Below are positions 1-64,000 of a stretch of 64,000 nt of DNA, piece by piece. Under the pieces are notes generated by a model. The model was not told the DNA's origin, ran no database searches, and was given only the letters and a program-made list of their open reading frames with translations. Origin of the DNA: Pleurocapsa sp. PCC 7319 (lineage in GTDB: Bacteria; Cyanobacteriota; Cyanobacteriia; Cyanobacteriales; Xenococcaceae); the NCBI RefSeq assembly GCF_000332195.1, contig NZ_KB235922.1, forward strand, positions 3,631,322 to 3,695,321, given 5' to 3'. Position numbers and translations under genes: made by a program. Position 1 is the first letter of the stretch, and every line of letters begins with the position of its first letter.

Positions 1-2603
1 TTGGACAATTAATATATTTAGAAAAATCTCAACGTCGTCTCCAAACTCCTACCAAGGAATCAGACATCAGTATCGTCGAATCTTTAAGAACATTACCCGA
101 TCTGTGCCGACGTTATCCTTTAGTGTTATTTTTGGCTACTAGCACTTATTTACTCGTAATTATTTATATAACTTCCGAATTTCTTTGGTTCAATATTTAT
201 GGACAATACTTCAATGAATCAAAATTAACCGCATTTTTGGGATTAATGCGGATGATTATTTCCCTCATCCAAGTGGTATTCCTGTACGGTATTACTCGTC
301 CCTTACTTAAATGGGTAGGTGTAGCTCGGTTAAATGCAGTGTATCCAGTTACTACTCTCTTGAGCCTTGGAGGTTTGCTGCTTAATTTTAATTTAGCTTC
401 AGCGATTGGACTACATATCAATGGAGATGCACTCTATAAATCAATTAATCTTCCCATACATCAGCTAAACTACAACGGCATTCCCCATCAGTTTGTCGGC
501 AGAATTCGGGCATTGAGCGATGGTTTGATTTATTCTCTGGGGTTAACTTTAGCTGGAGTAGTTTTGTGGGTCTGTCATTTTTATTTGAGCTTGGTGCAAA
601 TAACTTGGTTGGCAGCTGCCTTGACCCTAATTTTATTACTAGTGCGTTTACCAATGGGTCGGTTCTATGCCCAGAGTCTGGAGGAAATGATTCGCTCTGA
701 TACAATTAATTTAGATGATTTTAGCGATGAAGGAACTCCATTACCACCTCAGTCAGGCAAGGTAATTCGGGAATTTCTGGCAGATAGCGATCGCTACACT
801 CAAATTAAGGGATTGGAATTAGCTGCCAATGTCGGGAATCCGAGTCAGTTTTTTCCTGAGATCAAAGTTTTATTACCTGATGCTGATAATTTGCTACGTC
901 AAGAAATACTCAAGCTGTTTAGCAGCGATCGCGATGAAGTAACACTACAAAAGTTTGCCCATTTATTGACTGATAATCATCCTACTGTAAGAGCAACTGC
1001 TCTAGAGGTTTTGATTGCTAACCAATATACTTTTGAATCATCACAGCTAGAAGTGTTAATTGACGACAGTGATGAGGAAGTAAAAATATTAGGCTTAATT
1101 GCCGCGTTTCAATGTACCAATTCCGAAGATCTAGACCTCAATGTTGCCGAGCAATTTTGGCAGTCGGAATTATCTGACACTATTGCCAAAGCAATTTCTA
1201 GAGTTGTTCGTTATAGCCGAAATCCCGAATTTATTACCCTGATTGAATATTTACTACCTCGATCCAGTCCAGTAGCTAAGCAGGAAGCATTAGCAGCTCT
1301 GGCTAGCTTAGCTTTACCTCAAGACCATAATTTGGCAAAATTGGCTCGATCTGAAATTGGTCATTTTGAACCTTCAGTCAGAATTGCGGCATATAAGTTA
1401 TTGGAAATTACTCATTCTGCCGAAATGTTAGATGTTGTTGCTACTGGATTAAAAGATCATCATCCACGAGTTCGTCAACAGGTAGCCAGCACTTTGGCGG
1501 CATTTGGCAAAGATGGTTTAAAGATCGCCAAAACTAACCTGGCGGCTGATAATCCTGATGTGGTTAACACGGCGATCGCTACTATTGGTAAAATTAGAAG
1601 CAAACGCGCTAACGAAATCTTATTCACCCACCTGACTCCAGAGTTTCAGCAATTAGCTCTAACTCGCAAGTGGCAACAGCAAATACCCGCTCAAGATCCT
1701 AGCTGGAAATTACTGGCGGTAGCTATTGAAGATTATCAGCAACGTCTACTGCAAAAGGTTTTGTATATCCTCTCCTGTTTAGGGTATTCCCGCACGGTTA
1801 ATTTAGTACAGCGTATTTTGGCAACCAGCGATCGTCGTGATTTAGCTAACGCGGTGGAAGTCTTGTCTTCGATCAATCACCGTCGTTTTATTCAACCTTT
1901 GATACCTTTATTGGAACAAGCTGTAGCGGAACAACCTCCAAATCAAATCGAGTCTTCTCCCCAATGGTTAAGAAATAAAGGCTATAAATTACTACTGGAA
2001 GCTTTAGAGTCGAGCGATCGCTGGATTAAAACTGGGGCATCGATAGCTTTAGCAGTTATCCCCACCGCCCTACTCAAAGACCCCGATCCGATCGTACAAT
2101 CAGTGGCACAGGAAATTTTTCCTGCCGCTGCTCAGCTTACTTCTCCTGTTAGCACTTCTATGAATCGATTACTCTTACTGCGAAACGTCGCCCTGTTTAA
2201 AAATCTCTCTCTAGATGAGCTGTTTCCCATCGATCAAGCTTTGGAACAAAGACAAGTCATGGCAGGAGAAACTATCTACTCTGAGGGAAGTTGGGGCTGG
2301 CATTTGTATATTATTGCTGAGGGAAGAATACAAATTGTTAAAGAGGTTGATGGTGAGCAGCAGGAAATTAAACAATTATCTACAGGACAATATTTTGGTG
2401 AAATCGCTCTTTTTGATGAGGCTCCCCGTTGGGATGGAGCGATCGCTCTAGAAGATTCTGTCTTACTAGGCTTGGAAAAGAAACGCTTTATTAGTCTGAT
2501 TTCTCAACGCCCCCACATTATTTTAGAAATTTGTCGCTTTTTGAGCAAAAGGTTACGGGAAACTGACAAGTATATGTCTGCAAAGAAAATGCGATCGTCT
2601 TAA
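1..2603 (+). CDS. Transporter-like membrane protein with HEAT repeats and C-terminal cyclic-nucleotide-binding domain (5' end outside window)
   Basis: The reading frame is open from base 3, so the gene begins upstream; the GTG at 123 is internal. The first ~190 visible residues are hydrophobic helices resembling the C-terminal half of an MFS or ATP/ADP-translocase-type transporter. A long alpha-helical HEAT-like region follows (about residues 200-680). The last ~130 residues form a cNMP-binding fold with a phosphate-binding-cassette-like motif (FGEIALFDEAPRWD). Known cyanobacterial proteins share this three-part architecture, but their substrate is not established. A plausible role is ligand-gated transport or signalling at the membrane. 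The family call is solid; the function is open. Confidence 0.8.
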   Translation, partial: GQLIYLEKSQRRLQTPTKESDISIVESLRTLPDLCRRYPLVLFLATSTYLLVIIYITSEFLWFNIYGQYFNESKLTAFLGLMRMIISLIQVVFLYGITRPLLKWVGVARLNAVYPVTTLLSLGGLLLNFNLASAIGLHINGDALYKSINLPIHQLNYNGIPHQFVGRIRALSDGLIYSLGLTLAGVVLWVCHFYLSLVQITWLAAALTLILLLVRLPMGRFYAQSLEEMIRSDTINLDDFSDEGTPLPPQSGKVIREFLADSDRYTQIKGLELAANVGNPSQFFPEIKVLLPDADNLLRQEILKLFSSDRDEVTLQKFAHLLTDNHPTVRATALEVLIANQYTFESSQLEVLIDDSDEEVKILGLIAAFQCTNSEDLDLNVAEQFWQSELSDTIAKAISRVVRYSRNPEFITLIEYLLPRSSPVAKQEALAALASLALPQDHNLAKLARSEIGHFEPSVRIAAYKLLEITHSAEMLDVVATGLKDHHPRVRQQVASTLAAFGKDGLKIAKTNLAADNPDVVNTAIATIGKIRSKRANEILFTHLTPEFQQLALTRKWQQQIPAQDPSWKLLAVAIEDYQQRLLQKVLYILSCLGYSRTVNLVQRILATSDRRDLANAVEVLSSINHRRFIQPLIPLLEQAVAEQPPNQIESSPQWLRNKGYKLLLEALESSDRWIKTGASIALAVIPTALLKDPDPIVQSVAQEIFPAAAQLTSPVSTSMNRLLLLRNVALFKNLSLDELFPIDQALEQRQVMAGETIYSEGSWGWHLYIIAEGRIQIVKEVDGEQQEIKQLSTGQYFGEIALFDEAPRWDGAIALEDSVLLGLEKKRFISLISQRPHIILEICRFLSKRLRETDKYMSAKKMRSS

Positions 2604-2729
2604 ACTCTGAGCAATTTTCAACTTAAAGTAGTCATTGTATTAATGGGTAGGGGTTTAGCCAAGGCATTCGGTCTCTCGGTTACGGGTGAGCGAAATTTAC
2701 GGTGGCAAAACTTTATTTTCGCGTTGTTT

Positions 2730-2805
2730 AAGTAACAAGTAACAAGTAACAAGTAACAAGTAACAAGTAACAAGTAACAAGTAACAAGTAACAAGTAACA
2801 AGTAA
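2730..2805. repeat. Heptanucleotide tandem repeat (AAGTAAC, ten copies plus six bases)
   Basis: Ten perfect AAGTAAC units are followed by AAGTAA, with no interruptions. The tract ends exactly at the 5' edge of the haemagglutinin relic, and its last TAA is the in-frame stop upstream of that relic. It matches the short tandemly repeated repetitive (STRR) heptamers known in cyanobacteria. Confidence 0.97.
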
Positions 2806-3279
2806 GGAATTTTTGGGATAGAAGAGAGAGAACGTGAAGCAGGAGTTAACTTTATTAGTGCCAGTTCTCAATTGGGTTTAGATGGCACAGTTTCAATCCT
2901 GACTTTGGATGTTGATTCTTTTCAGGATGTAGTAGAGTTACCTAGTAATGTAATAGAATCCGAAGAAACAATAGTCCAAGCTTGTAATGCTAATCGTGAA
3001 ATAGCTGCTCAAAATGGCTTAACGATTAAAGGCCAAGGTGGTATCCTCCCCGAACCGAGCCAACCTTTAGATTCTGGTTTGTTGTTAGTTGATGGTCAAG
3101 TTGCCACCCCAAATTTATCAGCTAAATCTCAAGATATAAACCCCATTAAAACTAGCATGGGCAAAATCCTTCCAGCCAGAGGGGCGATCAAAACTAAAGA
3201 TGGTCAAGTTATCTTAACTGCCTATCGCACAGATAAGCTCGGTACTCGCACTCCTCATATTTCTGCTAAGTGTAGTTAA
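2806..3279 (+). pseudogene. Relic of the C-terminus of a filamentous-haemagglutinin/two-partner-secretion adhesin
   Basis: The frame is open from just after a TAA at 2803-2805. It encodes the typical end of cyanobacterial beta-helix adhesins: SSQLGLDGTVSI, then VELPSNVIES, a lone Cys region (VQACNANRE), QGGILPEPSQPLDSG and a C-terminus ending AKCS. Full proteins of this type are many hundreds of residues and start with a signal peptide and a haemagglutination-activity domain. Only about 157 codons remain and there is no credible start or ribosome binding site. The remainder was probably deleted, with the junction at the adjacent heptamer tract. Confidence 0.75.
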
Positions 3280-3409
3280 TGTTCACTGGCGATCGCAGGT
3301 GAAATCTGGCGTTGCCATCCCTCAATCTGGATGATGATGAACAGCATTAATAAATTGCAAGTTAAATGTGGATTAACTCAATTGAGTAATTAAGCGCAAG
3401 CATTTAATT

Positions 3410-3988
3410 TTAAATTTTGAGTCCTAGAAGTTGCAATAAGTCAACTGAATAGTAAATCGATTGTACCCCTCGCTCGTAAGACATCTTTTTATTAGCTTGG
3501 AGTTGAGGGTTGAGAATTGATTCTAGAACTTCATTCGCGGTTTTGAGAGGTTTTTCATTAGGATCTAGAGCCAGTAAAAGAAAATTACACTCATTGTTTT
3601 CCCCAGCCAAACAAATAACGGGAAGATTTTCTAGTTGTGTCGGTTTGAAAGTCAGACTAGACAAATCGCCATGTGAAACAAAATAATTTTCTAGTCTTTG
3701 GGATACATCATTGCAGGTTTGCTGGAGATCAGTCTCGCTGGGCAAAGCTTCTTGCTTCCAGTTAAATATAGGTAAAATCTCACCATCACTGGTTTTGGCT
3801 AAGGTAGAAGAGATCTTATTATTAGTTTGGCAAAAAAAGGTTTTCTCTGACGATAACAGGTTAGATTCGCCATGAGCAGCGGTAGTGGCAGCAGCAATTA
3901 TGCCAGCTACTAACAGAGATCCTAAAGATAAATTTATGCTTTTCATAGCTCTTAAGTAGCTCATTTGGCTACAGGCTTTTACTAACAT
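3410..3988 (-). CDS. COP23-domain protein (circadian oscillating protein family), exported
   Basis: The 192-residue product has an N-terminal hydrophobic stretch after MKSINLSL ending in an Ala-rich AHG, consistent with a signal peptide. The mature part has the COP23 pattern: FFCQTNN, then QTCNDVSQRLENYF, PVICLAG and CNFLLLAL, with paired cysteines. COP23 was described as a rhythmically expressed membrane-associated protein in Synechococcus RF-1; its biochemical role is unknown. Two starts are possible. The first ATG (3988) follows an AGAGGT motif at good spacing, but an in-frame ATG about 15 codons later would give a more standard signal peptide. Confidence 0.75.
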   Translation of the reverse strand: MLVKACSQMSYLRAMKSINLSLGSLLVAGIIAAATTAAHGESNLLSSEKTFFCQTNNKISSTLAKTSDGEILPIFNWKQEALPSETDLQQTCNDVSQRLENYFVSHGDLSSLTFKPTQLENLPVICLAGENNECNFLLLALDPNEKPLKTANEVLESILNPQLQANKKMSYERGVQSIYYSVDLLQLLGLKI

Positions 3989-4091
3989 ATTACCTCTTCA
4001 AACTGGAAAGATTATTAATTTGAATTAACCAGGACTTAAACAAAAATCAAGCCCAAACAAGACTCAAACTTGCTTTATAGTGCGAGTGGGA

Positions 4092-4173
4092 ATACTGCCT
4101 ATCGCACAGACAAGATTGATTACCCACACTCCTCATATTTCTGTTAACTGTAGTTGATGTTTACTGGCGATCG
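4092..4173 (+). pseudogene. Second, frameshifted copy of the haemagglutinin C-terminal end
   Basis: This stretch matches 3216-3297, the last codons and 3' flank of the first relic. ACTGCCTATCGCACAGA, CTCCTCATATTTCTG and TACTGGCGATCGC-like downstream bases line up in the same order. A one-base length difference in the middle breaks the frame relative to the first copy. It shows the end of the adhesin gene exists twice within 1 kb, flanking the COP23 gene. Too short to be a gene. Confidence 0.6.
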
Positions 4174-4388
4174 CTTTTGAGCTTTTCCCAGGGCGATCGC
4201 CAGTAAAATCTAGCGTGGCTAATACTTCTTTTTACTAGTGTTTTCCGTTGGCTTTAACCATCGCACAGCAGCAATTCAGACTAATTCGAAAGGAATTAAC
4301 TACTAGGGAAGCAGAGACAATTGCGATCGCCATCCTACGTCAGAATGCCCTTGATTTGTATCATTGAATTTACTGGTAATTGCGCTCC

Positions 4389-4518
4389 TAAGTAGATCCA
4401 CTTTATTAAACATGGAATGGTTAAGATCGGGGTTAGGTGATGGGGGTTAGGGATTAGGGAGAATCATCTTCAATTTTTTTACTGTTTTATTAGACGTTTT
4501 ATTAGGTGGAGCTACTTA
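4389..4518. mobile_element. MITE-like element with TAAGTAG terminal inverted repeats and a G-rich core
   Basis: The ends form a 23-bp inverted repeat with 19 matches (left end TAAGTAGATCCAC, right end reading TAAGTAGCTCCAC on the other strand). The core holds G-tracts (GGGG, GGGGG, GGG, GGG) of the same kind as the 119-bp elements at 11376 and 12239, which also begin TAAGTAG. There is no coding capacity. The rest of the 690-bp gap around it (3989-4680) holds only the adhesin relic and short AT-rich sequence. Confidence 0.6.
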
Positions 4519-4680
4519 ACATTGCCAAACAATTGCTCAGACGGTTTTCTTAACGATAACGTCAGTTCGACGATGTTAAAAACTCAGCAATTTACCAGAA
4601 TTTATAAATTTTTAGATGCCTGAATCCTTTTTTCTATAGGTAAAAATTCATAACTCCTAACTCCGAATTCCTAACTCACA

Positions 4681-5700
4681 TTAACGATACAATTCATCGT
4701 TAACGCAATGGGGCAATCTTTTACCTTCTAATCCCGCAATTAAATTATTGATAGCCATTTGCGCCATTTTAGCTCTGGTTTGATAGCTGGCACTGCCAAT
4801 ATGGGGAGTAATAATCACATTATCTAATTTTAAGAGGGGACTATCCATCGGAATTGGTTCGGGATCGGTAACATCTAAGGCAGCACCAGCAATCTGATTC
4901 GTACTTAGAGCTTGATATAGAGCTTGGGAGTCTACGATTGAACCCCTAGCTGTATTAATCAAAATGGCAGAAGATTTCATCAATTGAAACTGGCGATCGC
5001 CAATTAGATGATAAGTTTCTGCTGATAAAGCAGTGTGTAGGGAAATAAAATCAGACTCTGACAATAAAGTCTTCAATTCTGCATACTCTACACCCAATGA
5101 TTCTTCCAATGAAGGTTCTAAGCGGTGTCTGCTGTAATAGAGAATTTTCATGTCAAATCCTCTGGCGCGACGGGCAACGGCTTGACCAATTCGTCCCAAG
5201 CCAACAATACCAAGGGTAGAACCACTTAAATCGGCTCCGAGTAATAAAGTTGGCTCCCAAGTCAACCATTGACCACCTCTAACAAAACTTTGAGCTTCTA
5301 CTATTCGACGTGCTGCTGCCATTAATAATGCCCAAGTCAGATCGGCAGTGGCATTAGTGAGAACTCCAGGTGTATTACCTACAGGAACCCCCCTAGCGGT
5401 AGCCGCAGGGATATCGATATTATCGTAGCCAACTGCCATTTGACTGATAACTTTCAAAGATGGTGCAATTTCAAGCAGTTGCCGATCAATCGAATCGGTA
5501 AGCAAACACAGTAAACCATCTATAGACTTAACTTTTTCCAGTAACACTGAGTAAGTTGGTGGTTGTCTTTCCGACCAAGTTTCTACTACTGCTATCTGGC
5601 GTAATTGTTCTAATTCATCAACTTGGGGTAAACGGCGAGTAATAAATACTCGGGCTAGATTAGCTGGTGACATATTCTGAATGAAAGGTAATTCCCTCAA
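4681..5700 (-). CDS. D-isomer-specific 2-hydroxyacid dehydrogenase (glyoxylate/hydroxypyruvate reductase-like)
   Basis: A cytosolic NAD(P)H-dependent reductase of 2-oxo acids such as glyoxylate or hydroxypyruvate. The 339 residues carry the Rossmann motif GLGRIGQAVARR and the family's catalytic triad: Arg in INTARGSIVD, Glu in DPEPIP and His in ITPHIGSAS. The substrate cannot be settled from sequence, but glyoxylate reduction fits the photorespiratory metabolism of cyanobacteria. The open frame begins with a TTG (5700) preceded by GAGAG. An in-frame ATG nine codons later (5673) has a weaker ribosome site, so the start is uncertain. It stands alone, facing away from pgr5. Confidence 0.88.
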   Translation of the reverse strand: MRELPFIQNMSPANLARVFITRRLPQVDELEQLRQIAVVETWSERQPPTYSVLLEKVKSIDGLLCLLTDSIDRQLLEIAPSLKVISQMAVGYDNIDIPAATARGVPVGNTPGVLTNATADLTWALLMAAARRIVEAQSFVRGGQWLTWEPTLLLGADLSGSTLGIVGLGRIGQAVARRARGFDMKILYYSRHRLEPSLEESLGVEYAELKTLLSESDFISLHTALSAETYHLIGDRQFQLMKSSAILINTARGSIVDSQALYQALSTNQIAGAALDVTDPEPIPMDSPLLKLDNVIITPHIGSASYQTRAKMAQMAINNLIAGLEGKRLPHCVNDELYR

Positions 5701-5964
5701 TAACTCTCATTACAGATAATAGCGGTGCCTAAATAATTGATGATCGCATAGAGTAAAACTTCTTTTTCTAACTCAATAGTCAGTTTACCAGTATTGATTA
5801 ATTTCACTTATAGATACTATAAAAATATATTTGTCAAATAAAGTTTGCAAAACTTAAATTATTTGTTACATTAATTTACATAAGGAAATAAATAAAAAAT
5901 TTGCCATTGAGTCAGTACACAACGGCAATTTTAAGAAATTTTGATTGAGGTCTAGAAAATAATC

Positions 5965-6162
5965 ATGTTTGCACCAATAGTAATTCAAGTTAGAAATCGT
6001 CTAGGTAAAGTCAAGTTCAATCAGCTTCGCGGTAAAGCGATCGCATTACATTCTCAGGTCATAACTAAAATTTGTAATCGTTTTGATATCGAAAGGACAA
6101 CCAGACAGAACTTGATTAGAACGGCCCGTGACAATGGTAAAAGGTTAGGTTTACTGGCTTAA
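5965..6162 (+). CDS. pgr5: PGR5 homologue (proton gradient regulation 5, cyclic electron flow)
   Basis: The 65-residue protein is close to the mature C-terminal part of plant PGR5 and to the cyanobacterial Ssr2016 type. Conserved blocks include MFAPIVIQVRNRLGK, FNQLRGKAIALHSQVIT and the ending NGKRLGLLA. In plants PGR5 works with PGRL1 in antimycin-sensitive cyclic electron flow around photosystem I; the cyanobacterial protein is linked to the same pathway. It is soluble or peripheral, with no membrane segment, and monocistronic, followed by a strong terminator. Length is full for the cyanobacterial form. Confidence 0.9.
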   Translation: MFAPIVIQVRNRLGKVKFNQLRGKAIALHSQVITKICNRFDIERTTRQNLIRTARDNGKRLGLLA

Positions 6163-6207
6163 AATAGTTAAATTTTTTCTCTCGTCGACATTGATTTCTC
6201 CTACTTG

Positions 6208-6235
6208 ACCTTGGCAGATTCTGCCAAGGTTTTTT
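6208..6235 (+). terminator. Rho-independent terminator of pgr5
   Basis: A perfect 10-bp stem (ACCTTGGCAG with CTGCCAAGGT) and a 3-base loop are followed directly by five T residues, 46 bases after the pgr5 stop codon. Confidence 0.9.
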
Positions 6236-6316
6236 GTTGATTGATAGGTAAGTGGGTTCGTAGTTTATCTATCGCCGAGCCTCAACTGTTTTTGAATCTT
6301 CTGTTAAAAGGAGGTA

Positions 6317-6437
6317 ATACTAAATAAGATTGACAGAGGTTATTTATGTAGGCTGACTGGGAGACTGGGGGAGTAATCATTACTCATTACTCATTACTTC
6401 GTTTATTTAAGTAACCTACACCAACAGGATTTAGTAT
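6317..6437. mobile_element. MITE-like element with ATACTAAAT ends and an internal heptamer tract
   Basis: The ends read ATACTAAAT on the left and ATTTAGTAT on the right. The inverted similarity extends inward for about 35 bp through AGGTTA..TTA. Inside are three CATTACT heptamers (6378-6398). The right 75 bp recur at about 11300-11375. No coding capacity. It fills most of the gap between pgr5 and the next gene. Confidence 0.6.
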
Positions 6438-6518
6438 AAGAGCTTATCGGGAGAGGATGTCAAAGATTGGTATCCTAAAACAGGAACTATTTAATAATCT
6501 GCGATTAATTCTGTTTTC

Positions 6519-7439
6519 ATGACTGTTACTGCAACTCAACCTCAGCTTGGATTGTCTTCCCGTTTGGTAAACGGAGTTTTAGCAATCAAACCCTTAGCCA
6601 GCTTTGCCAAAAACCGCGCCCGCAACATGATGATTAAGCGAGCTGAAGCGATCGGTGTACCCTGGCGAGAAAATGTACAACGATTAAGCGATCGCAATTG
6701 GGATGCAGAATTAACCGCAGTTGAGAATCGAGAACTCAAATATCCCGACTACTACACCACTTCTTTTCATGCCTACGAAGAGGGAAATCTGAGCTGGAAA
6801 GCAGCTTGGGAAGTAGAATCTGCTGCTTATGCAGTCCATGCCAAAATTTGGTCTACAGGAGATCCTAGTGGCGATCCGATGCTACGGCAAAGCTACCATC
6901 AAGTTATGGAACAGAAATTAGACATCACCCCCGCAACAATTCTCGATTTGGGTTGTGGTGTTGGGATGAGTACCTTTGCTTTACAAGAAATTTATCCCCA
7001 AGCCCAAGTTACGGGACTTGATTTGTCCCCTTACTTTTTGGCGGTAGCTCAATATCGGGGGCAACAAAATCAAAAAAATATTAATTGGGTTCATGCTGCT
7101 GCTGAATCGACAGGATTAGCTGATGCTAGCTTCGATTTGGTTTCTGCTTGCTTAATGTTTCACGAATTACCTGCCACCGCCGCTCAAGACATTATTACTG
7201 AAGCTCGACGTTTGTTACGTCCTGGTGGTTATCTTGCCATTATGGACATGAATCCCCAGTCGGAAATTTTTCTGAAGATGCCACCCTACATCCTAACTCT
7301 ACTCAAAAGCACTGAACCTTATCTAGATCAATACTTTGCGTTGGATATGAAACAAGTATTTTCACAAGCAGGTTTGACGATTCCCAGTATTACTGTCAAT
7401 AGTCCCAGACACAGAACAATTATTGCTCAGGCAGATTAA
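6519..7439 (+). CDS. Class I SAM-dependent methyltransferase
   Basis: A 306-residue Rossmann-fold methyltransferase. Motif I is ILDLGCGVGMSTFAL (about residues 145-160), motif II TGLDLSPYFL, motif III near NWVHAAAEST and motif IV in FDLVSACLMFHELP. The ~130-residue N-terminal extension lacks a recognisable domain. The C-terminal LLRPGGYLAIMDMNP fits the UbiE/COQ5-like group, which often methylates quinones, sterols or small metabolites. The substrate is unknown. It is convergent with sufS and shows no operon partner. Confidence 0.8.
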   Translation: MTVTATQPQLGLSSRLVNGVLAIKPLASFAKNRARNMMIKRAEAIGVPWRENVQRLSDRNWDAELTAVENRELKYPDYYTTSFHAYEEGNLSWKAAWEVESAAYAVHAKIWSTGDPSGDPMLRQSYHQVMEQKLDITPATILDLGCGVGMSTFALQEIYPQAQVTGLDLSPYFLAVAQYRGQQNQKNINWVHAAAESTGLADASFDLVSACLMFHELPATAAQDIITEARRLLRPGGYLAIMDMNPQSEIFLKMPPYILTLLKSTEPYLDQYFALDMKQVFSQAGLTIPSITVNSPRHRTIIAQAD

Positions 7440-7474
7440 TTGAACAAGCTTTAAGCTCCAAAGTTTAGTGTTAC

Positions 7475-8764
7475 TTATTCGTTCATACTCTGAAAAAACT
7501 CAATAGTACTTTTCAAAGCTTCTACAAAGGTATCAATTTCTTCACGGGTGTTGTAGAAATATAGACTTGCTCTGGCACTACCAGAAGCTTTAAAGATACG
7601 GTGTAAGGGTTGAGTACAATGATGACCAGAACGAATGGCAATCCCTTCATGATCTAATAGAGTAGCTAAATCGCTGGCATGGATACCTTCGACGTTAAAA
7701 GCTGCTAAAGCTGCTCTCCCTTTCCCTTTGTCAGTGGGTTTTTTACCGTAAATTCTGAGACCAGGAATAGTTTCTAGCTTCTGGAACAAATAGGCAGTTA
7801 ATTCTTCTTCATAGGTATGAATCTGATCCATGCCAATATTAGTCAGATAGTCCACTGCTGCCCCAAGGGCGATCGCTTCGCCGATCGCAGGAGTTCCCGC
7901 TTCAAATTTATGAGGTAATTCACCGTAAGTAGAATGGTCTAAAAATACCTCATCAATCATTTCGCCTCCACCCATAAAAGGTGGCATTGCTAACAAAATT
8001 TCTTTTTTGCCGTAAAGGAAGCCAATCCCCGTAGTAGCACACATTTTATGTCCTGAGGCTACTAGCCAATCGCAGTTTATTGCTTGGACATCAACAGGCA
8101 TATGAGGGACACTCTGACAGGCATCGATTAATACCTTAGCTCCATACTGATGAGCTGCTTGAGTAATTTCTTCTATGGGATTAATTACTCCGAGAGTGTT
8201 AGAAACATGAACTACAGAAACGAGCTTAGTTTGAGCGGACAGTAGAGATTGATACTGAGTAAAATCAAACTCTTCAGTAGGAGTTAGTTCAACATACTTA
8301 ATTACTGCACCGGTTTTTTGGGCAATCAACTGCCAAGGAACAATATTGCTATGGTGTTCCATTACCGAAAGAATAATTTCATCCCCAGGTTTAAGGTTAG
8401 CTAATCCCCAACTATAAGCTACTAAGTTAATTGCTTCACTGGCGTTACGGGTAAAAACAATCTCTTCACGGGAAGCAGCGTTAATAAATTGAGTAACTTT
8501 GTCCCTCGCCCCTTCGTAGGCATCGGTAGCCCTGCCACTAAGGGTATGAGCACCCCGATGAACATTGGCATTATCTTGTTGATAGTAGTTTTGCAGCACA
8601 TCTAAAACTGCTTGAGGTTTTTGAGAACTGGCAGCACTATCAAAATATATTAGGGGATTGCCATTTACTTCCTGATGTAAGATGGGGAAGTCTTTTCTGA
8701 CGCGATGGGCTAAGCTACTTTCGGTCGGGAATTCGCCTAAAGTTTTTTCCTGGGTTAAAGTCAT
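7475..8764 (-). CDS. sufS: Cysteine desulfurase SufS
   Basis: PLP enzyme that takes sulfur from cysteine for Fe-S cluster assembly by the SUF system, the main cluster pathway of cyanobacteria. The 429 residues include the PLP-binding lysine in [15 protein letters not shown] and the active-site cysteine in the group II loop [10 protein letters not shown]. It is the last gene of the sufC-sufD-sufS run, 78 bases after sufD, and is probably co-transcribed under the two SufR-type operators upstream of sufC. Full length; the ATG start at 8764 is natural. Confidence 0.95.
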
Positions 8765-8842
8765 ATTCCTTTTAATTCTCGCTTTTTAATCTTTAGCTAA
8801 GTATCAGTTACTATATAATCTTTTTTGTCTATTCTCTGTTTC

Positions 8843-10180
8843 CTATTCCTTCGAAGGTTGCGAGTTAATTTTTTGTTCAATAGTCTCAGTAATTCTGGTT
8901 TTCAGAGATTCCAGAGCCAAGCGATCGATAATTTCTGCTGCAAAAGCATCGATTAATAGTTGATTAGCATCAGCCTCGCTTAAACCCCGACTACGAAGGT
9001 AGAATATTTCGTCGGCTTCTAGTTGGCTTACCGTAGCTCCATGAGCGCACTTGACATTATCGGCAGTAATTTGCAGTTCAGGCTTGGTATCAACCCTGGC
9101 TTTTGGTGATAGCAACAAGTTACGGTTTAACTGGGTAGCATCCGTTAACTGAGCCTCTTTGGGAACAAAAACCTTACCATTAAAGACTGTATGAGCGCGA
9201 TCGCCTACAATACATTTGTGTAATTGATCTGTTGTGCCATTGGGCTTTGTCAGAGCAACAATACTGTGAGTATCTGACGTTTGTTCTCCTGTTGCCACCG
9301 TTAAACCATTGAGATAGGTTTCGGTTTGTTCTCCCTGCTGCAATACCTCTGGGTTATGACGAAATAATCTTGCCCCTAAATTAATCTCATTGATTGTATA
9401 GTGACTATCGCGAGCTTGAGATACCGCAGTTTTAGCAATATGGAAGCCAGCTTTTGATTCCTGTTGTAGACGTGTATGATTAACTCTCGCGTTATTTTGT
9501 ACAAAAATTTCGGTAACAGCGTTAGTAAAGTATTCTCCTGTACCTACATATTCTTCTAGCAAGGAAATACTAGCTCCTGTTTCAGCTACCACCAAAGTAC
9601 GGGGTTGAGCAAAACTTACTTCTCGATCGCCATTAGATATGAATAAAAGATGTAGGGGATTTTCGAGCACCACGTTCTTTTCCACCCAAATTACAGCGAT
9701 ATCATTACAGCCTGAAGTGTTGAGAGCGGAAAAGGCATCTTGTGCGCCATGCTGTTGAGCAAAGTATTTTGAGGGGTCAAAATTATTAGGTAAGTCATTT
9801 AAACTACCAACATATACCCCAGAAGGTAATCCTGATACGTTAGATAGTTTGGCATCGTATGACCCATTGACAAAAACTAAACGGCTATTTTCTGTTTCCT
9901 TTAAATGTGATTTGCCAATTGCTCCTACTTGGTCTTCTACTGCCAAAAATTTAGTTGCTGTCAAAGATGACAAATCTATAAAACGCCAGTCTTCATCTTT
10001 TTTGGTAGGTACAGATAAATGAGAAAGCCAATTCTTCGACTGTTGACGAATATCTTGTAACCACTCAGGTTCATTAGCCCTTACCAGACATTGTTGCAAT
10101 AAACCTGTGAAAAAAATATCTTCTACTACTGGGGTTTCATTGATTTGAGAGATAGTTGCAAAAGGAATTTGTACAGCCAT
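8843..10180 (-). CDS. sufD: Fe-S cluster assembly protein SufD
   Basis: Scaffold partner of SufB and SufC in the SufBC2D complex. The 445 residues contain the SufBD beta-helix core (for example ARVNHTRLQQESKAGFHIAKT) and the family C-terminal motif VKCAHGATVSQLEADEIFYLRSRG. The sufD ATG overlaps the sufC stop codon by one base (TAATG), showing translational coupling. The complex normally needs SufB, which is not encoded in this window. Confidence 0.95.
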   Translation of the reverse strand: MAVQIPFATISQINETPVVEDIFFTGLLQQCLVRANEPEWLQDIRQQSKNWLSHLSVPTKKDEDWRFIDLSSLTATKFLAVEDQVGAIGKSHLKETENSRLVFVNGSYDAKLSNVSGLPSGVYVGSLNDLPNNFDPSKYFAQQHGAQDAFSALNTSGCNDIAVIWVEKNVVLENPLHLLFISNGDREVSFAQPRTLVVAETGASISLLEEYVGTGEYFTNAVTEIFVQNNARVNHTRLQQESKAGFHIAKTAVSQARDSHYTINEINLGARLFRHNPEVLQQGEQTETYLNGLTVATGEQTSDTHSIVALTKPNGTTDQLHKCIVGDRAHTVFNGKVFVPKEAQLTDATQLNRNLLLSPKARVDTKPELQITADNVKCAHGATVSQLEADEIFYLRSRGLSEADANQLLIDAFAAEIIDRLALESLKTRITETIEQKINSQPSKE

Positions 10181-10956
10181 TAGACCCCTACCTCCGCCGT
10201 AGATTTATCATCCAAGAAGTCGTAACCACGTGTTTCTAACTCCAGAGCTAGCTCTTTTCCGCCACTGGTAATAATCTTGCCATTTTGCATTACATGAACA
10301 AAATCTGGTTCAATGTAGTCTAACAAGCGTTGATAGTGAGTAATCACCAAGTAACCCTTTTCAGGAGTTTTCAGTTGATTTACCCCATCAGCAACAATTT
10401 TGAGTGCGTCGATATCTAAACCTGAATCAATCTCATCCAAAATAGTCAGGGTAGGATCGAGTAACGCCATTTGGAGAATTTCGTTACGTTTTTTTTCTCC
10501 ACCAGAAAACCCTTCATTGAGACTTCTCTCTAAAAAACTGGGGTTCATCTTGACTACTTCTAGCTTTTCTTCAATTAAATCCTCAAAATCAAAGGTATCA
10601 ATTTCCTCTAACCCTTGATATTTGCGCTTGGCATTGTAAGCAACTCGCATAAAGTCTAGATTACTCACTCCAGGGATAGCGATCGGGTACTGAAAAGCCA
10701 GAAAAATACCACTGTTAGCTCTTTCATCAGGTTCTTTTTCAAGAATATTCTGACCCTGGTAAATAATTTCTCCGCCAGTGACTTCATAGTCAGGATGTCC
10801 TGCAATAATCTTAGATAGAGTGCTTTTACCTGAACCATTGCGCCCCATAATAGCGTGGACTTCTCCCGCTTTAATTTCTAAATTGACACCTTTTAGGATA
10901 GGTGTACCATCGACATTGGCTGTTAAATTGTGTACTGATAAAATTGTTTCGCTCAT
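10180..10956 (-). CDS. sufC: Fe-S cluster assembly ATPase SufC
   Basis: ABC-type ATPase of the SufBC2D scaffold. It shows Walker [10 protein letters not shown], signature [16 protein letters not shown] and Walker [15 protein letters not shown], all in the SufC-specific form. The 258 residues are standard length. It is the first gene of this suf cluster. Elsewhere in cyanobacteria sufB usually precedes sufC directly, but here a ~200-base untranslated leader and two SufR-type operators precede it instead. Confidence 0.96.
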
Positions 10957-11061
10957 TGTTTGTTAATAAACAATTTCTGACTATTGATTTTAAGACTCCC
11001 AAACTCAGGTTAGGATAAGCTAGACATTGGTGAAGATTAGCGGTAAAACCTGAGAGGCTGA

Positions 11062-11082
11062 CTCTTGAATTCATTTCAAGAG
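11062..11082 (-). other. Hairpin in the sufC leader
   Basis: A perfect 8-bp stem (CTCTTGAA / TTCAAGAG) with a 5-base loop sits about 105 bases upstream of the sufC start, between the operators and the gene. No T-run follows, so it is not a classical terminator. It may stabilise the leader or mark a processing site. The leader itself (10957-11160) encodes nothing recognisable. Confidence 0.5.
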
Positions 11083-11160
11083 CTGGAGCACCTCGTCTAA
11101 AACCGCATTTTTCCGCAAGGGAATGCTTTCCAAGAAGATTGGTTTATTTGTTTATTAAAA

Positions 11161-11174
11161 CAACATTTTTGTTG
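11161..11174. promoter_or_regulatory. SufR-type operator, gene-proximal copy
   Basis: CAAC-ATTTTT-GTTG matches the CAAC-N6-GTTG inverted repeat reported for the cyanobacterial Fe-S repressor SufR. It lies about 205 bases upstream of sufC. A second copy 40 bases further out strengthens the call, since SufR targets in Synechocystis also carry paired sites. Confidence 0.75.
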
Positions 11175-11200
11175 TTTTAGTCTATTGTAGACTACATTAA

Positions 11201-11214
11201 CAACCTATATGTTG
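11201..11214. promoter_or_regulatory. SufR-type operator, distal copy
   Basis: CAAC-CTATAT-GTTG is again the CAAC-N6-GTTG form, exactly 40 bases (about four helical turns) from the proximal copy. The sufR gene itself is not in the window. Confidence 0.75.
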
Positions 11215-11299
11215 TCAAAGTCGGAAAAAATCTTGATTAACCACTACAAAATTGGACTTTAGACACAAATCAAAAATTTCGCGATTGACATTTCCAGAG

Positions 11300-11375
11300 A
11301 GATTGGGGAAGTAATCAATACTTAGTTACTTATTACTTCGTTTATTTAAGTAAGCTACACAACAGGATTTAGTAT
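11300..11375. repeat. Left-truncated copy of the ATTTAGTAT-ended element
   Basis: This segment matches the right part of the element at 6317-6437: TTACTTCGTTTATTTAAG, then AAC/GCTACAC and ACAGGATTTAGTAT. No left terminal repeat is visible. Its right end directly abuts the left end of the 119-bp element at 11376. Confidence 0.65.
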
Positions 11376-11494
11376 TAAGTAGGTGGGTGAAATTAAATAT
11401 AAAACGGTTTTTGCAGGGGTTAGGGGTTAGGGGATGGGTGATAGGGAAAAGATTAATTACTTGGGTTTTATAAATTATTATGCCTATCTACTTA
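11376..11494. mobile_element. 119-bp MITE-like element, copy 1
   Basis: It begins TAAGTAGGTGGG and ends with the inverted form (CCTATCTACTTA); inverted similarity extends about 30 bp to AAAAC/GTTTT. The core contains GGGGTTAGGGGTTAGGGG followed by ATGGG and GGG, a four-tract G-quadruplex motif. A near-identical 119-bp copy lies at 12239-12357. No coding capacity. Confidence 0.75.
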
Positions 11495-11720
11495 GCTGAA
11501 GCTCATCGATTGAGATCCCTGGAGATCAATGAAGGTAAAAAGAACAAAGCTAATTCATGAGTGAATATCTTTGTTGCAAATAATAAGCATTGTCTTAAAT
11601 CTATACAATCATTACGAATCATAACAAAAAAGCACTTTATCTCTGTTTTGTACCGACTTTGTCACTTTTGGGTTCCATGCTAGTGAGAGTAACTAATTTT
11701 ATATTTCGAGAGGTCCCCAG

Positions 11721-12158
11721 TTGAATATTCTGGTTGTTGTAGATGATCTATCCCGTTGGCTCAAGCTTGCTCAATTTTTAAGAGCAGCTAACTACACTCC
11801 CCGTCTGGCTGAGAACTCACTAGACGCGATTAATATTTTTCCAGAGGCTGATCTAATCATGGTTGATGCAGAACTTTCCTCTGGAGGAGTTGAACTATGT
11901 CGAGAACTGCGCTGCCGTGGCTATAGTCGTCCACTTCTATTGATGGCCTTGGAATCACTTGATGATGTGCGACTATCTGGTGCAGATGATTGGATTGAAT
12001 TTCCTTTCTATGGTCCAGAGATCGCACTCAAAGTAGAATTATTACTTACCCGTTATCAGCTCTGGACTATGGGTTCGCAGACAAACCCCAGCTTTTATGC
12101 TTCGTTTTGCACCATAGACTCTATTGCCAAGTCGGGTAAACCAATTAAAAATTGTTAA
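11721..12158 (+). CDS. Degenerate response-regulator receiver protein, probably truncated
   Basis: About 115 residues follow the receiver fold: an N-terminal VVVDD acidic pair, a possible phospho-acceptor Asp in LIMVDAELS, and the end GADDWIEFPF. In active receivers the last motif carries a conserved Lys before Pro; here Glu-Phe replaces it, and the conserved Thr/Ser position reads Ala (LLMALES). The final ~30 residues do not resemble any domain and run towards insertion-derived sequence, so the original C-terminus may be lost. The start is TTG with GAGAGG just upstream. Likely a pseudo-receiver or decaying gene. Confidence 0.55.
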   Translation: MNILVVVDDLSRWLKLAQFLRAANYTPRLAENSLDAINIFPEADLIMVDAELSSGGVELCRELRCRGYSRPLLLMALESLDDVRLSGADDWIEFPFYGPEIALKVELLLTRYQLWTMGSQTNPSFYASFCTIDSIAKSGKPIKNC

Positions 12159-12196
12159 TTGTAGATTGACATCGATTAAATTTCTCAGTGTCATGC

Positions 12197-12219
12197 TCCC
12201 ACGCATAAATGACGTGGGA
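12197..12219. mobile_element. Hairpin resembling the end of an IS200/IS605-family element (relic)
   Basis: TCCCACG and CGTGGGA pair around a 9-base loop and are followed by TTCTTGGTTCATCCCGAC. This arrangement is typical of the tnpB-side ends of cyanobacterial IS605-family elements. No matching transposase gene is attached, so it looks like a leftover end. It differs from the hairpins of the intact element 200 bases away. Confidence 0.4.
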
Positions 12220-12238
12220 TTCTTGGTTCATCCCGACG

Positions 12239-12357
12239 TAAGTAGGTGGGTGAAATTAAATATAAAACGGTTTTGGCAGGGATTAGGGGTTAGGGGATGG
12301 GTGATAGGGAAAAGATTAATTACCTGGGTTTTATAAATTATTATGCCTACCTACTTA
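12239..12357. mobile_element. 119-bp MITE-like element, copy 2
   Basis: Same length and same ends (TAAGTAGGTGGG ... CCTACCTACTTA) as copy 1 at 11376, with only a handful of substitutions. The core GGGGTTAGGGG and ATGGG tracts are kept. It lies between an IS605-like hairpin and the IS605-type element. Confidence 0.75.
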
Positions 12358-12415
12358 TCTAGATGAGAACAGCTTGGAAACCACTATCGTTTTGTCAGAG
12401 TGAAGACATGAAGCT

Positions 12416-12444
12416 CTCAGCCCTGCCTGGAGGCGAGGACTGAG
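12416..12444. repeat. IS605 subterminal hairpin, tnpB side
   Basis: Imperfect stem of CTCAGCCCT with AGGACTGAG around CCTGGAGG, nine bases beyond the tnpB stop. In tnpB systems this region also forms the 3' part of the guide (omega/re) RNA. Confidence 0.7.
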
Positions 12445-12452
12445 TATCTGCT

Positions 12453-13778
12453 CTACAATGTAGGTCTGCATGACCACAACATCGAAAGCGTTACCCAGCT
12501 TCTAGGTGATGAGCAGGAACTTTTGCCTTGCTCATCCTGTGGGCTGTTTCCACCCATCAGTTTAAGAATAAATCTGGCGCCAATATTATAACTAGCAGAC
12601 AAGTCGCAATTGTACTTTTTCCCGCTGCTGAATACGGCTAATTCGTAGTTTTTACTACTTCGTTTTACTTTACCGCTACCGTCGAAAGCATTACTGCTAG
12701 TGCCACGGGGATAGACAAATTGAACTTGTCCACCAAGTTCTGACCATTTCATCTGCGTCAGCTCAACAATGCGACGATGTAACCAACTGTGAAAACGTTG
12801 TCTCAGAGTAGACTTCCGCTTGCCACCTCTTGGTCGCCAGCCTTTTAGATGCTCAAACACTATATATTTGACACCATATTGTTTGGCTATTTTAACCAAT
12901 CTCGCAGATACTTTTTGCCCAATTTCTCGATTGATGTTTCCTGCTTTGCGGTAAAGTCCACGGGTGAAACCTTTGCATAGCTTACCAGTTAGACTGGCTT
13001 TTCTACTAACTCGCTTTAGTCGTTTGTCTCGACGGTCTATGTCTCTGCCAGGATGAATAAATTCACGATGGCTTACAGTACCGTCAAAGTTAACAATTGA
13101 AGCTGTAGCTGTTGTATTGATTCCCAAGTCTATTGATAAGACTGAATCTTTTTCTTTTAGCTTGGCGTTCTTGATTTGAAATGGCACAGACAGGTGGCAC
13201 TTCTGCTCATTTACAATTAAGTATGGTGATTGGCGCTGGTTATCTGGATTTAAATGTCTTTGTCTATGACCAGTTACACCTACTGTTATCCATAACCAAT
13301 CACTTCCAGTGAACACTTTTATCTCCGCACTGTTATTGTCATCAGCAAAACGAATACACTGATTTTTATATAAAGGGGGATAAGTTCGACAGTCAGTATT
13401 TAATCTTGGCGGTAGCGCATCTTTGCGCTTTCTAATTCCTGATTGCCATTCTCTATATCTAGTTACGAAACTGGATACTTGTCCTATAGCAAATTGAATT
13501 GCTCCACGACGATAATAGCTAGGGAATTTATGAAAGCGAGTACCAAAGTATCTATATTTGATTTCAGGATTTTTAGCAGTAGCATGAATTAATCTTTCTA
13601 CTGCTGGGATTTGTTTATTCGCCTCTAGTCTGCCAATAGTTGACCAGTGTGTTTGAACAACTCCAATTAAGCAACGAACTAAACATCTGAACTCGGACAC
13701 AGTGTTTTGCAACAACTCTTTTTGCTTTTGGGTTGCCACAATACTCCACTTATCTGTCCTGATGTTTTGTTTGACCAT
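12453..13778 (-). CDS. tnpB: TnpB-family RNA-guided nuclease-like protein of the IS605 element
   Basis: The 441 residues carry a RuvC-like nuclease core with the three acidic residues in place: Asp217 (SIDLGIN), Glu309 (VFEHLKGW) and Asp392 (NCDLSASYNIG). Typical TnpB has a four-cysteine zinc ribbon between the second and third motifs. Here the corresponding segment (TSSNAFDGSGKVKRSS, then NYELAVFSSGKKYN) has no such cysteines. This matches a zinc-less sublineage common in cyanobacteria rather than random decay. TnpB proteins cut DNA using an RNA from the element's end and help retain the element. The frame is intact, so activity is plausible. Confidence 0.85.
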   Translation of the reverse strand: MVKQNIRTDKWSIVATQKQKELLQNTVSEFRCLVRCLIGVVQTHWSTIGRLEANKQIPAVERLIHATAKNPEIKYRYFGTRFHKFPSYYRRGAIQFAIGQVSSFVTRYREWQSGIRKRKDALPPRLNTDCRTYPPLYKNQCIRFADDNNSAEIKVFTGSDWLWITVGVTGHRQRHLNPDNQRQSPYLIVNEQKCHLSVPFQIKNAKLKEKDSVLSIDLGINTTATASIVNFDGTVSHREFIHPGRDIDRRDKRLKRVSRKASLTGKLCKGFTRGLYRKAGNINREIGQKVSARLVKIAKQYGVKYIVFEHLKGWRPRGGKRKSTLRQRFHSWLHRRIVELTQMKWSELGGQVQFVYPRGTSSNAFDGSGKVKRSSKNYELAVFSSGKKYNCDLSASYNIGARFILKLMGGNSPQDEQGKSSCSSPRSWVTLSMLWSCRPTL

Positions 13779-13809
13779 GAAAGTATTGTATCATATAGTG
13801 TTTATTTTT

Positions 13810-14295
13810 ATGATCAAACCAAAGCCTCATAATCAAAGCTTTGGGTACAATGCTGTTCATATAGTGTTTGTAACAAAATATCGTCACGAAGTCATAAACA
13901 AAGAAATAGAATCTAGATTAATAGAAATGTTTTCGAGGCTTTGTTCTACTCAAGATTCTGAACTTTTAGAATGCAAAGCAGACTTAGGAAAACTAGATCA
14001 TATTCATTTGTTAGTAGACCTTGCGCCTAGATTATCTCTTGGTAAGCTTTGTAATATTCTGAAAACTATTAGCAGTAGAGAGATTAGAAAAGAATTTGCT
14101 ACTGAGCTAAAACCTTATTACTGCGGTCAGACCCCGCGTCGCCGACAGGCGCAAGGGAACGCTGACCAAGAGAGGAAGCCTAAATTTGGGAAACAGGGGT
14201 ATGGCTATACTACATGCGGCTCAAGCCTTTGTGCAGGTGGAGCCGCTATCGATGTGCTTGTCAGATATATCGAAAACCAAGGCTACGATGATTAA
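13810..14295 (+). CDS. tnpA: IS200/IS605-family Y1 transposase TnpA with two in-frame insertions
   Basis: The HUH motif is in LDHIHLLVD and the probable nucleophilic Tyr in VRYIENQ near the C-terminus. Most of the body (SLGKLCNILKTISSREIRKE) is standard. The protein is 161 residues, about 20 longer than usual. Two extra segments are visible: CGQTPRRRQAQGNADQER between LKPYY and KPKF, and GSSLCAGG between TTC and AAIDV. Each is encoded by DNA bounded by short inverted repeats (GGTCAG/CTGACC and GCGGCTC/GAGCCGC). The frame is preserved, but both inserts lie close to the active site, so activity is doubtful. The ATG at 13810 is the natural start. Confidence 0.8.
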   Translation: MIKPKPHNQSFGYNAVHIVFVTKYRHEVINKEIESRLIEMFSRLCSTQDSELLECKADLGKLDHIHLLVDLAPRLSLGKLCNILKTISSREIRKEFATELKPYYCGQTPRRRQAQGNADQERKPKFGKQGYGYTTCGSSLCAGGAAIDVLVRYIENQGYDD

Positions 14296-14321
14296 TCTCA
14301 ACCAATAGCTCGGCGCTCTAA

Positions 14322-14353
14322 CTCAGCCCTGCTCTATCGAGGCGAGGACTGAG
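14322..14353. repeat. IS605 subterminal hairpin, tnpA side
   Basis: CTCAGCCCTG pairs imperfectly with GAGGACTGAG around CTCTATCGAGGC. It shares most of its bases and its orientation with the hairpin at 12416-12444. Confidence 0.7.
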
Positions 14354-14373
14354 AGTGCGAGCTGATTGCCTGT

Positions 14374-15660
14374 TCAATACGATTTACCTTGAGGCACATC
14401 AATGATCGCCTTCAGTACGTTTTCTATTGCTTGTTCTTTTTGCGGATCGACTCCTTGAGCGTAGGGAATAGACCATGGAACTCTGACATCAGGTATGATA
14501 CCTTCTCCTTCTAAGCGATCGCCATCAACAAATACATCAGCGACTGCTAAGTAAAGCAAACTGCCATCGGGCATAATGTAGGGACGACCGGCAACTACTG
14601 CTCCTGCGGTTTGGCTGCCAACAATTGGTCCAACATCATATTTACGGAAGCCATAGGCTAGAATTTCTTTACCGCTTCTCGAGCCTTGATTGACTAACAT
14701 TACTACCGGTTTTTGCCATTGTAATTGGCTTTCTCTGGCAACACCGTCGCGGGGAATACTAGTAATGGTTGGTACTGGTGCAGTAAAAATATTTAGGTAG
14801 TCAGGACTTGCTCCTCCCCAGCCATCACGAATATCCCAAACTAATCCATCGGTATCTTTTAGACGAGTATAAACTAGCTCTTCTTCAAGCTGTTCTTGAT
14901 ATTTGGGGTCTGCATAAGACCAAATATGAATATAGCCAACTTTTTTATCTTCCCGTTCGATTACTTCCACACTATCTTTAACAGCATCCAAAAACATAGT
15001 TGCGGGATTGAATACTTTTGGCGTGACAACAATTTCTTGCGGCGATGATTCAGGAGTTCGCTTGATTTGCACTGGGATTTTTTGTCCTGCTTGATCAATA
15101 AATGATTGAATAGCTTGAAAGGGTTTATCCTCAACACTTAATAGTTGGTCTCCTACTTTAAGTCCTGCTGAACAAGCAGGAGAACCATTGATCATTGCTT
15201 TGATAAAAGTTTTACCTTTAAACTCTTCAGTGTAGATGCCGATGCCAGTATATTCCAATTTGCCATTGGGTAAAAATGGTTTGAGGTCTTTCAGCAAGTA
15301 CTGGCGGAAAATTCCCGCAATTTGATAGTAGGCTGGTTCGTTTTGAGTATAGAAGTGAGTGTGGGAAGTATTTAACTCTGAAAGCATTTGATTGATAATT
15401 TCAGCTAGCTGTTCGGTTGATTTAGCTTGTGCTGCTTTCGGTCGATACTGTGATCGCATTTCTTCCCAATCAACGCCGTTAAAATTGGGGTCGAAAAAGT
15501 TTTCGTTGACAGTACTCCAGGCTGATTCAAATACTTTTACTTGAGATGAAGATGATTGCGAAAAAACAGGTGAGATAGAATAGCATAACCAAATCAAGAA
15601 AAAGCCTAACACAAGGGCTGCTCTCCATCTACTAAGCTGAGAAAAGATTGACGGTTTCAT
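14374..15660 (-). CDS. S41-family serine peptidase with PDZ domain, exported
   Basis: The 428-residue protein begins with a hydrophobic signal segment (ALVLGFFLIWLCYSISPVFS), so it should act in the periplasm or thylakoid lumen. A PDZ-like region follows (GIGIYTEEFKGKTFI, then SPACSAGLKVGDQLLSVEDK), then the S41 core with the probable nucleophile Ser in VNQGSRSGKEILAYGFRK and the conserved IVGSQTAGAVV. It is related to C-terminal processing peptidases but is not clearly the D1-processing CtpA. It stands alone, downstream of proC on the same strand. Confidence 0.85.
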   Translation of the reverse strand: MKPSIFSQLSRWRAALVLGFFLIWLCYSISPVFSQSSSSQVKVFESAWSTVNENFFDPNFNGVDWEEMRSQYRPKAAQAKSTEQLAEIINQMLSELNTSHTHFYTQNEPAYYQIAGIFRQYLLKDLKPFLPNGKLEYTGIGIYTEEFKGKTFIKAMINGSPACSAGLKVGDQLLSVEDKPFQAIQSFIDQAGQKIPVQIKRTPESSPQEIVVTPKVFNPATMFLDAVKDSVEVIEREDKKVGYIHIWSYADPKYQEQLEEELVYTRLKDTDGLVWDIRDGWGGASPDYLNIFTAPVPTITSIPRDGVARESQLQWQKPVVMLVNQGSRSGKEILAYGFRKYDVGPIVGSQTAGAVVAGRPYIMPDGSLLYLAVADVFVDGDRLEGEGIIPDVRVPWSIPYAQGVDPQKEQAIENVLKAIIDVPQGKSY

Positions 15661-15721
15661 CTCTAATTAATTTGATTAAATGTTATGTTTCTTCCATTGT
15701 GATGAAGAACTAAGTCGGAAA

Positions 15722-15765
15722 CTTGACCCTGATCGTCAGTAACGAGAGTCAAGGGGCTTCGCCCC
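15722..15765. repeat. Structured intergenic sequence between proC and the S41 peptidase gene
   Basis: Two adjoining inverted repeats: CTTGAC...GTCAAG (15722-15753) and the tight hairpin GGGGC-TTC-GCCCC (15753-15765). There is no T-run, so it may be an RNA-end stabiliser or a dispersed repeat rather than a terminator. AGCTAAT-type heptamers follow at about 15766-15790. Confidence 0.45.
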
Positions 15766-15829
15766 AGCTAATAGCTAACAGCTCATAGCTTTTAAAGGTA
15801 ACTAGTCGTCGGTAATTGCTTGGGAAATT

Positions 15830-16636
15830 TTACTCACCTAGTTCCTTTGATCTAGCGGTTGCCGTTTTCACTGCTTCGATTAGTGCCGAACGAAACCCTA
15901 AACTTTCTAATTTAGCCACTCCAGCAATAGTTGTCCCCCCCGGACTCGTTACCCGATCTTTGAGAATTCCTGGGTGCATTCCTGTTTCTTTAATTAGGGT
16001 AGCTGTCCCTAATACTGTTTGAGTCGCTAGCTGAAGTGCGATCGCTCTGGGTAATCCCGAAGCTACTCCTCCATCAGCTAGAGCTTCAATGGCTAATGCC
16101 ACAAAAGCTGGTCCTGAACCTGATAATCCTGTCACCGCATCCATGGAAGACTCGGGAACTTCTACGACTTCTCCTACCGCAGCAAAAATTGATTTAGCTT
16201 GCTGAATATGTTGCTCCTGTACTTTTGTTCCTGGAGCGATCGCCGTCATTCCGGTTCCTACTGTAGCGGGAGTATTAGGCATGACCCGAATTACTGGCTG
16301 TTGGGGGAAAGCTTGCTCTAACTTGTCTAAGGTAACTCCTGCTAAGATCGAAATTACTGTGCTGTGGGGATTTGGAGTAATATTAGCGATCGCCTGAGCA
16401 AATACCTGGGGTTTGATAGCGAGTAACAATATTTCTGAAGCAGATACCGTAGCTTGATTGTCTGCCGTAACTTGAACTTGATACCGCTGAACTAAAAATT
16501 CACGTCTTTCTGCTCTGGGTTCGCTGACTAATATGGTATTGGCAGCGAATATTTTTTGTGCTAAGAGGCGAGACAAAATAGCTTCTGCCATAATCCCGCC
16601 TCCAATGATACCGAGGCAAATACTATTAGATGTCAT
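15830..16636 (-). CDS. proC: Pyrroline-5-carboxylate reductase
   Basis: Last step of proline synthesis: NAD(P)H-dependent reduction of pyrroline-5-carboxylate in the cytosol. The N-terminal Rossmann motif is LGIIGGGIMAEAIL. The family signatures VTGLSGSGPAFVALAIEAL and VTSPGGTTIAG are present. At 268 residues it is full length. It lies 29 bases downstream of sepF in the conserved cyanobacterial pipX-pipY-sepF-proC neighbourhood. Confidence 0.95.
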   Translation of the reverse strand: MTSNSICLGIIGGGIMAEAILSRLLAQKIFAANTILVSEPRAERREFLVQRYQVQVTADNQATVSASEILLLAIKPQVFAQAIANITPNPHSTVISILAGVTLDKLEQAFPQQPVIRVMPNTPATVGTGMTAIAPGTKVQEQHIQQAKSIFAAVGEVVEVPESSMDAVTGLSGSGPAFVALAIEALADGGVASGLPRAIALQLATQTVLGTATLIKETGMHPGILKDRVTSPGGTTIAGVAKLESLGFRSALIEAVKTATARSKELGE

Positions 16637-16665
16637 TACCTAATAATACTATTGATTGATGAGAA

Positions 16666-17238
16666 TTATTGAGCAACTACACTAGGTTGTTGTCCCCAAG
16701 AATCAGGTTCGGGTACAGAACGACGTACATGAGGTTCTGGGGTATGCACATCTCTAAGAATTCCTGTCAAGCTGCTGACTTTAACTGAACTGGGAGTAAA
16801 CAAAAAGATACTTTCGCCAACTCGCTCTTGATGACCATCCATGGCATAAGTTCCACCAGCGATAAAATCTACAGCTCTTTGAGCTTCTTCTGGATTCATA
16901 ACGTTGAGATTTAACACCACCGATTTACGCTCCCGCAATGCCAAAATAACTTGAGGCATTTCTTCAAAAGAGTGGGGTTCAATTACTACTACTTCGGAAT
17001 TTCCATTAGCTAATCCTGGCATACCAATTACATTATTGAGCTTCATGTCTTGCTTACGGTTTGGTTTATTGTTGTTGGAAGATGGGATTTTAGTAAGTTC
17101 TGGTTGATTGGATCTCGAAGAGTTGTTATAAGGCTGATTTTCCAGCCCTTCTTGAGCTGGATCATATTCTATATAATCCTCATCTTCGCCGATGTATCCG
17201 CCTTCAATCCCAAAAAATTCTTTTAATGTATCAAACAT
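16666..17238 (-). CDS. sepF: Cell division protein SepF (Cdv2)
   Basis: Membrane-tethering partner of FtsZ that supports Z-ring assembly in Gram-positives and cyanobacteria. The 190-residue protein has the short N-terminal amphipathic start ([11 protein letters not shown]), an acidic/Asn-rich linker, and the C-terminal SepF domain from about residue 80, including [19 protein letters not shown] and [18 protein letters not shown]. The FtsA-less division machinery of cyanobacteria relies on such anchors. Confidence 0.95.
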
Positions 17239-17639
17239 ATTGCTAACAATTCCTAACTAATTTACGACTTTAATTTGGCTGAATAGGATATCTCTTTAAG
17301 TTATTGCTGAGTTATGAATCTAAATGAAAAACCGAACATTTTTTAAACAACAAATTTTTGTTTATTTATCTTTTGATAGCTTCAGCTTGAGACAATTAGA
17401 GTAACTAGCAATATCATTCTCAAAATTGAATGAGAAAGTGGCTGTGTTTAAAGAAATATTTGTTTGGCGACTTAATTCTACTCCACAATTCCCTAAATAG
17501 CAGGTTCGGTAAAATCAATAAATTGATTTAAATTTATCTATCTTGGCTTTTCTTGGTTTTTCTTAACATTACAGTAATTTTCTTAATTTATTTTTCTTGC
17601 GGAAAATATCTTGTAATCCAGTCGGATAAACAGTTGCGT
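17239..17639. other. 400-bp spacer between pipY and sepF
   Basis: AT-rich sequence with no open frame, hairpin or repeat that I can support. Its length argues that sepF has its own promoter despite following pipY on the same strand. Confidence 0.5.
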
Positions 17640-18311
17640 TCAAATATTCCTGGGACCAAAAATTATTCTGCCCAAGCGAATCACATTAGCCTCAGCTTTG
17701 ATGGCCAACAAATAATCCGCAGACATTCCCATAGATAACTGCTCCATAGACAAATTAGAGTAGTTTTTTTGTCTTATTATTGTTGCTAATTTTCGAGTTT
17801 CTTGAAAAGCCTTTAGTGTCTCTTCTGAGGATAATCCTAGCGGTAAAATCGTCATCAACCCCCGAATCTTAAGATACTGATATTGGTTTAGTTCTTCTAA
17901 GGCGGATAGTAATTCTGGTACTTCCCAGCCATATTTATTAGGGTCGGGTAAGATCTTGACCTGGAGTAAAGCCTGAGGTCTAAGGTGACAATCTTGTGCT
18001 AACTTGTCTAATCGCCTTGCTAAAGATAACCGATCGACCGAATGAATCCAATCAAAATTCTCAATGATTTTTTTAGCTTTATTGGTTTGAATATGTCCAA
18101 TAAAATGCCAGCTAATATCAGTCAAATCTTGCAGTTGGTCTTGTTTGGTAAGAGCTTCTTGAAGGCGATTTTCACCAAAATCTCGTACTCCTGCAGCATA
18201 AGCTTCACGCATTGGTTTAATACCAACCTGTTTAGTAATGGCAATCAACTTAACAGTTTTGGGAATTTCTTGTTTAATTCGCTGAATTTTTTCCGAGACC
18301 GAGTCTGTCAT
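17640..18311 (-). CDS. pipY: PLP homeostasis protein of the YggS/PROSC family (PipY)
   Basis: Single-domain PLP-binding protein that buffers free pyridoxal phosphate. The probable PLP lysine is in VKLIAITKQVG, and the family signatures FGENRLQEAL, WHFIGHIQTNKAKKI and SMGMSADYLLAIKAEANVIRLG are present. At 223 residues it is normal length. Its position directly after pipX matches the pipX-pipY pair of Synechococcus, where the two products are functionally linked. Confidence 0.95.
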   Translation of the reverse strand: MTDSVSEKIQRIKQEIPKTVKLIAITKQVGIKPMREAYAAGVRDFGENRLQEALTKQDQLQDLTDISWHFIGHIQTNKAKKIIENFDWIHSVDRLSLARRLDKLAQDCHLRPQALLQVKILPDPNKYGWEVPELLSALEELNQYQYLKIRGLMTILPLGLSSEETLKAFQETRKLATIIRQKNYSNLSMEQLSMGMSADYLLAIKAEANVIRLGRIIFGPRNI

Positions 18312-18357
18312 TAAGATAATCTAAAAGTTAATTTTAAAATCTTAGTATGGATGAATT

Positions 18358-18663
18358 TTAGAGAAAAGTACGCTGATAAATAGCTTGAAGTTGACGATGT
18401 TTGGCTACTTCACGGTCGAGTAATAATCGTCGCATCAAGCTCTCGACTAATAAACGAGCATCGGTTCTACTAATGGGTTCAAAAGAAAAATAATTACTGT
18501 CAGTTGTTACCGTAAAAAACAAACGTTGGGCATACAGAGTAGTAAATAATTCTTGATTATCCTTAAGCAGACATATTCTGTAGAGAAGTCCAAAGGTAGG
18601 ATGATTCAAATAAATTTCATTTGGTTGACTCTCATTTGGTTGATTGTTCACTCTGTAATTCAA
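18358..18663 (-). CDS. pipX: NtcA co-activator PipX
   Basis: Small regulator that binds either PII or the 2-oxoglutarate-bound activator NtcA, tuning nitrogen genes. The Tudor-like core is clear (YLNHPTFGLLYRICLL, TLYAQRLFFTV, FEPISRTDARLLVE), followed by C-terminal helices ending YQRTFL, as in the Synechococcus protein. The 101-residue frame starts with TTG and has a ~12-residue N-terminal extension containing a short duplication (NQPNE-SQPNE); a GTG four codons on is another possible start. It links to the NtcA-type boxes before urtA and ureA. Confidence 0.93.
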   Translation of the reverse strand: MNYRVNNQPNESQPNEIYLNHPTFGLLYRICLLKDNQELFTTLYAQRLFFTVTTDSNYFSFEPISRTDARLLVESLMRRLLLDREVAKHRQLQAIYQRTFL

Positions 18664-18971
18664 GTAATTTTGCTAGATGCCATGAATATTTTTAAAAATT
18701 ATACTATTCACACATCGATAGTGGTGATTCAAAATTGTCAAGGCAACTTAAGAAATCATTAGGAATTTTCTAATGGCAATTTACTTTACAGGTGCGAAAA
18801 GCAAATTGTATTTGTTCCGTTCTAGAGCCAATTATTGTGTTTTATTGTGTTTCAAAATCTAAAATCAAAACTATATATAGAGTAATATGAGCTGAATCTG
18901 ATTAATTTAACACTATATGTGGGTAAAGTTGGGTTATAGTAGAAAACCAGACTAATCAAAATTGTTTGAGT
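18664..18971. other. Divergent promoter region between pipX and nrdJ
   Basis: About 300 bases of AT-rich sequence with no gene. TATATATAGAGTAAT and TTATAGTAG-like stretches near 18880-18945 could serve as promoter elements of nrdJ. I see no GTA-N8-TAC box and no recognisable riboswitch. Confidence 0.3.
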
Positions 18972-21443
18972 ATGCAGCCAACTCTACCGTTAACTAACGA
19001 TTCAACAAGCCAGTTGGATATGGCAGATGAACTTCTCCATTCCCAGACTTCAATATCAACAAACGATTCAAATCAAAAAACATTGAACACGGGACAAACC
19101 CAACAATTAGTAAATTTTTCTGACTCTGGCTCTTCACGAACATCACAACCTTATTTAAAAACCCGACAAGAAGCAACTTCAAAGATTCAGGTAGTTAGGC
19201 GAGATGGCTCACTCACGTCTTTAGATATTACCAAGATACGTTCTGTGGTTGAATGGGCTTGTAAGTCCCCGTCGCCCGAGATTTCCTCAAATGTTTACGC
19301 TCAACATAGCGAGCACAATGTTAATCCTATTATCTTGGAGGCTGGCTTAACCACTAGGTTACGTGATGGCGTTACTACGAGAGAGATTCAAGATAATTTA
19401 ATCGACTGTGCTTTAGGAATGTGTAGTCCTGCTGAACCTGAATGGCGATATGTAGCGGGAAGGCTTCATGTCTGGAGTTTATGGAAAGACACCCAGGTTA
19501 ATCGTGGATTTGGCTACGGAGATTATTACGCAGCAGTTCAATTTCAATTAGACGCAGGACGCTATGATCGCCAGATTTTAAAATATTCAACTGCCGAATT
19601 AGTTGAAGCTGGCAGTTGGATTAACCCTGATTGGGATAAAGATTATGATTATGCGGGGGCAGTTTTATTAACTAAACGTTATTTATTAACCGATGAACTA
19701 CCCCAAGAGGCTTATCTTACCTGTGCTTTATTACTTGCTTCTCAGGAAAAGCCAGAAATTAGATTAACTATTGCTAGAAAATTTTATCAAGCGATCGCCC
19801 AACGTAAAATTTCTTTGGCAACGCCGATTTTAGCGAATTTAAGAGTGCCTAACGGCTCCTTGAGTAGTTGTTTTATCATTGGCATGGACGACAACTTAGA
19901 AAGTATTTTTGAGGAGATTACTAACGCCGCTCGAATTTCTAAAAATGGTGGTGGTGTTGGAGTCAACGTTAGTCGGATCCGTGCTACTGGTAGCTGGGTC
20001 ATGGGCAAAGACAATGCATCGGGAGGAATTATTCCCTGGATTAAGTTACTCAATGACACAGCGATCGCAGTTAATCAAGGTGGACGTAGAGCCGGAGCAG
20101 TTACTGTCGGTGTAGATATTTGGCATCTGGACGTGCCTGAGTTCTTAGAAATGCAGGCAGAAAATGGCGATCGCCGTCGCAAAGCTTACGATGTATTTCC
20201 TCAGCTAGTCATCGTCGATGAATTTATGCGTCGAGTTGAGGCGAAAGAAAAATGGACGCTAGTCGATCCTTATGAAGTTAGAGAACAATTGGGCATAGAG
20301 TTAGCCGAACAGTGGGGCGAAAATTTTGAAGCTGCCTATGCTCAAATAGAAGCAGAATTAGGCAACAAAATTACCCTCTATAAGCAAGTGGATGCTCGTG
20401 AATTGTTTAAACACATCATGCGCAGTCAGGTTGAGACGGGAATGCCCTATTTAGCCTTTAAAGATACCATTAATCGGGCAAACCCTAATAAACATGAAGG
20501 CTATATCCCTGGAGTTAACTTATGTTGTGAGAGCTTTAGCAACGTCAAACCAGGATTAGAAGCCCATTGTTGTAACTTAGTCTCTCTTAATTTGGCTAAT
20601 TTAGAAACAGAAGAGATAGCGACTGTATCTCAGCTAGCTGTCAGAATACTGGATAACACTATTGATTTAACTAAGCCACCTTTTACTGATAGCAAAACCC
20701 ACAACGATAAATACCGCACTATTGGGGTTGGTTGTATGGGTCTAGCTGACTGGCTAGCAAAACGTCATTTAACCTATGAAAGCCTAAGTGAGATTAGTCA
20801 TCTCTTTGAAGAGGTAGCTTACTGGTGTACCTCTGCCTCTATGGAATTAGCGAAAGAGCGCGGTGCCTATGCTGCTTTTGCTGGTAGTGAATGGAGTAAA
20901 GGAAAATTATTAGGAGCGAAAACCTTAGAGGAAATTTTGGCGATTGCCAAAAATAAAGAGCGGTGGGTGCAATTAGTCCAAGATGTGCAAACTTATGGCA
21001 TTCGTAATTCTCATATTACGGCGATCGCACCTAATACTTCTTCTTCCTTAGTCCAAGGCTGTACTGCCAGTATTCTGCCTGTCTACAGCAAGTTTTTCTA
21101 CGATAAATGGGCTAAAGGAACAGTACCTATCGCCCCACCATTTATTCAAGACTGTTTTTGGTTCTATCGCGAAAACAAAAGCTTAAATCAAAAAATTGTC
21201 ATCAAAGCCGTCGCTACGATGCAGCAGTGGATCGATACTGGAATTTCCATGGAATTGCTCTTTAATCTCAATCAAGGGGTATATTTTCCTGATGAGCCAG
21301 AAAGAGCAGTTAAAGCTAAAGATATTTTTGAAACTCTGGTTATGGCATGGCAAGAAGGTTGCAAAGCAGTTTACTATGTCCGGACTGTACAAAAAGACGA
21401 CTTTAAGGAATCTAGCGAAGGATGCGCAGCTTGTGCTAACTAA
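18972..21443 (+). CDS. nrdJ: Adenosylcobalamin-dependent (class II) ribonucleotide reductase
   Basis: Makes deoxyribonucleotides without oxygen dependence, using vitamin B12 for radical generation. After a ~70-residue low-complexity N-terminus comes an ATP-cone-like segment (IQVVRRDGSLTSLDITKIRSV). The barrel follows with PNGSLSSCFIIGMDDNLES, NGGGVGVNVSRIRATGS, NLCCESFSNVK, CCNLVSLNLANLE and APNTSSSLVQGCTASILPVY. The C-terminal redox pair is GCAACAN. At 823 residues it is full length and has no intein. No nrdB lies nearby, as expected for class II. I prefer the ATG at 18972 over the TTG two codons upstream. Confidence 0.9.
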   Translation: MQPTLPLTNDSTSQLDMADELLHSQTSISTNDSNQKTLNTGQTQQLVNFSDSGSSRTSQPYLKTRQEATSKIQVVRRDGSLTSLDITKIRSVVEWACKSPSPEISSNVYAQHSEHNVNPIILEAGLTTRLRDGVTTREIQDNLIDCALGMCSPAEPEWRYVAGRLHVWSLWKDTQVNRGFGYGDYYAAVQFQLDAGRYDRQILKYSTAELVEAGSWINPDWDKDYDYAGAVLLTKRYLLTDELPQEAYLTCALLLASQEKPEIRLTIARKFYQAIAQRKISLATPILANLRVPNGSLSSCFIIGMDDNLESIFEEITNAARISKNGGGVGVNVSRIRATGSWVMGKDNASGGIIPWIKLLNDTAIAVNQGGRRAGAVTVGVDIWHLDVPEFLEMQAENGDRRRKAYDVFPQLVIVDEFMRRVEAKEKWTLVDPYEVREQLGIELAEQWGENFEAAYAQIEAELGNKITLYKQVDARELFKHIMRSQVETGMPYLAFKDTINRANPNKHEGYIPGVNLCCESFSNVKPGLEAHCCNLVSLNLANLETEEIATVSQLAVRILDNTIDLTKPPFTDSKTHNDKYRTIGVGCMGLADWLAKRHLTYESLSEISHLFEEVAYWCTSASMELAKERGAYAAFAGSEWSKGKLLGAKTLEEILAIAKNKERWVQLVQDVQTYGIRNSHITAIAPNTSSSLVQGCTASILPVYSKFFYDKWAKGTVPIAPPFIQDCFWFYRENKSLNQKIVIKAVATMQQWIDTGISMELLFNLNQGVYFPDEPERAVKAKDIFETLVMAWQEGCKAVYYVRTVQKDDFKESSEGCAACAN

Positions 21444-21503
21444 AACAAGTTAATGCTTAATAGTTGATTTTTGATTGGCGTTAATTAAATTATTTTATTT
21501 ACT

Positions 21504-21538
21504 AGAGGGATAGAGCATTTGTTCTATCCCTCTTTTTT
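21504..21538 (+). terminator. Terminator of nrdJ
   Basis: An 11-bp perfect stem (AGAGGGATAGA / TCTATCCCTCT) with an 8-base loop is followed by a T-run, 60 bases after the nrdJ stop. Confidence 0.92.
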
Positions 21539-22208
21539 GAGCGGAGATAGATCGAATTCAACTTAAATTCAACATTGCTTCTTATCTAATTTTAAAATAC
21601 TGCCTAACTTAACGTCAGTTAGGGTTAAGGCAATTTAAGGTTTAGTTTAGCTATGAATTGGTATGTCCTTATACCAATGAAACAAACCTATTAATTTAAA
21701 CTAACTTAGTCTTTAAGTTATATAGAAGATTACTGTCTACTAAGACAAAAAAATCTTCTGCCAAGAACAAAGTATCTTTTAAACAAGCGATCGCGATGAA
21801 TACGACTCAATTTCTTATCCTATTGTTGCAATTAATAACGATAACAAATTTATCTGAGCTATCAGGATTTATGAAACTGAACGTGGACTTTGATATGGAG
21901 GCGGATTGGGAGGAAACCCAGATGTTCGACGAATAAACAGTGTCAGTAGAAAATTAATCGAGATATGTCATTGTCTTTTTTTTGACGAACGAAAAATCCT
22001 CTGTTGGTATTATGCAAATTTATTAAAGCACTCCAAGCTGGGCAAGTTAACTAGAGGTCGTTCCGATCTTTGAACATTAACTAAGGCACGAAGGAAATCG
22101 GTTGGAACTACGAAAAACACGATTTTATGGAGCCTAAAGTTTTAAGTCAAGACAAATAGTTGATTCGTACAGAATCTCCAACTTTAACTAAAAACTGAAA
22201 TGATCTTT
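21539..22208. other. 670-bp region without a recognised gene
   Basis: No long frame on either strand, no tRNA and no inverted-repeat element that I can support. One short frame at 21870-21935 (ATG AAA CTG ... GAA TAA) would give a 21-residue acidic peptide, MKLNVDFDMEADWEETQMFD plus E, with AGGA three bases before the ATG. I cannot show that it is expressed. Confidence 0.4.
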
Positions 22209-22826
22209 TTAGTCAAAATCTGTGGGTAAATCTGAATTGCGGTAATATTTAAAAAATCTTTTGATTTGCTTTTCAGTAACTCTAGACTCAGACAATTCAG
22301 GAATATCTTGTTCACTAAAGAAAGCAACTTCACTGGTTTCATTGCTTACTGTAGCTTCCCCTCCGATAATTGCACAGTGAAAAAATAGCTTATAGATATG
22401 ATAAGGATAAGCTGGTTGATGTTGCTGTTTTTCTCGATCATAGACTGCTAGCAATTTAATCGCTTTCGTTTCAAATCCCGACTCTTCATAAACTTCTCTA
22501 GTGACTGATTCACCTGGTGTTTCATTAACATCGGCCCATCCACCAGGTAATGTCCAACGCCCGCGATCGGCAATCTCTCTGACCAAAAGAATTTTTGAGT
22601 CTTGAAAAACGACTCCGCGCACGTCAACTTTAGGGGTTGCATAGCCAAATTCAGTCGCATTAAATTCTAAGTATTGTTCCACGGAGAGATTAGTATGGTT
22701 TGCCAATATTTCTGCGGAAATTTCTCCAATGCGCTGATAGCGTTGTCGATCAAATTGCTCTTGGGAATAGTGTAAACCCGTCTGACTTATTGCTTGAAGT
22801 TCTTTTGCCCATTCAATCCAATTCAT
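22209..22826 (-). CDS. NUDIX hydrolase with N-terminal extension (ADP-ribose pyrophosphatase-like)
   Basis: The Nudix box GWADVNETPGESVTREVYEE with following SGF fits GX5EX7REUXEEXGU, so hydrolysis of a nucleoside-diphosphate-linked substrate is expected. About 65 N-terminal residues (MNWIEWAKELQAISQTGLHY...) match the extra domain found in YjhB-type NUDIX proteins. At 205 residues it appears complete. It lies 42 bases downstream of the RDD gene on the same strand, so the two may be co-transcribed. Confidence 0.87.
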   Translation of the reverse strand: MNWIEWAKELQAISQTGLHYSQEQFDRQRYQRIGEISAEILANHTNLSVEQYLEFNATEFGYATPKVDVRGVVFQDSKILLVREIADRGRWTLPGGWADVNETPGESVTREVYEESGFETKAIKLLAVYDREKQQHQPAYPYHIYKLFFHCAIIGGEATVSNETSEVAFFSEQDIPELSESRVTEKQIKRFFKYYRNSDLPTDFD

Positions 22827-22868
22827 AAGTTGTTAATGATCAATTGTCCTTAGTTCATTGTCCATTAC

Positions 22869-23654
22869 TTAAGACTCTCTATGTTGTTGATAAGCTAAAT
22901 ATATCGCTTCTAAAAATTGACTATTACTATAGCCATCTGGAACTTCATCTAAAACAATAATTTCTTTGACTTGATCAGCGAGTTTGCGACTCAGTTTATG
23001 CTGATATTCCAACATAATGTTATTTCGTCTTTGCAGGAAATCGCGTATAGTAGCAAAGTCTTCTGGTAAGAGATTGCTTATTTCAGCTTCAATTCTCAAT
23101 TGAATTGCTAAATCCTCAGCCTCAGGAGAAATCTTAAAATCAGCCGACTTGGTCGCCTGCTCATCTTGAATCACTATGGTTCCAGCTATTAAATCACCTA
23201 CACGTTTTTCTTGTTGGGAAAATATAATGATGAATACACCAAGAAAAAGAAAATCATCTATGGGTCGTAATAATGCGCGCAAAATTGCTTGAGGTAATCT
23301 CTCTGGTTTGCCATTATCACGAATAACTCTGATTTTAGTCCATTTTTTTCCAGGTGTTTGTCCTTGCCAAAGAGTTTCTAAAATAACAAAATATCCCGCA
23401 TAAATTGCAAAAGTAGTTATTGATTGAATTGCCCAAATCCATTGCACCACTCCGTTTATTTTGCCATCGGAAATAAACTCTGGAGCAAGCTGAAAAGCCA
23501 GAAAAATACTGATAATCCAGACAAGTAACAAAACCAAGCCGATAATAATATAATCAATTATCAAGGCAAAAGAACGATTTCCAATCCCTGCCAAAGTGAA
23601 TTCTAGCTCAACGCTTTCTGGAGTTTGTAGGTTAATTCGATTAAAAAAACGCAT
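22869..23654 (-). CDS. RDD-family integral membrane protein
   Basis: The 261 residues include at least three hydrophobic helices (LIIDYIIIGLVLLLVWIISI, ITTFAIYAGYFVILETLW, FLFLGVFIIIFS) and the RDD signatures: the first Arg/Asp region, GQTPGKKWTKIRVI, then RAILRALLRPIDDF. A ~90-residue cytoplasmic helical tail follows. RDD proteins are of uncertain function, with some linked to ion or solute transport. It is divergent from a DUF4129/DUF4350 pair, genes that often occur together with RDD proteins in bacteria. Confidence 0.8.
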   Translation of the reverse strand: MRFFNRINLQTPESVELEFTLAGIGNRSFALIIDYIIIGLVLLLVWIISIFLAFQLAPEFISDGKINGVVQWIWAIQSITTFAIYAGYFVILETLWQGQTPGKKWTKIRVIRDNGKPERLPQAILRALLRPIDDFLFLGVFIIIFSQQEKRVGDLIAGTIVIQDEQATKSADFKISPEAEDLAIQLRIEAEISNLLPEDFATIRDFLQRRNNIMLEYQHKLSRKLADQVKEIIVLDEVPDGYSNSQFLEAIYLAYQQHRES

Positions 23655-23840
23655 ACAAGAACAAGAGTTTTTATAAAAAAATCAATAATTAATATCGGAT
23701 TCGAGTTTAGCTTTTTATTAGGTAATAGACTGTGATTTTATGCATAAAATCATCATAATGGACAATTGATCTGAAGCAATTGATAATATTGATAATTAGG
23801 AAGTTTTACCTATCATCAACTAGAAAATTAAACTTATACT

Positions 23841-24449
23841 ATGTCCGCAGGATCTTTCCAGAAAGATGGTTTAGGGTGGCGCATTGACTTAATTAAACAG
23901 AGAGTAAGTGAATGGATCGAATATAAGACTTCTCAATTAGATCTTGAAAATGATTCTTGGGATCTAAGTTTTCTCAAATCTGAACTACTCTGGCAAGTAA
24001 TAAAGTTTTGTCTCTGGTCGATTATTGCAGTCTTACTAGTGTGGATTACTTGGCAGATATGGTTGTTATTACGACCCTATTGGAAACGCTGGCAAAGAAA
24101 GGGCGATCGCTTTGCTCAAGAACAGATGTCTACTCCCATAGTTAAACTATCGGCAGCAGATTGGGTAGAGCGATCGCAAACCGCCAGAATCAATGGCAAC
24201 TACCGTCAGGCAATTTTGTGCTTATATCAGGGAATGTTGCAATTACTAGATGAACGGGGTGTAATTCCCGCTCAATTAAGTCGTACCGATGAAGAGTATC
24301 GGCGATCGCTAAGTAAGCTGCAAGTCTCTCCAACCCAACCCTACGAATTATTATTGTCGATTCATCAAAGATTGTGTTTTAGTAGTGCAGAAGCCAGTCA
24401 ATCTCTGTTCGAGCAATGTCAACAAGCCTATCGTCAGATTGAAGGTTAA
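23841..24449 (+). CDS. DUF4129-domain membrane protein
   Basis: The 202-residue product has one strong membrane helix (VIKFCLWSIIAVLLVWITWQ) and a C-terminal DUF4129 domain with YRQAILCLYQGMLQLLDERG and LSRTDEEYRRSL. Proteins of this family usually sit beside DUF4350, MoxR ATPase and DUF58 genes in a putative membrane/chaperone system. Only the DUF4350 partner is present here, 32 bases downstream. Function is unknown. Confidence 0.8.
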   Translation: MSAGSFQKDGLGWRIDLIKQRVSEWIEYKTSQLDLENDSWDLSFLKSELLWQVIKFCLWSIIAVLLVWITWQIWLLLRPYWKRWQRKGDRFAQEQMSTPIVKLSAADWVERSQTARINGNYRQAILCLYQGMLQLLDERGVIPAQLSRTDEEYRRSLSKLQVSPTQPYELLLSIHQRLCFSSAEASQSLFEQCQQAYRQIEG

Positions 24450-24481
24450 TTTCCCCTATTTAACTATAATCACTGACCAGT

Positions 24482-25615
24482 ATGCAGAATCTTCGTCAAC
24501 GTAAACTATGGCTCTTCGGGATCATTGCGATCGCTGTAATTGTAATTTTAATCTTGTTTGCTGCCCCCAATAGTAGCGGTCGTAAAGATGACAGTGGCTC
24601 AACTTATGGACGAAATCCTTATGGATATGGTGCATGGTATGAATATATGTCTAATAAGGAAATACCGATTAAGCGTTGGCGCAAACCTTTTGAGCAGTTC
24701 CTCGACCAGGATGTTCAAGATGTTACCTATATTCAAATTCGGAGTAAAACTGATTTTCAATTAAGCAGACTCATCGAGCATGACTTATCTTCATCTGAGT
24801 ATGACTGGGTTAGCCAAGGCAATACGTTAGTAATTATTGGTGAACATCAACCTGCCACAGCAGCACCCTTTGAAAGTTTAATTTCTAATCGAGTTAGACC
24901 TCTATCAGATCAACAAATTAAAATCGAGACTACCCGTCGCCATCAATCCGACAACGAAACGCAAAAATTATTAGGCGATCAATATGGTGCCGTAGTCTGG
25001 GAAAAAACTATCGGCAAAGGAAAAGTAATTTATAGTGCAACTCCTTACCTTGCCGCCAATGCTTATCAAGATTTTCCAGATAACTATGAATTTCTGGCAG
25101 AATTAGTTAGCCAAAACAAAGCTATTTGGGTAGATGAATATATCCACGGCTACAAAGATAAAGAAACGATTGCGCAAGAGCAAGAGGAAAATGTTCTCAG
25201 TTATTTAGCTAAAACCCCTTTATTTTTGCTATTTATTCAAACAGTGATTATTGCTTTAATTGCCTCAATTTCGGCATTTCGTCGCTTTGGTAGCCCAAAT
25301 ATTCCTAAAACTGCGATCGTCGATAATAGTACGGCTTATATTGATGCTCTAGCTGGAGTACTAGAAAAAGCGGAAAGTACTGATTTTGTCGTGGATACTG
25401 TAGGTAAAGATGAGCAGCGTAAGCTACAAGCTTCTCTTGGTCTAGGAGCATCTCTAGTTGATGAAAATACACTACTCTCTGCCTGGCAAGTACAAAGGGA
25501 AGAATCATCAGCAGAATTGAGTAAATTATTGAAGATCAATAACACCAAGCAAAAAATTAGTGAGGCACAATTGATTGCCTGGATTCAAAAATGGCAAAAA
25601 ATCATTGAAAGCTGA
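24482..25615 (+). CDS. DUF4350-domain membrane protein
   Basis: The 377 residues have an N-terminal membrane helix (LWLFGIIAIAVIVILILFAA), an extracytoplasmic DUF4350 region (GYGAWYEYMSNKEIPIKRWR, and VIYSATPYLAANAYQDF) and a second helix (PLFLLFIQTVIIALIASISA). The tail is cytoplasmic. It forms an operon with the DUF4129 gene upstream. No MoxR or DUF58 gene follows, so the usual cluster is incomplete or split. Confidence 0.8.
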   Translation: MQNLRQRKLWLFGIIAIAVIVILILFAAPNSSGRKDDSGSTYGRNPYGYGAWYEYMSNKEIPIKRWRKPFEQFLDQDVQDVTYIQIRSKTDFQLSRLIEHDLSSSEYDWVSQGNTLVIIGEHQPATAAPFESLISNRVRPLSDQQIKIETTRRHQSDNETQKLLGDQYGAVVWEKTIGKGKVIYSATPYLAANAYQDFPDNYEFLAELVSQNKAIWVDEYIHGYKDKETIAQEQEENVLSYLAKTPLFLLFIQTVIIALIASISAFRRFGSPNIPKTAIVDNSTAYIDALAGVLEKAESTDFVVDTVGKDEQRKLQASLGLGASLVDENTLLSAWQVQREESSAELSKLLKINNTKQKISEAQLIAWIQKWQKIIES

Positions 25616-25877
25616 CAACGATAAAAATTCTTAGACTCATTGAGAAAGGCTATTTTCAGCCAAGACGCTACGTTAACGCCAAACCTACCTTGTTACGAAA
25701 TTAATCAGTTTTTATAAGAGTTTATACTTAAAAAATTCTCTTCAGAATGATAATCTAATCATAATTCCGATATTTTCAAATCCGATGGCATAGGCTTTAA
25801 TAGTCTGCCATGACTTGTCTATTCCCCAAAAAAACCCTTTGGGTGTCTGCCCACGAGCTAAATTTTAAAATAAGAAA

Positions 25878-27284
25878 ATGAATAAAAAAGCTGTTGTTAT
25901 CGAGATCAATGAAGTTCCCTTAAGGATTCTCAATCATTATAAAAAACTAAAACCCAACTCAAGTATTGCTCATCTACTAAATCAATCTTTAGTTTTAAAA
26001 ACTGAAGCTAAAGATGTAGAAGAGAGCTTTTTATATCCTTCTCAAACATGGGGGTCCTTGAATACTGGAGTTGCATACGATCAGCATAAAATTCATTGGT
26101 ATAACGACCCCAAACCTGACGAATATCCACTGTACTGGAAAACTATTGCCAATAGTGGTATCAGTGTAGGCTTAATTAATACATTACATTCATCACCAGC
26201 AGATAGCTATATTGATAAAAGCAACTATAAGTTTGTGATTCCAGATTGTTTTGCCAGCAATAACATAACTAAACCAGAGATTTATCAAGATTTTCAATCA
26301 TTAAACACTAGTGCAACTTCTGAAAACGGTCGCGAAACAACTATGAAATTTCCGCGCCAAAAAGCTGTTGCTACGTTAGTAAAATCTCCTGCATTGGGAA
26401 TCAAATCAAAAACTCTACTAGATGCTGCTAGTCTGGTAGCTCGAATTAAAACAGGCAGAGTGAATAAAGAAAGACTAAGAAACTTGCAATTTACTTTGCT
26501 AGGCGATATTTTCTTTAAACAACTCAAAACAAAAGATGTTGATCTAGCAATCTTATTTACTAATCATATCGCCGCAAATATGCATCGCTATTGGTATGGT
26601 TTGTTCCCTGAAGATTATGGTCTCCAACTATACGATCAAAAATGGATGGATAAATATTCTTCAGAGATTCTAGTATCTTTAGAATTATTAGATAATTTTC
26701 TTCGTCGCTTAATCACTTATTGCGATCAACAGCAGCGATCGCTTATTTTAGTAAGTAGCATGGGACAAGCTGCAAATGAGAAATTAACAGAGACTCCAAA
26801 ATATAGCTACAAGTTGGAAAATATTCAAAAGTTCTTAGACATACTCTGTCAAGGAAAACAGTATGACTATCAGATAGATGCAGCGATGATTCCCCAATAT
26901 TCTTTGAAATTTACCTCTAGAACTGAAGCACAAGAGTGTTTTCAAGCGATTCAAGAGTCTCAACCCCATCTAGAAAATATTTGGCTGGAAATAGATATCA
27001 ACGACCAGGTTATCACCCTATCAACTAATTTAAGCTCTCGTACCGATCAATTTTTAATTAAAGGTCAACGCTTTAGTCATAATGATTTAGGTTTTCGACA
27101 AGTTCTGATTGAAGATCATCATTCAGGTAGACACTGTCCAGAGGGAAGTTTAATTGTCTATAACAGCAAAACTAGTAGTACTACTCAGGATACAGTTGAC
27201 TATCTTGAATATGCACCAGCGATGTTGAAGTTTTTTGGGTTGGATACTCCTAGCTATATGCTAGAGCCACAATTTACGGTCTAA
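25878..27284 (+). CDS. Putative alkaline-phosphatase-superfamily protein
   Basis: I do not recognise a named orthologue. The 468 residues suggest the alkaline phosphatase/phosphodiesterase fold: an N-terminal beta strand plus metal-type residues (AVVIEINEVPLRILNHY), a candidate nucleophile Thr or Ser in LYPSQTWGSLNTGV, FTNHIAANMHRYWYGLFPEDY, and a late DHHSGRHCPEGSLIVYN. No signal peptide is visible, so a cytosolic role is likely. Substrate unknown. It stands alone after the DUF4350 gene with a 260-base gap. Confidence 0.5.
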   Translation: MNKKAVVIEINEVPLRILNHYKKLKPNSSIAHLLNQSLVLKTEAKDVEESFLYPSQTWGSLNTGVAYDQHKIHWYNDPKPDEYPLYWKTIANSGISVGLINTLHSSPADSYIDKSNYKFVIPDCFASNNITKPEIYQDFQSLNTSATSENGRETTMKFPRQKAVATLVKSPALGIKSKTLLDAASLVARIKTGRVNKERLRNLQFTLLGDIFFKQLKTKDVDLAILFTNHIAANMHRYWYGLFPEDYGLQLYDQKWMDKYSSEILVSLELLDNFLRRLITYCDQQQRSLILVSSMGQAANEKLTETPKYSYKLENIQKFLDILCQGKQYDYQIDAAMIPQYSLKFTSRTEAQECFQAIQESQPHLENIWLEIDINDQVITLSTNLSSRTDQFLIKGQRFSHNDLGFRQVLIEDHHSGRHCPEGSLIVYNSKTSSTTQDTVDYLEYAPAMLKFFGLDTPSYMLEPQFTV

Positions 27285-27301
27285 AGATGATCTTACTGAG
27301 A

Positions 27302-27700
27302 TCAAAATCTTTTCTCAATTTCCGTCAATCGTTGGTCAATATTTCTAACATCTTCTTTTAATTCAATAAGTAAAGTAGCCAAGCGATCATATGTAGGTTC
27401 GCTGCCTGCGATCGCTTGCTCTCGTATCCTAGTCGAATTGTTTCTATTAGCTGGAGGTTTTACTGTTGCAGAACGAGGAATATTGCTTCGATTACTAGAA
27501 TTACTCAGACGACGAACTTCTTGTTCTACACGGCTGATTCGACCTCTTAAACTAGTAATTTCAGCATTAATACTAGAATTGGAGTGAGCTGATACAGGTG
27601 AGCTATTGGTAACTTGAACACCAATAAAAATTATAGTTACTAACAAGTAACCAAGACTAATTTTGATAATTAATGATTTCCACTTGAAAAATTGGTTCAT
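27302..27700 (-). CDS. Membrane-anchored or secreted coiled-coil protein of unknown function
   Basis: 132 residues: an N-terminal signal or anchor helix (IIKISLGYLLVTIIFIGVQV), a heptad-patterned segment (AEITSLRGRISRVEQEVRRL), a Ser/Asn/Arg-rich linker, and a second heptad segment at the end (IELKEDVRNIDQRLTEIEKR). No domain is recognised. Composition suggests a periplasmic coiled-coil factor. Confidence 0.6.
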   Translation of the reverse strand: MNQFFKWKSLIIKISLGYLLVTIIFIGVQVTNSSPVSAHSNSSINAEITSLRGRISRVEQEVRRLSNSSNRSNIPRSATVKPPANRNNSTRIREQAIAGSEPTYDRLATLLIELKEDVRNIDQRLTEIEKRF

Positions 27701-27785
27701 GTCAATGACCGAATTTCTGGTTTAAATTTTTAGAATTAAATCAAAATTCTCAATCAAAAAGTTCAATTGTTATTCTGCTTGTTTG

Positions 27786-27913
27786 TATAGCATTACGTAT
27801 TTAGGTTAGGACACTTTTGAAACTGATACTTGCTACTTGCTACTTGCTACTTGCTACTTGCTACTTACGAACCAGTAACTTTGCTTGTCCTAACATAACT
27901 TTGTACGGCTATA
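27786..27913. mobile_element. MITE-like element with TATAG ends and five TACTTGC heptamers
   Basis: 28-bp inverted ends with 22 matches: the left begins TATAGCATTACG, the right reads TATAGCCGTACA on the other strand, and both end in GTTAGGACA. The core has five TACTTGC units. A second copy at 52436-52550 has only three. The right end runs into the 3' end of the dihydrouridine synthase gene and supplies its last codons. Confidence 0.8.
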
Positions 27914-28957
27914 TTTGGCGATCAGCTTCGCTGGTGAGCTTCGCTCAATCGCCTCATCTAATATGGCAGCTCCTTGTTCGACAGTTTCAATCTGGGATAC
28001 TCGATCTCTGAACTCTGCTGCGTCAGGAAAACCTTTACAATACCAAGCTAAATGTTTTCGGGATTGATAGATGCCTTTCTGCCCTTTATATTCCCATAAG
28101 CCTAATAAGTGTTCTTTAGCACACTGGAGCTTTTCAACGGTGGAAGGTGAAGGTCTTCTGGCACCTGTCTTCAAGAAATGATCGATTTCCCCTACTAAAA
28201 AAGGATAGCCTAAAGTTCCCCGGGAACACATTACTCCATCAGCATTTGTCCTCTCTAGACACTCAGCGGCAGACTCGACAGAAAAAATATCACCATTGGC
28301 AATTACAGGTATTGAGAGAGCTTGTTTTACTTTAGCAATCCATTCCCATCTCGCAGTACCGTTATAACCCTGAGCGCGAGTACGGGCATGAAGAGTTAGC
28401 ATCTGTGCTCCCTGAGCTTCCATCCTGCGGGCAAAATCAACAATATTTATTTCTCCATCATCCCAACCAATACGAGTCTTAACTGTCACAGGTACATCTA
28501 CCGCATCGACGACAGTTTTGACGATTGCCTCGGCGATTTGTGGTTGGCGCAATAAAGAAGATCCACCACCCTTTTTAGTAATTTTGTTTACCGGACAACC
28601 CATGTTGATATCGATCGTATTTGCTCCTTCGACAACAGCTTTTTGAGCTGCTTCTACCATAAAGTCTGGGCGACAGTCAAATAGTTGAATACTGATCGGA
28701 TCTTCATCAGACGCGATCGCCATAATTGCTGGTAATTCTGCTAAATGGTGAATTTCTTTGGCACTCACCATCTCGGTATACATCATCGATTGGGGGGCAT
28801 ATCGCCGTACTAATCGCCGAAATACTAAATCAGTAACTCCAGATAGAGGAGACTGTAAAACACGGCTGTTAACTACTACTGCTCCTATATTAAGTGGTGT
28901 ACTCAACTTAGTTTTAAGTGCAGAAGACAAACTCAAGGGTGGAGAATCAAAAATCAT
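27890..28957 (-). CDS. tRNA-dihydrouridine synthase
   Basis: FMN-dependent reduction of uridines in tRNA. The TIM-barrel core shows LQSPLSGVTDLVFRRLVRRY, the catalytic Cys region DINMGCPVNKITKKGGGSSL, VPVTVKTRIGWDD, LTLHARTRAQGY and PVIANGDIFS. This matches the DusB-type subgroup. The length (355) is normal, but the last seven residues (YSRTKLC) and the stop codon come from the inverted end of the inserted element at 27786-27913, so the native C-terminus has been replaced. Enzyme activity is probably unaffected. Confidence 0.9.
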   Translation of the reverse strand: MIFDSPPLSLSSALKTKLSTPLNIGAVVVNSRVLQSPLSGVTDLVFRRLVRRYAPQSMMYTEMVSAKEIHHLAELPAIMAIASDEDPISIQLFDCRPDFMVEAAQKAVVEGANTIDINMGCPVNKITKKGGGSSLLRQPQIAEAIVKTVVDAVDVPVTVKTRIGWDDGEINIVDFARRMEAQGAQMLTLHARTRAQGYNGTARWEWIAKVKQALSIPVIANGDIFSVESAAECLERTNADGVMCSRGTLGYPFLVGEIDHFLKTGARRPSPSTVEKLQCAKEHLLGLWEYKGQKGIYQSRKHLAWYCKGFPDAAEFRDRVSQIETVEQGAAILDEAIERSSPAKLIAKYSRTKLC

Positions 28958-29049
28958 TAATAATGTGAATTCGTAGTTTGAAGTTAAGATGTTTTAAGTA
29001 ATCAAGTGATATATATAACCAAGCCAATTAGTTCTTTCCCATGTATCTA

Positions 29050-29170
29050 ACGGAGATATCGTCTTATACCAATTCAATTAATGTTTACAACAGATAGTTT
29101 TCGGGGTAGGGGCGATTGGCCAATCGCCCTTACGAGATGTGTCGCATTCTTTTTTCAATTTGATATTATT
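29050..29170. repeat. Probable dispersed intergenic repeat with a 20-bp perfect palindrome
   Basis: At 29110-29129 lies GGGCGATTGGCCAATCGCCC, which is its own reverse complement. Flanking TATACCAATTCAATT (left) and AATTTGATATTA (right) are roughly inverted, suggesting a small mobile repeat. The rest of the gap 28958-29314 holds nothing recognisable. Confidence 0.5.
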
Positions 29171-29314
29171 TGTTTTTCTGGGAGATGTTGATCATCCGCT
29201 CCAGATTAACTCGTCAAAAAACACGAATAATTACTGATTTTTGAGAAGCTGAAGTTCTTAGTTTCAAGCCAAGTAAATATAACTCCTAACTCCGACTTCC
29301 GAACTAGCTTTAAT

Positions 29315-29929
29315 TCAGTTGTTTGATGCTACAGAACGCCAGATACCAACTAAGATGCCTTGAATTTCTACGTTATCAGCTTCTACTTTAATCGATTCGT
29401 AATTCTGATTTGAAGGCTTGAGAGTAACTTGTTCCTGTTCTTGATAGAAGCGTTTTAAAGTTGTGCCGTGTCCAGAAACTCTAGCAGCGACAATATCACC
29501 ATTTTTTACTTCTGCCGTAGATGAAAGCGATCGCATGATGGCATAATCTCCTTCATTAATCAGATCCTCAATCATGCTATCTCCTACTACCCGAAGCACA
29601 TAGCAGTCGGATTGAGAAAATAAATCGGATAAGTCTAGTTTATTCTTCTCGTCGTTAAATGGTTCCACCAATCCTCCCGCAGCAATTTCACCTTCAATTG
29701 ACAAGCCTTTTTCAGGTTGATGTAATATTCTAATGGTGCGCGCCTTGCCATCAATCCAATCGATATAGCCTTTACTGCGTAATCTTTCTAAGCGGCTTTG
29801 AACAGGGGCAGGCGATCGCAGGTTCATCGCTTTCATCATTTGTCTAATTGATGGTGCATGTTGAGTTGAGCGAATATACTCGATCAGCCAATCATACAGC
29901 TCTTTCTGGGCTGGAGTTAAACTTTCCAT
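29315..29929 (-). CDS. lexA: LexA-family transcriptional repressor
   Basis: 204 residues: an N-terminal winged helix (LTPAQKELYDWLIEYI, then PSIRQMMKAMNLRSPAPVQS) and a C-terminal S24 self-cleavage domain. The cleavage pair Ala84-Gly85 (EIAAGG), catalytic Ser118 (GDSMI) and Lys159 (TTLKRF) are all present, so autoproteolysis should be possible. Some cyanobacterial LexA proteins have lost these and regulate other processes. A perfect palindrome lies 60-80 bases upstream. Confidence 0.92.
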   Translation of the reverse strand: MESLTPAQKELYDWLIEYIRSTQHAPSIRQMMKAMNLRSPAPVQSRLERLRSKGYIDWIDGKARTIRILHQPEKGLSIEGEIAAGGLVEPFNDEKNKLDLSDLFSQSDCYVLRVVGDSMIEDLINEGDYAIMRSLSSTAEVKNGDIVAARVSGHGTTLKRFYQEQEQVTLKPSNQNYESIKVEADNVEIQGILVGIWRSVASNN

Positions 29930-29988
29930 AACTTCTTTCTCGAATATTTGTGTGAGGATGAACCTTTTGCCAAATCAGCAAAAACTAA

Positions 29989-30009
29989 CTATGTTCATTC
30001 AGAACATAG
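29989..30009. promoter_or_regulatory. Perfect palindrome upstream of lexA, candidate autoregulatory operator
   Basis: CTATGTTC-ATTCA-GAACATAG is an 8-bp inverted repeat with a 5-base spacer. It does not equal the Bacillus GAAC-N4-GTTC box (the half-sites are swapped), so assignment to LexA rests on position only. Confidence 0.35.
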
Positions 30010-30080
30010 GTACTAAATATTAGAAGACATTAACCCCTAGGAAGTCAAGTTTTAAATATTCAATTTAAATGTTTATGAAG

Positions 30081-30803
30081 TTATACTGCCAAAAATTGTT
30101 GAATCACTTCTTGGCTTAATTCCTCAGTGTTGCCAGATGCTACAATACCGCCTTTCTGCATCGCGTAATATTTATCGGCCTGACGTACAAAATGTAGATG
30201 TTGTTCAACTAATAACACAGAAATACCTGTGGCTGCAATGATCCCTTTAACCGCCGCCTCGATTTCCAAAATGATTGAGGGTTGAATGCCTTCGGTGGGT
30301 TCATCTAAAACCAAGAGACGGGGTTTTCCCATCAAAGCACGGGCGATCGCCAACTGTTGTTGTTGTCCTCCACTCAGATCTCCTCCCATGCGGGATAGCA
30401 TAGTTTTGAGCACAGGAAAGAGGTCAAATATTTCTTCAGGGATAGATTCATTCCCTTTTCTTCCTTGAGGTCGTGCTTCCAAACCCAAGAGAAGATTATC
30501 TTTAACCGAAACCCGAGGAATAATTTCTCGACCCTGGGGTACATAACCAATACCCAACTTTGCTCGACGATCTGGTGTTAACTTAGTTAAAGATTTATCG
30601 GCAAAAAATACATTGCCTGTGCGTGGAGGTAACAGCCCCATAATCGTTTTTAGCAAGGTAGTTTTACCGACACCATTACGCCCAATTAAACATACCATTT
30701 GCCCAGCAGGTACACTAAGGTCAACATTACGTAAAATATGACTTTCACCATAATATACGTTCAGGTTTGATACCCTGAGCATTAAATCCGTTGCTTGTGT
30801 CAT
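30081..30803 (-). CDS. urtE: Urea ABC transporter ATP-binding subunit UrtE
   Basis: One of two ATPases of the high-affinity urea importer. Walker A is GRNGVGKTT, signature LSGGQQQQLAIARALMG, Walker B LLVLDEPTEGIQ; TEGIQPSI is typical of the UrtE/LivF group. 240 residues, complete. It is the last gene of the urt run but is separated from urtD by a DUF433/DUF5615 pair, which may reduce or uncouple its expression. Confidence 0.93.
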   Translation of the reverse strand: MTQATDLMLRVSNLNVYYGESHILRNVDLSVPAGQMVCLIGRNGVGKTTLLKTIMGLLPPRTGNVFFADKSLTKLTPDRRAKLGIGYVPQGREIIPRVSVKDNLLLGLEARPQGRKGNESIPEEIFDLFPVLKTMLSRMGGDLSGGQQQQLAIARALMGKPRLLVLDEPTEGIQPSIILEIEAAVKGIIAATGISVLLVEQHLHFVRQADKYYAMQKGGIVASGNTEELSQEVIQQFLAV

Positions 30804-30834
30804 TGTTTTTTTATTATTGATTCTTAATTAATTT

Positions 30835-31200
30835 CTAATTCAATGGCAAATTACGAACCCGATAACGATAATCTTCAACAATGATAATTGCGCCATTATT
30901 GAAATTTTCAGCACATTCAGAAATCACAGTGAACAATCTTGAACTAACAAAATTGGGAAGAGTAGTTTTTAATCTAAAAATAATTACATTGGGTAAATTA
31001 TCTTTACTAGCTGCCAAAAGATCGGTAAAGTCTAAATCAAAAGTCAGAACAATTCTTGATTCTTGTTTGGCTTTTGCCAAGATTTCGCTATCTGGCATTC
31101 GGATTAATCCTACTTCGCTTAGATGAACAGCATCATATCCTTCTTCCTTCAGTTTTGTAACTGTTAGAGGAGAAACTCCCATATCGGCTAAAAACTTCAT
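30835..31200 (-). CDS. DUF5615 PIN-like toxin candidate
   Basis: The 121-residue protein has the pattern of the DUF5615 PIN-like family: FLADMGVSP at the start (acidic residue in the first strand), LSEVGLIRMPDSEILAKA, and RIVLTFDLDFTDLL with clustered Asp residues expected to bind metal. Relatives are predicted RNases of toxin-antitoxin pairs. Its ATG overlaps the stop of the DUF433 gene by four bases. Located inside the urea transporter operon, between urtD and urtE. Confidence 0.75.
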   Translation of the reverse strand: MKFLADMGVSPLTVTKLKEEGYDAVHLSEVGLIRMPDSEILAKAKQESRIVLTFDLDFTDLLAASKDNLPNVIIFRLKTTLPNFVSSRLFTVISECAENFNNGAIIIVEDYRYRVRNLPLN

Positions 31201-31430
31201 ACTGGAATTTCAGTAAAAGGATGAATTTCTTCACTAGCTAAAAATGCTGCATAGTTTAAACAAGCTTGGATATCTTCTACTTCAAGATAAGGATAAGCTT
31301 CAATAATTTCTTGATTGTTCATGCCATTGGCAACTAAGCTTAAAACTAAAGATACGGTAATGCGCATTCCCCTAATACAAGCTCTTCCTCCCATGATTTG
31401 TGAATTAAATGTTATGCGATCAAACATCAT
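31197..31430 (-). CDS. DUF433 antitoxin-like protein
   Basis: 77 residues matching DUF433: DRITFNSQIMGGRACIRGMR at the start, then TVSLVLSLVANGMNNQEIIEAYPYLEVEDIQ. DUF433 proteins have a helix-turn-helix-like fold and usually precede a DUF5615 PIN-like gene, as here. Likely the antitoxin and self-regulator. It starts 49 bases after the urtD stop. Confidence 0.8.
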   Translation of the reverse strand: MMFDRITFNSQIMGGRACIRGMRITVSLVLSLVANGMNNQEIIEAYPYLEVEDIQACLNYAAFLASEEIHPFTEIPV

Positions 31431-31479
31431 ATTTATTTCAATAAGCGATTATTTAATACTTTAATATTTACTTGATTTC

Positions 31480-32226
31480 TTATTCTGGTGTTTCTCCGAG
31501 ATAGACTTCAATTACTCTAGGATCGTTTTGTACTTTGTCCATAGTTCCTTCACAAAGTAAAGCTCCCTGATGTAAGACAGTTACTTTGTCGTTGGCAATT
31601 TGGCGGACAAATTCCATATCATGCTCGATCGCGATAATAGAATGACTTTCAGCCAGAGAAAGTAATAATGCCCCGACGTTTTCCGTTTCTTCGTCTGTTA
31701 GTCCTGCTGCTGGTTCGTCTACTAATAGTAAGTCTGGTGACTGTGCTACTAACATCCCAATTTCTAACCGTTGTTTTTCGCCATGAGATAGTAAATTTGC
31801 CAAGAGGTTAGCTTTTGTATCTAAGCCAATAGTTTCTAATAATCCCGCAACTGTTCTTTTTTCTCCTGAATTGGAACGACCAAACAAGGTGGGCAAAACG
31901 TTTTTATTTTGGTTGCAAACTAAATCTAAATTTTCTCTGACAGTCAAATTTAAATAAACTCTAGGAGTTTGAAATTTGCGTCCAATTCCCATTCTGGCTA
32001 TTTTATATTCGGGTAACTTTTTAAGATTTTGACCTTTGAATAATACTCTTCCCTTAGTTGGCTGAACTTTGCCAGTAATTACATCTAAAAAAGTGGTTTT
32101 TCCTGCACCATTAGGACCAATAATGACTCTCAGCTCTCCCGAATCCATACTAAAATTTAGGTTGTTTAGAGCCTTAAAACCATCAAAGCTAACCGTTAAA
32201 TCTTCAATCTCTAAGATCTTACTCAT
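31480..32226 (-). CDS. urtD: Urea ABC transporter ATP-binding subunit UrtD
   Basis: Second ATPase of the urea importer: Walker A GPNGAGKTTFLD, signature LSHGEKQRLEIGML, Walker B LLLVDEPAAGLTDEE. The 248 residues are complete. The start codon lies inside a tandem repeat of ATGAGTA, three copies of which precede the gene. Only the third ATG leads into the UrtD frame; the first two open five-codon frames that stop (ATG AGT AAT GAG TAA). Confidence 0.93.
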   Translation of the reverse strand: MSKILEIEDLTVSFDGFKALNNLNFSMDSGELRVIIGPNGAGKTTFLDVITGKVQPTKGRVLFKGQNLKKLPEYKIARMGIGRKFQTPRVYLNLTVRENLDLVCNQNKNVLPTLFGRSNSGEKRTVAGLLETIGLDTKANLLANLLSHGEKQRLEIGMLVAQSPDLLLVDEPAAGLTDEETENVGALLLSLAESHSIIAIEHDMEFVRQIANDKVTVLHQGALLCEGTMDKVQNDPRVIEVYLGETPE

Positions 32227-32242
32227 TACTCATTACTCATTA
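32221..32242 (-). repeat. ATGAGTA heptamer tract (three copies) containing the urtD start codon
   Basis: On the minus strand the sequence reads ATGAGTA-ATGAGTA-ATGAGTA then AGATC. The three ATGs are seven bases apart and so fall in different frames. Confidence 0.9.
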
Positions 32243-32262
32243 GTTATTTCCTATTTACTTAT

Positions 32263-32282
32263 GGGCGAACAGCCGTTCGCCC
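32263..32282. repeat. Hairpin repeat between urtC and urtD
   Basis: GGGCGAAC-AGCC-GTTCGCCC, an 8-bp stem with a 4-base loop. The sequence type (TAGGGGCGAAC...) is common as a dispersed palindrome in cyanobacteria. Confidence 0.6.
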
Positions 32283-32286
32283 CTAC

Positions 32287-33456
32287 TTATTGTCCCGATA
32301 TTTGATCTCTTTCATGCTGTACTTCGGGATTTTCTGCCAAGCTAGGATAAGTAACTAAGGGCTGGCTAAGTCCCAAGAGCGATCGCAATTTACCCCAGCC
32401 ATAATCTTGCCACCAGCCAACAATACCGTCAGGTAATACTGTCACCACAATTAGGAATAATGCCCCCTGGAAGAATAACCAAATTTCAGGAAAACTTTCG
32501 CTTAAAAATGTTTGAGCTAATCTAACTAACATCGTGCCAATAATTGCACCAATTAAAGTCCCTCTACCACCTACAGCCACCCAAATTACCATCTCAATTG
32601 AAAAGGCTACTTGCATAATGCTGGGAGTAATAATGCCCGTTTGGACAGTGTATAAGGCTCCTGCTATTCCTGCGATCGCTCCTGAAATGGCAAACACCAA
32701 AACCTTATATCCCGTCGGGTTATAACCAGAAAATCTGACTCTAGTTTCGTCATCTCGAATTGCTTTGAGTAATCTACCAAAACGTCCACTAGTAAGCCAA
32801 CGGCATAAAAGATAAATTAGGACTAGCAATATAACAGTAATTATATAAAAACTACGTTGTACATTTGCCGAACTGACTACCAAATCAAAGATTTTTTCAC
32901 TATCGGTTTTCAAACCGTTAGTACCATTAATAATTTTTTGCTGACCGTTAAAAAAGTTATAAAAAACCAGTAGCGCCGCTTGAGTTAAAATGGAAAAATA
33001 AACCCCTTTAATACGGTTACGAAATACTAGATAGCCAATTAATCCAGCTACCATTCCAGGAATAACAATTAAAGCTAAGATCGTAATGGGAAAAGAGTAA
33101 AAAGGTTGCCATACCCAAGGTAATTCTTTTACACCATACAAAGTAAAAAAGTCTGGGATCTGTCCTTTTGGGATTTGTAATTTTAAGTGCATTGCCAGAG
33201 CATAGCCTCCCAAAGCAAAAAAGATGCCGTGACCCAAGCTTAATAAACCTGTATATCCCCAAATGAGATCGATACCCAAAGCTACTATTGCCAAGGATAA
33301 AAATCGACCAATTAGACGCAATCTGAAAGCAGGCAAAATACTAGGTAAAATAATCGCCAGAATAACTATCGAAGCAACAATAATACTGAGTTCAATTAAC
33401 TTCTTCCTACGCTGATTTTGCTTCCTTTGAATTCCCGTTTCAAGTTCCAAACTCAT
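32287..33456 (-). CDS. urtC: Urea ABC transporter permease UrtC
   Basis: Branched-chain-type permease with about ten hydrophobic helices. The LivM-family signature GYTGLLSLGHGIFFALGGYA lies near the N-terminus, followed by the typical LLKAIRDDETRVRFSGYNP and GRGTLIGAIIGTMLV segments. The 389 residues fit UrtC. It is 32 bases downstream of urtB in the same operon and pairs with UrtB as the membrane channel. Confidence 0.93.
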   Translation of the reverse strand: MSLELETGIQRKQNQRRKKLIELSIIVASIVILAIILPSILPAFRLRLIGRFLSLAIVALGIDLIWGYTGLLSLGHGIFFALGGYALAMHLKLQIPKGQIPDFFTLYGVKELPWVWQPFYSFPITILALIVIPGMVAGLIGYLVFRNRIKGVYFSILTQAALLVFYNFFNGQQKIINGTNGLKTDSEKIFDLVVSSANVQRSFYIITVILLVLIYLLCRWLTSGRFGRLLKAIRDDETRVRFSGYNPTGYKVLVFAISGAIAGIAGALYTVQTGIITPSIMQVAFSIEMVIWVAVGGRGTLIGAIIGTMLVRLAQTFLSESFPEIWLFFQGALFLIVVTVLPDGIVGWWQDYGWGKLRSLLGLSQPLVTYPSLAENPEVQHERDQISGQ

Positions 33457-33488
33457 TATTAATTATTAAGTGTTTATTATTCATTGAT

Positions 33489-34649
33489 TTAAAGTTCTGC
33501 CGTTCTTCCTTTTTGGGGAAATAAACCTGCGGGCTTAATTTGTAAGAAAGTAATAATTAAGGCAAATACCATTACTTTTGCCATACTACTGGTAGCAAAA
33601 AATAAGAAGAAATCAATTAAAGATTGAGAAGCCTTAATTGAAGTCAAAAATAAAGCCAAGGTCCCCGAACCAACCAAATAATTAATAATTCCAATGCCCA
33701 TAGCTGCCAGGATTGTCCCCAGAAGATTGCCCACGCCACCGACTACCACTACCATAAAGGTATCAACAATGTAGTTTTGTCCTGTATTTGGACCCACTGA
33801 ACCAAGCAAACTAACGGCACAGCCAGCGACTCCCGCTAAACCTGAACCCAAAGCAAAAGTTAAGGCATCAACTTTATCTGTGGGAATGCCCAAACATGAA
33901 CTCATAGTACGGTTTTGAGTTACTGCACGTATTTTTAAACCCCAAGTAGAACGTTGTAAAAACCAATAAACTCCTATCAAACAAATTATCGTCAAGCCGA
34001 TAATGAACAAACGTACATAAGGCATCTGAAATCCTAGTGCGTCTGTACCGCCTCGTAACCAGGCAGGGGCTGTAACATCAACATTTCTCGCACTAAACCA
34101 AGCTTTGGTTAAAGCCGAATTTTTACCTAGCAAAGAATAAAAAGCGATCGCAATTCCCACAGACAAAACTAGCAGTAAAGCGATCGCTCCATTCTTGATT
34201 CTTGACCAATCAGCTCGACGCTTGACCAATTTCATCCCCCCAAAAAACAAAAGGCAGAAAACGCCGATAGACATAAACAAGAGCCAATTAACACTACGCA
34301 CAAATTGCCGCAAAATCAGGCTTACTCCCCAAGTTGCCAGCAAGGTTTCTAAGGGTCTACCGTAGAGGAAGCGAATTGCCCCCCTTTCGAGGATCAATCC
34401 CATAATTGCCGAGACAATAAAAGCAACGGGAATTGCCACGATAATATATAAGCTAAACCAAGGTTCTCCCAGGGGTTTAAAAATATTTTGTACAACGAAA
34501 GTGGCATAGGCACCTAGCATCATCAATTCGCCATGAGCTAAATTAATTACTCCCATTAATCCAAAGACAATGGCTAACCCTAAAGCTGCAATTAATAATA
34601 CCGAACCGATACTAAGACCGTTAAATAAACCTTCTATTAATGTAGACAC
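33489..34649 (-). CDS. urtB: Urea ABC transporter permease UrtB
   Basis: LivH-type permease with N-terminal GLSIGSVLLIAALGLAIVFG and GVINLAHGELMMLGAYATF, and the EAA-like RAVTQNRTMSSCLGIPTDKV typical of UrtB. The 386-residue length includes the extra central segment that distinguishes UrtB from plain LivH. Separated from urtA by 330 bases that contain two strong hairpins. Confidence 0.93.
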   Translation of the reverse strand: MSTLIEGLFNGLSIGSVLLIAALGLAIVFGLMGVINLAHGELMMLGAYATFVVQNIFKPLGEPWFSLYIIVAIPVAFIVSAIMGLILERGAIRFLYGRPLETLLATWGVSLILRQFVRSVNWLLFMSIGVFCLLFFGGMKLVKRRADWSRIKNGAIALLLVLSVGIAIAFYSLLGKNSALTKAWFSARNVDVTAPAWLRGGTDALGFQMPYVRLFIIGLTIICLIGVYWFLQRSTWGLKIRAVTQNRTMSSCLGIPTDKVDALTFALGSGLAGVAGCAVSLLGSVGPNTGQNYIVDTFMVVVVGGVGNLLGTILAAMGIGIINYLVGSGTLALFLTSIKASQSLIDFFLFFATSSMAKVMVFALIITFLQIKPAGLFPQKGRTAEL

Positions 34650-34751
34650 ATTATTTATTTTGATACTTTAAAAAAACGCTTGATGTGAATTAATAATGCA
34701 TAATTTTGAACTATTTTGTTAGTAATTCATCATTCAAAACCATATTTATCT

Positions 34752-34803
34752 CTGGGGGAACTTTCCCCCAGGCCCCCAGTTGGGGAAGTGACGGCTTCCC
34801 CAA
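34752..34803. other. Twin hairpins between urtA and urtB
   Basis: CTGGGGGAA/TTCCCCCAG (34752-34771) and TTGGGGAAG/CTTCCCCAA (34780-34803) are two perfect 9-bp stems. No T-run follows on the minus strand. Their place just after the binding-protein gene suggests an RNA stabiliser or partial attenuator that would keep urtA transcript above urtBCDE. The remaining intergenic bases (34650-34979) include AGCTAAT-type heptamers near 34901-34937 but no gene. Confidence 0.6.
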
Positions 34804-34979
34804 ACCCCTTCGTAACTAAAGTTGAGTTCAGATATCTGCTTTACTCGTTAATTTTTACTTGAGATAACGAGTTTAATTCACATGAAACTTAAAAAATAAA
34901 CTAGCTAATAGCTAAGGGCTGATGGCTAATAGCTATTAACAGTTTGCTTTCCCAATCTCAACTTTAAATTAGCAAGACT

Positions 34980-36308
34980 TTAAGCCTCTTTGTACTTTCC
35001 GCCTTTATTAGGATCGGTCCAGTCACAACCGAAGCCTTTAGTTTCTTTCACGTATTGATTCCAAGGAATAGGCTTTAAAGATCCTTCGGTAGACCAGACA
35101 ATATCAAATAGTCCATCATCTCTTACTTGTCCGAGACGTACAGTCTGGGAAATATGATGATTAGGCTGCATTTCTACTTTGCCTTGAGGCGCATCGAATG
35201 ATTGTCCCACTGCTGCTGCTCTAACGGGCTCTAAATCTGTAGTACCAGCTTGTTCAACTGCTTGTTTCCACAGATAAACCATAATATATGCTGATTCCAT
35301 CGGATCGTTAGTTACCCGATCTTCGCCATATTTAGCTTTGAAATCTGAGACAAACTTGTTATTGACAGGAGTTTCTACAGTTTGATAGTAGTTCCAAGAA
35401 GCATAATGCCCTTTGAGGTATTCTGGTCCAATTTGTCTTACTTCTTCTTCAGCCACACTTACAGACATTACAGGATACTTATCGGGACCTAAGCCTGCAC
35501 CTTGCATCTGTTTGAAGAATGCGACATTACTATCTCCATTGAGACTATTAAAGATTACACCACCATTAGGCAATGCTGCTTTGATTTTGGCAATAATCGG
35601 AGTTACTTCAGTATCGCCAAGGGGTAAATAGTCTTCACCAGCAGTTGTTCCACCCTTAGCTGCTAATTGCTCTTTAATAATCGTATTAGCAGTACGAGGA
35701 AATACATAATCTGAACCAACTAAGAAAAACTCTTTGCCTTTGTTTTCTAGTAGCCAATCTACTGCGGGCTCAATCTGTTGGTTGGGTGTTGCACCTGTAT
35801 AGAATACGTTGTTGGAGCATTCCTGTCCCTCGTATTGCACGGGATACCACAACATATGTTTTTTCTCTTCAAATACGGGCAATACTGCTTTTCGACTGGC
35901 AGAAGTCCAACAACCAAAAACCGTAACTACCTTATCTTGATCGATTAATTTAGCTGCTTTTTCGGCAAAGGTGGGCCAATCCGATGCACCATCTTCCTTA
36001 ACAGGAATAATTTGCTTACCTAAAACCCCTCCCGCAGCATTAATTTCATCGATCGCGAGCATTTCTGCATCGACTACAGTGGTTTCACTAATCGCCATCG
36101 TCCCGCTTAAGGAGTGTAATATACCGACTTTAATTCCATCTCCACTGGCAGCAGCACAGGGATTAGCAGCAGCACAAGGGTCTGCTCCAGCACAGGGATC
36201 GGCAGCAGTATCGCCTCCTCCTCCATCAGCACATCCCTTCAATAGTAAGCTAGCTAAGATTCCTGTAGAACTATAAAGTAAAAATTTACGTCTTCCTAAT
36301 TGTGACAT
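34980..36308 (-). CDS. urtA: Urea ABC transporter substrate-binding lipoprotein UrtA
   Basis: The 442-residue protein starts with a Tat-like motif ([10 protein letters not shown]) leading to a lipobox (LLLKGCADG), so it is probably exported folded and lipid-anchored. A short linker then has three related PCA repeats ([18 protein letters not shown]). The body is the family 5 binding-protein fold: [18 protein letters not shown], then [19 protein letters not shown] and [19 protein letters not shown], typical of urea/amide-binding UrtA. First gene of the operon, with a GTA-N8-TAC box about 115 bases upstream. Confidence 0.95.
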
Positions 36309-36421
36309 GAGCTTAATATTTATTATTTTCTCTAATTGACCTTGATTACCTATGTTTTAGAGATAATGGTTAGTCTAGAATTACTTTTGATTGTTCAAAG
36401 TATTTCGTATGAGAAGGAATT

Positions 36422-36435
36422 GTACTCTCTAATAC
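36422..36435 (-). promoter_or_regulatory. NtcA-type box upstream of urtA
   Basis: GTA-CTCTCTAA-TAC fits the GTA-N8-TAC consensus of the nitrogen activator NtcA. Reading towards urtA, a TAN3T-type -10 (TACTTT) follows 19 bases later, close to the usual spacing. Nitrogen-starvation induction of urt by NtcA is known in other cyanobacteria. Confidence 0.65.
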
Positions 36436-36569
36436 AAAATAAAAAAAGAAATATTCTATACAAAAAAAACACACGACTTGTATATATCTCATTAAAAAGA
36501 TGCAAAAAGCGTATTGAATATTCTATTTAAGCTAATTAATTAAAAAATCTTAAGATTTATAGTCATAAA

Positions 36570-36583
36570 GTAATACAAAGTAC
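36570..36583 (+). promoter_or_regulatory. NtcA-type box upstream of ureA
   Basis: GTA-ATACAAAG-TAC fits GTA-N8-TAC. Reading towards ureA, TATGTA and TATCAT -10-like hexamers follow 22 to 26 bases later, the spacing expected for NtcA-activated promoters. It lies about 155 bases before ureA. Other bases of the 429-bp divergent region show no further motif. Confidence 0.7.
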
Positions 36584-36737
36584 TTTGTTAAGAAAAAAAG
36601 AGGCTTATGTATCATAATTCAGAAGATAGACGCAAAATAATAGAAAATTTAAGATATTAATCTTAGAAAATTCTGCCACTTAATAGCTACTAATTTAGGA
36701 TATTAAACCAACTCTTTCAATTGTAAAGCCAAATTTT

Positions 36738-37040
36738 ATGCAGTTATCACCCCAAGAACAAGACAAATTAACTATTTTTACCGTAGGGTTGCTTGCCGAA
36801 CGACGTAAAAATAAGGGCTTAAAACTGAATTATCCGGAAGCGATCGCCTATATTTCGGCAGCTATTTTGGAAGGTGCCAGGGAAGGAAGATCTGTCGCCG
36901 AGTTGATGAGCTATGGCACAACTATACTTAGCCGAGACGAGGTGATGGAGGGGATTCCGGAAATGATTCATGAAGTTCAGGTAGAAGCCACCTTCCCCGA
37001 CGGAACAAAGTTAGTTACAGTCCATAACCCAATTCAGTAA
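36738..37040 (+). CDS. ureA: Urease gamma subunit
   Basis: Small structural subunit of the nickel enzyme urease. The 100 residues match UreA throughout: [48 protein letters not shown] and [20 protein letters not shown]. Its last codon and stop (CAG TAA) lie in the first unit of a TCAGTAA heptamer tract filling the gap to ureB. First gene of the ure run. Confidence 0.97.
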
Positions 37041-37064
37041 TCAGTAATCAGTAATCAGTAATCA
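37034..37064. repeat. TCAGTAA heptamer tract (four copies) between ureA and ureB
   Basis: Four perfect TCAGTAA units followed by TCA. The first unit overlaps the ureA stop codon, and the tract ends four bases before the ureB ATG. Confidence 0.95.
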
Positions 37065-37068
37065 AATA

Positions 37069-37374
37069 ATGATTCCAGGAGAAATAATTACCCAATCAGG
37101 GACAATTGAATTAAATCAAGATCGGGAGACTTTAGAAATAGAGGTTGCTAATACAGGCGATCGCCCTATCCAAGTCGGTTCTCATTTTCATTTCTATGAG
37201 GTGAATTCTGCACTTCAATTTGACCGTGAGGCTACCAAAGGAATGCGACTTAATATTCCTGCTGGTACCGCCGTTCGATTCGAGCCAGGGGATGAGAAAA
37301 TTGTCAACTTAGTTGCGATCGCCGGCAGCAGAGAAATTTATGGTTTTAATGGCTTAGTTGAAGGAAAAGTCTGA
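37069..37374 (+). CDS. ureB: Urease beta subunit
   Basis: 101 residues of standard Ure[21 protein letters not shown], the [20 protein letters not shown] block and [20 protein letters not shown]. Forms the urease core with UreA and the catalytic UreC, which is not encoded in this window. Followed after 40 bases by ureG. Confidence 0.97.
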
Positions 37375-37414
37375 AAGGATAAAAGATGAGGAATTTTACC
37401 AGGATTAATAGTAA

Positions 37415-38047
37415 ATGAGTAAATCTGTTGCGAGGTTGGGAATAGGAGGTCCAGTAGGCAGCGGTAAAACCGCTCTGTTGGAGTGTTTAGTACCAATGCT
37501 AACTCGTCAGAATATTGAAGTAGCGGTAGTCACCAACGATCTTCTAACGACTGAAGATGCGGATCGCCTCAAGCGAAAAGGATTTTTACCTGAGTCGAAA
37601 ATTATCGGTGTCGAAACAGGTAGCTGCCCCCACACAGCTATTCGTGAAGATCCGACCATGAATTTACTAGCTGTAAAAGATCTGGAGTTGCTTTACCCTC
37701 AATTAGATTTAATTTTTATTGAAAGTGGTGGCGATAACTTAGCTTCTACTTTTAGTTATGATTTGGTTGACTCTTATATCTTTGTGATCGATGTTGGTGC
37801 CGGGGATGATATACCCCGTAAAAATGGTCCAGGTTTTGTCCAGGCTGATTTGGTTGTGATCAATAAAATAGATCTTGCTCCCTATGTCGGTGCCGACTTA
37901 GATTTGATCCGTCAACAAGCACCAGAACACCGACGAGGAAAACCTATTTTCTATACCAACTGTAAAACGGGAAATGGTTTGGAACGGGTGAGGGATTTTA
38001 TTTTGGAAACGGTTTTATTCCGCGAAATCGTAGGTAATACTAATTAG
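37415..38047 (+). CDS. ureG: Urease accessory GTPase UreG
   Basis: GTPase that drives nickel delivery to urease. The P-loop [17 protein letters not shown], metal-binding [15 protein letters not shown] (the Cys-Pro-His motif), [18 protein letters not shown] and base-recognition NKID are all present. The 210 residues are complete. Between ureG and ureD lies an AbrB/Doc pair. Confidence 0.96.
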
Positions 38048-38097
38048 TTTTTGGAAAATTTGCTAATATAGTAGATACATTCGTAACTACCAAAATC

Positions 38098-38319
38098 GTG
38101 AAACTCAAAATTCGTAAAATTGGCAACTCACTAGGTGCAAGCATACCTAAAGAACTTCTCGAAAAATTGATGGTACGAGAAGGGGACTCTTTATATGTCA
38201 CAGAAACACCTGAAGGAATTTTACTCTCTCCTTACGATCCAGAATTTGCCGAAGTTATGGAAGCAGCAAAAGATGTAAGTTCTCGCTATAAAAATGCTCT
38301 GAAAAAATTAGCGGAATGA
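38098..38319 (+). CDS. AbrB/MazE-type antitoxin
   Basis: 73 residues with the swapped-hairpin DNA-binding domain: LKIRKIGNSLGASIPKELLE, then VREGDSLYVTETPEGILLSP. The C-terminal helix is the part expected to neutralise the toxin. It starts with GTG 50 bases after ureG, and its stop overlaps the next ATG by four bases. Probable antitoxin and autorepressor of the Doc-type toxin. Confidence 0.87.
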   Translation: MKLKIRKIGNSLGASIPKELLEKLMVREGDSLYVTETPEGILLSPYDPEFAEVMEAAKDVSSRYKNALKKLAE

Positions 38320-38708
38320 GCAACATCAGGTTTTTGACTGTTAAACAAGTTAAAGCAATTCATCAACAGCAAATATTAAATTTTGGTGGTTCTCCAGGAA
38401 TACTAGATGAAAGCAAGTTAGAAAGTGCCGTGTTCAGAGCGCAAAATTTGGCTAACTACAATCCAGAAGCTACTATTTACGATCTTGCAGCAACTATTGG
38501 TTGGGGAATAGCTAACAATCACAGTTTTGTTGATGGTAATAAGCGCACCGCATTCGTCGTCATGGCAGTTTTCCTGCAAATTAATGGAATCTTGCTAACT
38601 GCTTCTGAAGTTGATGTAGTTCATATTATGCTTGCTGTAGCTTCTAATCAAATGTCACAGGAGCAATTAAGTGATTGGCTGAATGAGTTTTCAGTAGCTA
38701 GATTTTAA
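38316..38708 (+). CDS. Doc-type (Fic-fold) death-on-curing toxin
   Basis: The 130-residue protein has the Doc active-site motif HSFVDGNKRTAFV, matching HxFx(D/E)GNKR. The N-terminal FLTVKQVKAIHQQQI and GILDESKLESAV match Doc proteins. Doc toxins phosphorylate elongation factor Tu and stop translation. It forms an ATGA-overlapping pair with the AbrB-type antitoxin. The pair lies within the urease gene run; ureD follows after 160 bases. Confidence 0.88.
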   Translation: MSNIRFLTVKQVKAIHQQQILNFGGSPGILDESKLESAVFRAQNLANYNPEATIYDLAATIGWGIANNHSFVDGNKRTAFVVMAVFLQINGILLTASEVDVVHIMLAVASNQMSQEQLSDWLNEFSVARF

Positions 38709-38868
38709 ACCAGAGCTAGATTTTAAACCAGCAACTAATTCTCGTTAAGCGATCGCAATTAGTCATTTTTTATCAAAATCAAAATTTTTACATAACAGAC
38801 GGCGAGCAAGAAGATTTGTTCAATTTCCTTGTTCAAGTTTTGTCCTGTACTGAGATAATATCTAATTG

Positions 38869-39732
38869 ATGGTACAAAATATTGAAAAAGTCAAATATCA
38901 AAATAACCTGGAATTGATAGTCGGTTCTAATCAAGCTTGCCAAACGATTTGCGATCATCAGTACACTTCTTTTCCTCTGCGTTTATCTCCCATATTTCGT
39001 TTAGAAGGAATTAGTTCTGAGCGAGCCTATCTATATTTAATTAATACTTCTCCTGGCTTACTCGCTGGAGATGAGTTAAATATTTCTCTGCAACTAGCGG
39101 CAAACAGCCAGTTATATCTCACAGATCAGGCTGCGACTAAAGTGCATCCCATGCCAGAAATTAACAGTAAAGCCAGTGTTAACTCTCAAATCATAGTTAA
39201 TGCAAATGCTAGTTTAGAGCTTGTTCCTGAACCAATTATTCTTTATAGTGAATCAGCTTTAGAGCAAAATACGACAATTAATTTGGATTCTACAGCTAGA
39301 TTGTTTTTAACTGAAATAATTCTCCCAGGTAGATTAGCCAAGCAAGAATATTATGATTTTGACTATTATTTTAACCGTTTGCAAGTGACAGACTTAAAAG
39401 GCACATTGTTGTTTACTGATGCAATGCGTTTAATGGGAAAAGAGAATCCGTTCAAAAATAATAAGCTGTTTGCACCTTTACCCATTATGGGAAGTGCGAT
39501 CGCTGTACTACCAAATATTGATCTGAATCTTCTGACTACACACATCGAGAATATAGAATTAGCCAATTGTCCCAATATAGAAGTGGCAACAACGATTCTA
39601 CCTAGTGGTAATGGTGTTCTAATTCGGGCTTTAGCTAACAAGACTACTGAACTTAAAAAATATTTTAGGTACGCCCTTAACTGTATACGTGCAATAACTA
39701 ATCAATCTTCTTTACCCCATATTCCCAAGTAA
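38869..39732 (+). CDS. ureD: Urease accessory protein UreD (UreH)
   Basis: Part of the UreD-UreF-UreG scaffold that activates urease. Recognised by FPLRLSPIFRLEG, YLINTSPGLLAGDELNI, LYLTDQAATKVHPM and the EPIILYSESAL region. The open frame begins with TTG at 38866; the directly following ATG (38869) is the better start, giving 287 residues. Separated from ureG by the toxin-antitoxin pair, so it may have its own promoter. Confidence 0.9.
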   Translation: MVQNIEKVKYQNNLELIVGSNQACQTICDHQYTSFPLRLSPIFRLEGISSERAYLYLINTSPGLLAGDELNISLQLAANSQLYLTDQAATKVHPMPEINSKASVNSQIIVNANASLELVPEPIILYSESALEQNTTINLDSTARLFLTEIILPGRLAKQEYYDFDYYFNRLQVTDLKGTLLFTDAMRLMGKENPFKNNKLFAPLPIMGSAIAVLPNIDLNLLTTHIENIELANCPNIEVATTILPSGNGVLIRALANKTTELKKYFRYALNCIRAITNQSSLPHIPK

Positions 39733-39940
39733 TATCAAATTTGGTTGATTAACTGTATTTGATTATTCGCTTCACTGCGTAAGTCCTAGTATTGAAAAGT
39801 TTTAATTATCGGTAATGTTGAGCTTAAGTTATCTGCTTAACTTTTCATCTTTCCTGGCTCAAATTATCCAATGGTTGCAAATTATGGGTAGGCAATAATT
39901 TTTGAAGTCTAATCGATCAATTGCCTAATTTGATAACAGT

Positions 39941-41188
39941 ATGAAAACTACACAGACAGCGATCGCCCAACGTAGCCAGCAAAAATTGTACTTTGACCAT
40001 CAAGACATGGACTACTATTTTGCCTGGATTTTAGGTCGTCATATTTACGATGGTAGCAAGGCAGAGGAATATTTTAATGTCGCCTCACGGATCGTTGATG
40101 GCGATGCAGAAAGCTGGCAGCAAGAGTGGCTTAAACTAGCTCAAGAAATAGAGAAACTAGGTTCGCAAGCTTTAAATCGAGGCGATCTCATCAATGGACG
40201 GAAGTTATACTTGCGGGCTTGTACTTATTATCGAGCGCCCTTATTTATCATGAATCCGCCAAATTCCGCTTTTTCAACCAACTGGAAAAATATGAAATTC
40301 TGTTTCCAAACGGCGGCTTCCTTATTTGAGCCACCCATTGAGAGTATACAAGTTCCCTTTCATGACAAACATTTACCTGGCTATTTCTGGAAAGTTGGCG
40401 ATCGGAAACAAAAACGTCCTACTCTCATTGTTATAGGTGGACTAGAGACCTTTGCTGAAGATTGTTATTTTATGACTGGCTTAACTGGTACTAAGCGTGG
40501 CTATAACGTCATGACAGTCGATTTGCCCGGTCAAGGAGTTAATCCTGAGAGCGGAATGTTTTTAGGAGCGAGAATGGGAAATTCGGTAAAAGCTGTAGTG
40601 GACTATGCTTTGACCCGTCCTGAAGTAAACCCTGACAATTTAGCGGTTTATGGTTTTAGTTGGGGGGGACACATCGCTTTCCAGGGTGTTCAAGACGATC
40701 CTCGAATCAAGGCATTAATTGCCAACCCCGCCATGCCCGATGTATTTCGTGCTGCCTTAGCACAGCAGGGAAATCATGGCATCGGAGACCCAATTAGCAA
40801 CAGTGTTTTTAAGCAGATCGCCTGGCGCATGGGTTTGAAAATTAATTTTAACCCCAAGGATATTTGTCGACGTGTAGTTAAAGCTGGTGAATATTTCTTG
40901 TTTGGTAAAGTTAAACTAAGTAAAATTCAATGCCCAACTCTTTGTCTGGCGGGGGAAGGGGAAGCTCAAATCACTCTTGATATTGCCCGCGAGTGCTATG
41001 AACAACTACCAAACCCGTTAAACAAGCTAGTCATTTTCACTCAAAAAGAGGGCGGAGAAGTCCATTGTCAGATCGATAATCCAGCTTTACCTAATCAGGT
41101 AATGTTTGACTGGCTCGATGAGGTATTTTCTTCCAAGAGCAGACAGAATATTCAGATATATCCAGATATAGATTATGAATTGGTTTGA
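39941..41188 (+). CDS. Alpha/beta hydrolase (FrsA/dienelactone-hydrolase-like)
   Basis: 415 residues. The N-terminal ~130 form a helical cap-like region. The hydrolase core follows: PTLIVIGGLETFAEDCYFM, GYNVMTVDLPGQG, nucleophile elbow GFSWGGH, a strand with ACRRV..CPTLCLAGEGEAQI, and a probable catalytic His in GGEVHCQ. Similar proteins hydrolyse C-C or ester bonds in small molecules. Its 3' end overlaps the methyltransferase gene by 14 bases. With the Rieske gene this makes a three-gene cassette of likely specialised metabolism. Confidence 0.8.
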   Translation: MKTTQTAIAQRSQQKLYFDHQDMDYYFAWILGRHIYDGSKAEEYFNVASRIVDGDAESWQQEWLKLAQEIEKLGSQALNRGDLINGRKLYLRACTYYRAPLFIMNPPNSAFSTNWKNMKFCFQTAASLFEPPIESIQVPFHDKHLPGYFWKVGDRKQKRPTLIVIGGLETFAEDCYFMTGLTGTKRGYNVMTVDLPGQGVNPESGMFLGARMGNSVKAVVDYALTRPEVNPDNLAVYGFSWGGHIAFQGVQDDPRIKALIANPAMPDVFRAALAQQGNHGIGDPISNSVFKQIAWRMGLKINFNPKDICRRVVKAGEYFLFGKVKLSKIQCPTLCLAGEGEAQITLDIARECYEQLPNPLNKLVIFTQKEGGEVHCQIDNPALPNQVMFDWLDEVFSSKSRQNIQIYPDIDYELV

Positions 41189-41687
41189 ACAAACTGACTT
41201 CTGGTATCGATTTTACGATTGGATGTTCCCGACGGATTCATTTGAGCAAGCAGAAGCACAAATTGACAATATTAAAAATTTATTGGGACGAACTTCAGGC
41301 AAAGTTCTCGATCTATGCTGTGGTCCAGGAAGATATAGTATTCCCCTGAAAAAATCAGGATTTGAAGTTACAGGAGTCGATCTGCAACCTTTTCTCCTAG
41401 GAAAAGCCCAAGAATATGCATCTCGACAAAATGCAACTATCGAGTTTGTTGAAGATGATATGCGGAATTTTAAGCGTGTCCAGGCTTTTGACATCATTCT
41501 CAATATGTATTCTTCCTTTGGTTATTTCAGCAACTTGGAGGAAGATCGGAGAGTGCTGGATAATGCCTATTTTTCTCTAAAATCTGGTGGACAGATTCTG
41601 CTTGATTTAAGGGGAAAAGAAGTTCATGCCATGAGATTTACTTGTCTTTTCAAAAACTTAGGTAAATGGTGCAATTATGATTCCTAA
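41175..41687 (+). CDS. Class I SAM-dependent methyltransferase, C-terminally short
   Basis: The SAM-binding core is intact: GKVLDLCCGPGRYSIPL (motif I), FEVTGVDLQPFLL, FVEDDMRNF and FDIILNMYSSFGYF. Relatives continue for about 80 more residues after the SGGQILLDLRGKEV strand. Here the protein ends soon after, at 170 residues, with an unrelated tail (CLFKNLGKWCNYDS), and its end overlaps the Rieske gene by 11 bases. Probably C-terminally deleted, possibly inactive, or a compact variant. Substrate unknown. Confidence 0.7.
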   Translation: MNWFEQTDFWYRFYDWMFPTDSFEQAEAQIDNIKNLLGRTSGKVLDLCCGPGRYSIPLKKSGFEVTGVDLQPFLLGKAQEYASRQNATIEFVEDDMRNFKRVQAFDIILNMYSSFGYFSNLEEDRRVLDNAYFSLKSGGQILLDLRGKEVHAMRFTCLFKNLGKWCNYDS

Positions 41688-42690
41688 CTATTGGTATGCC
41701 ATCATCGAAGCGAATAAAGTCAAGCAAAAACCAGTCAGCATCAGCCGGATGGGCGAAGATTTAGTTCTTTGGCGCAATGCTCAAGGTAACGTAATTTGCA
41801 TGATTGATCGCTGTCCTCATCGGGGTGCTGCTCTCAGTTTGGGTAGAGTCAAGAATAACTGTATTGAGTGTCCTTATCATGGATTTCAATATGATACCAA
41901 GGGGCAATGTACCCTAATGCCCTGTAAAGGAAAGAAGGCTCGAATTCCTCCGGGTTTTGAGGTAAAAGTTTTTCCTGTCCGCGAAACTCAAGGCTTTATC
42001 TGGATTTGGTGGGGTGAAGAGCGATTGGACGTAGCCTACCGCCCTGAAGAGCGATCGCCTTTACCCGAACCACCTAGATTTAAGCAACTTGATACCAATT
42101 TGGCACATACCGCAGAAGCATCTCAGGTATGGAATGTTAATTACGCCCGGATTATGGAGAATAACTTGGACATTCATCATCTTCCTTTCGTACATCGCTC
42201 TGTTACTCCTGGTGTAGGTACTCGGATCGATCCTTATCACGTCGAAACAGAGGGTGATTTAATTACTACTTGGGGACAATTACGCCAGGATGATGGCAAA
42301 TCTGCTGAAGAATCGCCTGGATGGTTTTTTAGAATCACCGTAATTTTTCCCCAATTGTCTTTGATTGAATTATCACCAAAGGTACGTCTTCTGGTTATAG
42401 TTACACCCATTGATGAAAATAACTCCTGGGTTGCAATTCGTTACTATCAGGATTATGTAAAAATACCGTTACTCGGTCGATTGCTAGCCTGGCTGATTCT
42501 GATGGTTGAGTTTAAAATATTTCAAGAACGACAGGATTTACCAGTACTGCGATCGCTAAAACCCAAGCAAGCTGACCTCAAATCAAATAAATTTGTTGCT
42601 GCCGATGCTGGTAGCGCACAATACTTGAAACGACATGAATATTTGCTCAAGGTGAGTTCGAAGTTGGGAATTCGGAGTTCGGAATTATAG
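41677..42690 (+). CDS. Rieske [2Fe-2S] non-heme iron oxygenase
   Basis: 337 residues. The Rieske cluster ligands are in CPHRGAALSLGRV and CPYHGFQYD. The mononuclear iron site fits MENNLDIHHLPFVHRSVTPG, with its Asp and two His. Such enzymes hydroxylate or demethylate aromatic or lipid substrates with a separate reductase, absent here. A C-terminal hydrophobic stretch (IPLLGRLLAWLILMVEFKIF) may touch the membrane. The last ~12 residues (VSSKLGIRSSEL) are encoded by a heptamer repeat tract rather than family sequence. Confidence 0.88.
   Translation: MIPNYWYAIIEANKVKQKPVSISRMGEDLVLWRNAQGNVICMIDRCPHRGAALSLGRVKNNCIECPYHGFQYDTKGQCTLMPCKGKKARIPPGFEVKVFPVRETQGFIWIWWGEERLDVAYRPEERSPLPEPPRFKQLDTNLAHTAEASQVWNVNYARIMENNLDIHHLPFVHRSVTPGVGTRIDPYHVETEGDLITTWGQLRQDDGKSAEESPGWFFRITVIFPQLSLIELSPKVRLLVIVTPIDENNSWVAIRYYQDYVKIPLLGRLLAWLILMVEFKIFQERQDLPVLRSLKPKQADLKSNKFVAADAGSAQYLKRHEYLLKVSSKLGIRSSEL
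42654..42688. repeat. GAGTTCG-type heptamer tract at the end of the Rieske gene
   Basis: Five heptamers in register: GAGTTCG, AAGTTGG, GAATTCG, GAGTTCG, GAATTAT. It is the complement-strand counterpart of the GAACTCC tract at 56911. The tract encodes the protein's C-terminal residues. Confidence 0.8.
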
Positions 42691-42721
42691 TCATTTCAAT
42701 TAACAACAAAGAAAAATAAGT

Positions 42722-42933
42722 TATCCCTCTTTTGTCACTCTCCGAAAACTTTTGTGATTTCTAAATTCTGTAACCCTTGTCTACTAAATGATTGCTGAGT
42801 TATTTCTGAGTATAAATTTAATCGGGCGCTCAAATGACGAAAATGTAACTACAAACGGCTCAACGAATTGATATTGTTGCTTTTGAAATTTTTTTATTAA
42901 TAGGAAATCTCGGAGAGTGACAGAAGAGGGATA
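42722..42933. mobile_element. MITE-like element with TATCCCTCTT ends
   Basis: Left end TATCCCTCTTTTGTCACTCT and right end, read in reverse complement, TATCCCTCTTCTGTCACTCT; the repeat extends 24 bp through CCGA with one mismatch. No coding capacity in the ~160-bp interior. The right end overlaps the next inverted-repeat element by two bases. Confidence 0.8.
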
Positions 42934-43076
42934 TAGTCATTCTAAATAATTTCCGTATGATTTAACGATGTCATCCAAGGAAGTACCAGGAGCGGAATAA
43001 ATACGTCTTTTTTTGAGGATGCCCTAAAGGATTAGCTTCGCGTCGCAAAGTCTTGTTCGATTTTAGAATGACTATA
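42932..43076. mobile_element. MITE-like element with TATAGTCATTCTAAA ends
   Basis: TATAGTCATTCTAAA at the left is matched by TTTAGAATGACTATA at the right. A similar TATAGTCATTTCAA occurs at 42686, suggesting the TATCCCTC element may have inserted into a longer relative. The right end leads directly into the NB-ARC fragment. Confidence 0.7.
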
Positions 43077-43484
43077 CTATTAAAATATTTATCTGGTTAC
43101 AGATGTTTACTAATTTTAGATAATGCCGAATCTATTTTAGAAACTGCCAAATCCCAGAAAGATAGTTATAGTTGTCAGAGTCATCCAGATTATGGACAAC
43201 TGTTTAAATTAATTGGTGCCACAAAACATCAAAGTTGTTTATTGCTGACCTCGCGAGAGAAGCCTCAAGAAATTTCAAGTCTTGAAAGAGAATATCTACA
43301 GGTACGCTGTCTACAACTAGAAACTTTACAATATATAACACTATGGGATGTTGCGACAGGTCAATTTCTTAAAATTATTAGACCTCAAAGACTTTACGAA
43401 GAGATGAATATTACTGGAGTGACGGGTTTAACCTCTGCACAACAAGAAACCTTGAAAATATTAGGAGCGGTTAATTCTTTTTAG
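43077..43484 (+). pseudogene. Deletion relic of an NB-ARC/WD40 signalling NTPase
   Basis: The first part (LLKYLSGYRCLLILDNAESIL, then HQSCLLLTSREKP) is the middle of an NB-ARC/STAND NTPase with its Walker B-like strand and the SREKP motif. The frame then jumps, after LQLETLQ, to ITLWDVATGQFLKIIRPQRLYEEMN, the last WD40 blade and C-terminus of the same protein class, ending GLTSAQQETLKILGA. The P-loop, most of the ATPase domain and nearly all WD repeats are missing. The frame was kept across the junction, but the 5' part starts inside a MITE. Confidence 0.75.
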
Positions 43485-43543
43485 TTTCGTAAAGAGTAAT
43501 ATTTTGTGAATATAACTAATTCACAAGACTACAATTTTATGTT

Positions 43544-43565
43544 GATTACTGATTACTGATTACTG
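43544..43565. repeat. GATTACT heptamer tract (three copies)
   Basis: Three GATTACT units, which on the other strand are the same heptamer as TCAGTAA at ureA-ureB. The stop codon of the minus-strand gene at 43546 lies in it. Confidence 0.9.
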
Positions 43566-43818
43566 TTAAAAACACTATGCTTAAAATACTTATAATCATT
43601 AAGATATTGATGATTGTCAAACTCAACTTTAAAGATCCTACAACATTATAAACACTTTCAATCATTGGTTGTATATCTTGCAAATCCTCTTCAAATTTAT
43701 ACATATCTTTTTTGATATTTATTATATCTTTTTTGAGAAGTTTTGTTGTTTCTGAGAGTTCGATCAATTTATTGATGATTACTTTTTCATATTCTTCTTC
43801 GAAATCATTATTGCTCAT
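43546..43818 (-). CDS. Small coiled-coil protein with C-terminal membrane helix, unknown function
   Basis: 90 residues: a charged N-terminal part with coiled-coil periodicity (KLIELSETTKLLKKDIINIK) and a C-terminal membrane helix (SLTIINILMIISILSIVFLT). The last residues VISNQ and stop are encoded by the TCAGTAA heptamer tract. No family recognised. It lies next to repeat-rich sequence and lacks HIP1, but its composition is typical of an expressed small membrane protein. Confidence 0.45.
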   Translation of the reverse strand: MSNNDFEEEYEKVIINKLIELSETTKLLKKDIINIKKDMYKFEEDLQDIQPMIESVYNVVGSLKLSLTIINILMIISILSIVFLTVISNQ

Positions 43819-44588
43819 CTTAATTAGAGTATTGCGTTTATAATTTGATATCTATAAAATTATAAATTATGATTTATAGTATTTTTTATTTCAAGGTAAA
43901 CACGAATGAATTGAAACTTAGTAGTTATTATAGCAGATCAACTTAAATGTAAAACCCTTAAAATTGCTATTCTGAAAATACTCAAGGATGTTATCAACTT
44001 TTAAATAATATCTCTAAAATTTTAGATTTAAGATAAAATCAATCTTGATGTAATTCAGTTCTAATATCAAATACTTCTGTCGAAAAAGAATTATATAAAC
44101 AACCTAAGAAACAGTTTTTTGTAACCAAGTTGTCAATCAATACTAAATAAATAGGGGATAATATTCAAGGATATTAGACCATAGAGAAATAATTTAAGTC
44201 AATTATGAAATTGGTCATAGAAACCTAAAGACAATTTCGATAATAAGAAAAAATAATACTTGGAAAACTTAGTATTTATTAGACATATACTACTTGATTT
44301 ATTAAAGCAGGATAAAAAATCAAAGGGTAGTATTAAAAATTGCCAAAATCGGGCAAACTAGATAATAACTACCTCCAAAAAATATGGAAAAATTAAGTAC
44401 CTGTAATCAAAATTAAATAACGAATGGAACAGAAAATAACTTTTCTTTAATCCCTGTATCTTATATTTTTCCTGCTAGTGGTTAACTTGGATCATATTTT
44501 CTGAGTGATCTCTCTAAGAGAGATGACGGAGCCAATCGCCAGTCAATCAGACTAAAATCTTAGATCGAGCTCCCAGTAGAGGTATTTC
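43819..44588. other. 770-bp AT-rich region upstream of the C5 methyltransferase gene
   Basis: Very AT-rich, no HIP1 sites, no frame or transposon end that I can support. The only marked structure is the palindrome at 44508-44524. Confidence 0.5.
44508..44524. promoter_or_regulatory. Palindrome before the C5 methyltransferase gene, candidate operator
   Basis: ATCTCTCT-A-AGAGAGAT is a perfect 17-base inverted repeat 65 bases before the start codon. It could bind a regulator or form an RNA hairpin; no regulator is identified. Confidence 0.3.
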
Positions 44589-45959
44589 ATGGTTACGAGT
44601 AATCAAAGACCAATAGCTGTAGATTTATTCGCTGGTGCAGGAGGAATGACACTAGGTTTTGAGCAAGCAGGTTTTGATGTCTTGGCAGCGGTAGAACTAG
44701 ACCCGATTCATGCTAGTGTTCATGAGTATAATTTCCCTTTTTGGACAACTATTTGTAAAAGTGTCACCGAAACTACTGGGAGAGAAATTAGGGAATTATC
44801 GGCAATCGGCGATCGCGATATCGACGTGGTTTTTGGGGGTCCTCCTTGTCAGGGTTTTTCTCTGATGGGAAAACGTAATTTAGATGATGAACGAAATACT
44901 TTGATCTGGCATTTTTTGCGTCTGGTTCTGGATTTGCAACCCAAATTTTTCGTGATGGAGAATGTGCGGGGCATTACCATTGGTCGCCAAAAAAAGTTTT
45001 TGCAAACCATAATTGAAGAGTTTAAAAACCATAACTACCAGGTCAAAGAAGAATATCAAGTTTTAAATGCTGCCAACTATGGTGTTCCTCAAAATCGTCA
45101 CAGATTATTTTTAATTGGTTGCCGCTCTGAATTTATCCTACCCAACTATCCTCAACCTCTCAGTCAACCTCCTGGTCGTAAGGATATTCAAGCTGTTAAT
45201 TCCTCACGGACATATCAAGTGGGCAAAGCTTCTTCGCCCGTCTTGTTCTCTTCAGACAAAACTCGGAAACATCATTCATCTAAAAATAATTTACCCTTTA
45301 CTCCCACAGTCAAAGACGCGATTGGAGATATTCCTGAGGTAAATAATTATCCTGAATTAGAGTATCAAGATTGGGTAGTAGCTAATTATGGTCAACCAAG
45401 TGAGTATGCAAAAAGACTACGTAATTTAACTTTCGATCAAGATGATTATTCTTATAAGCGAGAACATGACCCAAAATTATTAACTTGTAGTCGACGCACT
45501 AAACATAGTCAACAAACTGTCACCAGATTTGCTGCTACCATTCCCGGTCAAAGCGATCGCATTAGTCATTTTTATCGTCTCGATTTAAACGGTCTGTGTA
45601 GCACTCTTAGGGCGGGAACAGCTAGTAATCGTGGTGCTTTCACCTCCCCTCGCCCGATTCATCCCATCACTCCCCGCTGTATTACAGTCAGAGAGGCGGC
45701 AAGATTACATTCATATCCTGATTGGTTTCGGTTTCATACAACCAAGTGGCATGGTTTTCGCCAAATTGGGAATTCTGTTCCTCCATTATTAGCCAAGGCA
45801 ATAGCCCAACAAATTATTCAAGCTTTGAATATTATTCCCACAAAACCACTCCAGCAATATCATTTAGCTCAGACAGAGTTATTGCACTTCAAAATGTCCC
45901 AAGCTGAAGCATATCACCATTTAGAGACTAGAGCGATCGCCAGAAGACAAAGAAAATAA
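44589..45959 (+). CDS. DNA (cytosine-5) methyltransferase, solitary
   Basis: 456 residues with the ordered C5 motifs: I (VDLFAGAGGMTLGFEQAG), IV (VVFGGPPCQGFSLMG, catalytic Cys), VI (FFVMENVRGI), VIII (AANYGVPQNRHRLFLIG) and IX-X (ITVREAARLHSYPDWFRF, then RQIGNSVPPLLAKAIA). The target-recognition region lies between VIII and IX. No restriction gene is adjacent, so it is probably an orphan. It resembles the M.Ssp6803I type that methylates CGATCG, the core of HIP1, but that specificity is inference. HIP1 sites occur inside the gene. Confidence 0.9.
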   Translation: MVTSNQRPIAVDLFAGAGGMTLGFEQAGFDVLAAVELDPIHASVHEYNFPFWTTICKSVTETTGREIRELSAIGDRDIDVVFGGPPCQGFSLMGKRNLDDERNTLIWHFLRLVLDLQPKFFVMENVRGITIGRQKKFLQTIIEEFKNHNYQVKEEYQVLNAANYGVPQNRHRLFLIGCRSEFILPNYPQPLSQPPGRKDIQAVNSSRTYQVGKASSPVLFSSDKTRKHHSSKNNLPFTPTVKDAIGDIPEVNNYPELEYQDWVVANYGQPSEYAKRLRNLTFDQDDYSYKREHDPKLLTCSRRTKHSQQTVTRFAATIPGQSDRISHFYRLDLNGLCSTLRAGTASNRGAFTSPRPIHPITPRCITVREAARLHSYPDWFRFHTTKWHGFRQIGNSVPPLLAKAIAQQIIQALNIIPTKPLQQYHLAQTELLHFKMSQAEAYHHLETRAIARRQRK

Positions 45960-46119
45960 TCTAGTCTCTCTAGCACATTACATTCCAATTGTAGTGATCT
46001 CAATCAGTTTTTCATATGTCGTGAAATCACCGCAATTGGGCTTTTCAAATCACCGTAAAGCCAATGTAAAGTTTTTATAAAGGTAGCGATGTTAAACAAA
46101 TTACACTTTAAAGCTACTT

Positions 46120-48159
46120 ATGGCTACAAATTTTGAGATCAACGCTTTTATTCCTGAAGATTGGTATGGAGGATACAAACTAGAAGTAGATTTAACAGCA
46201 GAATCCGATATCAGTAACTGGAAACTAGACTTCAACCTCCCCTACACAATTAGAGAAGTCTATGGAGTACAGTTAACCGACAATGGCGACGGTAACTATA
46301 GTATTGAAGGTCTAAACAGCCAAACAAATTTACAACAAGGACAGTCTCTCAAAGCGATCTTCATTATCGATGAGGATCAACAAGAGGCAATAATCCCCGA
46401 ATTCATCGATTCAGTTTCAATTGACTCTTTAGACACCCCAGAATCAGTAGTTGAAGAAGAACCTGTCGACAACTCAGAACCAGTAGTTGTAGAAGAACCT
46501 GTCGACAACTCAGAACCAGTAGTTGTAGAAGAACCTGTCGATAACTCAGAACCAGTAGTTGTAGAAGAACCTGTCGATAACTCAGAACCAGTAGTTGTAG
46601 AAGAACCTGTCGACAACTCAGAACCAGTAGTTGTAGAAGAACCTGTCGACAACTCAGAACCAGTAGTTGTAGAAGAACCTGTCGACAACTCAGAACCAGT
46701 AGTTGTAGAAGAACTAAATCAATTTCCCTTTCCTGATAACCAAGGCGAATCAGTGGGGCAACAAGGTCAATTTGCCTATGGTGAAGCCTTACAAAAGAAT
46801 TTCCTCTTTTACGAAGCCAATCGTTCTGGGGACTTAGGACCTGATAACCGTCTTGAATGGCGACAAGATTCTACCCTCAATGATGGTAGTACTGTCGGTC
46901 GCGACCTAGAAGGAGGTTATTTCGATGCGGGAGACCATGTCAAATTCGGTCAACCTATGGCAGCTTCTGTCAATATGCTGGCATGGGGTGGGGTGGAATA
47001 CAAACAAGCCTACCAACAATCTGGACAATTCGATGAATTACTTGATGCAGTCAAGTGGGGCACTGACTATTTTCTCAAAGCTCACGAAACTGATAGCAAT
47101 GGTAATACCAGTAAATTGTGGGTACAGGTTGGAGAAGGAGGTAGTAATAACGATCATGGTTATTGGGGCGCACCTGAGACTGTAGAAGCTAATACTACCC
47201 GAAATGCTTTTGCTATCGATCCTGCTAATCCTGGCAGTGATGTAGCTGCTTCTACCTCTAGTGCTTTTGCTGCTGCGTCTATGCTTTTCCGAGGTGTTGA
47301 TGATACCTATGCCGACAAGTTGTTAAAGAATGCCGAGCAACTATATGAGTTTGCTGAAACCTATCAAGGCAAATATTCCGATTCTGTCAGTGCAGCCAAT
47401 CCTTATTACACTAGTTGGAGTGGCTACGGGGATGAGTTGGCTTCTGGGGCAGCTTGGTTACACAAGGCTACGGGAGAAGAGTCCTATCTTACTAAAGCTG
47501 AAAACTATTTTAAGAATAATATTGGTGGACTAGGAGACTGGTCTTGGGCGGTAGATGACCATTCCTATAGCGCAGCAGTGATTTTGGCACAAGAAAGTGA
47601 TGATCCTTTCTTCCAAGATCAAGTTGAAGGCTGGTTAGATAGATGGATTAATGGCGAAGGTGCGATTAACTATACTTCTGGGGGATTTGCTCATCGTGCC
47701 ACCTGGGGTTCTATTCCTGTTACCAGTGCCACAGCATTTTTGGCAGAACTATATAACGACACAGTTAAAGAGGATAGTCGCTATAGTGATTTTGCCAATA
47801 ACCAAGTGGATTATATTTTGGGTGATAATCCCCTCAACTATAGTTATATGATTGGTTTTGGTGATAACTATCCTCAGCGTCCCCACCATCGGGGTTCTGC
47901 TCCTAACTTAGGTGGTCAACCCACAGTAGTACAGGAAAATATTCTCTATGGTGCAGTTGTAGGCGGTCCCGATGCTCCAGATGATTATGCGCATAATGAT
48001 AGACGTGATGACTGGGTAACTAATGAAGTGGGAATTAGCTACAATGCACCTTTCGCTTCTGCTCTGATTCAACAGTATGACGATTCCGGTGGAGATGCGC
48101 TTTCTAATTCGGAATTAGATCAGTTGATTGGGGTTGATGCCAATGGCGTTGGTTTTTAA
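46120..48159 (+). CDS. Glycoside hydrolase family 9 cellulase with N-terminal CBM2-like domain and repeat linker
   Basis: Predicted beta-1,4-glucanase of 679 residues. Residues 1-85 resemble a family 2 carbohydrate-binding module (GGYKLEVDLTAESDISNWKL). Residues ~115-198 are seven copies of PVDNSEPVVVEE. From ~215 the GH9 barrel follows with YGEALQKNFLFYEANRSG, GGYFDAGDHVKFGQPMA (the Asp pair that activates water), PHHRGSAP and the catalytic Glu region DDWVTNEVGISYNAPF. No signal peptide is visible, so export may use a non-Sec route or a C-terminal signal. A terminator follows the stop. Confidence 0.88.
   Translation: MATNFEINAFIPEDWYGGYKLEVDLTAESDISNWKLDFNLPYTIREVYGVQLTDNGDGNYSIEGLNSQTNLQQGQSLKAIFIIDEDQQEAIIPEFIDSVSIDSLDTPESVVEEEPVDNSEPVVVEEPVDNSEPVVVEEPVDNSEPVVVEEPVDNSEPVVVEEPVDNSEPVVVEEPVDNSEPVVVEEPVDNSEPVVVEELNQFPFPDNQGESVGQQGQFAYGEALQKNFLFYEANRSGDLGPDNRLEWRQDSTLNDGSTVGRDLEGGYFDAGDHVKFGQPMAASVNMLAWGGVEYKQAYQQSGQFDELLDAVKWGTDYFLKAHETDSNGNTSKLWVQVGEGGSNNDHGYWGAPETVEANTTRNAFAIDPANPGSDVAASTSSAFAAASMLFRGVDDTYADKLLKNAEQLYEFAETYQGKYSDSVSAANPYYTSWSGYGDELASGAAWLHKATGEESYLTKAENYFKNNIGGLGDWSWAVDDHSYSAAVILAQESDDPFFQDQVEGWLDRWINGEGAINYTSGGFAHRATWGSIPVTSATAFLAELYNDTVKEDSRYSDFANNQVDYILGDNPLNYSYMIGFGDNYPQRPHHRGSAPNLGGQPTVVQENILYGAVVGGPDAPDDYAHNDRRDDWVTNEVGISYNAPFASALIQQYDDSGGDALSNSELDQLIGVDANGVGF
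46462..46713 (+). repeat. Seven tandem copies of a 36-bp coding repeat in the cellulase linker
   Basis: Unit CCTGTCGACAACTCAGAACC continued by AGTAGTTGTAGAAGAA, exactly 36 bp each. Copies are identical except that two use GAT for GAC. This near-identity at DNA level shows very recent amplification or homogenisation. Confidence 0.97.
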
Positions 48160-48161
48160 AA

Positions 48162-48190
48162 GCTGTAAGCTGTAAGCTATAAGCTATAAA
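48162..48190. repeat. GCTGTAA/GCTATAA heptamer tract
   Basis: Two GCTGTAA and two GCTATAA units immediately after the cellulase stop. Related tracts occur at 15766-15790, 34901-34937, 58136-58172 and 61490-61520. Confidence 0.8.
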
Positions 48191-48207
48191 GTTTATTCAA
48201 GTATCTG

Positions 48208-48233
48208 TCCCGTCTCCATGAGGCGGGATTTTT
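48208..48233 (+). terminator. Terminator of the cellulase gene
   Basis: TCCCGTCT pairs with AGGCGGGA (one G-T pair) around a 5-base loop and is followed by five T residues. Confidence 0.85.
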
Positions 48234-48279
48234 GCTGTGGATGTATCATTAATTTACTTCCCATAGTAGGCTTGTAAAC

Positions 48280-49197
48280 ATGATTTCGGTTATTTATTCT
48301 TCAGAGTTTTTAGAGCATAATACAGGCTATGGTCATCCTGAAAAAGCTAAACGTTTGACAGCAATTGTGGAAGCTTTAAAAGGAGTAGATTGGCAAGAGC
48401 AGATTGATTGGCAGTTGCCTTCACCTGTAGAACAAAGAAATGTACTAGCTCATATCCAAAAAGTTCATACCTCTGAACATATAGAGCGGATTAAACGAGT
48501 CGCCAGTGAAGGTGGTGGTTATATAGATCTGGATACACCAATTTCTGAACGTAGTTACGATGTGGCACTGTTAGCAGTCAGTGCTTGGCTAGATGGAGTA
48601 GACCAGGTTTTAGATCATCATCGCCCTGCTTTTGTGTTGGCTCGTCCTCCGGGACATCATGCCACTAGAGATACTGCTATGGGATTTTGTTTATTTTCCA
48701 ATGCAGCGATCGCAGCCAATTATGCTTTAACTAAACCTAAGATTAAGCGAGTCGCTATCTTAGACTGGGATGTCCATCATGGCAACGGAACCGAAGAGAT
48801 TGTTAGGGATAACCCAAAGATTGCCTATTGTTCGCTACATCAGCATCCCTGCTATCCAGGTACAGGTGGTAATCAGAACGATCATGGTAAATACCAGAAT
48901 ATCCTTAATTTACCAATGACTGCAGGAAGTAATATTACAGATTACCAACAAGTTTTTGAACAAGAAGTAATGCCCTTTTTACAAAATTGGCAACCAGACT
49001 TCTTAATTGTTAGCGCTGGTTATGATGCTAATGATGATGATCCCCTAGCCGCTATTTCCTTACAACCTAATGATTACGATTTATTAACGAAGTATGTACT
49101 ACAAATTACCAGATACCCATTATTTGGTTTAGAAGGCGGTTATCATTTAAGAGCTTTAGCTAATTCAGCAGTTGCCACTTTAAACAGTTGTCTGTAA
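48280..49197 (+). CDS. Histone-deacetylase-superfamily (acetylpolyamine/acetoin-type) deacetylase
   Basis: Zinc amidohydrolase of 305 residues. The signatures are GYGHPEKAKRLTAIVEAL, RPPGHHATRDTAMGFCLFSN (His pair), AILDWDVHHGNGTEEI (zinc Asp/His) and GLEGGYHL (transition-state Tyr at the end of the pocket). Bacterial members remove acetyl groups from polyamines or proteins; the exact substrate is not evident. Full length, monocistronic. Confidence 0.9.
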   Translation: MISVIYSSEFLEHNTGYGHPEKAKRLTAIVEALKGVDWQEQIDWQLPSPVEQRNVLAHIQKVHTSEHIERIKRVASEGGGYIDLDTPISERSYDVALLAVSAWLDGVDQVLDHHRPAFVLARPPGHHATRDTAMGFCLFSNAAIAANYALTKPKIKRVAILDWDVHHGNGTEEIVRDNPKIAYCSLHQHPCYPGTGGNQNDHGKYQNILNLPMTAGSNITDYQQVFEQEVMPFLQNWQPDFLIVSAGYDANDDDPLAAISLQPNDYDLLTKYVLQITRYPLFGLEGGYHLRALANSAVATLNSCL

Positions 49198-49326
49198 TAG
49201 TTGATGATTATTTGTCAAAAATCTAACTAAAAAAAATCTAACTAAAAACTGTTTGTCAACAAGTAAATTTATCTCGTTGTCTTTATCTGTAATTTTGCTA
49301 GATAAAATAGTGAAGCTCTTATAAAT

Positions 49327-50724
49327 ATGAATATTGTTACTTCTGAACTATCTTTGTACCAGTTGACTCAGGATTCAGACGATCCTCTTGTTTCTAAATC
49401 TATTGGCGCAGAGACGCTCAAATCTTATGTAAGTTCTATTATCGATCTAGTAATTGAAAAACAGATTCCGGCAACGATTTGGGTTAAATTACCCCAGACG
49501 AAAAGTTGGTTAAATCAGGTACACAAATTACAGCAAGAGGGCAATGCCGAGCGTATTTACTTATGTAGTAATAACAAAGATAATCCGGCTCTATCGGTTT
49601 TAGATCGTACTTCTACTAAAACACCAATTTTGCCAATTGGACTCCACCAAAGTCCTCTTTTACAACGAGAATCTTTTTTAATTATTTTGTCTGCCGATTT
49701 TTGTAGCTTGATATTAGCTCAATGGCAAAAAGGCAAAATATGTATTGAATCTTCGGGAAAAAGACTACAGCAACCATATTTAGAAATGGTTTCTAGCTTT
49801 GAACCTCAGAAAATCATTCACATCTTATCAAAGATGCAAGAAAATATAATATCTGGTGTTGGCATTCCTATCGAGAAAGACTTGTCATTTCCCCAAAATT
49901 TAGCCACAAAATCTGATTTCTTGGGAGATTTAATTCTCAAACAAGTAGAGTCTGGTGAAATATTACAAAAGAGAGTTGATTCTTTATCTAAAACTCGTCA
50001 TAACTCCGACAAAAACTTGACTATGCTGGGATTACAAGACGATTTTTTTAATAATCTTGTCAGGGAATTGCGATCGCCTATTACCCACATGAAAACGGCT
50101 TTAAGTCTTCTAGAATCAAAACAAATCAAAGGAGAACAACGCCAGCGTTATTTGAAGATGGTCAGCGATGAATGCGATCGGCAAAATTCTCTAGTGGGTG
50201 GTTTATTAGAGCTATTGCAGTTAGAAATTCCCGCCGAGGCGGAATATATCTATTTGGAAGATTTAGTACCTGGAATAGTCAGTACATATCAACCGTTAGC
50301 GAAAGAAAAAGAAATTCAGCTAGGCTATACAATTCCTAAAGCTCTTCCCCCTATTGCTTGCCCCCAAACTTGGTTTAGACAAATTATTATCAATCTTCTC
50401 AATAATAGTTTGCGTTTTACTCCTCCTCAGGGAAGAGTTTTTGTCCAAGCAGTATTTAAAGATGGATATATTGAAATTTCAGTTACAGATACAGGGATAG
50501 GTATCGCTACCAAAGAAATCAACAAAATTTTTGATGGTTTTTATCGTACCAAAACAACTACCAATGAGAAGGCAACTGGTGCAGGTTTAGGATTAACTCT
50601 GGTGCGACAGCTAATCCAAAGGTGCGGAGGATCGATTTCTGTCAGTAGTAAGGTGGGGAAAGGAACAAGTTTTAAAATATTATTGCCCGCTGTACCAGCA
50701 GAATTAATTGATGGTAAGCCCTAA
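49327..50724 (+). CDS. Histidine-kinase-like protein lacking the phospho-accepting His
   Basis: 465 residues. The first ~200 resemble a DICT-type cyanobacterial sensory domain (IPATIWVKLPQTKSWLNQVH, then SFLIILSADFCSLILAQW). The dimerisation helix reads NLVRELRSPITHMKTAL where active kinases have SHELRTPL: Arg246 (codon AGG at 50062) replaces the His. The catalytic domain looks intact: N box IIINLLNNSLRFTP, G1 VTDTGIGIA, G2 GAGLGLTLVRQL. It should bind ATP but cannot autophosphorylate at the normal site. Its 3' end overlaps the opposing kinase gene by four bases. Confidence 0.85.
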   Translation: MNIVTSELSLYQLTQDSDDPLVSKSIGAETLKSYVSSIIDLVIEKQIPATIWVKLPQTKSWLNQVHKLQQEGNAERIYLCSNNKDNPALSVLDRTSTKTPILPIGLHQSPLLQRESFLIILSADFCSLILAQWQKGKICIESSGKRLQQPYLEMVSSFEPQKIIHILSKMQENIISGVGIPIEKDLSFPQNLATKSDFLGDLILKQVESGEILQKRVDSLSKTRHNSDKNLTMLGLQDDFFNNLVRELRSPITHMKTALSLLESKQIKGEQRQRYLKMVSDECDRQNSLVGGLLELLQLEIPAEAEYIYLEDLVPGIVSTYQPLAKEKEIQLGYTIPKALPPIACPQTWFRQIIINLLNNSLRFTPPQGRVFVQAVFKDGYIEISVTDTGIGIATKEINKIFDGFYRTKTTTNEKATGAGLGLTLVRQLIQRCGGSISVSSKVGKGTSFKILLPAVPAELIDGKP

Positions 50725-52280
50725 ACTTCTAGACAGGCATTATTTACCTGGTTAGAGTTTTTACTAGAGTTGCCTAAAGGAAGAAAGATAGTTAATTCTT
50801 TGCCCTGCTCTTGTCTTTGTCTAACGATAAGTTTGCCTCCTAAAGCCTGGAAAATATTTTTGGTTACGTCTAAATTAAGACTGAGACATCCTGTTGCTGG
50901 TTGAAAAGTGAGTAATTGACCTAAGGATTTCAAAGGATTATCAAAATTACTAGCTTGAGAAAGAACTTGTAATTTCAGCTGGTTTCCTGCCGTAGAAACT
51001 TTGACGTTGATGTGTCCCCCAGTAGTTAAACTACGGGTACAACTTTCCATTAATCCAGTTAAAACAGTATCCAACATAGCAGGATCGCTAACTACCTGGG
51101 GTAACTTTTGAGGCAAGGTAAAATCCAACTCCACATTGCGTCTTCGTGCCTTTTCTTGCCATCGAGGAATACTCTGCCGAAAAGCTCGATCCAAAGAAAA
51201 AGGAACTAACTCTACTGGCTTAGCAGTGGGGGCAGTAGACTCCAATTCAGCAGCTCGAAAAATTAATTCCATGCGCTCTATTTGTTCAGTACACTCGCGG
51301 TCTATAGTTTGTAAACGCTTCACGACGTTAGGTTTAAAATCCTGTTGACGCTTGAGTAGGAGCTTGGTGAGAGTACGAATAGTTGTTAAAGGTGTCCTTA
51401 CCTCATGGGTAAGTGCTTGTAATAACTCCATTTCTAGATGACTGGTAGCTCGTTGAGGCGTAAAACCTTTTGGGAAATCCGCTTTATCTGCTTCTGAATT
51501 AGCAGCAACGGTTTCTACCTTACGAGTTGGAGCAACAGCCATAGAAGTTAAATCAGGTAAATTTTGCAATAAATAGCGACTAAAGCTAGTGACTAAGCGA
51601 TAATCGGGATTTTGTGGTGCAAATTGCTCTACTAAGTTATCTAGCTGTTCTAAATGATGATAGTTGGCGATCACCAGACGCGATCGCAAAGTTGCCCATA
51701 CTTCACCAATAACTTGCGGATCGAAGGAAAAATGAAATTTAGCACTACCTTGGCGATCCTGTCCTAAAACCATGACTAAGCCAAAGTTGGCAGTTAAAAC
51801 TAGACAAAATTGTTCTTCAGCAATTGGATCTTGAGGAATTAAAGGTAATCTAATGACTGGAGCAACCTTTTTACTTGCTTGACTTGATGCCATTGAGTAA
51901 CGACAGGGCATCAGTGCATTGACATTAAATGCGTCACTAGTAAATACTGCACTTTGGAAACAGGAAATTAAATCAGAATTGCTTAATAATGGAACAGGAG
52001 CAGAAAAAATAAGTCCCTGTTTTTCTGAAGAAATAGTTGTTTGATTTTGCTCAATTTCTGATAAAAGTAGTTTTTCTACTGACGCGATCGCACCACACCA
52101 TTCTCTCTGCGCCTTAAGCTCTGCAAGACGATTTTTTTCACTATGACATTTAGATTCTGAATTAGTTTTAGTTACCTGTTGGACTGATAAATTAACTTCA
52201 GGCTTATTAGAATCCAGCTCAGCTTGTAACTCTCGGTTCAGAACATCACTTAAATTTTGCAGTAACCAGTTTGGCACCAC
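50721..52280 (-). CDS. Histidine-kinase-like protein with intact H box but degenerate ATP-binding domain
   Basis: 519 residues. A segment of the sensory part (FCLVLTANFGLVMVLGQDRQ) resembles the corresponding part of the opposing gene's product. The H box LLQALTHEVRTPLTTIRTL keeps His292. In the catalytic domain the N box position reads LTGLMESCTRSL without the Asn, the G1 position reads LSQASNFDN instead of DxGxG, and the G2 position is ATGCLSLNL. ATP binding is therefore unlikely. It looks like a phospho-acceptor that needs another protein's catalytic domain. Confidence 0.85.
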   Translation of the reverse strand: MVPNWLLQNLSDVLNRELQAELDSNKPEVNLSVQQVTKTNSESKCHSEKNRLAELKAQREWCGAIASVEKLLLSEIEQNQTTISSEKQGLIFSAPVPLLSNSDLISCFQSAVFTSDAFNVNALMPCRYSMASSQASKKVAPVIRLPLIPQDPIAEEQFCLVLTANFGLVMVLGQDRQGSAKFHFSFDPQVIGEVWATLRSRLVIANYHHLEQLDNLVEQFAPQNPDYRLVTSFSRYLLQNLPDLTSMAVAPTRKVETVAANSEADKADFPKGFTPQRATSHLEMELLQALTHEVRTPLTTIRTLTKLLLKRQQDFKPNVVKRLQTIDRECTEQIERMELIFRAAELESTAPTAKPVELVPFSLDRAFRQSIPRWQEKARRRNVELDFTLPQKLPQVVSDPAMLDTVLTGLMESCTRSLTTGGHINVKVSTAGNQLKLQVLSQASNFDNPLKSLGQLLTFQPATGCLSLNLDVTKNIFQALGGKLIVRQRQEQGKELTIFLPLGNSSKNSNQVNNACLEV

Positions 52281-52435
52281 TGGTTTGACCTCCTGTAACT
52301 TCTCATATTAAAAGTAATACTTAAATCAAACTTATCAAAAGTAATACTTGTTAATTTGTATTGATAATAGCTGTTTTTATCGTCTCATACCAAGACGTAA
52401 AACCGAACTTAGAAATTCGCAATCGCCGATTGATT

Positions 52436-52550
52436 TATAGCATTACGTATTTAGGTTAGGACACTTTTTGAAACTAATACTTGCTACTTGCTACTTGCTA
52501 CTTACGAACCAGTAACTTTACTTGTCCTAACATAACTTGGTACGGCTATA
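52436..52550. mobile_element. MITE-like element with TATAG ends and three TACTTGC heptamers
   Basis: Second copy of the element at 27786-27913, identical over most of its length. It has two fewer heptamer units and one extra T in a T-run. Inverted ends TATAGCATTACG and TATAGCCGTACC (reverse strand). It fills much of the gap between the kinase-like gene and the channel gene. Confidence 0.85.
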
Positions 52551-52581
52551 AGTAGGATTAAGCTCGATGTGAGTTGTATTG

Positions 52582-53604
52582 TTAATTAGGCAACTGAGAT
52601 AAATCGATCGCTTCTTGTTTTGCTTGTAGGTAAAGAAACATTGCCCAAGAATCAATTGCTTCTTTACTAGGATCAATTGAACCAAGTTCAATCTGAGCTG
52701 TTTGTAGACAATGTTTTAATAATTTAGCATCTACTTCGATCTGCTGATATTTAGCTTGTTGCTCTAGCTTGTTGGCAGATAAACCATTCAACTCAGCCTC
52801 ATTTAATTTTAGTTCTTGCTTCTGATATTTTTGGTCTTCTGGCTCTATTCCTTCTCGCAATTTCTCTGCAAAACCTGAGGCCACAATCCCTGCTGGAAGT
52901 ACAAAGACTCCAATACCAAAAAAAGCCAAACTTGCTCCCAACAATTTACCGATTATAGTCACGGGATAAATATCCCCGTAGCCAACAGTAGTTAAGGTTA
53001 CTACTCCCCACCACATCGAAGCAGGAATACTCGAAAAAGCATCTGGTTGGGCATCGTGTTCAGCAAAAAACATCAAACTAGAAGCAATAATTAAGAGAAA
53101 AGAAATGATCGAGAAAGTAATGAGTAATTCTTCTTGTTTGCTAATCACTACTCTAACTAAGGAACGTACCGACTTGGAATGTCTGCCAATTTTGAGTATT
53201 CTAGCCAACCGTAGTAATCTCAGAGTTTTCAAAAACGCTAGGTTGTGAAACACTAACAACAGATAAAAAGGGAAGGTGGAGATAAAGTCAATCAGTGCCA
53301 TAGGAGTCAGAGCATAGCGGATTCTACCCCACCATGGATGACGAAAACGATGTTCTACCGTACATAACCATAAGCGCAACCCATATTCTAGAGTAAAAAT
53401 TATCGTTGAAAATATAGCTACACTTTTAAAGACCCAGTAATATTGCTGATTTAACTGTTGTGATGTCTCTAAAATAAATGAACTGATGTCGAGAAAAATT
53501 AAAACAGATAATAAAATCTGGTCTAGTTTACCAAACCAGTTACTGTAGTTTTTGTTTTCTAAAATATGGTAAAGTTTACGTCGAAATCCCTTTCTTTTCA
53601 TCAC
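52582..53604 (-). CDS. Voltage-gated potassium channel (Kv-type)
   Basis: 340 residues with six membrane helices. The S4-like helix carries regularly spaced Arg (LRLLRLARILKIGRHSKSV). The pore shows MWWGVVTLTTVGYGDIYPV with the K+ selectivity filter TVGYGD. A cytoplasmic helical tail of ~100 residues (LRQ..EQQAKYQQIEVDAKLL) follows S6. Likely contributes to membrane potential control. Monocistronic. Confidence 0.92.
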   Translation of the reverse strand: MMKRKGFRRKLYHILENKNYSNWFGKLDQILLSVLIFLDISSFILETSQQLNQQYYWVFKSVAIFSTIIFTLEYGLRLWLCTVEHRFRHPWWGRIRYALTPMALIDFISTFPFYLLLVFHNLAFLKTLRLLRLARILKIGRHSKSVRSLVRVVISKQEELLITFSIISFLLIIASSLMFFAEHDAQPDAFSSIPASMWWGVVTLTTVGYGDIYPVTIIGKLLGASLAFFGIGVFVLPAGIVASGFAEKLREGIEPEDQKYQKQELKLNEAELNGLSANKLEQQAKYQQIEVDAKLLKHCLQTAQIELGSIDPSKEAIDSWAMFLYLQAKQEAIDLSQLPN

Positions 53605-53718
53605 TCCAGAGCTGCTCCTATTTTATAACCTAGCAGGTATACAAAGATATTTATCAGAGAGACTATTAAGTAGCTAAAACATTGCACCGTACTTGAATTT
53701 GATCAATTAAATAAATTT

Positions 53719-55047
53719 ATGTTGGTAGTTTTTAAGCGTAAATTATCGAAAAATATTCATAAATTCAAATATCAAAATTTTGCCAAAATTCTCATAATTT
53801 GTGGTCTATTATGTCTCTTATTACTCAGTGGATGTAGCGGCAAGAAGCAAATTGCTCAACAAGAAGTAACTAAGATAACTTTTTGGCATGGTATCAATCC
53901 CCCCGAAAATCGTGATATTTTTCAAGCATTAGTTTCCAAGTTTAACCAAGAAAATCCTGATATTAAAGTAGAGGCGTTATACATCGGTCAACCTGATGCT
54001 CAACTGCCGAAGATATTTGCTTCTGTAGTTAGTGGTCAACCACCAGATATTCTTTGGTTTGTGGCTCAGATTACAGGAAAACTAGATCAGCTTGGGGCAT
54101 TACTCCCTTTAGAAAATTGGTTAAATAATTCAAGGATTAAATCGGAAATTAATCCCGCAATGTTTGACTCTATGGAGTTAAACAAACATATTTTATCCGT
54201 TCCTTTTGCTACCAACAATGCTGCGGTATTTTATCGCCCCAGCTTATTTGACCAAGCAGGAATCAATAATACTCCTCGTAATTGGTCAGAATTACGTGCT
54301 ACTGCCAAACAACTAACTCAGGATACTAATAACGACGATCGCTTGGATCAACATGGAATTTTTCTGTCTCTAGGTAAAAGTGAATGGACAGTATTTACCT
54401 GGCTACCTTTTATTTACAGTGCTGGTGGAGATTTATTACAGGGAGAGCGACCTAATTTGGTTAACCCAGGAGCGATCGCCGCTTTACAACTAGGAGCCGA
54501 TTTAGTCAAAGATGGAGTAGCGATCTTATCCCCTCCAGAAAGAGGTTACGAAATTGATAATTTTGTAGCGGGCAAAGCAGCTATGCAGATTACAGGACCT
54601 TGGACCTTGGCTCAATTAAAAGCAACGGATATCGATTATGATGTTTTTCCCATTCCTGTTGCCGAAAAACCAGCTGCGGTAATTGGTGGCGAAAATCTGT
54701 TTGTGTTTAAAACTAACCCTAAAAGAGAACAAGCTAGTTTACGATTCTTAGAATATGTCCTTAGTGAAGAATTCCAAACTACTTGGGCATTAAAGACGGG
54801 GTATTTACCAGTTAATCTTAAATCTCAACAAAGCAAGGAGTATCAAAAATTTGTGGCTGAAAACCCAGTGGTAAAAGTCTTTTTAGAGCAAATGAAATGG
54901 GCGCGATCGCGTCCGATTATTCCCCAATACACAAGATTATCAGAAAACTTAGGTCGTGCCATTGAAGCCAGTTTATTAGGTAAGCAAAGTCCCGAAGAAG
55001 CGTTAAAGCGATCGCAGCAACGTTTAGAATTAGTCTTTGGACAATAA
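53719..55047 (+). CDS. Sugar-type ABC transporter substrate-binding lipoprotein
   Basis: 442 residues of the family 1 extracellular binding proteins. The lipobox is LLLLSGCSGKK after a hydrophobic signal (ILIICGLLCL). The body shows ITFWHGINPPENRDIFQALV, VVSGQPPDILWFVAQI, VPFATNNAAVFYRPSLFDQA and AAMQITGPWTLAQLK, typical of oligosaccharide or glycerol-phosphate binders. No permease or ATPase gene is adjacent, so the partner genes lie elsewhere or are shared. Confidence 0.9.
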   Translation: MLVVFKRKLSKNIHKFKYQNFAKILIICGLLCLLLLSGCSGKKQIAQQEVTKITFWHGINPPENRDIFQALVSKFNQENPDIKVEALYIGQPDAQLPKIFASVVSGQPPDILWFVAQITGKLDQLGALLPLENWLNNSRIKSEINPAMFDSMELNKHILSVPFATNNAAVFYRPSLFDQAGINNTPRNWSELRATAKQLTQDTNNDDRLDQHGIFLSLGKSEWTVFTWLPFIYSAGGDLLQGERPNLVNPGAIAALQLGADLVKDGVAILSPPERGYEIDNFVAGKAAMQITGPWTLAQLKATDIDYDVFPIPVAEKPAAVIGGENLFVFKTNPKREQASLRFLEYVLSEEFQTTWALKTGYLPVNLKSQQSKEYQKFVAENPVVKVFLEQMKWARSRPIIPQYTRLSENLGRAIEASLLGKQSPEEALKRSQQRLELVFGQ

Positions 55048-55073
55048 GTTCAATACATTTAATTAGTCATGGT

Positions 55074-55871
55074 TTAGCGAACATCCCAGGATATATTAGA
55101 TAGTAATGAACATTTTTTGCATCTGAAATCGAATATTCCGTGAATATTTTTTGCTAACAGCCATTCTCCCTGACAGGAAGGACAAACTCTTGTCTGTTCA
55201 GACTTTATGCTTCTGCTTTCACCTTGATATAGATAATAGTAAGTAGACTTTTGCGTTATCTCATAAATTTTACGACATATCTCAATACCCTGTTTAGTCA
55301 GCGCAGAATCAAGTTTAAACATTTGGTTCATAGCAAATTGTTCACCTACTTTGCAATTCATCTGCAACTGATCGCATGATTGATAATCGCTTTGCCAACA
55401 AATAATATCGTAGTATTCCTCATCGTATGTTTTGGGTATTCGATAAAGAGGAATAGTGCCAAAGCAATCAAAGCACCGTAGGGGAGAATCTAGCGATATA
55501 TAAGACGTATATAAAATATAGCCATTGATTGCATCACATTTACATAATGATGCAGCGTCGGTATCTTTGCCCAATTTATTAATTATGGGTTGCTCTAATC
55601 CAATATTATTACGTAGTTTTTCAATACTTTGATTAACATATCTGTTATTGTGTTTGTCTTGTAAAGAATCGGTATCTGGCAATTTAACATGAGTCACATA
55701 TTCCTCGCTTTGTCTGAAAATTACAAATTCTCGACCTAAAATTTGCCCATTCATTCTGTAAGCACCTAACAACGAGTGAATAAGATCTAGCTGTTTATCC
55801 TTATTTTGATCGCTGTTAATTTTAAACCTAACCTCTACAACATCCATTTCTAATCCATGTATGCTATTCAA
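55074..55871 (-). CDS. DUF2310-like zinc-ribbon protein
   Basis: 265 residues ending in a four-cysteine ribbon (CPSCQGEWLL then RCKKCSLL). A second Cys pair lies in SPLRCFDCFGTIPLYRIP and a Cys-x-Cys in ASLCKCDAINGY. This fits the predicted nucleic-acid-binding DUF2310 family, which is uncharacterised. Cytosolic. It converges with the upstream binding-protein gene and diverges from pyrF. Confidence 0.7.
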   Translation of the reverse strand: MNSIHGLEMDVVEVRFKINSDQNKDKQLDLIHSLLGAYRMNGQILGREFVIFRQSEEYVTHVKLPDTDSLQDKHNNRYVNQSIEKLRNNIGLEQPIINKLGKDTDAASLCKCDAINGYILYTSYISLDSPLRCFDCFGTIPLYRIPKTYDEEYYDIICWQSDYQSCDQLQMNCKVGEQFAMNQMFKLDSALTKQGIEICRKIYEITQKSTYYYLYQGESRSIKSEQTRVCPSCQGEWLLAKNIHGIFDFRCKKCSLLSNISWDVR

Positions 55872-55945
55872 GTGTTCTAACTATTTTATTGCACTCAAAT
55901 CCTCTTAATGTAACAGTTGAAACACTCTTGTATTAAAAGTTGTCC

Positions 55946-56854
55946 ATGAAAAAATTATTTATTGATCGCCTAATCAAGCAAATTAAACTTAAAAATACTT
56001 CTTGTATTGTCGGATTAGATCCTGCTTTGGAGAGAATGCCAGATAGCTGGAAACAAAAACAGGGGATTAGTCAAGAAAGCTCTATAGTTGATTGTGCAGA
56101 GGCAATTTACCAATATAATCTGATGGTTTTAGACGCGATCGCCGATCTCGTTCCCGCCGTAAAACCCCAGTCTGCCTATTATGAATTATTTGGTTCAGCA
56201 GGATTTGTTGCCCTAGAAAAAACGATTATGGCAGCTCGCGATCGCGGTTTACTAGTTATCTTAGATGTCAAACGGGGAGACATTGCATCTACCGCCACGG
56301 CTTACGCTAGAAGCTATCTATCTTCTGAGCGACCCCGTCCCTATGAAGCTGATGCGATTACTATCGTTCCCTATTTAGGTGAAGACTGTCTCGAACCCTT
56401 TTTTAAAGAAGCCAATAAATGGGGCAAGGGTGTTTTTGTCTGTGTTAAAACTTCTAACCCTGGGGCGGCAATCGTCCAAGAGCAAAAAATAGATAACCGT
56501 TATTTATACGAAATTATTGCTGATTTAATTAAACCCGCTTCAGATCAGAGTATTGGCAAATCTGGCTATAGCGGTATCGGTGCAGTAGTGGGTGCAACGT
56601 ACCCCGAAGCTGCCTATCGATTACGTCAACAACTACCAAACAGTTTGTTCCTAGTCCCAGGTGTAGGCGCACAAGGAGGCGGAAACGAGGGGATAAAAGC
56701 CTGTTTTAATTCTGATGGTCTGGGGGCAGTGGTAAGTAGCTCCAGAGCGATTATGTATCCTCATCAATACGGTAGCGCGGATTCCAATCAAGAAACAATT
56801 AGACAGGCTGCTTTGGATCTTATTGCTCAAGTTCAAGAAATACTGAATAATTAA
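55946..56854 (+). CDS. pyrF: Orotidine-5'-phosphate decarboxylase
   Basis: Final step of UMP synthesis. The catalytic Asp/Lys cluster is in LVILDVKRGDIASTATAYAR, and the type 2 PyrF features VGLDPALERMPDSW, VKTSNPGA and LVPGVGAQGG are present. About 300 residues, typical of the longer cyanobacterial/mycobacterial form. I take the ATG at 55946 rather than the TTG two codons upstream; no clear ribosome site helps decide. Confidence 0.93.
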   Translation: MKKLFIDRLIKQIKLKNTSCIVGLDPALERMPDSWKQKQGISQESSIVDCAEAIYQYNLMVLDAIADLVPAVKPQSAYYELFGSAGFVALEKTIMAARDRGLLVILDVKRGDIASTATAYARSYLSSERPRPYEADAITIVPYLGEDCLEPFFKEANKWGKGVFVCVKTSNPGAAIVQEQKIDNRYLYEIIADLIKPASDQSIGKSGYSGIGAVVGATYPEAAYRLRQQLPNSLFLVPGVGAQGGGNEGIKACFNSDGLGAVVSSSRAIMYPHQYGSADSNQETIRQAALDLIAQVQEILNN

Positions 56855-56910
56855 CTTTCTATAGCCTTTCTCAAACTAGTTGAGGTACAAAACTGTCGAA
56901 CCCGCAGAGC

Positions 56911-56945
56911 GAACTCCGAACTCCGAACTCCGAATTACGAACTCA
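56911..56945. repeat. GAACTCC heptamer tract
   Basis: Three GAACTCC units and related decayed ones (GAATTAC, GAACTCA). Similar short tracts lie at about 4650-4680 and 29281-29306. Confidence 0.8.
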
Positions 56946-57069
56946 CGTTGTTTACTTACTCCTTTTGCGTTGATAATTAAACTAAGTAACAATACTCGGT
57001 TTGTTCAAAACAACAATCATAAATTGCGATCGCCCCCAAGGCGTTCATTGCGAGAGGAGAATTAATTAA

Positions 57070-58131
57070 ATGGTAGATAGTAAAACGGTTTTAGAAGCTT
57101 TGCGCCCCGTACAAGACCCTGAACTGCAAAAAAGTCTTGTCGAGTTAAATATGATTCGTAATGTAGTAGTAGACGGAGGCAAAGTAAGCTTTACCTTAGT
57201 TCTAACTACTCCTGCTTGTCCTCTGAGAGAGTTTATCGTCGAAGACTGTGAAACTGCGGTTAAAAAGTTGCCTGGAGTAGAAAAGGTAGAAGTAGAAGTA
57301 ACCGCCGAAACTCCTCAGCAGAAGTCTCTGCCCGACCGCACTTCTGTTCCAGGAATTAAAAATATCATTGCCATCTCTAGCGGCAAAGGTGGGGTAGGAA
57401 AAAGCTCTGTAGCGGTTAATGTCGCTGTTGCCCTAGCTGCAAGAGGCTCTAAAGTTGGCTTGTTAGATGCGGATATTTATGGTCCTAATGCCCCTAATAT
57501 GTTTGGTTTATCTGATGCTAAAATCGCTGTCAAACAAGGTAGTAGTGGCGAAATACTCGAACCAGCATTCAATCATGGGGTTAAGCTAGTTTCCATGGCA
57601 TTTTTGATTGACCCCGATCAACCCGTAATCTGGCGTGGTCCCATGCTCAACGGAATTATTCGTCAGTTTCTCTATCAGGTAGAATGGGGCGAATTGGATT
57701 ACTTGATTGTGGATATGCCTCCTGGTACTGGAGATGCTCAGTTAACTATGGCTCAGGCTGTACCAATGGCGGGAGCAGTGATTGTGACCACCCCCCAGAC
57801 TGTATCTCTAATTGATGCTCGGCGTGGGTTAAAAATGTTTCAGCAGTTAGGGGTAAATCTACTGGGTATTGTCGAAAATATGAGCTATTTTATTCCCCCT
57901 GATATGCCTGAAAAGAGCTACGATCTTTTTGGTTCAGGTGGTGGAGAAAGAACTGCCCAAGAATTAAATATTCCTTTACTTGGTTGTGTCCCTTTAGAAA
58001 TTGCTTTAAGAGAAGGAGGAGACTCTGGTACTCCTATTGTTATTGCCGAACCAGAGTCAGCCTCTGCTAAAGCCCTTATGGCGATCGCCGAACAAATTGC
58101 GGCTAAAGTTTCCATCGCTGCCTTTGCTTAA
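57070..58131 (+). CDS. Mrp/NBP35-type Fe-S cluster carrier ATPase
   Basis: 353 residues. An N-terminal MIP18/DUF59 domain (ALRPVQDPELQKSLVELNMI) is followed by a deviant Walker A P-loop (ISSGKGGVGKSSVAVNVA), the DADIYGPNAPNMFG switch, VDMPPGTGDAQLT and a later IVENMSYF. Mrp proteins carry or insert Fe-S clusters; the usual CxxC of NBP35 appears degenerate in this family branch. Preceded by GAGAGGAG a few bases before the ATG. Confidence 0.93.
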   Translation: MVDSKTVLEALRPVQDPELQKSLVELNMIRNVVVDGGKVSFTLVLTTPACPLREFIVEDCETAVKKLPGVEKVEVEVTAETPQQKSLPDRTSVPGIKNIIAISSGKGGVGKSSVAVNVAVALAARGSKVGLLDADIYGPNAPNMFGLSDAKIAVKQGSSGEILEPAFNHGVKLVSMAFLIDPDQPVIWRGPMLNGIIRQFLYQVEWGELDYLIVDMPPGTGDAQLTMAQAVPMAGAVIVTTPQTVSLIDARRGLKMFQQLGVNLLGIVENMSYFIPPDMPEKSYDLFGSGGGERTAQELNIPLLGCVPLEIALREGGDSGTPIVIAEPESASAKALMAIAEQIAAKVSIAAFA

Positions 58132-58194
58132 TAAAGCTGTAATCTGTAAGCTATAGACTCTAAGCTCTAAGCTTTTTGTTGCCAGTAACAATTT

Positions 58195-59061
58195 ATGGAT
58201 AGCGATCGCCAATTTATTCCCCAATTAACTGAGGATGGTTCATATACTTTTTATTCGGCTGAGTTTCAAGAAGCTTTTCACTCTTCTTTTGGAGCCAAAC
58301 AAGAAGCTGAAGTAAGGTATATTGAACCGTGTTTAATCAAGCAATTAGCCACAAAACAACCAAAAATCCGAATTTTGGACATTTGTTATGGCTTAGGTTA
58401 TAACACTGCTGCCGCGTTGGAGGCAATTTGGTCAATTAATCCTCAATGCCGAGTAGAGTTAACTGCCTTAGAAATCAATTTGGAAGTTCCTAGTCAGGCT
58501 ATAGCAAATCATTTATTAGACCAATGGAGTTCCCCAGTGCCTCAATTATTGGCCGAATTAGCTAATGAATCTATAGTTCAAGCAGAATATCTCAATGGGA
58601 AATTGCTATTAGGTGATGCTAGACAGACAATTCAGCAAGTAATTCAAACAGATTGGCAAGCTGACGCTATATTTCTCGATCCCTTTTCTCCCCCCAAATG
58701 TCCTCAACTATGGACAGTCGAGTTTATCAATTTAGTTGCACAATGTCTTCATCCTAGTGGTAGATTAGCTACCTATTCTTGTTCGGCAGCAGTTCGCACT
58801 GCCCTATCAACAGCAGGATTGAATTTAAGTTCAATTATGGGTGCAGGGCGTAAGTCCCCGGGAACAATTGGCAGTTTTGAGTATAAGAATTTACCACAGT
58901 TACCTTTAAAAGAACAGGAACATTTAAGAACCCGTGCGGCAATTCCTTATCGAGATCCTAATCTACAAACTCAACCAGAAAAAATCAAGATTACAAGACA
59001 ACAAGAACAGCAAAATAGTAATCTTGAAACTACTTCTCAGTGGAGAAAACGTTGGCTTTAG
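58195..59061 (+). CDS. MnmD/MnmC2-like tRNA wobble-uridine methyltransferase
   Basis: 288 residues. RILDICYGLGYNTAAALEAI is the SAM motif, and DAIFLDPFSPPKCPQLWTVE is the DPFSP signature of the MnmC methyltransferase domain (DUF752). LATYSCSAAVRTALSTAGL completes the core. It lacks the FAD oxidase half of bifunctional MnmC, so it is the stand-alone MnmD form. It starts 63 bases after mrp, with heptamers between, and may be co-transcribed. Confidence 0.85.
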   Translation: MDSDRQFIPQLTEDGSYTFYSAEFQEAFHSSFGAKQEAEVRYIEPCLIKQLATKQPKIRILDICYGLGYNTAAALEAIWSINPQCRVELTALEINLEVPSQAIANHLLDQWSSPVPQLLAELANESIVQAEYLNGKLLLGDARQTIQQVIQTDWQADAIFLDPFSPPKCPQLWTVEFINLVAQCLHPSGRLATYSCSAAVRTALSTAGLNLSSIMGAGRKSPGTIGSFEYKNLPQLPLKEQEHLRTRAAIPYRDPNLQTQPEKIKITRQQEQQNSNLETTSQWRKRWL

Positions 59062-59446
59062 TTGACTATTTAACGTACCGTTAACCGTAAATTCAACTAG
59101 ACATAGTTTTCGTCAGCTTACCTGAAAGAAATGGAGCACCATAGACTCAGTATTATGCCCGATCTCAAACAAAAAATTAAAATTCATAATAGTACTAATG
59201 ACAATTAAAATATAAGACTTTAGTAGTAATTTTGTTATCTAGTCCAGAGATCCGAGCTAGGCTTAAAGGTGAAATAAATCATTTATTATTTTACTATGGA
59301 TATGCTAGACGTGAATTAGACTCAAAAAGCTCGCAGTTTCCCAGAAATTATCAAACATTGTTACTCCGTTTCTAAAACCTTGAGCTATGAGACCAGTTTG
59401 AATTCACATTAACGCTATATATAAATGTTCAATAATAAGGAAGATA
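59062..59446. other. 385-bp spacer with no recognised feature
   Basis: AT-rich sequence between the MnmD-like gene and the response regulator gene. No frame, hairpin terminator or repeat that I can support. Confidence 0.4.
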
Positions 59447-60466
59447 ATGAAAAAAGTTGGCGAGTTACCTTTGGCGACTAAAGTGAGTTTTTCAGAGATC
59501 AATCATCCTAATCTTATCCCAGCTAAAATTCTAATTATTGACGAAAACCCTCTAAGCCGAATGACTGCAGTAGATTTGCTTTCATTAGATGGTTACGAAG
59601 TATTGGAAGCTGATAACGAATCTTCAATTCTTGCTAGCATTACGGAGCAGCACCCCGACCTAATTTTACTTGATGTAATGATGCGGCAATTAGATAGCTT
59701 TGCCTTTTGCCGTCAACTGAAAAGAGATCGACGTACAGCCGATATCCCGATTGTCTTAACAACTCTGAGTGATAGCCGAGAATACCGGATCAAGGTCATG
59801 GAGGCTGGTGGAGACGATGTTTTAGTAAAACCTCTTAATCGTATAGAACTATCTACTAGAGTTAGCTCCTTAATCAATCAAAAACGTCTCAATGAGGGAT
59901 TAGATCAAACTGAACAGGTATTATTTACCATCGCCAAGGCAGTTGATAGTCGTTCTGTTAATCGAGGTAGTAGTGCCCGCGTTGTTTCATTGGTGAAATC
60001 TTTTGGCGAATATCTCAATTTATCAGCAGAAGACATTGATAATCTAGCCTTTGCGGCACATCTTCACGATATTGGCACTATTGCTATTCCTGATGCGGTT
60101 ATGCTCAAGAAAGGTGAGTTAACTACCGAAGAAAGAGAATTAATCAGACAGCACGTTTTAATTGGAGAAGAAATTTGTCAGCCGTTGCGTAATCGTAGTG
60201 GGGTATTGCCTATTATTCGTAACCATCATGAACGTTGGGATGGTACCGGCTATCCTGATGGTTTACATGGTTCTGCAATACCCTATCTAGCTCAAATATT
60301 TCAGGTTATTGATATTTATGATGCCTTAACTAGCGATCGCCCTCACAAGAAAGCTTATACTCCCGTAGAGGCACTAAACATAATTATGGAGGAAACTCAA
60401 AAAGGCTGGCGTAATCCTCAACTAATTGCTGAATTTACCGATTTTATTCGCTCTCAAGAACAATAA
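59447..60466 (+). CDS. Response regulator with HD-GYP domain (cyclic-di-GMP phosphodiesterase)
   Basis: 339 residues: a receiver domain (AKILIIDENPLSRMTAVDLL, phospho-Asp in LILLDVMMRQLD, Lys in DDVLVKPLNR) and a C-terminal HD-GYP domain with FAAHLHDIGTIAIPD, the metal-site HHERWDGTGYPDGL and DIYDALTSDRPHK. RpfG-type proteins of this layout degrade cyclic-di-GMP after phosphorylation. No kinase gene is adjacent. All key residues are present. Confidence 0.92.
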   Translation: MKKVGELPLATKVSFSEINHPNLIPAKILIIDENPLSRMTAVDLLSLDGYEVLEADNESSILASITEQHPDLILLDVMMRQLDSFAFCRQLKRDRRTADIPIVLTTLSDSREYRIKVMEAGGDDVLVKPLNRIELSTRVSSLINQKRLNEGLDQTEQVLFTIAKAVDSRSVNRGSSARVVSLVKSFGEYLNLSAEDIDNLAFAAHLHDIGTIAIPDAVMLKKGELTTEERELIRQHVLIGEEICQPLRNRSGVLPIIRNHHERWDGTGYPDGLHGSAIPYLAQIFQVIDIYDALTSDRPHKKAYTPVEALNIIMEETQKGWRNPQLIAEFTDFIRSQEQ

Positions 60467-60674
60467 TAGAGTTTTGGATTTGGACTCTAACTGTAGTTTA
60501 ATTGTCTAGTATTAGATTGCATTCTCAGATCAATTTATCAGGTAAATCGATGTGGAAGCTGATGTTACCCTAGTTTCTTTTGAGATTGCCATTAGTAATT
60601 ACCGCAAGAATCGCTCACAATTTAGGGAATATTATCGGTAAACTGTTATGTAGATCAAAACGAAACATAACTCA

Positions 60675-61454
60675 ATGCTACCGAGAGAAGACCTATTAAA
60701 GCGAGTCGAAAATAAAGAAGACATTACCCGTGTTATTGATAAAGCGGAGCAAGCAATTAAAAATTGGGAAGTAGTCGCTACAGATTTTCTATCTCCTCCT
60801 GTGTTAGCAGAGGTACAAACAATTTTTCAAAATTTGACTGAAATTGCAGCTTTACCGTGGGGTGGCTATCCTCAAGCCGAAAGACAACGCGTAGGTTTAG
60901 CTCGCCCTGATCTTCCTTTAGATGAATCACAAATTGAACTAGCAGCCCTAGACATAGCTGGCAATTTTCTCTTTGATCCTGCTACCCACAGAGACTTTTT
61001 GGGGTCAATTTTAGGGACTGGTATTGTCAGAGAAAAAGTCGGCGATATTATTGTTTTAGGGGAAAGAGGTGCGCAAGTAATCGTGGTCCCAGAAATGGTT
61101 GAGTTTTTAACTACTTCCTTGACCCAGGTGCGTTCGGTCGCGGTCAAAACTCAGCAAATAGAGTTTAGTGAATTAAAAATTCGTCCCCCCAAAAAGAAAG
61201 AAATGACTACCGTAGAAGCTTCAATGCGTCTGGATGCGATCGCCTCTGCCGGCTTTGGAATGTCTCGTAGTAAAATGGCCAACGCGATCGCCGCCAAGGA
61301 TGTAAGGGTTAACTGGAAAGAAGTTACTCAGTCTAGCCATAACGTTAAGGCTGGCGATTTAATTGCCGTTCGTGGAAAGGGCAGATTAGAAGTTGGCGAA
61401 GTTTCGATTACTAAAAAGCAACGTTATCGAGTTAATTTAGTGCGGTATAAGTAA
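60675..61454 (+). CDS. Photosystem II S4-domain protein (YlmH-like RNA-binding)
   Basis: 259 residues. The N-terminal two-thirds match the cyanobacterial/plastid PSII S4 protein family (MLPREDLLKRVENKEDI, then LPWGGYPQAERQRVGLARPD). An S4 RNA-binding domain closes the protein (MRLDAIASAGFGMSRSKMAN, VRVNWKEV, and LIAVRGKGRLEV). Relatives may act in ribosome rescue or translation of photosystem proteins; the exact role is unsettled. Confidence 0.9.
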   Translation: MLPREDLLKRVENKEDITRVIDKAEQAIKNWEVVATDFLSPPVLAEVQTIFQNLTEIAALPWGGYPQAERQRVGLARPDLPLDESQIELAALDIAGNFLFDPATHRDFLGSILGTGIVREKVGDIIVLGERGAQVIVVPEMVEFLTTSLTQVRSVAVKTQQIEFSELKIRPPKKKEMTTVEASMRLDAIASAGFGMSRSKMANAIAAKDVRVNWKEVTQSSHNVKAGDLIAVRGKGRLEVGEVSITKKQRYRVNLVRYK

Positions 61455-61666
61455 CCTCAGTTTGGGTTCCCACAATTAACTGGTCAGATTAGCTATCAGC
61501 TATTAGCTATTAGCTTTTGTGGTATTTTTCATATAGCAAGCACTACAGGGAAATTCAACGAAAAAATAATATTTCTAGTTAACTACAATAAAAGTTCTAG
61601 CTTATCTTGAAATCAGGTTAAGTCAGTTTTGGTTAAACTTGTCTTAGCCCTAAAAGTTCGTAGTTT

Positions 61667-63148
61667 CTAACGCTTAATTTTTAACAAAGTAGAACTACTT
61701 AACTGCTGTTGTGCTAAAGCTCCCAAAATTTCTAGAGCGCGATCAACTTTGTCGGTACGCGGAGCGTAATCACACTGTTCTGACCACAATAAACCAAAGT
61801 TAAGTCTTAAGCAATTTCTATAGCTGTTGGTAGGAGAGAATATAATTCCTGGAGCGATACTAATCTGATACTTTAAGGCCGCTTCGTAAAATTGCATCAC
61901 ATCGAAATGTTGGGGCAACTCCAGCCATAATACCTGTCCTCCTTGAGGTTGTGTCATTCGGGTTTGGGGTGGAAAATAATCACTGATTCTGTGTCTCATT
62001 TTTTCCATCTGGGAATGATAAGTGCGCCGTAGCTTCCTCAAATGACGTTCGTAGCCGCCGTTAGCGAGAAAAGTTGCTACCGTAAGTTGTGGCACAACCG
62101 AAGTCATTACATTAGTTACCATTTTTAATTTCTGGACTTGAATCAAGTGACGTTCCGCTACCAACCAACCAACCCTTAAGCCGGGAGAAAGGGTTTTGCT
62201 AACTGAAGAACAATATAAAACTCTACCTTGAGTATCAAAAGCTTTGATCGCTTTGGGACGATGACCATTAAACGATAAATCTCCATAAATATCATCTTCG
62301 ACCAGAGAAACATCGTACTTGTTTAATAAGGCGACTAAATCTTGTTTACGGCGATCGCTCATACAACTGCCGAGAGGATTACTAAAATTGGAGACTAAAG
62401 CACAAGCTTTAATACTGGAGTTTTTGAATACTGTTTCCAAACTTTCTAGGCAAATTCCTTCTCTAGGATCGGTGGGTAGTTCCACGGCTTTCAGATGGAG
62501 TAATTCTAGAGTTTGTAGTAACCCATAGTAGCTAGGAGATTCAATTACTATCGTATCCCCTGGTTTAGTGACTGCTCGTAAAGCTAGATAAATTGCTTCC
62601 GTCGTACCGTTAGTAATAAGAATTTGTTCTGGAGAAATAGAACAACCAGCATCGATTAATTTTCTGGCAATTTCGTGGCGCAAAATTTCACAACCATTGA
62701 GAACTTGGTAAGAGTGAGCCATTTCTGGGTAGGTGCGAATTACCTGACTCATAAGTCGATTGAGAGTTTTGAGCGGCAGAAGTTCGGCAGAGGGAATGGC
62801 AGCACCTAGTTTAACAATTTGAGGTCGAGCTATATCAGCATAAACCCGAGCAATAATTGATGTATCTATATTGCTGACTTTGAGAGGAGGAGCAGAAGGA
62901 TTTGGTTCTGGAACAGTAATATTTGTTTTGACGTAATAGCCAGATTGAGGTCGTACTGTAATTAAGCCTCGATCTTCTAACAGACGATATGCTTCCGAAA
63001 TTGTAGAAATGCTAACCGACAATTGCTGATGTAATTTACGGACAGAGGGTAAGCGATCGCCTGGTTGTAAAGTTCCTTTGTTAATTAACTCTCCAAAGCG
63101 ATCGGCAACTTGTTCGTAAAGATTTTGCTTTAAAGATTTGTCGATCAC
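61667..63148 (-). CDS. MocR-family transcriptional regulator (GntR winged helix fused to aminotransferase fold)
   Basis: 493 residues: an N-terminal GntR helix-turn-helix (QPGDRLPSVRKLHQQLSVSI, then YRLLEDRGLITVRPQSGYYV) and a fold type I aminotransferase domain with the PLP-lysine in YCSSVSKTLSPGLRVGW. MocR regulators sense PLP or amino compounds and usually control a neighbouring gene. It is divergent from a small gene and a class IV aminotransferase, its likely targets. The start is GTG. Confidence 0.9.
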   Translation of the reverse strand: MIDKSLKQNLYEQVADRFGELINKGTLQPGDRLPSVRKLHQQLSVSISTISEAYRLLEDRGLITVRPQSGYYVKTNITVPEPNPSAPPLKVSNIDTSIIARVYADIARPQIVKLGAAIPSAELLPLKTLNRLMSQVIRTYPEMAHSYQVLNGCEILRHEIARKLIDAGCSISPEQILITNGTTEAIYLALRAVTKPGDTIVIESPSYYGLLQTLELLHLKAVELPTDPREGICLESLETVFKNSSIKACALVSNFSNPLGSCMSDRRKQDLVALLNKYDVSLVEDDIYGDLSFNGHRPKAIKAFDTQGRVLYCSSVSKTLSPGLRVGWLVAERHLIQVQKLKMVTNVMTSVVPQLTVATFLANGGYERHLRKLRRTYHSQMEKMRHRISDYFPPQTRMTQPQGGQVLWLELPQHFDVMQFYEAALKYQISIAPGIIFSPTNSYRNCLRLNFGLLWSEQCDYAPRTDKVDRALEILGALAQQQLSSSTLLKIKR

Positions 63149-63173
63149 GACAGTTAACCCTATTTGACACCAT

Positions 63174-63188
63174 AACAGTTTTGCTGTT
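63174..63188. promoter_or_regulatory. Inverted repeat upstream of the MocR gene, candidate operator
   Basis: AACAG-TTTTG-CTGTT, with further GACAGTTAAC and GACTGTCA-like sequences nearby in the 137-bp divergent region. The position suits a MocR operator; binding is unproven. Confidence 0.3.
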
Positions 63189-63285
63189 TGTGACTGTCAT
63201 GATAACAATTTAGTTAAACTGCCTCTGTAAACCAAAAGTTAAATCTTCAATAATTAAGGAGTAGCAATAATTATAAGCGTCCACT

Positions 63286-63522
63286 ATGAAATTAATTGTT
63301 CCAACTCAAGTTATTAATTCCTGGAAAAATTGCTTCACAGTTATTGTCAGTTCCCTTACAAATTTAGCTTTTGATAGCTATCAACCCAAAATTCTGACTA
63401 AAAGCGATCGCCATGGTAACAAGTATTTTCAGGTTTACGATCCTCAAACCAGACAGCATAGCAGTTTCGCCTCGGAACAAGAAGTCAGATTCTGGCTAGA
63501 CCAAAAATACTCCCAACTTTGA
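63286..63522 (+). CDS. Small protein of unknown function
   Basis: 78 residues without a recognised family. The second half (DRHGNKYFQVYDPQTRQHSS, then EQEVRFWLDQKY) looks like a compact folded domain. GGAG occurs well upstream of the ATG (63257). It is followed after eight bases by the aminotransferase ATG, so the two are probably one operon. Confidence 0.6.
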   Translation: MKLIVPTQVINSWKNCFTVIVSSLTNLAFDSYQPKILTKSDRHGNKYFQVYDPQTRQHSSFASEQEVRFWLDQKYSQL

Positions 63523-63530
63523 AAATCACC

Positions 63531-64000
63531 ATGAAAAATTTTTTACCTTTAGCATATTTTCAAAATCAATTTATTTCCATAGAGAAAGCTCAAGTTTCGA
63601 TTGCCACCCATGCTTTACATTATGGAACCGCGGCTTTAGGAGGATTACGAGGTGTTCTCAATCCTCAAAATCCATCAGAAATTCTTTTATTTAGATTAGA
63701 CCGTCATTGCCAAAGATTGAGTAACAGTGCCAAATATCTGAATTACGATTTGCCAGCAGATAAAATTGAACATATCATTACCGATTTTGTCCTTAAAAAC
63801 CGTCCCCAAACTTCTTTTTATCTCAGACCGCTAGTTTATACCTCTAGCTTAGGTATTGCTCCTAGATTGCATCAGATTGAGCAGGATTTTTTAGTTTATG
63901 GTTTAGCCATAGCGGATGACTTATATCCTGAAGGTATTAGCTGTAGATTTAGCTCCTGGTATCGACAGGAAGATCGCAGCTGTCCTCTCAAAGGTAAAAC
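63531..64000 (+). CDS. Class IV (branched-chain type) aminotransferase, 3' end outside window
   Basis: The frame is open from the ATG at 63531 to the window edge, 156 codons. It starts LPLAYFQNQFISIEKAQVSI and continues THALHYGTAALGGLRGV and LFRLDRHCQRLSNSAKYLN, the IlvE-like N-terminal pattern including the LFRLDxHxxRL PLP-phosphate segment. The PLP-lysine would lie beyond the edge. Likely a branched-chain amino acid aminotransferase; a D-amino acid or aminodeoxychorismate enzyme is less likely. Possibly regulated by the divergent MocR. Confidence 0.85.
   Translation, partial: MKNFLPLAYFQNQFISIEKAQVSIATHALHYGTAALGGLRGVLNPQNPSEILLFRLDRHCQRLSNSAKYLNYDLPADKIEHIITDFVLKNRPQTSFYLRPLVYTSSLGIAPRLHQIEQDFLVYGLAIADDLYPEGISCRFSSWYRQEDRSCPLKGK

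Follow-up and report, generated by a model that had tools for sequence, protein, structure and literature searches.

A candidate two-protein histidine kinase in cyanobacteria, with complementary motif losses in two convergent genes

Introduction

Heterodimeric sensor kinases have been described as rare (PMC12675982). In a case proposed from group A Streptococcus, FasC is held to be a pseudokinase that is phosphorylated on its histidine by FasB; the two-hybrid data reported there are consistent with a heterodimer, and the kinase domain of FasC is dispensable (PMC12675982). The split kinases I found described, in the available text of PMC7656254 and PMC3591291, are of the CheA type. CheA3 of Rhodobacter sphaeroides, besides its part in a split kinase, is also a phosphatase, an activity that theory ties to a switch-like response (PMC3591291).

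I consider here two convergent genes, P1 and P2, within a stretch of 64,000 nucleotides of Pleurocapsa sp. PCC 7319 (the window; contig NZ_KB235922.1, positions 3,631,322 to 3,695,321, forward strand). A literature search found no description of the pair, and the available portions of PMC7063779, PMC9260433, PMC2663038, PMC13421787 and PMC9953108 contain nothing on it.

The pair resembles FasB and FasC in consisting of two kinase-like proteins, one giving the catalytic domain and the other the histidine (PMC12675982). FasB and FasC are membrane proteins and are co-transcribed with a regulator gene, and the DHp domain of FasB still has candidate histidines (PMC12675982). The P1 and P2 genes are convergent, and P1 is without the histidine in 122 of 127 orthologues. 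The phospho-His and ATP-binding functions also lie on two proteins in CheA3/CheA4 (PMC3591291) and in Hik36/Hik43 of Synechocystis (PMC7656254). These are CheA-class proteins from which whole domains are missing, whereas P1 and P2 keep a full HisKA-type DHp-CA architecture and lose motifs only.

P2 by itself resembles ChpT, Spo0B and PhyT, with a DHp histidine and a degenerate CA domain (PMC5898713, PMC3433190). It differs from them in its DICT-like N-terminus. None of the three is known to have a dedicated partner gene encoding an ATP-competent protein without the histidine. DivL and RetS, which are pseudokinase-like proteins, are like the pair in having a kinase fold, altered catalytic residues and another kinase as partner. 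They are described as modulating that kinase, not as supplying a missing half (DivL, PMC9491836; RetS, PMC12675982).

Complementary losses in P1 and P2

The features of the two genes are these (window positions):

49327..50724, + strand: P1, candidate ATP-binding half, 465 aa; DICT sensor, HisKA without phospho-His, intact HATPase_c (open reading frame, Pfam, orthologues)
49348..49722, + strand: P1 DICT domain, residues 8-132 (Pfam PF10069, E 7e-24)
50062..50064, + strand: P1 codon AGG, Arg246 at the phospho-His position; His absent in 122/127 orthologues
50404..50406, + strand: P1 N-box Asn360, invariant (116/116)
50488..50502, + strand: P1 G1 box, D388-x-G390-x-G392; D388, G390 and G392 invariant (116/116)
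50578..50592, + strand: P1 G2 box, G418-A-G420-L-G422; G420 and G422 in 116/116, G418 in 111/116
50721..50724, both strands: four-base overlap of the stop codons, TAA at 50722-50724 on + and TAG at 50721-50723 on -
50721..52280, - strand: P2, candidate phospho-His half, 519 aa; N-terminus DICT-like but diverged, HisKA bearing His292, HATPase_c fold lacking the ATP motifs
50772..51086, - strand: P2 degenerate catalytic domain, residues 399-503, without N, G1 and G2; HATPase_c below cut-off, fold kept in the model
51405..51407, - strand: P2 codon CAT, His292, putative phospho-acceptor in HEVRTP (HExxT); His in 137/137 alignable unique cores
51666..51893, - strand: P2 N-terminal segment, residues 130-205, homologous to the C-terminal half of the P1 DICT domain (hhalign E 5e-6)

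A first-pass annotation of the window had reported that P1 carries Arg246 in place of the phospho-accepting histidine and keeps its N, G1 and G2 boxes, that P2 keeps His292 in a good H box and has lost N and G1, and that the 3' ends overlap by four bases. Direct reading bears out all of this, and G2 proves to be lost from P2 as well. In P1, Arg246 lies within LVRELRSPITHMK, at the site of the H in histidine kinases, and the ATP motifs read LLNNSL (N box), DTGIGI and GAGLGL. Pfam finds DICT, HisKA and HATPase_c, and the score of 84.6 bits against PF10069 (cut-off 23.8) makes P1 a member of the DICT family. In P2, His292 lies within QALTHEVRTPL, the N-box position reads GLMESCTR, DxGxG is absent and the G2 position reads TGCLSLNL. 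Pfam matches HisKA in P2 (E 2e-7), while HATPase_c falls below threshold, at 19.1 bits against a cut-off of 26.4.

The annotation asked whether Arg246 is conserved. What is conserved is the lack of histidine: of the 122 non-His orthologues (127 aligned rows), 97 have Gln and only 18 Arg. The five with His go back to two Gln-to-His changes, by state reconstruction on a tree of 127 P1 rows from which incomplete or duplicate rows had been removed and which was built including column 246 (the trait's own column) and without column 247; the codon tally that goes with it omits 12 entries whose indices did not match. A second histidine of P1, His254, was considered as a substitute acceptor and rejected, being His in just 76 of 127 rows.

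The ATP site tells a different story. Among unique proteins with full cores (116 of P1, 99 of P2), N360, D388, G390, G392, G420 and G422 are invariant in all 116 P1 sequences, and E247 is retained in 115. Because these residues are invariant while the histidine is missing, I take it from the alignment that selection is maintaining ATP use by P1, and not an acceptor of its own. A kinase that acts in trans would be expected to look like this, with an ATP site that does not vary and no histidine of its own. Nor is the defect a matter of chance, since His is present in 78 of the 82 H-box regions aligned from the Pleurocapsa genome, and of the four without it P1 alone has complete ATP motifs.

P2 is the mirror image. 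After removal of duplicate cores and of rows whose core has over 60 gaps, T296 of HExxT is present in 137 of 137 cores, as is the histidine, and the G1/G2 pattern (D(T/N/S)GxG and GxG(L/I/V/F/M), in fixed windows) in none of 138; the loss of G1 and G2 extends to the orthologues. Set against an orthodox HisKA kinase, P1 has the N, G1 and G2 motifs (116/116) and lacks the phospho-accepting histidine (Arg here); P2 has the histidine (137/137) and lacks G1 and G2 (0/138). As in a split or heteromeric kinase, the histidine and ATP functions are on two proteins, so far as motifs indicate them. Set against ChpT and Spo0B, P2 has a DHp histidine, no ATP motifs and, in the predicted model, a catalytic fold that may be unable to bind ATP.

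Common descent of the two proteins

Pfam finds no DICT domain in P2 up to E 10, and P2 is DICT-like solely through its profile-profile match to P1. That match supports the similarity of the N-terminal segments noticed in the first pass: E is 5e-6 (probability 86%), or 2e-5 (76%) with query and target swapped. The whole-protein profiles match at 99% over the second half of the DICT domain and all that follows it. In the models (mean pLDDT 85.7 for P1 and 82.0 for P2) the order of strands and helices in the N-terminal regions is alike, by my reading. Homologous N-termini together with homologous DHp helices suggest that P1 and P2 may bind one another.

Structure searches with the models barely probed the N-terminal domains. 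The top matches of the P2 model are chains of DivL, GacS and RetS, though the ordinary kinase HK853 scores within 1 Z of them. ChpT and Spo0B are not named among the 50 matches listed, an absence that proves nothing.

It is too much to say that P1 and P2 are sisters. A quick kinase tree of 91 rows (26 of 129 P1, 41 of 123 P2 and 24 others) places P1, P2 and the other kinases in groups apart from one another; four of 256 input rows were lost where the pattern missed the H box (one P1, which reads Gln, and three P2 fragments). The placement of P2 in this tree is unsure owing to its long branch. A mirror-tree comparison over 19 loci with P1, P2 and the Mur ligase gives a partial r of 0.57 between P1 and P2 given MurE, as high in only one of 2000 permutations. 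The control, P2 with MurE given P1, gives 0.70, so the P1-P2 signal is not specific. An E-C-x-x-Q motif in DHp helix 2 of both proteins was dropped as a special feature, since CxxQ occurs there in two other kinases of the genome.

Distribution and neighbourhood

Of 186 genomes sampled in the class, 184 have P2 and 46 have P1. The annotation asked whether the two co-occur: every P1 genome has P2 (46/46) and convergent pairs recur in eight families, but 138 of the 184 P2 genomes have P2 alone. The presence of P2 wherever there is P1 carries almost no information, because P2 is nearly ubiquitous, and I reject the phylogenetic profile as proof of partnership. The histidine of P2 is intact in 20 of 20 genomes of family f33 without P1 and in the other members without P1 that were read. 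P1 therefore cannot be the sole source of phosphate for P2 nor the reason for its existence. Two of the observations that the annotation named as contrary to its reading, P1 orthologues with a normal histidine and independent occurrence, thus exist in part (5/127 and 138/184), and the idea of an obligate partnership, judged from these gene contents, is weakened. A candidate without the histidine that might replace P1 did not turn up in 30 kinase loci, part of the kinases present, of five P2-only genomes (three of family f41): 21 matched the H-box pattern, all with His, and nine did not match it.

P1 and P2 lie within 5 kb of each other in 19 of the 46 P1 genomes, convergent in all 19. Of the remaining 27 genomes, 14 have them on different contigs and 13 farther apart on one contig. 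Within the flanks available, P2 is the commonest downstream neighbour of P1 (28 of 80 named loci; the next downstream cluster has six). Apart from P2, the genes that turn up most often beside P1 in the 80 loci are a Mur ligase gene (39) and one of the histone-deacetylase family (16), and no other signalling partner is prominent among the neighbour clusters shown. In the window, the pair has as its neighbours a gene of the histone-deacetylase family and an ion channel, and no regulator gene. In 10 of the 20 f33 genomes without P1, murE faces P2, as though P1 had dropped out. The convergence of Mur ligase and P2 thus outlasts P1, and the closeness of P1 to P2 may reflect passive synteny.

A model for P1 and P2

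The annotation suggested that the two genes may encode one enzyme divided between two proteins. Of this, the complementarity of the defects holds, and they are old, conserved and not decaying; what is weakened is the dependence of P2 on P1. I propose that P2 is an ancient acceptor or phosphatase half and that P1 is an accessory ATP-binding half that phosphorylates P2 in trans, with FasB and FasC as the precedent, a reading to which I would give an even chance. It builds on the residues and their conservation, the common descent of both domains, the recurrent convergence of the genes and the independence of P2; from these I infer that the two form a heterodimer, that P1 phosphorylates P2 and that P2 can act as a phosphatase, along with any partner among the response regulators.

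According to the model, His292 in the DHp domain of P2 would take a phosphoryl group and hand it on, with no use of ATP by P2 itself, and HExxT could give P2 phosphatase activity toward a response regulator. The DHp helices of P1, without their histidine, and its DICT-type N-terminus would pair with those of P2, and the intact ATP domain would phosphorylate His292. Where P1 is present and stimulated, P2 would be a phosphodonor. Where P1 is absent, or lost from the species, P2 would be a phosphatase or be fed by another kinase.

An alternative view is that P2, in the manner of ChpT, Spo0B and PhyT, acts alone, as a phosphotransferase or response-regulator phosphatase derived from a dead histidine kinase, and that P1 does a separate job and just happens to sit next to it in an old murE-P1-P2 block. 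Degenerate kinases that serve as phosphotransferases are documented (PMC5898713, PMC3433190), and this view accounts well for a P2 that is nearly universal where P1 is not, that keeps the His and T of HExxT without ATP motifs and that persists alongside the Mur ligase gene in genomes without P1. It leaves unexplained why P1 should have a perfect ATP site and no histidine, why P1 and P2 should have like N-termini and why the one HisKA protein found in the genome to be ATP-competent without the histidine should adjoin P2. I think it unlikely, though it is the chief competitor.

Less probable again is that P1, whether as a pseudokinase that binds ATP or as a rewired kinase, has a target other than P2, being either a DivL-like allosteric partner of another kinase or a Ser/Thr-type kinase. 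A non-His residue beside a conserved ATP site and a tree group apart from P2 would fit, and there is precedent in the plant chloroplast sensor kinase (CSK), which lost its histidine and is described as working by a Ser/Thr-like mechanism (PMC4751278). The neighbourhood speaks against it, in that no signalling gene but P2 stands out among the recurrent clusters shown. That P1 and P2 are decaying or misread paralogues without joint function is scarcely credible: each does lack some catalytic motifs, but the same residues are kept and lost over many families, in a complementary and nearly invariant pattern.

To return to P2 as acceptor and P1 as accessory half, the division of labour lies in nearly invariant residues over many genera, and the model can therefore be tested with two purified proteins. 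P2, in 184 of the 186 genomes sampled from the class and with its ATP domain under the Pfam cut-off, is a candidate universal signalling component. More tentatively, and with the balance somewhat against it, P2 might be a core signalling protein that has gone unrecognised in oxygenic cyanobacteria: a hub built on a phospho-His, matched once per genome in almost every member of the class, its ATP site dead already in their common ancestor, and missing elsewhere in the phylum as sampled. P1 would then be a later, repeatedly lost catalytic half that turns a phosphatase or acceptor into a switch-like two-protein kinase, a HisKA-type split kinase formed by complementary loss of motifs, not of domains, and kept over the radiation of the photosynthetic class. 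Should P2 act as a phosphatase by itself and as a kinase in company with P1, switch-like behaviour is what the theory set out for CheA3/CheA4 predicts (PMC3591291).

Two convergent genes with complementary defects

The first-pass annotation held that two convergent kinase-like genes have complementary defects and might form a split histidine kinase, one protein phosphorylating the other in trans. The features concerned are:

48280-49197: gene of the histone-deacetylase family, immediately upstream of P1
49327-50724, plus strand: P1, candidate ATP-binding half, 465 aa
50721-52280, minus strand: P2, candidate phospho-His half, 519 aa

The residues and arrangement described there are correct. In P1 the phospho-His site is occupied by Arg246, and the N, G1, and G2 boxes are all complete; Pfam places a DICT domain at residues 8-132 (E 7e-24) and also finds HisKA and HATPase_c. 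P2 has His292 within QALTHEVRTPL and matches HisKA (E 2e-7), its HATPase_c falling below threshold (19.1 bits against a cut-off of 26.4). P2 lacks the N and G1 boxes, as claimed, and G2 as well, which the claim had not listed. The two stop codons have four bases in common (50721-50724). Elsewhere in the window (46120-48159) lies a glycosyl hydrolase family 9 protein, in which about eight near-identical EEPVDNSEPVV-type repeats separate an N-terminal part from the catalytic domain.

How unusual is P1 in its own genome? From 81 HisKA matches and surrounding loci, 82 H-box regions were aligned, and 78 have His. The exceptions are P1 (Arg), L324 and L343 (both Gln), and L331 (a partial box, with Tyr). 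Since the ATP domains of L324 and L343 are both degenerate by our reading of the sequence and the box of L331 is partial, P1 is the sole non-His box of the 82 with a complete ATP site.

The kinase-like L324 (C7:4431800-4434982) is, to judge by its Gln and degenerate ATP domain, another pseudokinase. Its N-terminus may be GAF-like, and the protein is possibly Hik2-like. In L331 (C7:4901315-4904881), an open frame of 418 aa carries a tandem pair of HisKA boxes, Tyr replacing His in the first.

The defects are conserved

Among 30 P1 proteins (the window's and 29 orthologues from close relatives), His is never seen at position 246. In a wider set of 116 unique proteins, no change is seen at N360, D388, G390, G392, G420, or G422, and E247 is retained in 115. 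What is kept at position 246 is the non-His state (122 of 127 rows in a tree) rather than the arginine: Gln occupies it in 97, Arg in 18, His in 5, Glu in 4, Ala in 2, and Thr in 1. Two changes are enough to account for the His rows, and each is nested among Gln rows: one gives a four-member clade (three Fischerella and one Westiellopsis), the other a single Nostoc-like genome (L065). A single base separates Gln from His, which makes the change an easy one. His254, eight residues beyond, is not conserved (76/127). The five orthologues with His at the phospho-His position (L145, L148, L152, L162, L065) may, judging from that residue, autophosphorylate.

All 30 P2 proteins of the close-relative set have the His and lack the ATP motifs. 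The loss of G1 and G2 persists in the wider set, 138 unique cores out of 152 loci, in which neither G1 nor G2 patterns found a match. Where the residue aligns, the phospho-His is kept in 137/137 cores, Thr296 in 137/137, and Glu293 in 135/137. In L219 and L220 (family f36) the residue after the phospho-His is lost, H-G or H-S standing in place of H-E. Decay of the two genes is rejected: residue conservation across 116-127 P1 rows and 138 P2 cores marks these as kept designs.

P2 is widespread, P1 optional

The observation is sound, and it is wider than a single genome could reveal. Of 386 genomes in the phylum, 184 carry P2 (diverse profile, E up to 1e-30), all but three of these with a single match. 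Every genome listed with a match belongs to the window's class, Cyanobacteriia, or nearer. P2 is present in 184/186 class genomes versus 0/200 outside, the outside set being assigned from the kinship order of the listing, where 18 of the 200 appear individually. The two class genomes without it, G134 and G282 (family f39), resemble the profile in the kinase part only (58 and 54 bits). P1 is found in 46/386 genomes, a count repeated by a separate search; these matches score at least 329 bits and are followed by a gap down to kinase-part matches at 198 bits or less (75 genomes at the search threshold).

Co-occurrence holds in one direction: P1 never appears without P2 (46/46), but P2 is in 184 genomes and P1 in 46. 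P2 is so common that its presence beside every P1 is expected and carries no evidence of partnership. Of the two, P2 is far more widely distributed; P1 is an optional complement that many relatives lack. One contig labelled Tatlockia sp. (a MAG; L193) bears a convergent cyanobacterial pair whose P1 groups with a Chroococcus sequence in the tree, probably a binning error.

Neighborhoods, with and without P1

Of the 46 P1 genomes, 19, spanning 8 families, have the two genes within 5 kb of each other, convergent in every case. In the others they are on different contigs (14) or farther apart on one contig (13). We surveyed the neighbors of P1 at 80 named loci, of which 46 have flanks of 8 kb or more on each side. 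A gene with Mur ligase domains, which we read as murE, is upstream of P1 in 39, a histone-deacetylase-family gene is upstream in 16, and P2 is a neighbor in 29, downstream and convergent in 28 of these. The histone-deacetylase-family gene adjoins P1 in many relatives of the window's family; many other families have the Mur ligase there.

In family f41, small genomes that we read as picocyanobacteria, gene clusters give the order mrp - rodA-like - P2 - psaD - anthranilate synthase I at L208, L209, L210, L214, L216, and L217 (PsaD, FTSW_RODA_SPOVE, and other domains confirmed by Pfam for L208 only). A cell-wall gene recurs at P1 too: Mur ligase there, rodA-like beside P2 here.

Twenty-two genomes of family f33, a family that falls with named Nostocaceae in the kinase tree, have P2 but no P1. 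The DNA around P2 was read in 20, some stretches ended by contig ends. The P2 His is intact in all 20, and in 10 a Mur ligase gene lies tail to tail with P2, in three of them about 46-91 bases away. Our reading is that murE-P1-P2 was the ancestral block and that P1 dropped out of it. The pattern shows that P2 can do without P1, and part of the P1-P2 neighborhood may be passive synteny. An incomplete survey of kinases covered five P2-only genomes, three of them in family f41, and saw no His-less partner for P2 among 30 loci from a HATPase search: the H-box pattern fit 21, every one with His, and failed to fit the other 9.

A proposed model of trans-phosphorylation

We propose that P1 would phosphorylate P2 in trans. 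P2 would be the obvious acceptor because the motifs are complementary and the N-terminal domain is common to both. What argues most strongly for a trans kinase lies within P1 itself: strict conservation of the ATP site together with a variable acceptor position of its own (Gln, Arg, Glu, Ala, Thr). The two may act as a heterodimer. Their partnership is plausible but not exclusive. P2's HExxT motif and its existence without P1 suggest that P2 alone could be a phosphatase or phosphotransfer protein, to which P1 would contribute kinase activity. HExxT serves as a phosphatase signature according to PMC3591291, and the proposed division matches the description of CheA3/CheA4 there.

Literature searches found no published description of the P1-P2 pair. 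Close to our model is the proposed FasB/FasC arrangement, in which the FasB kinase domain is thought to phosphorylate FasC His246, FasC's own kinase domain being dispensable (PMC12675982). Split kinases of the CheA type have been described in PMC3591291, which adds that split kinases could include HisKA proteins lacking HATPase, and in Synechocystis as Hik36-Hik43 (PMC7656254). In kinase/pseudokinase work on ChrS/HrrS, the heterodimers reported are of the native kinases, not of the truncated pseudokinase (PMC9491836). Phosphotransferases derived from degenerate kinases are also described (PMC5898713), and PMC4751278 speaks of three kinases, Hik2 among them, as conserved throughout the cyanobacteria.
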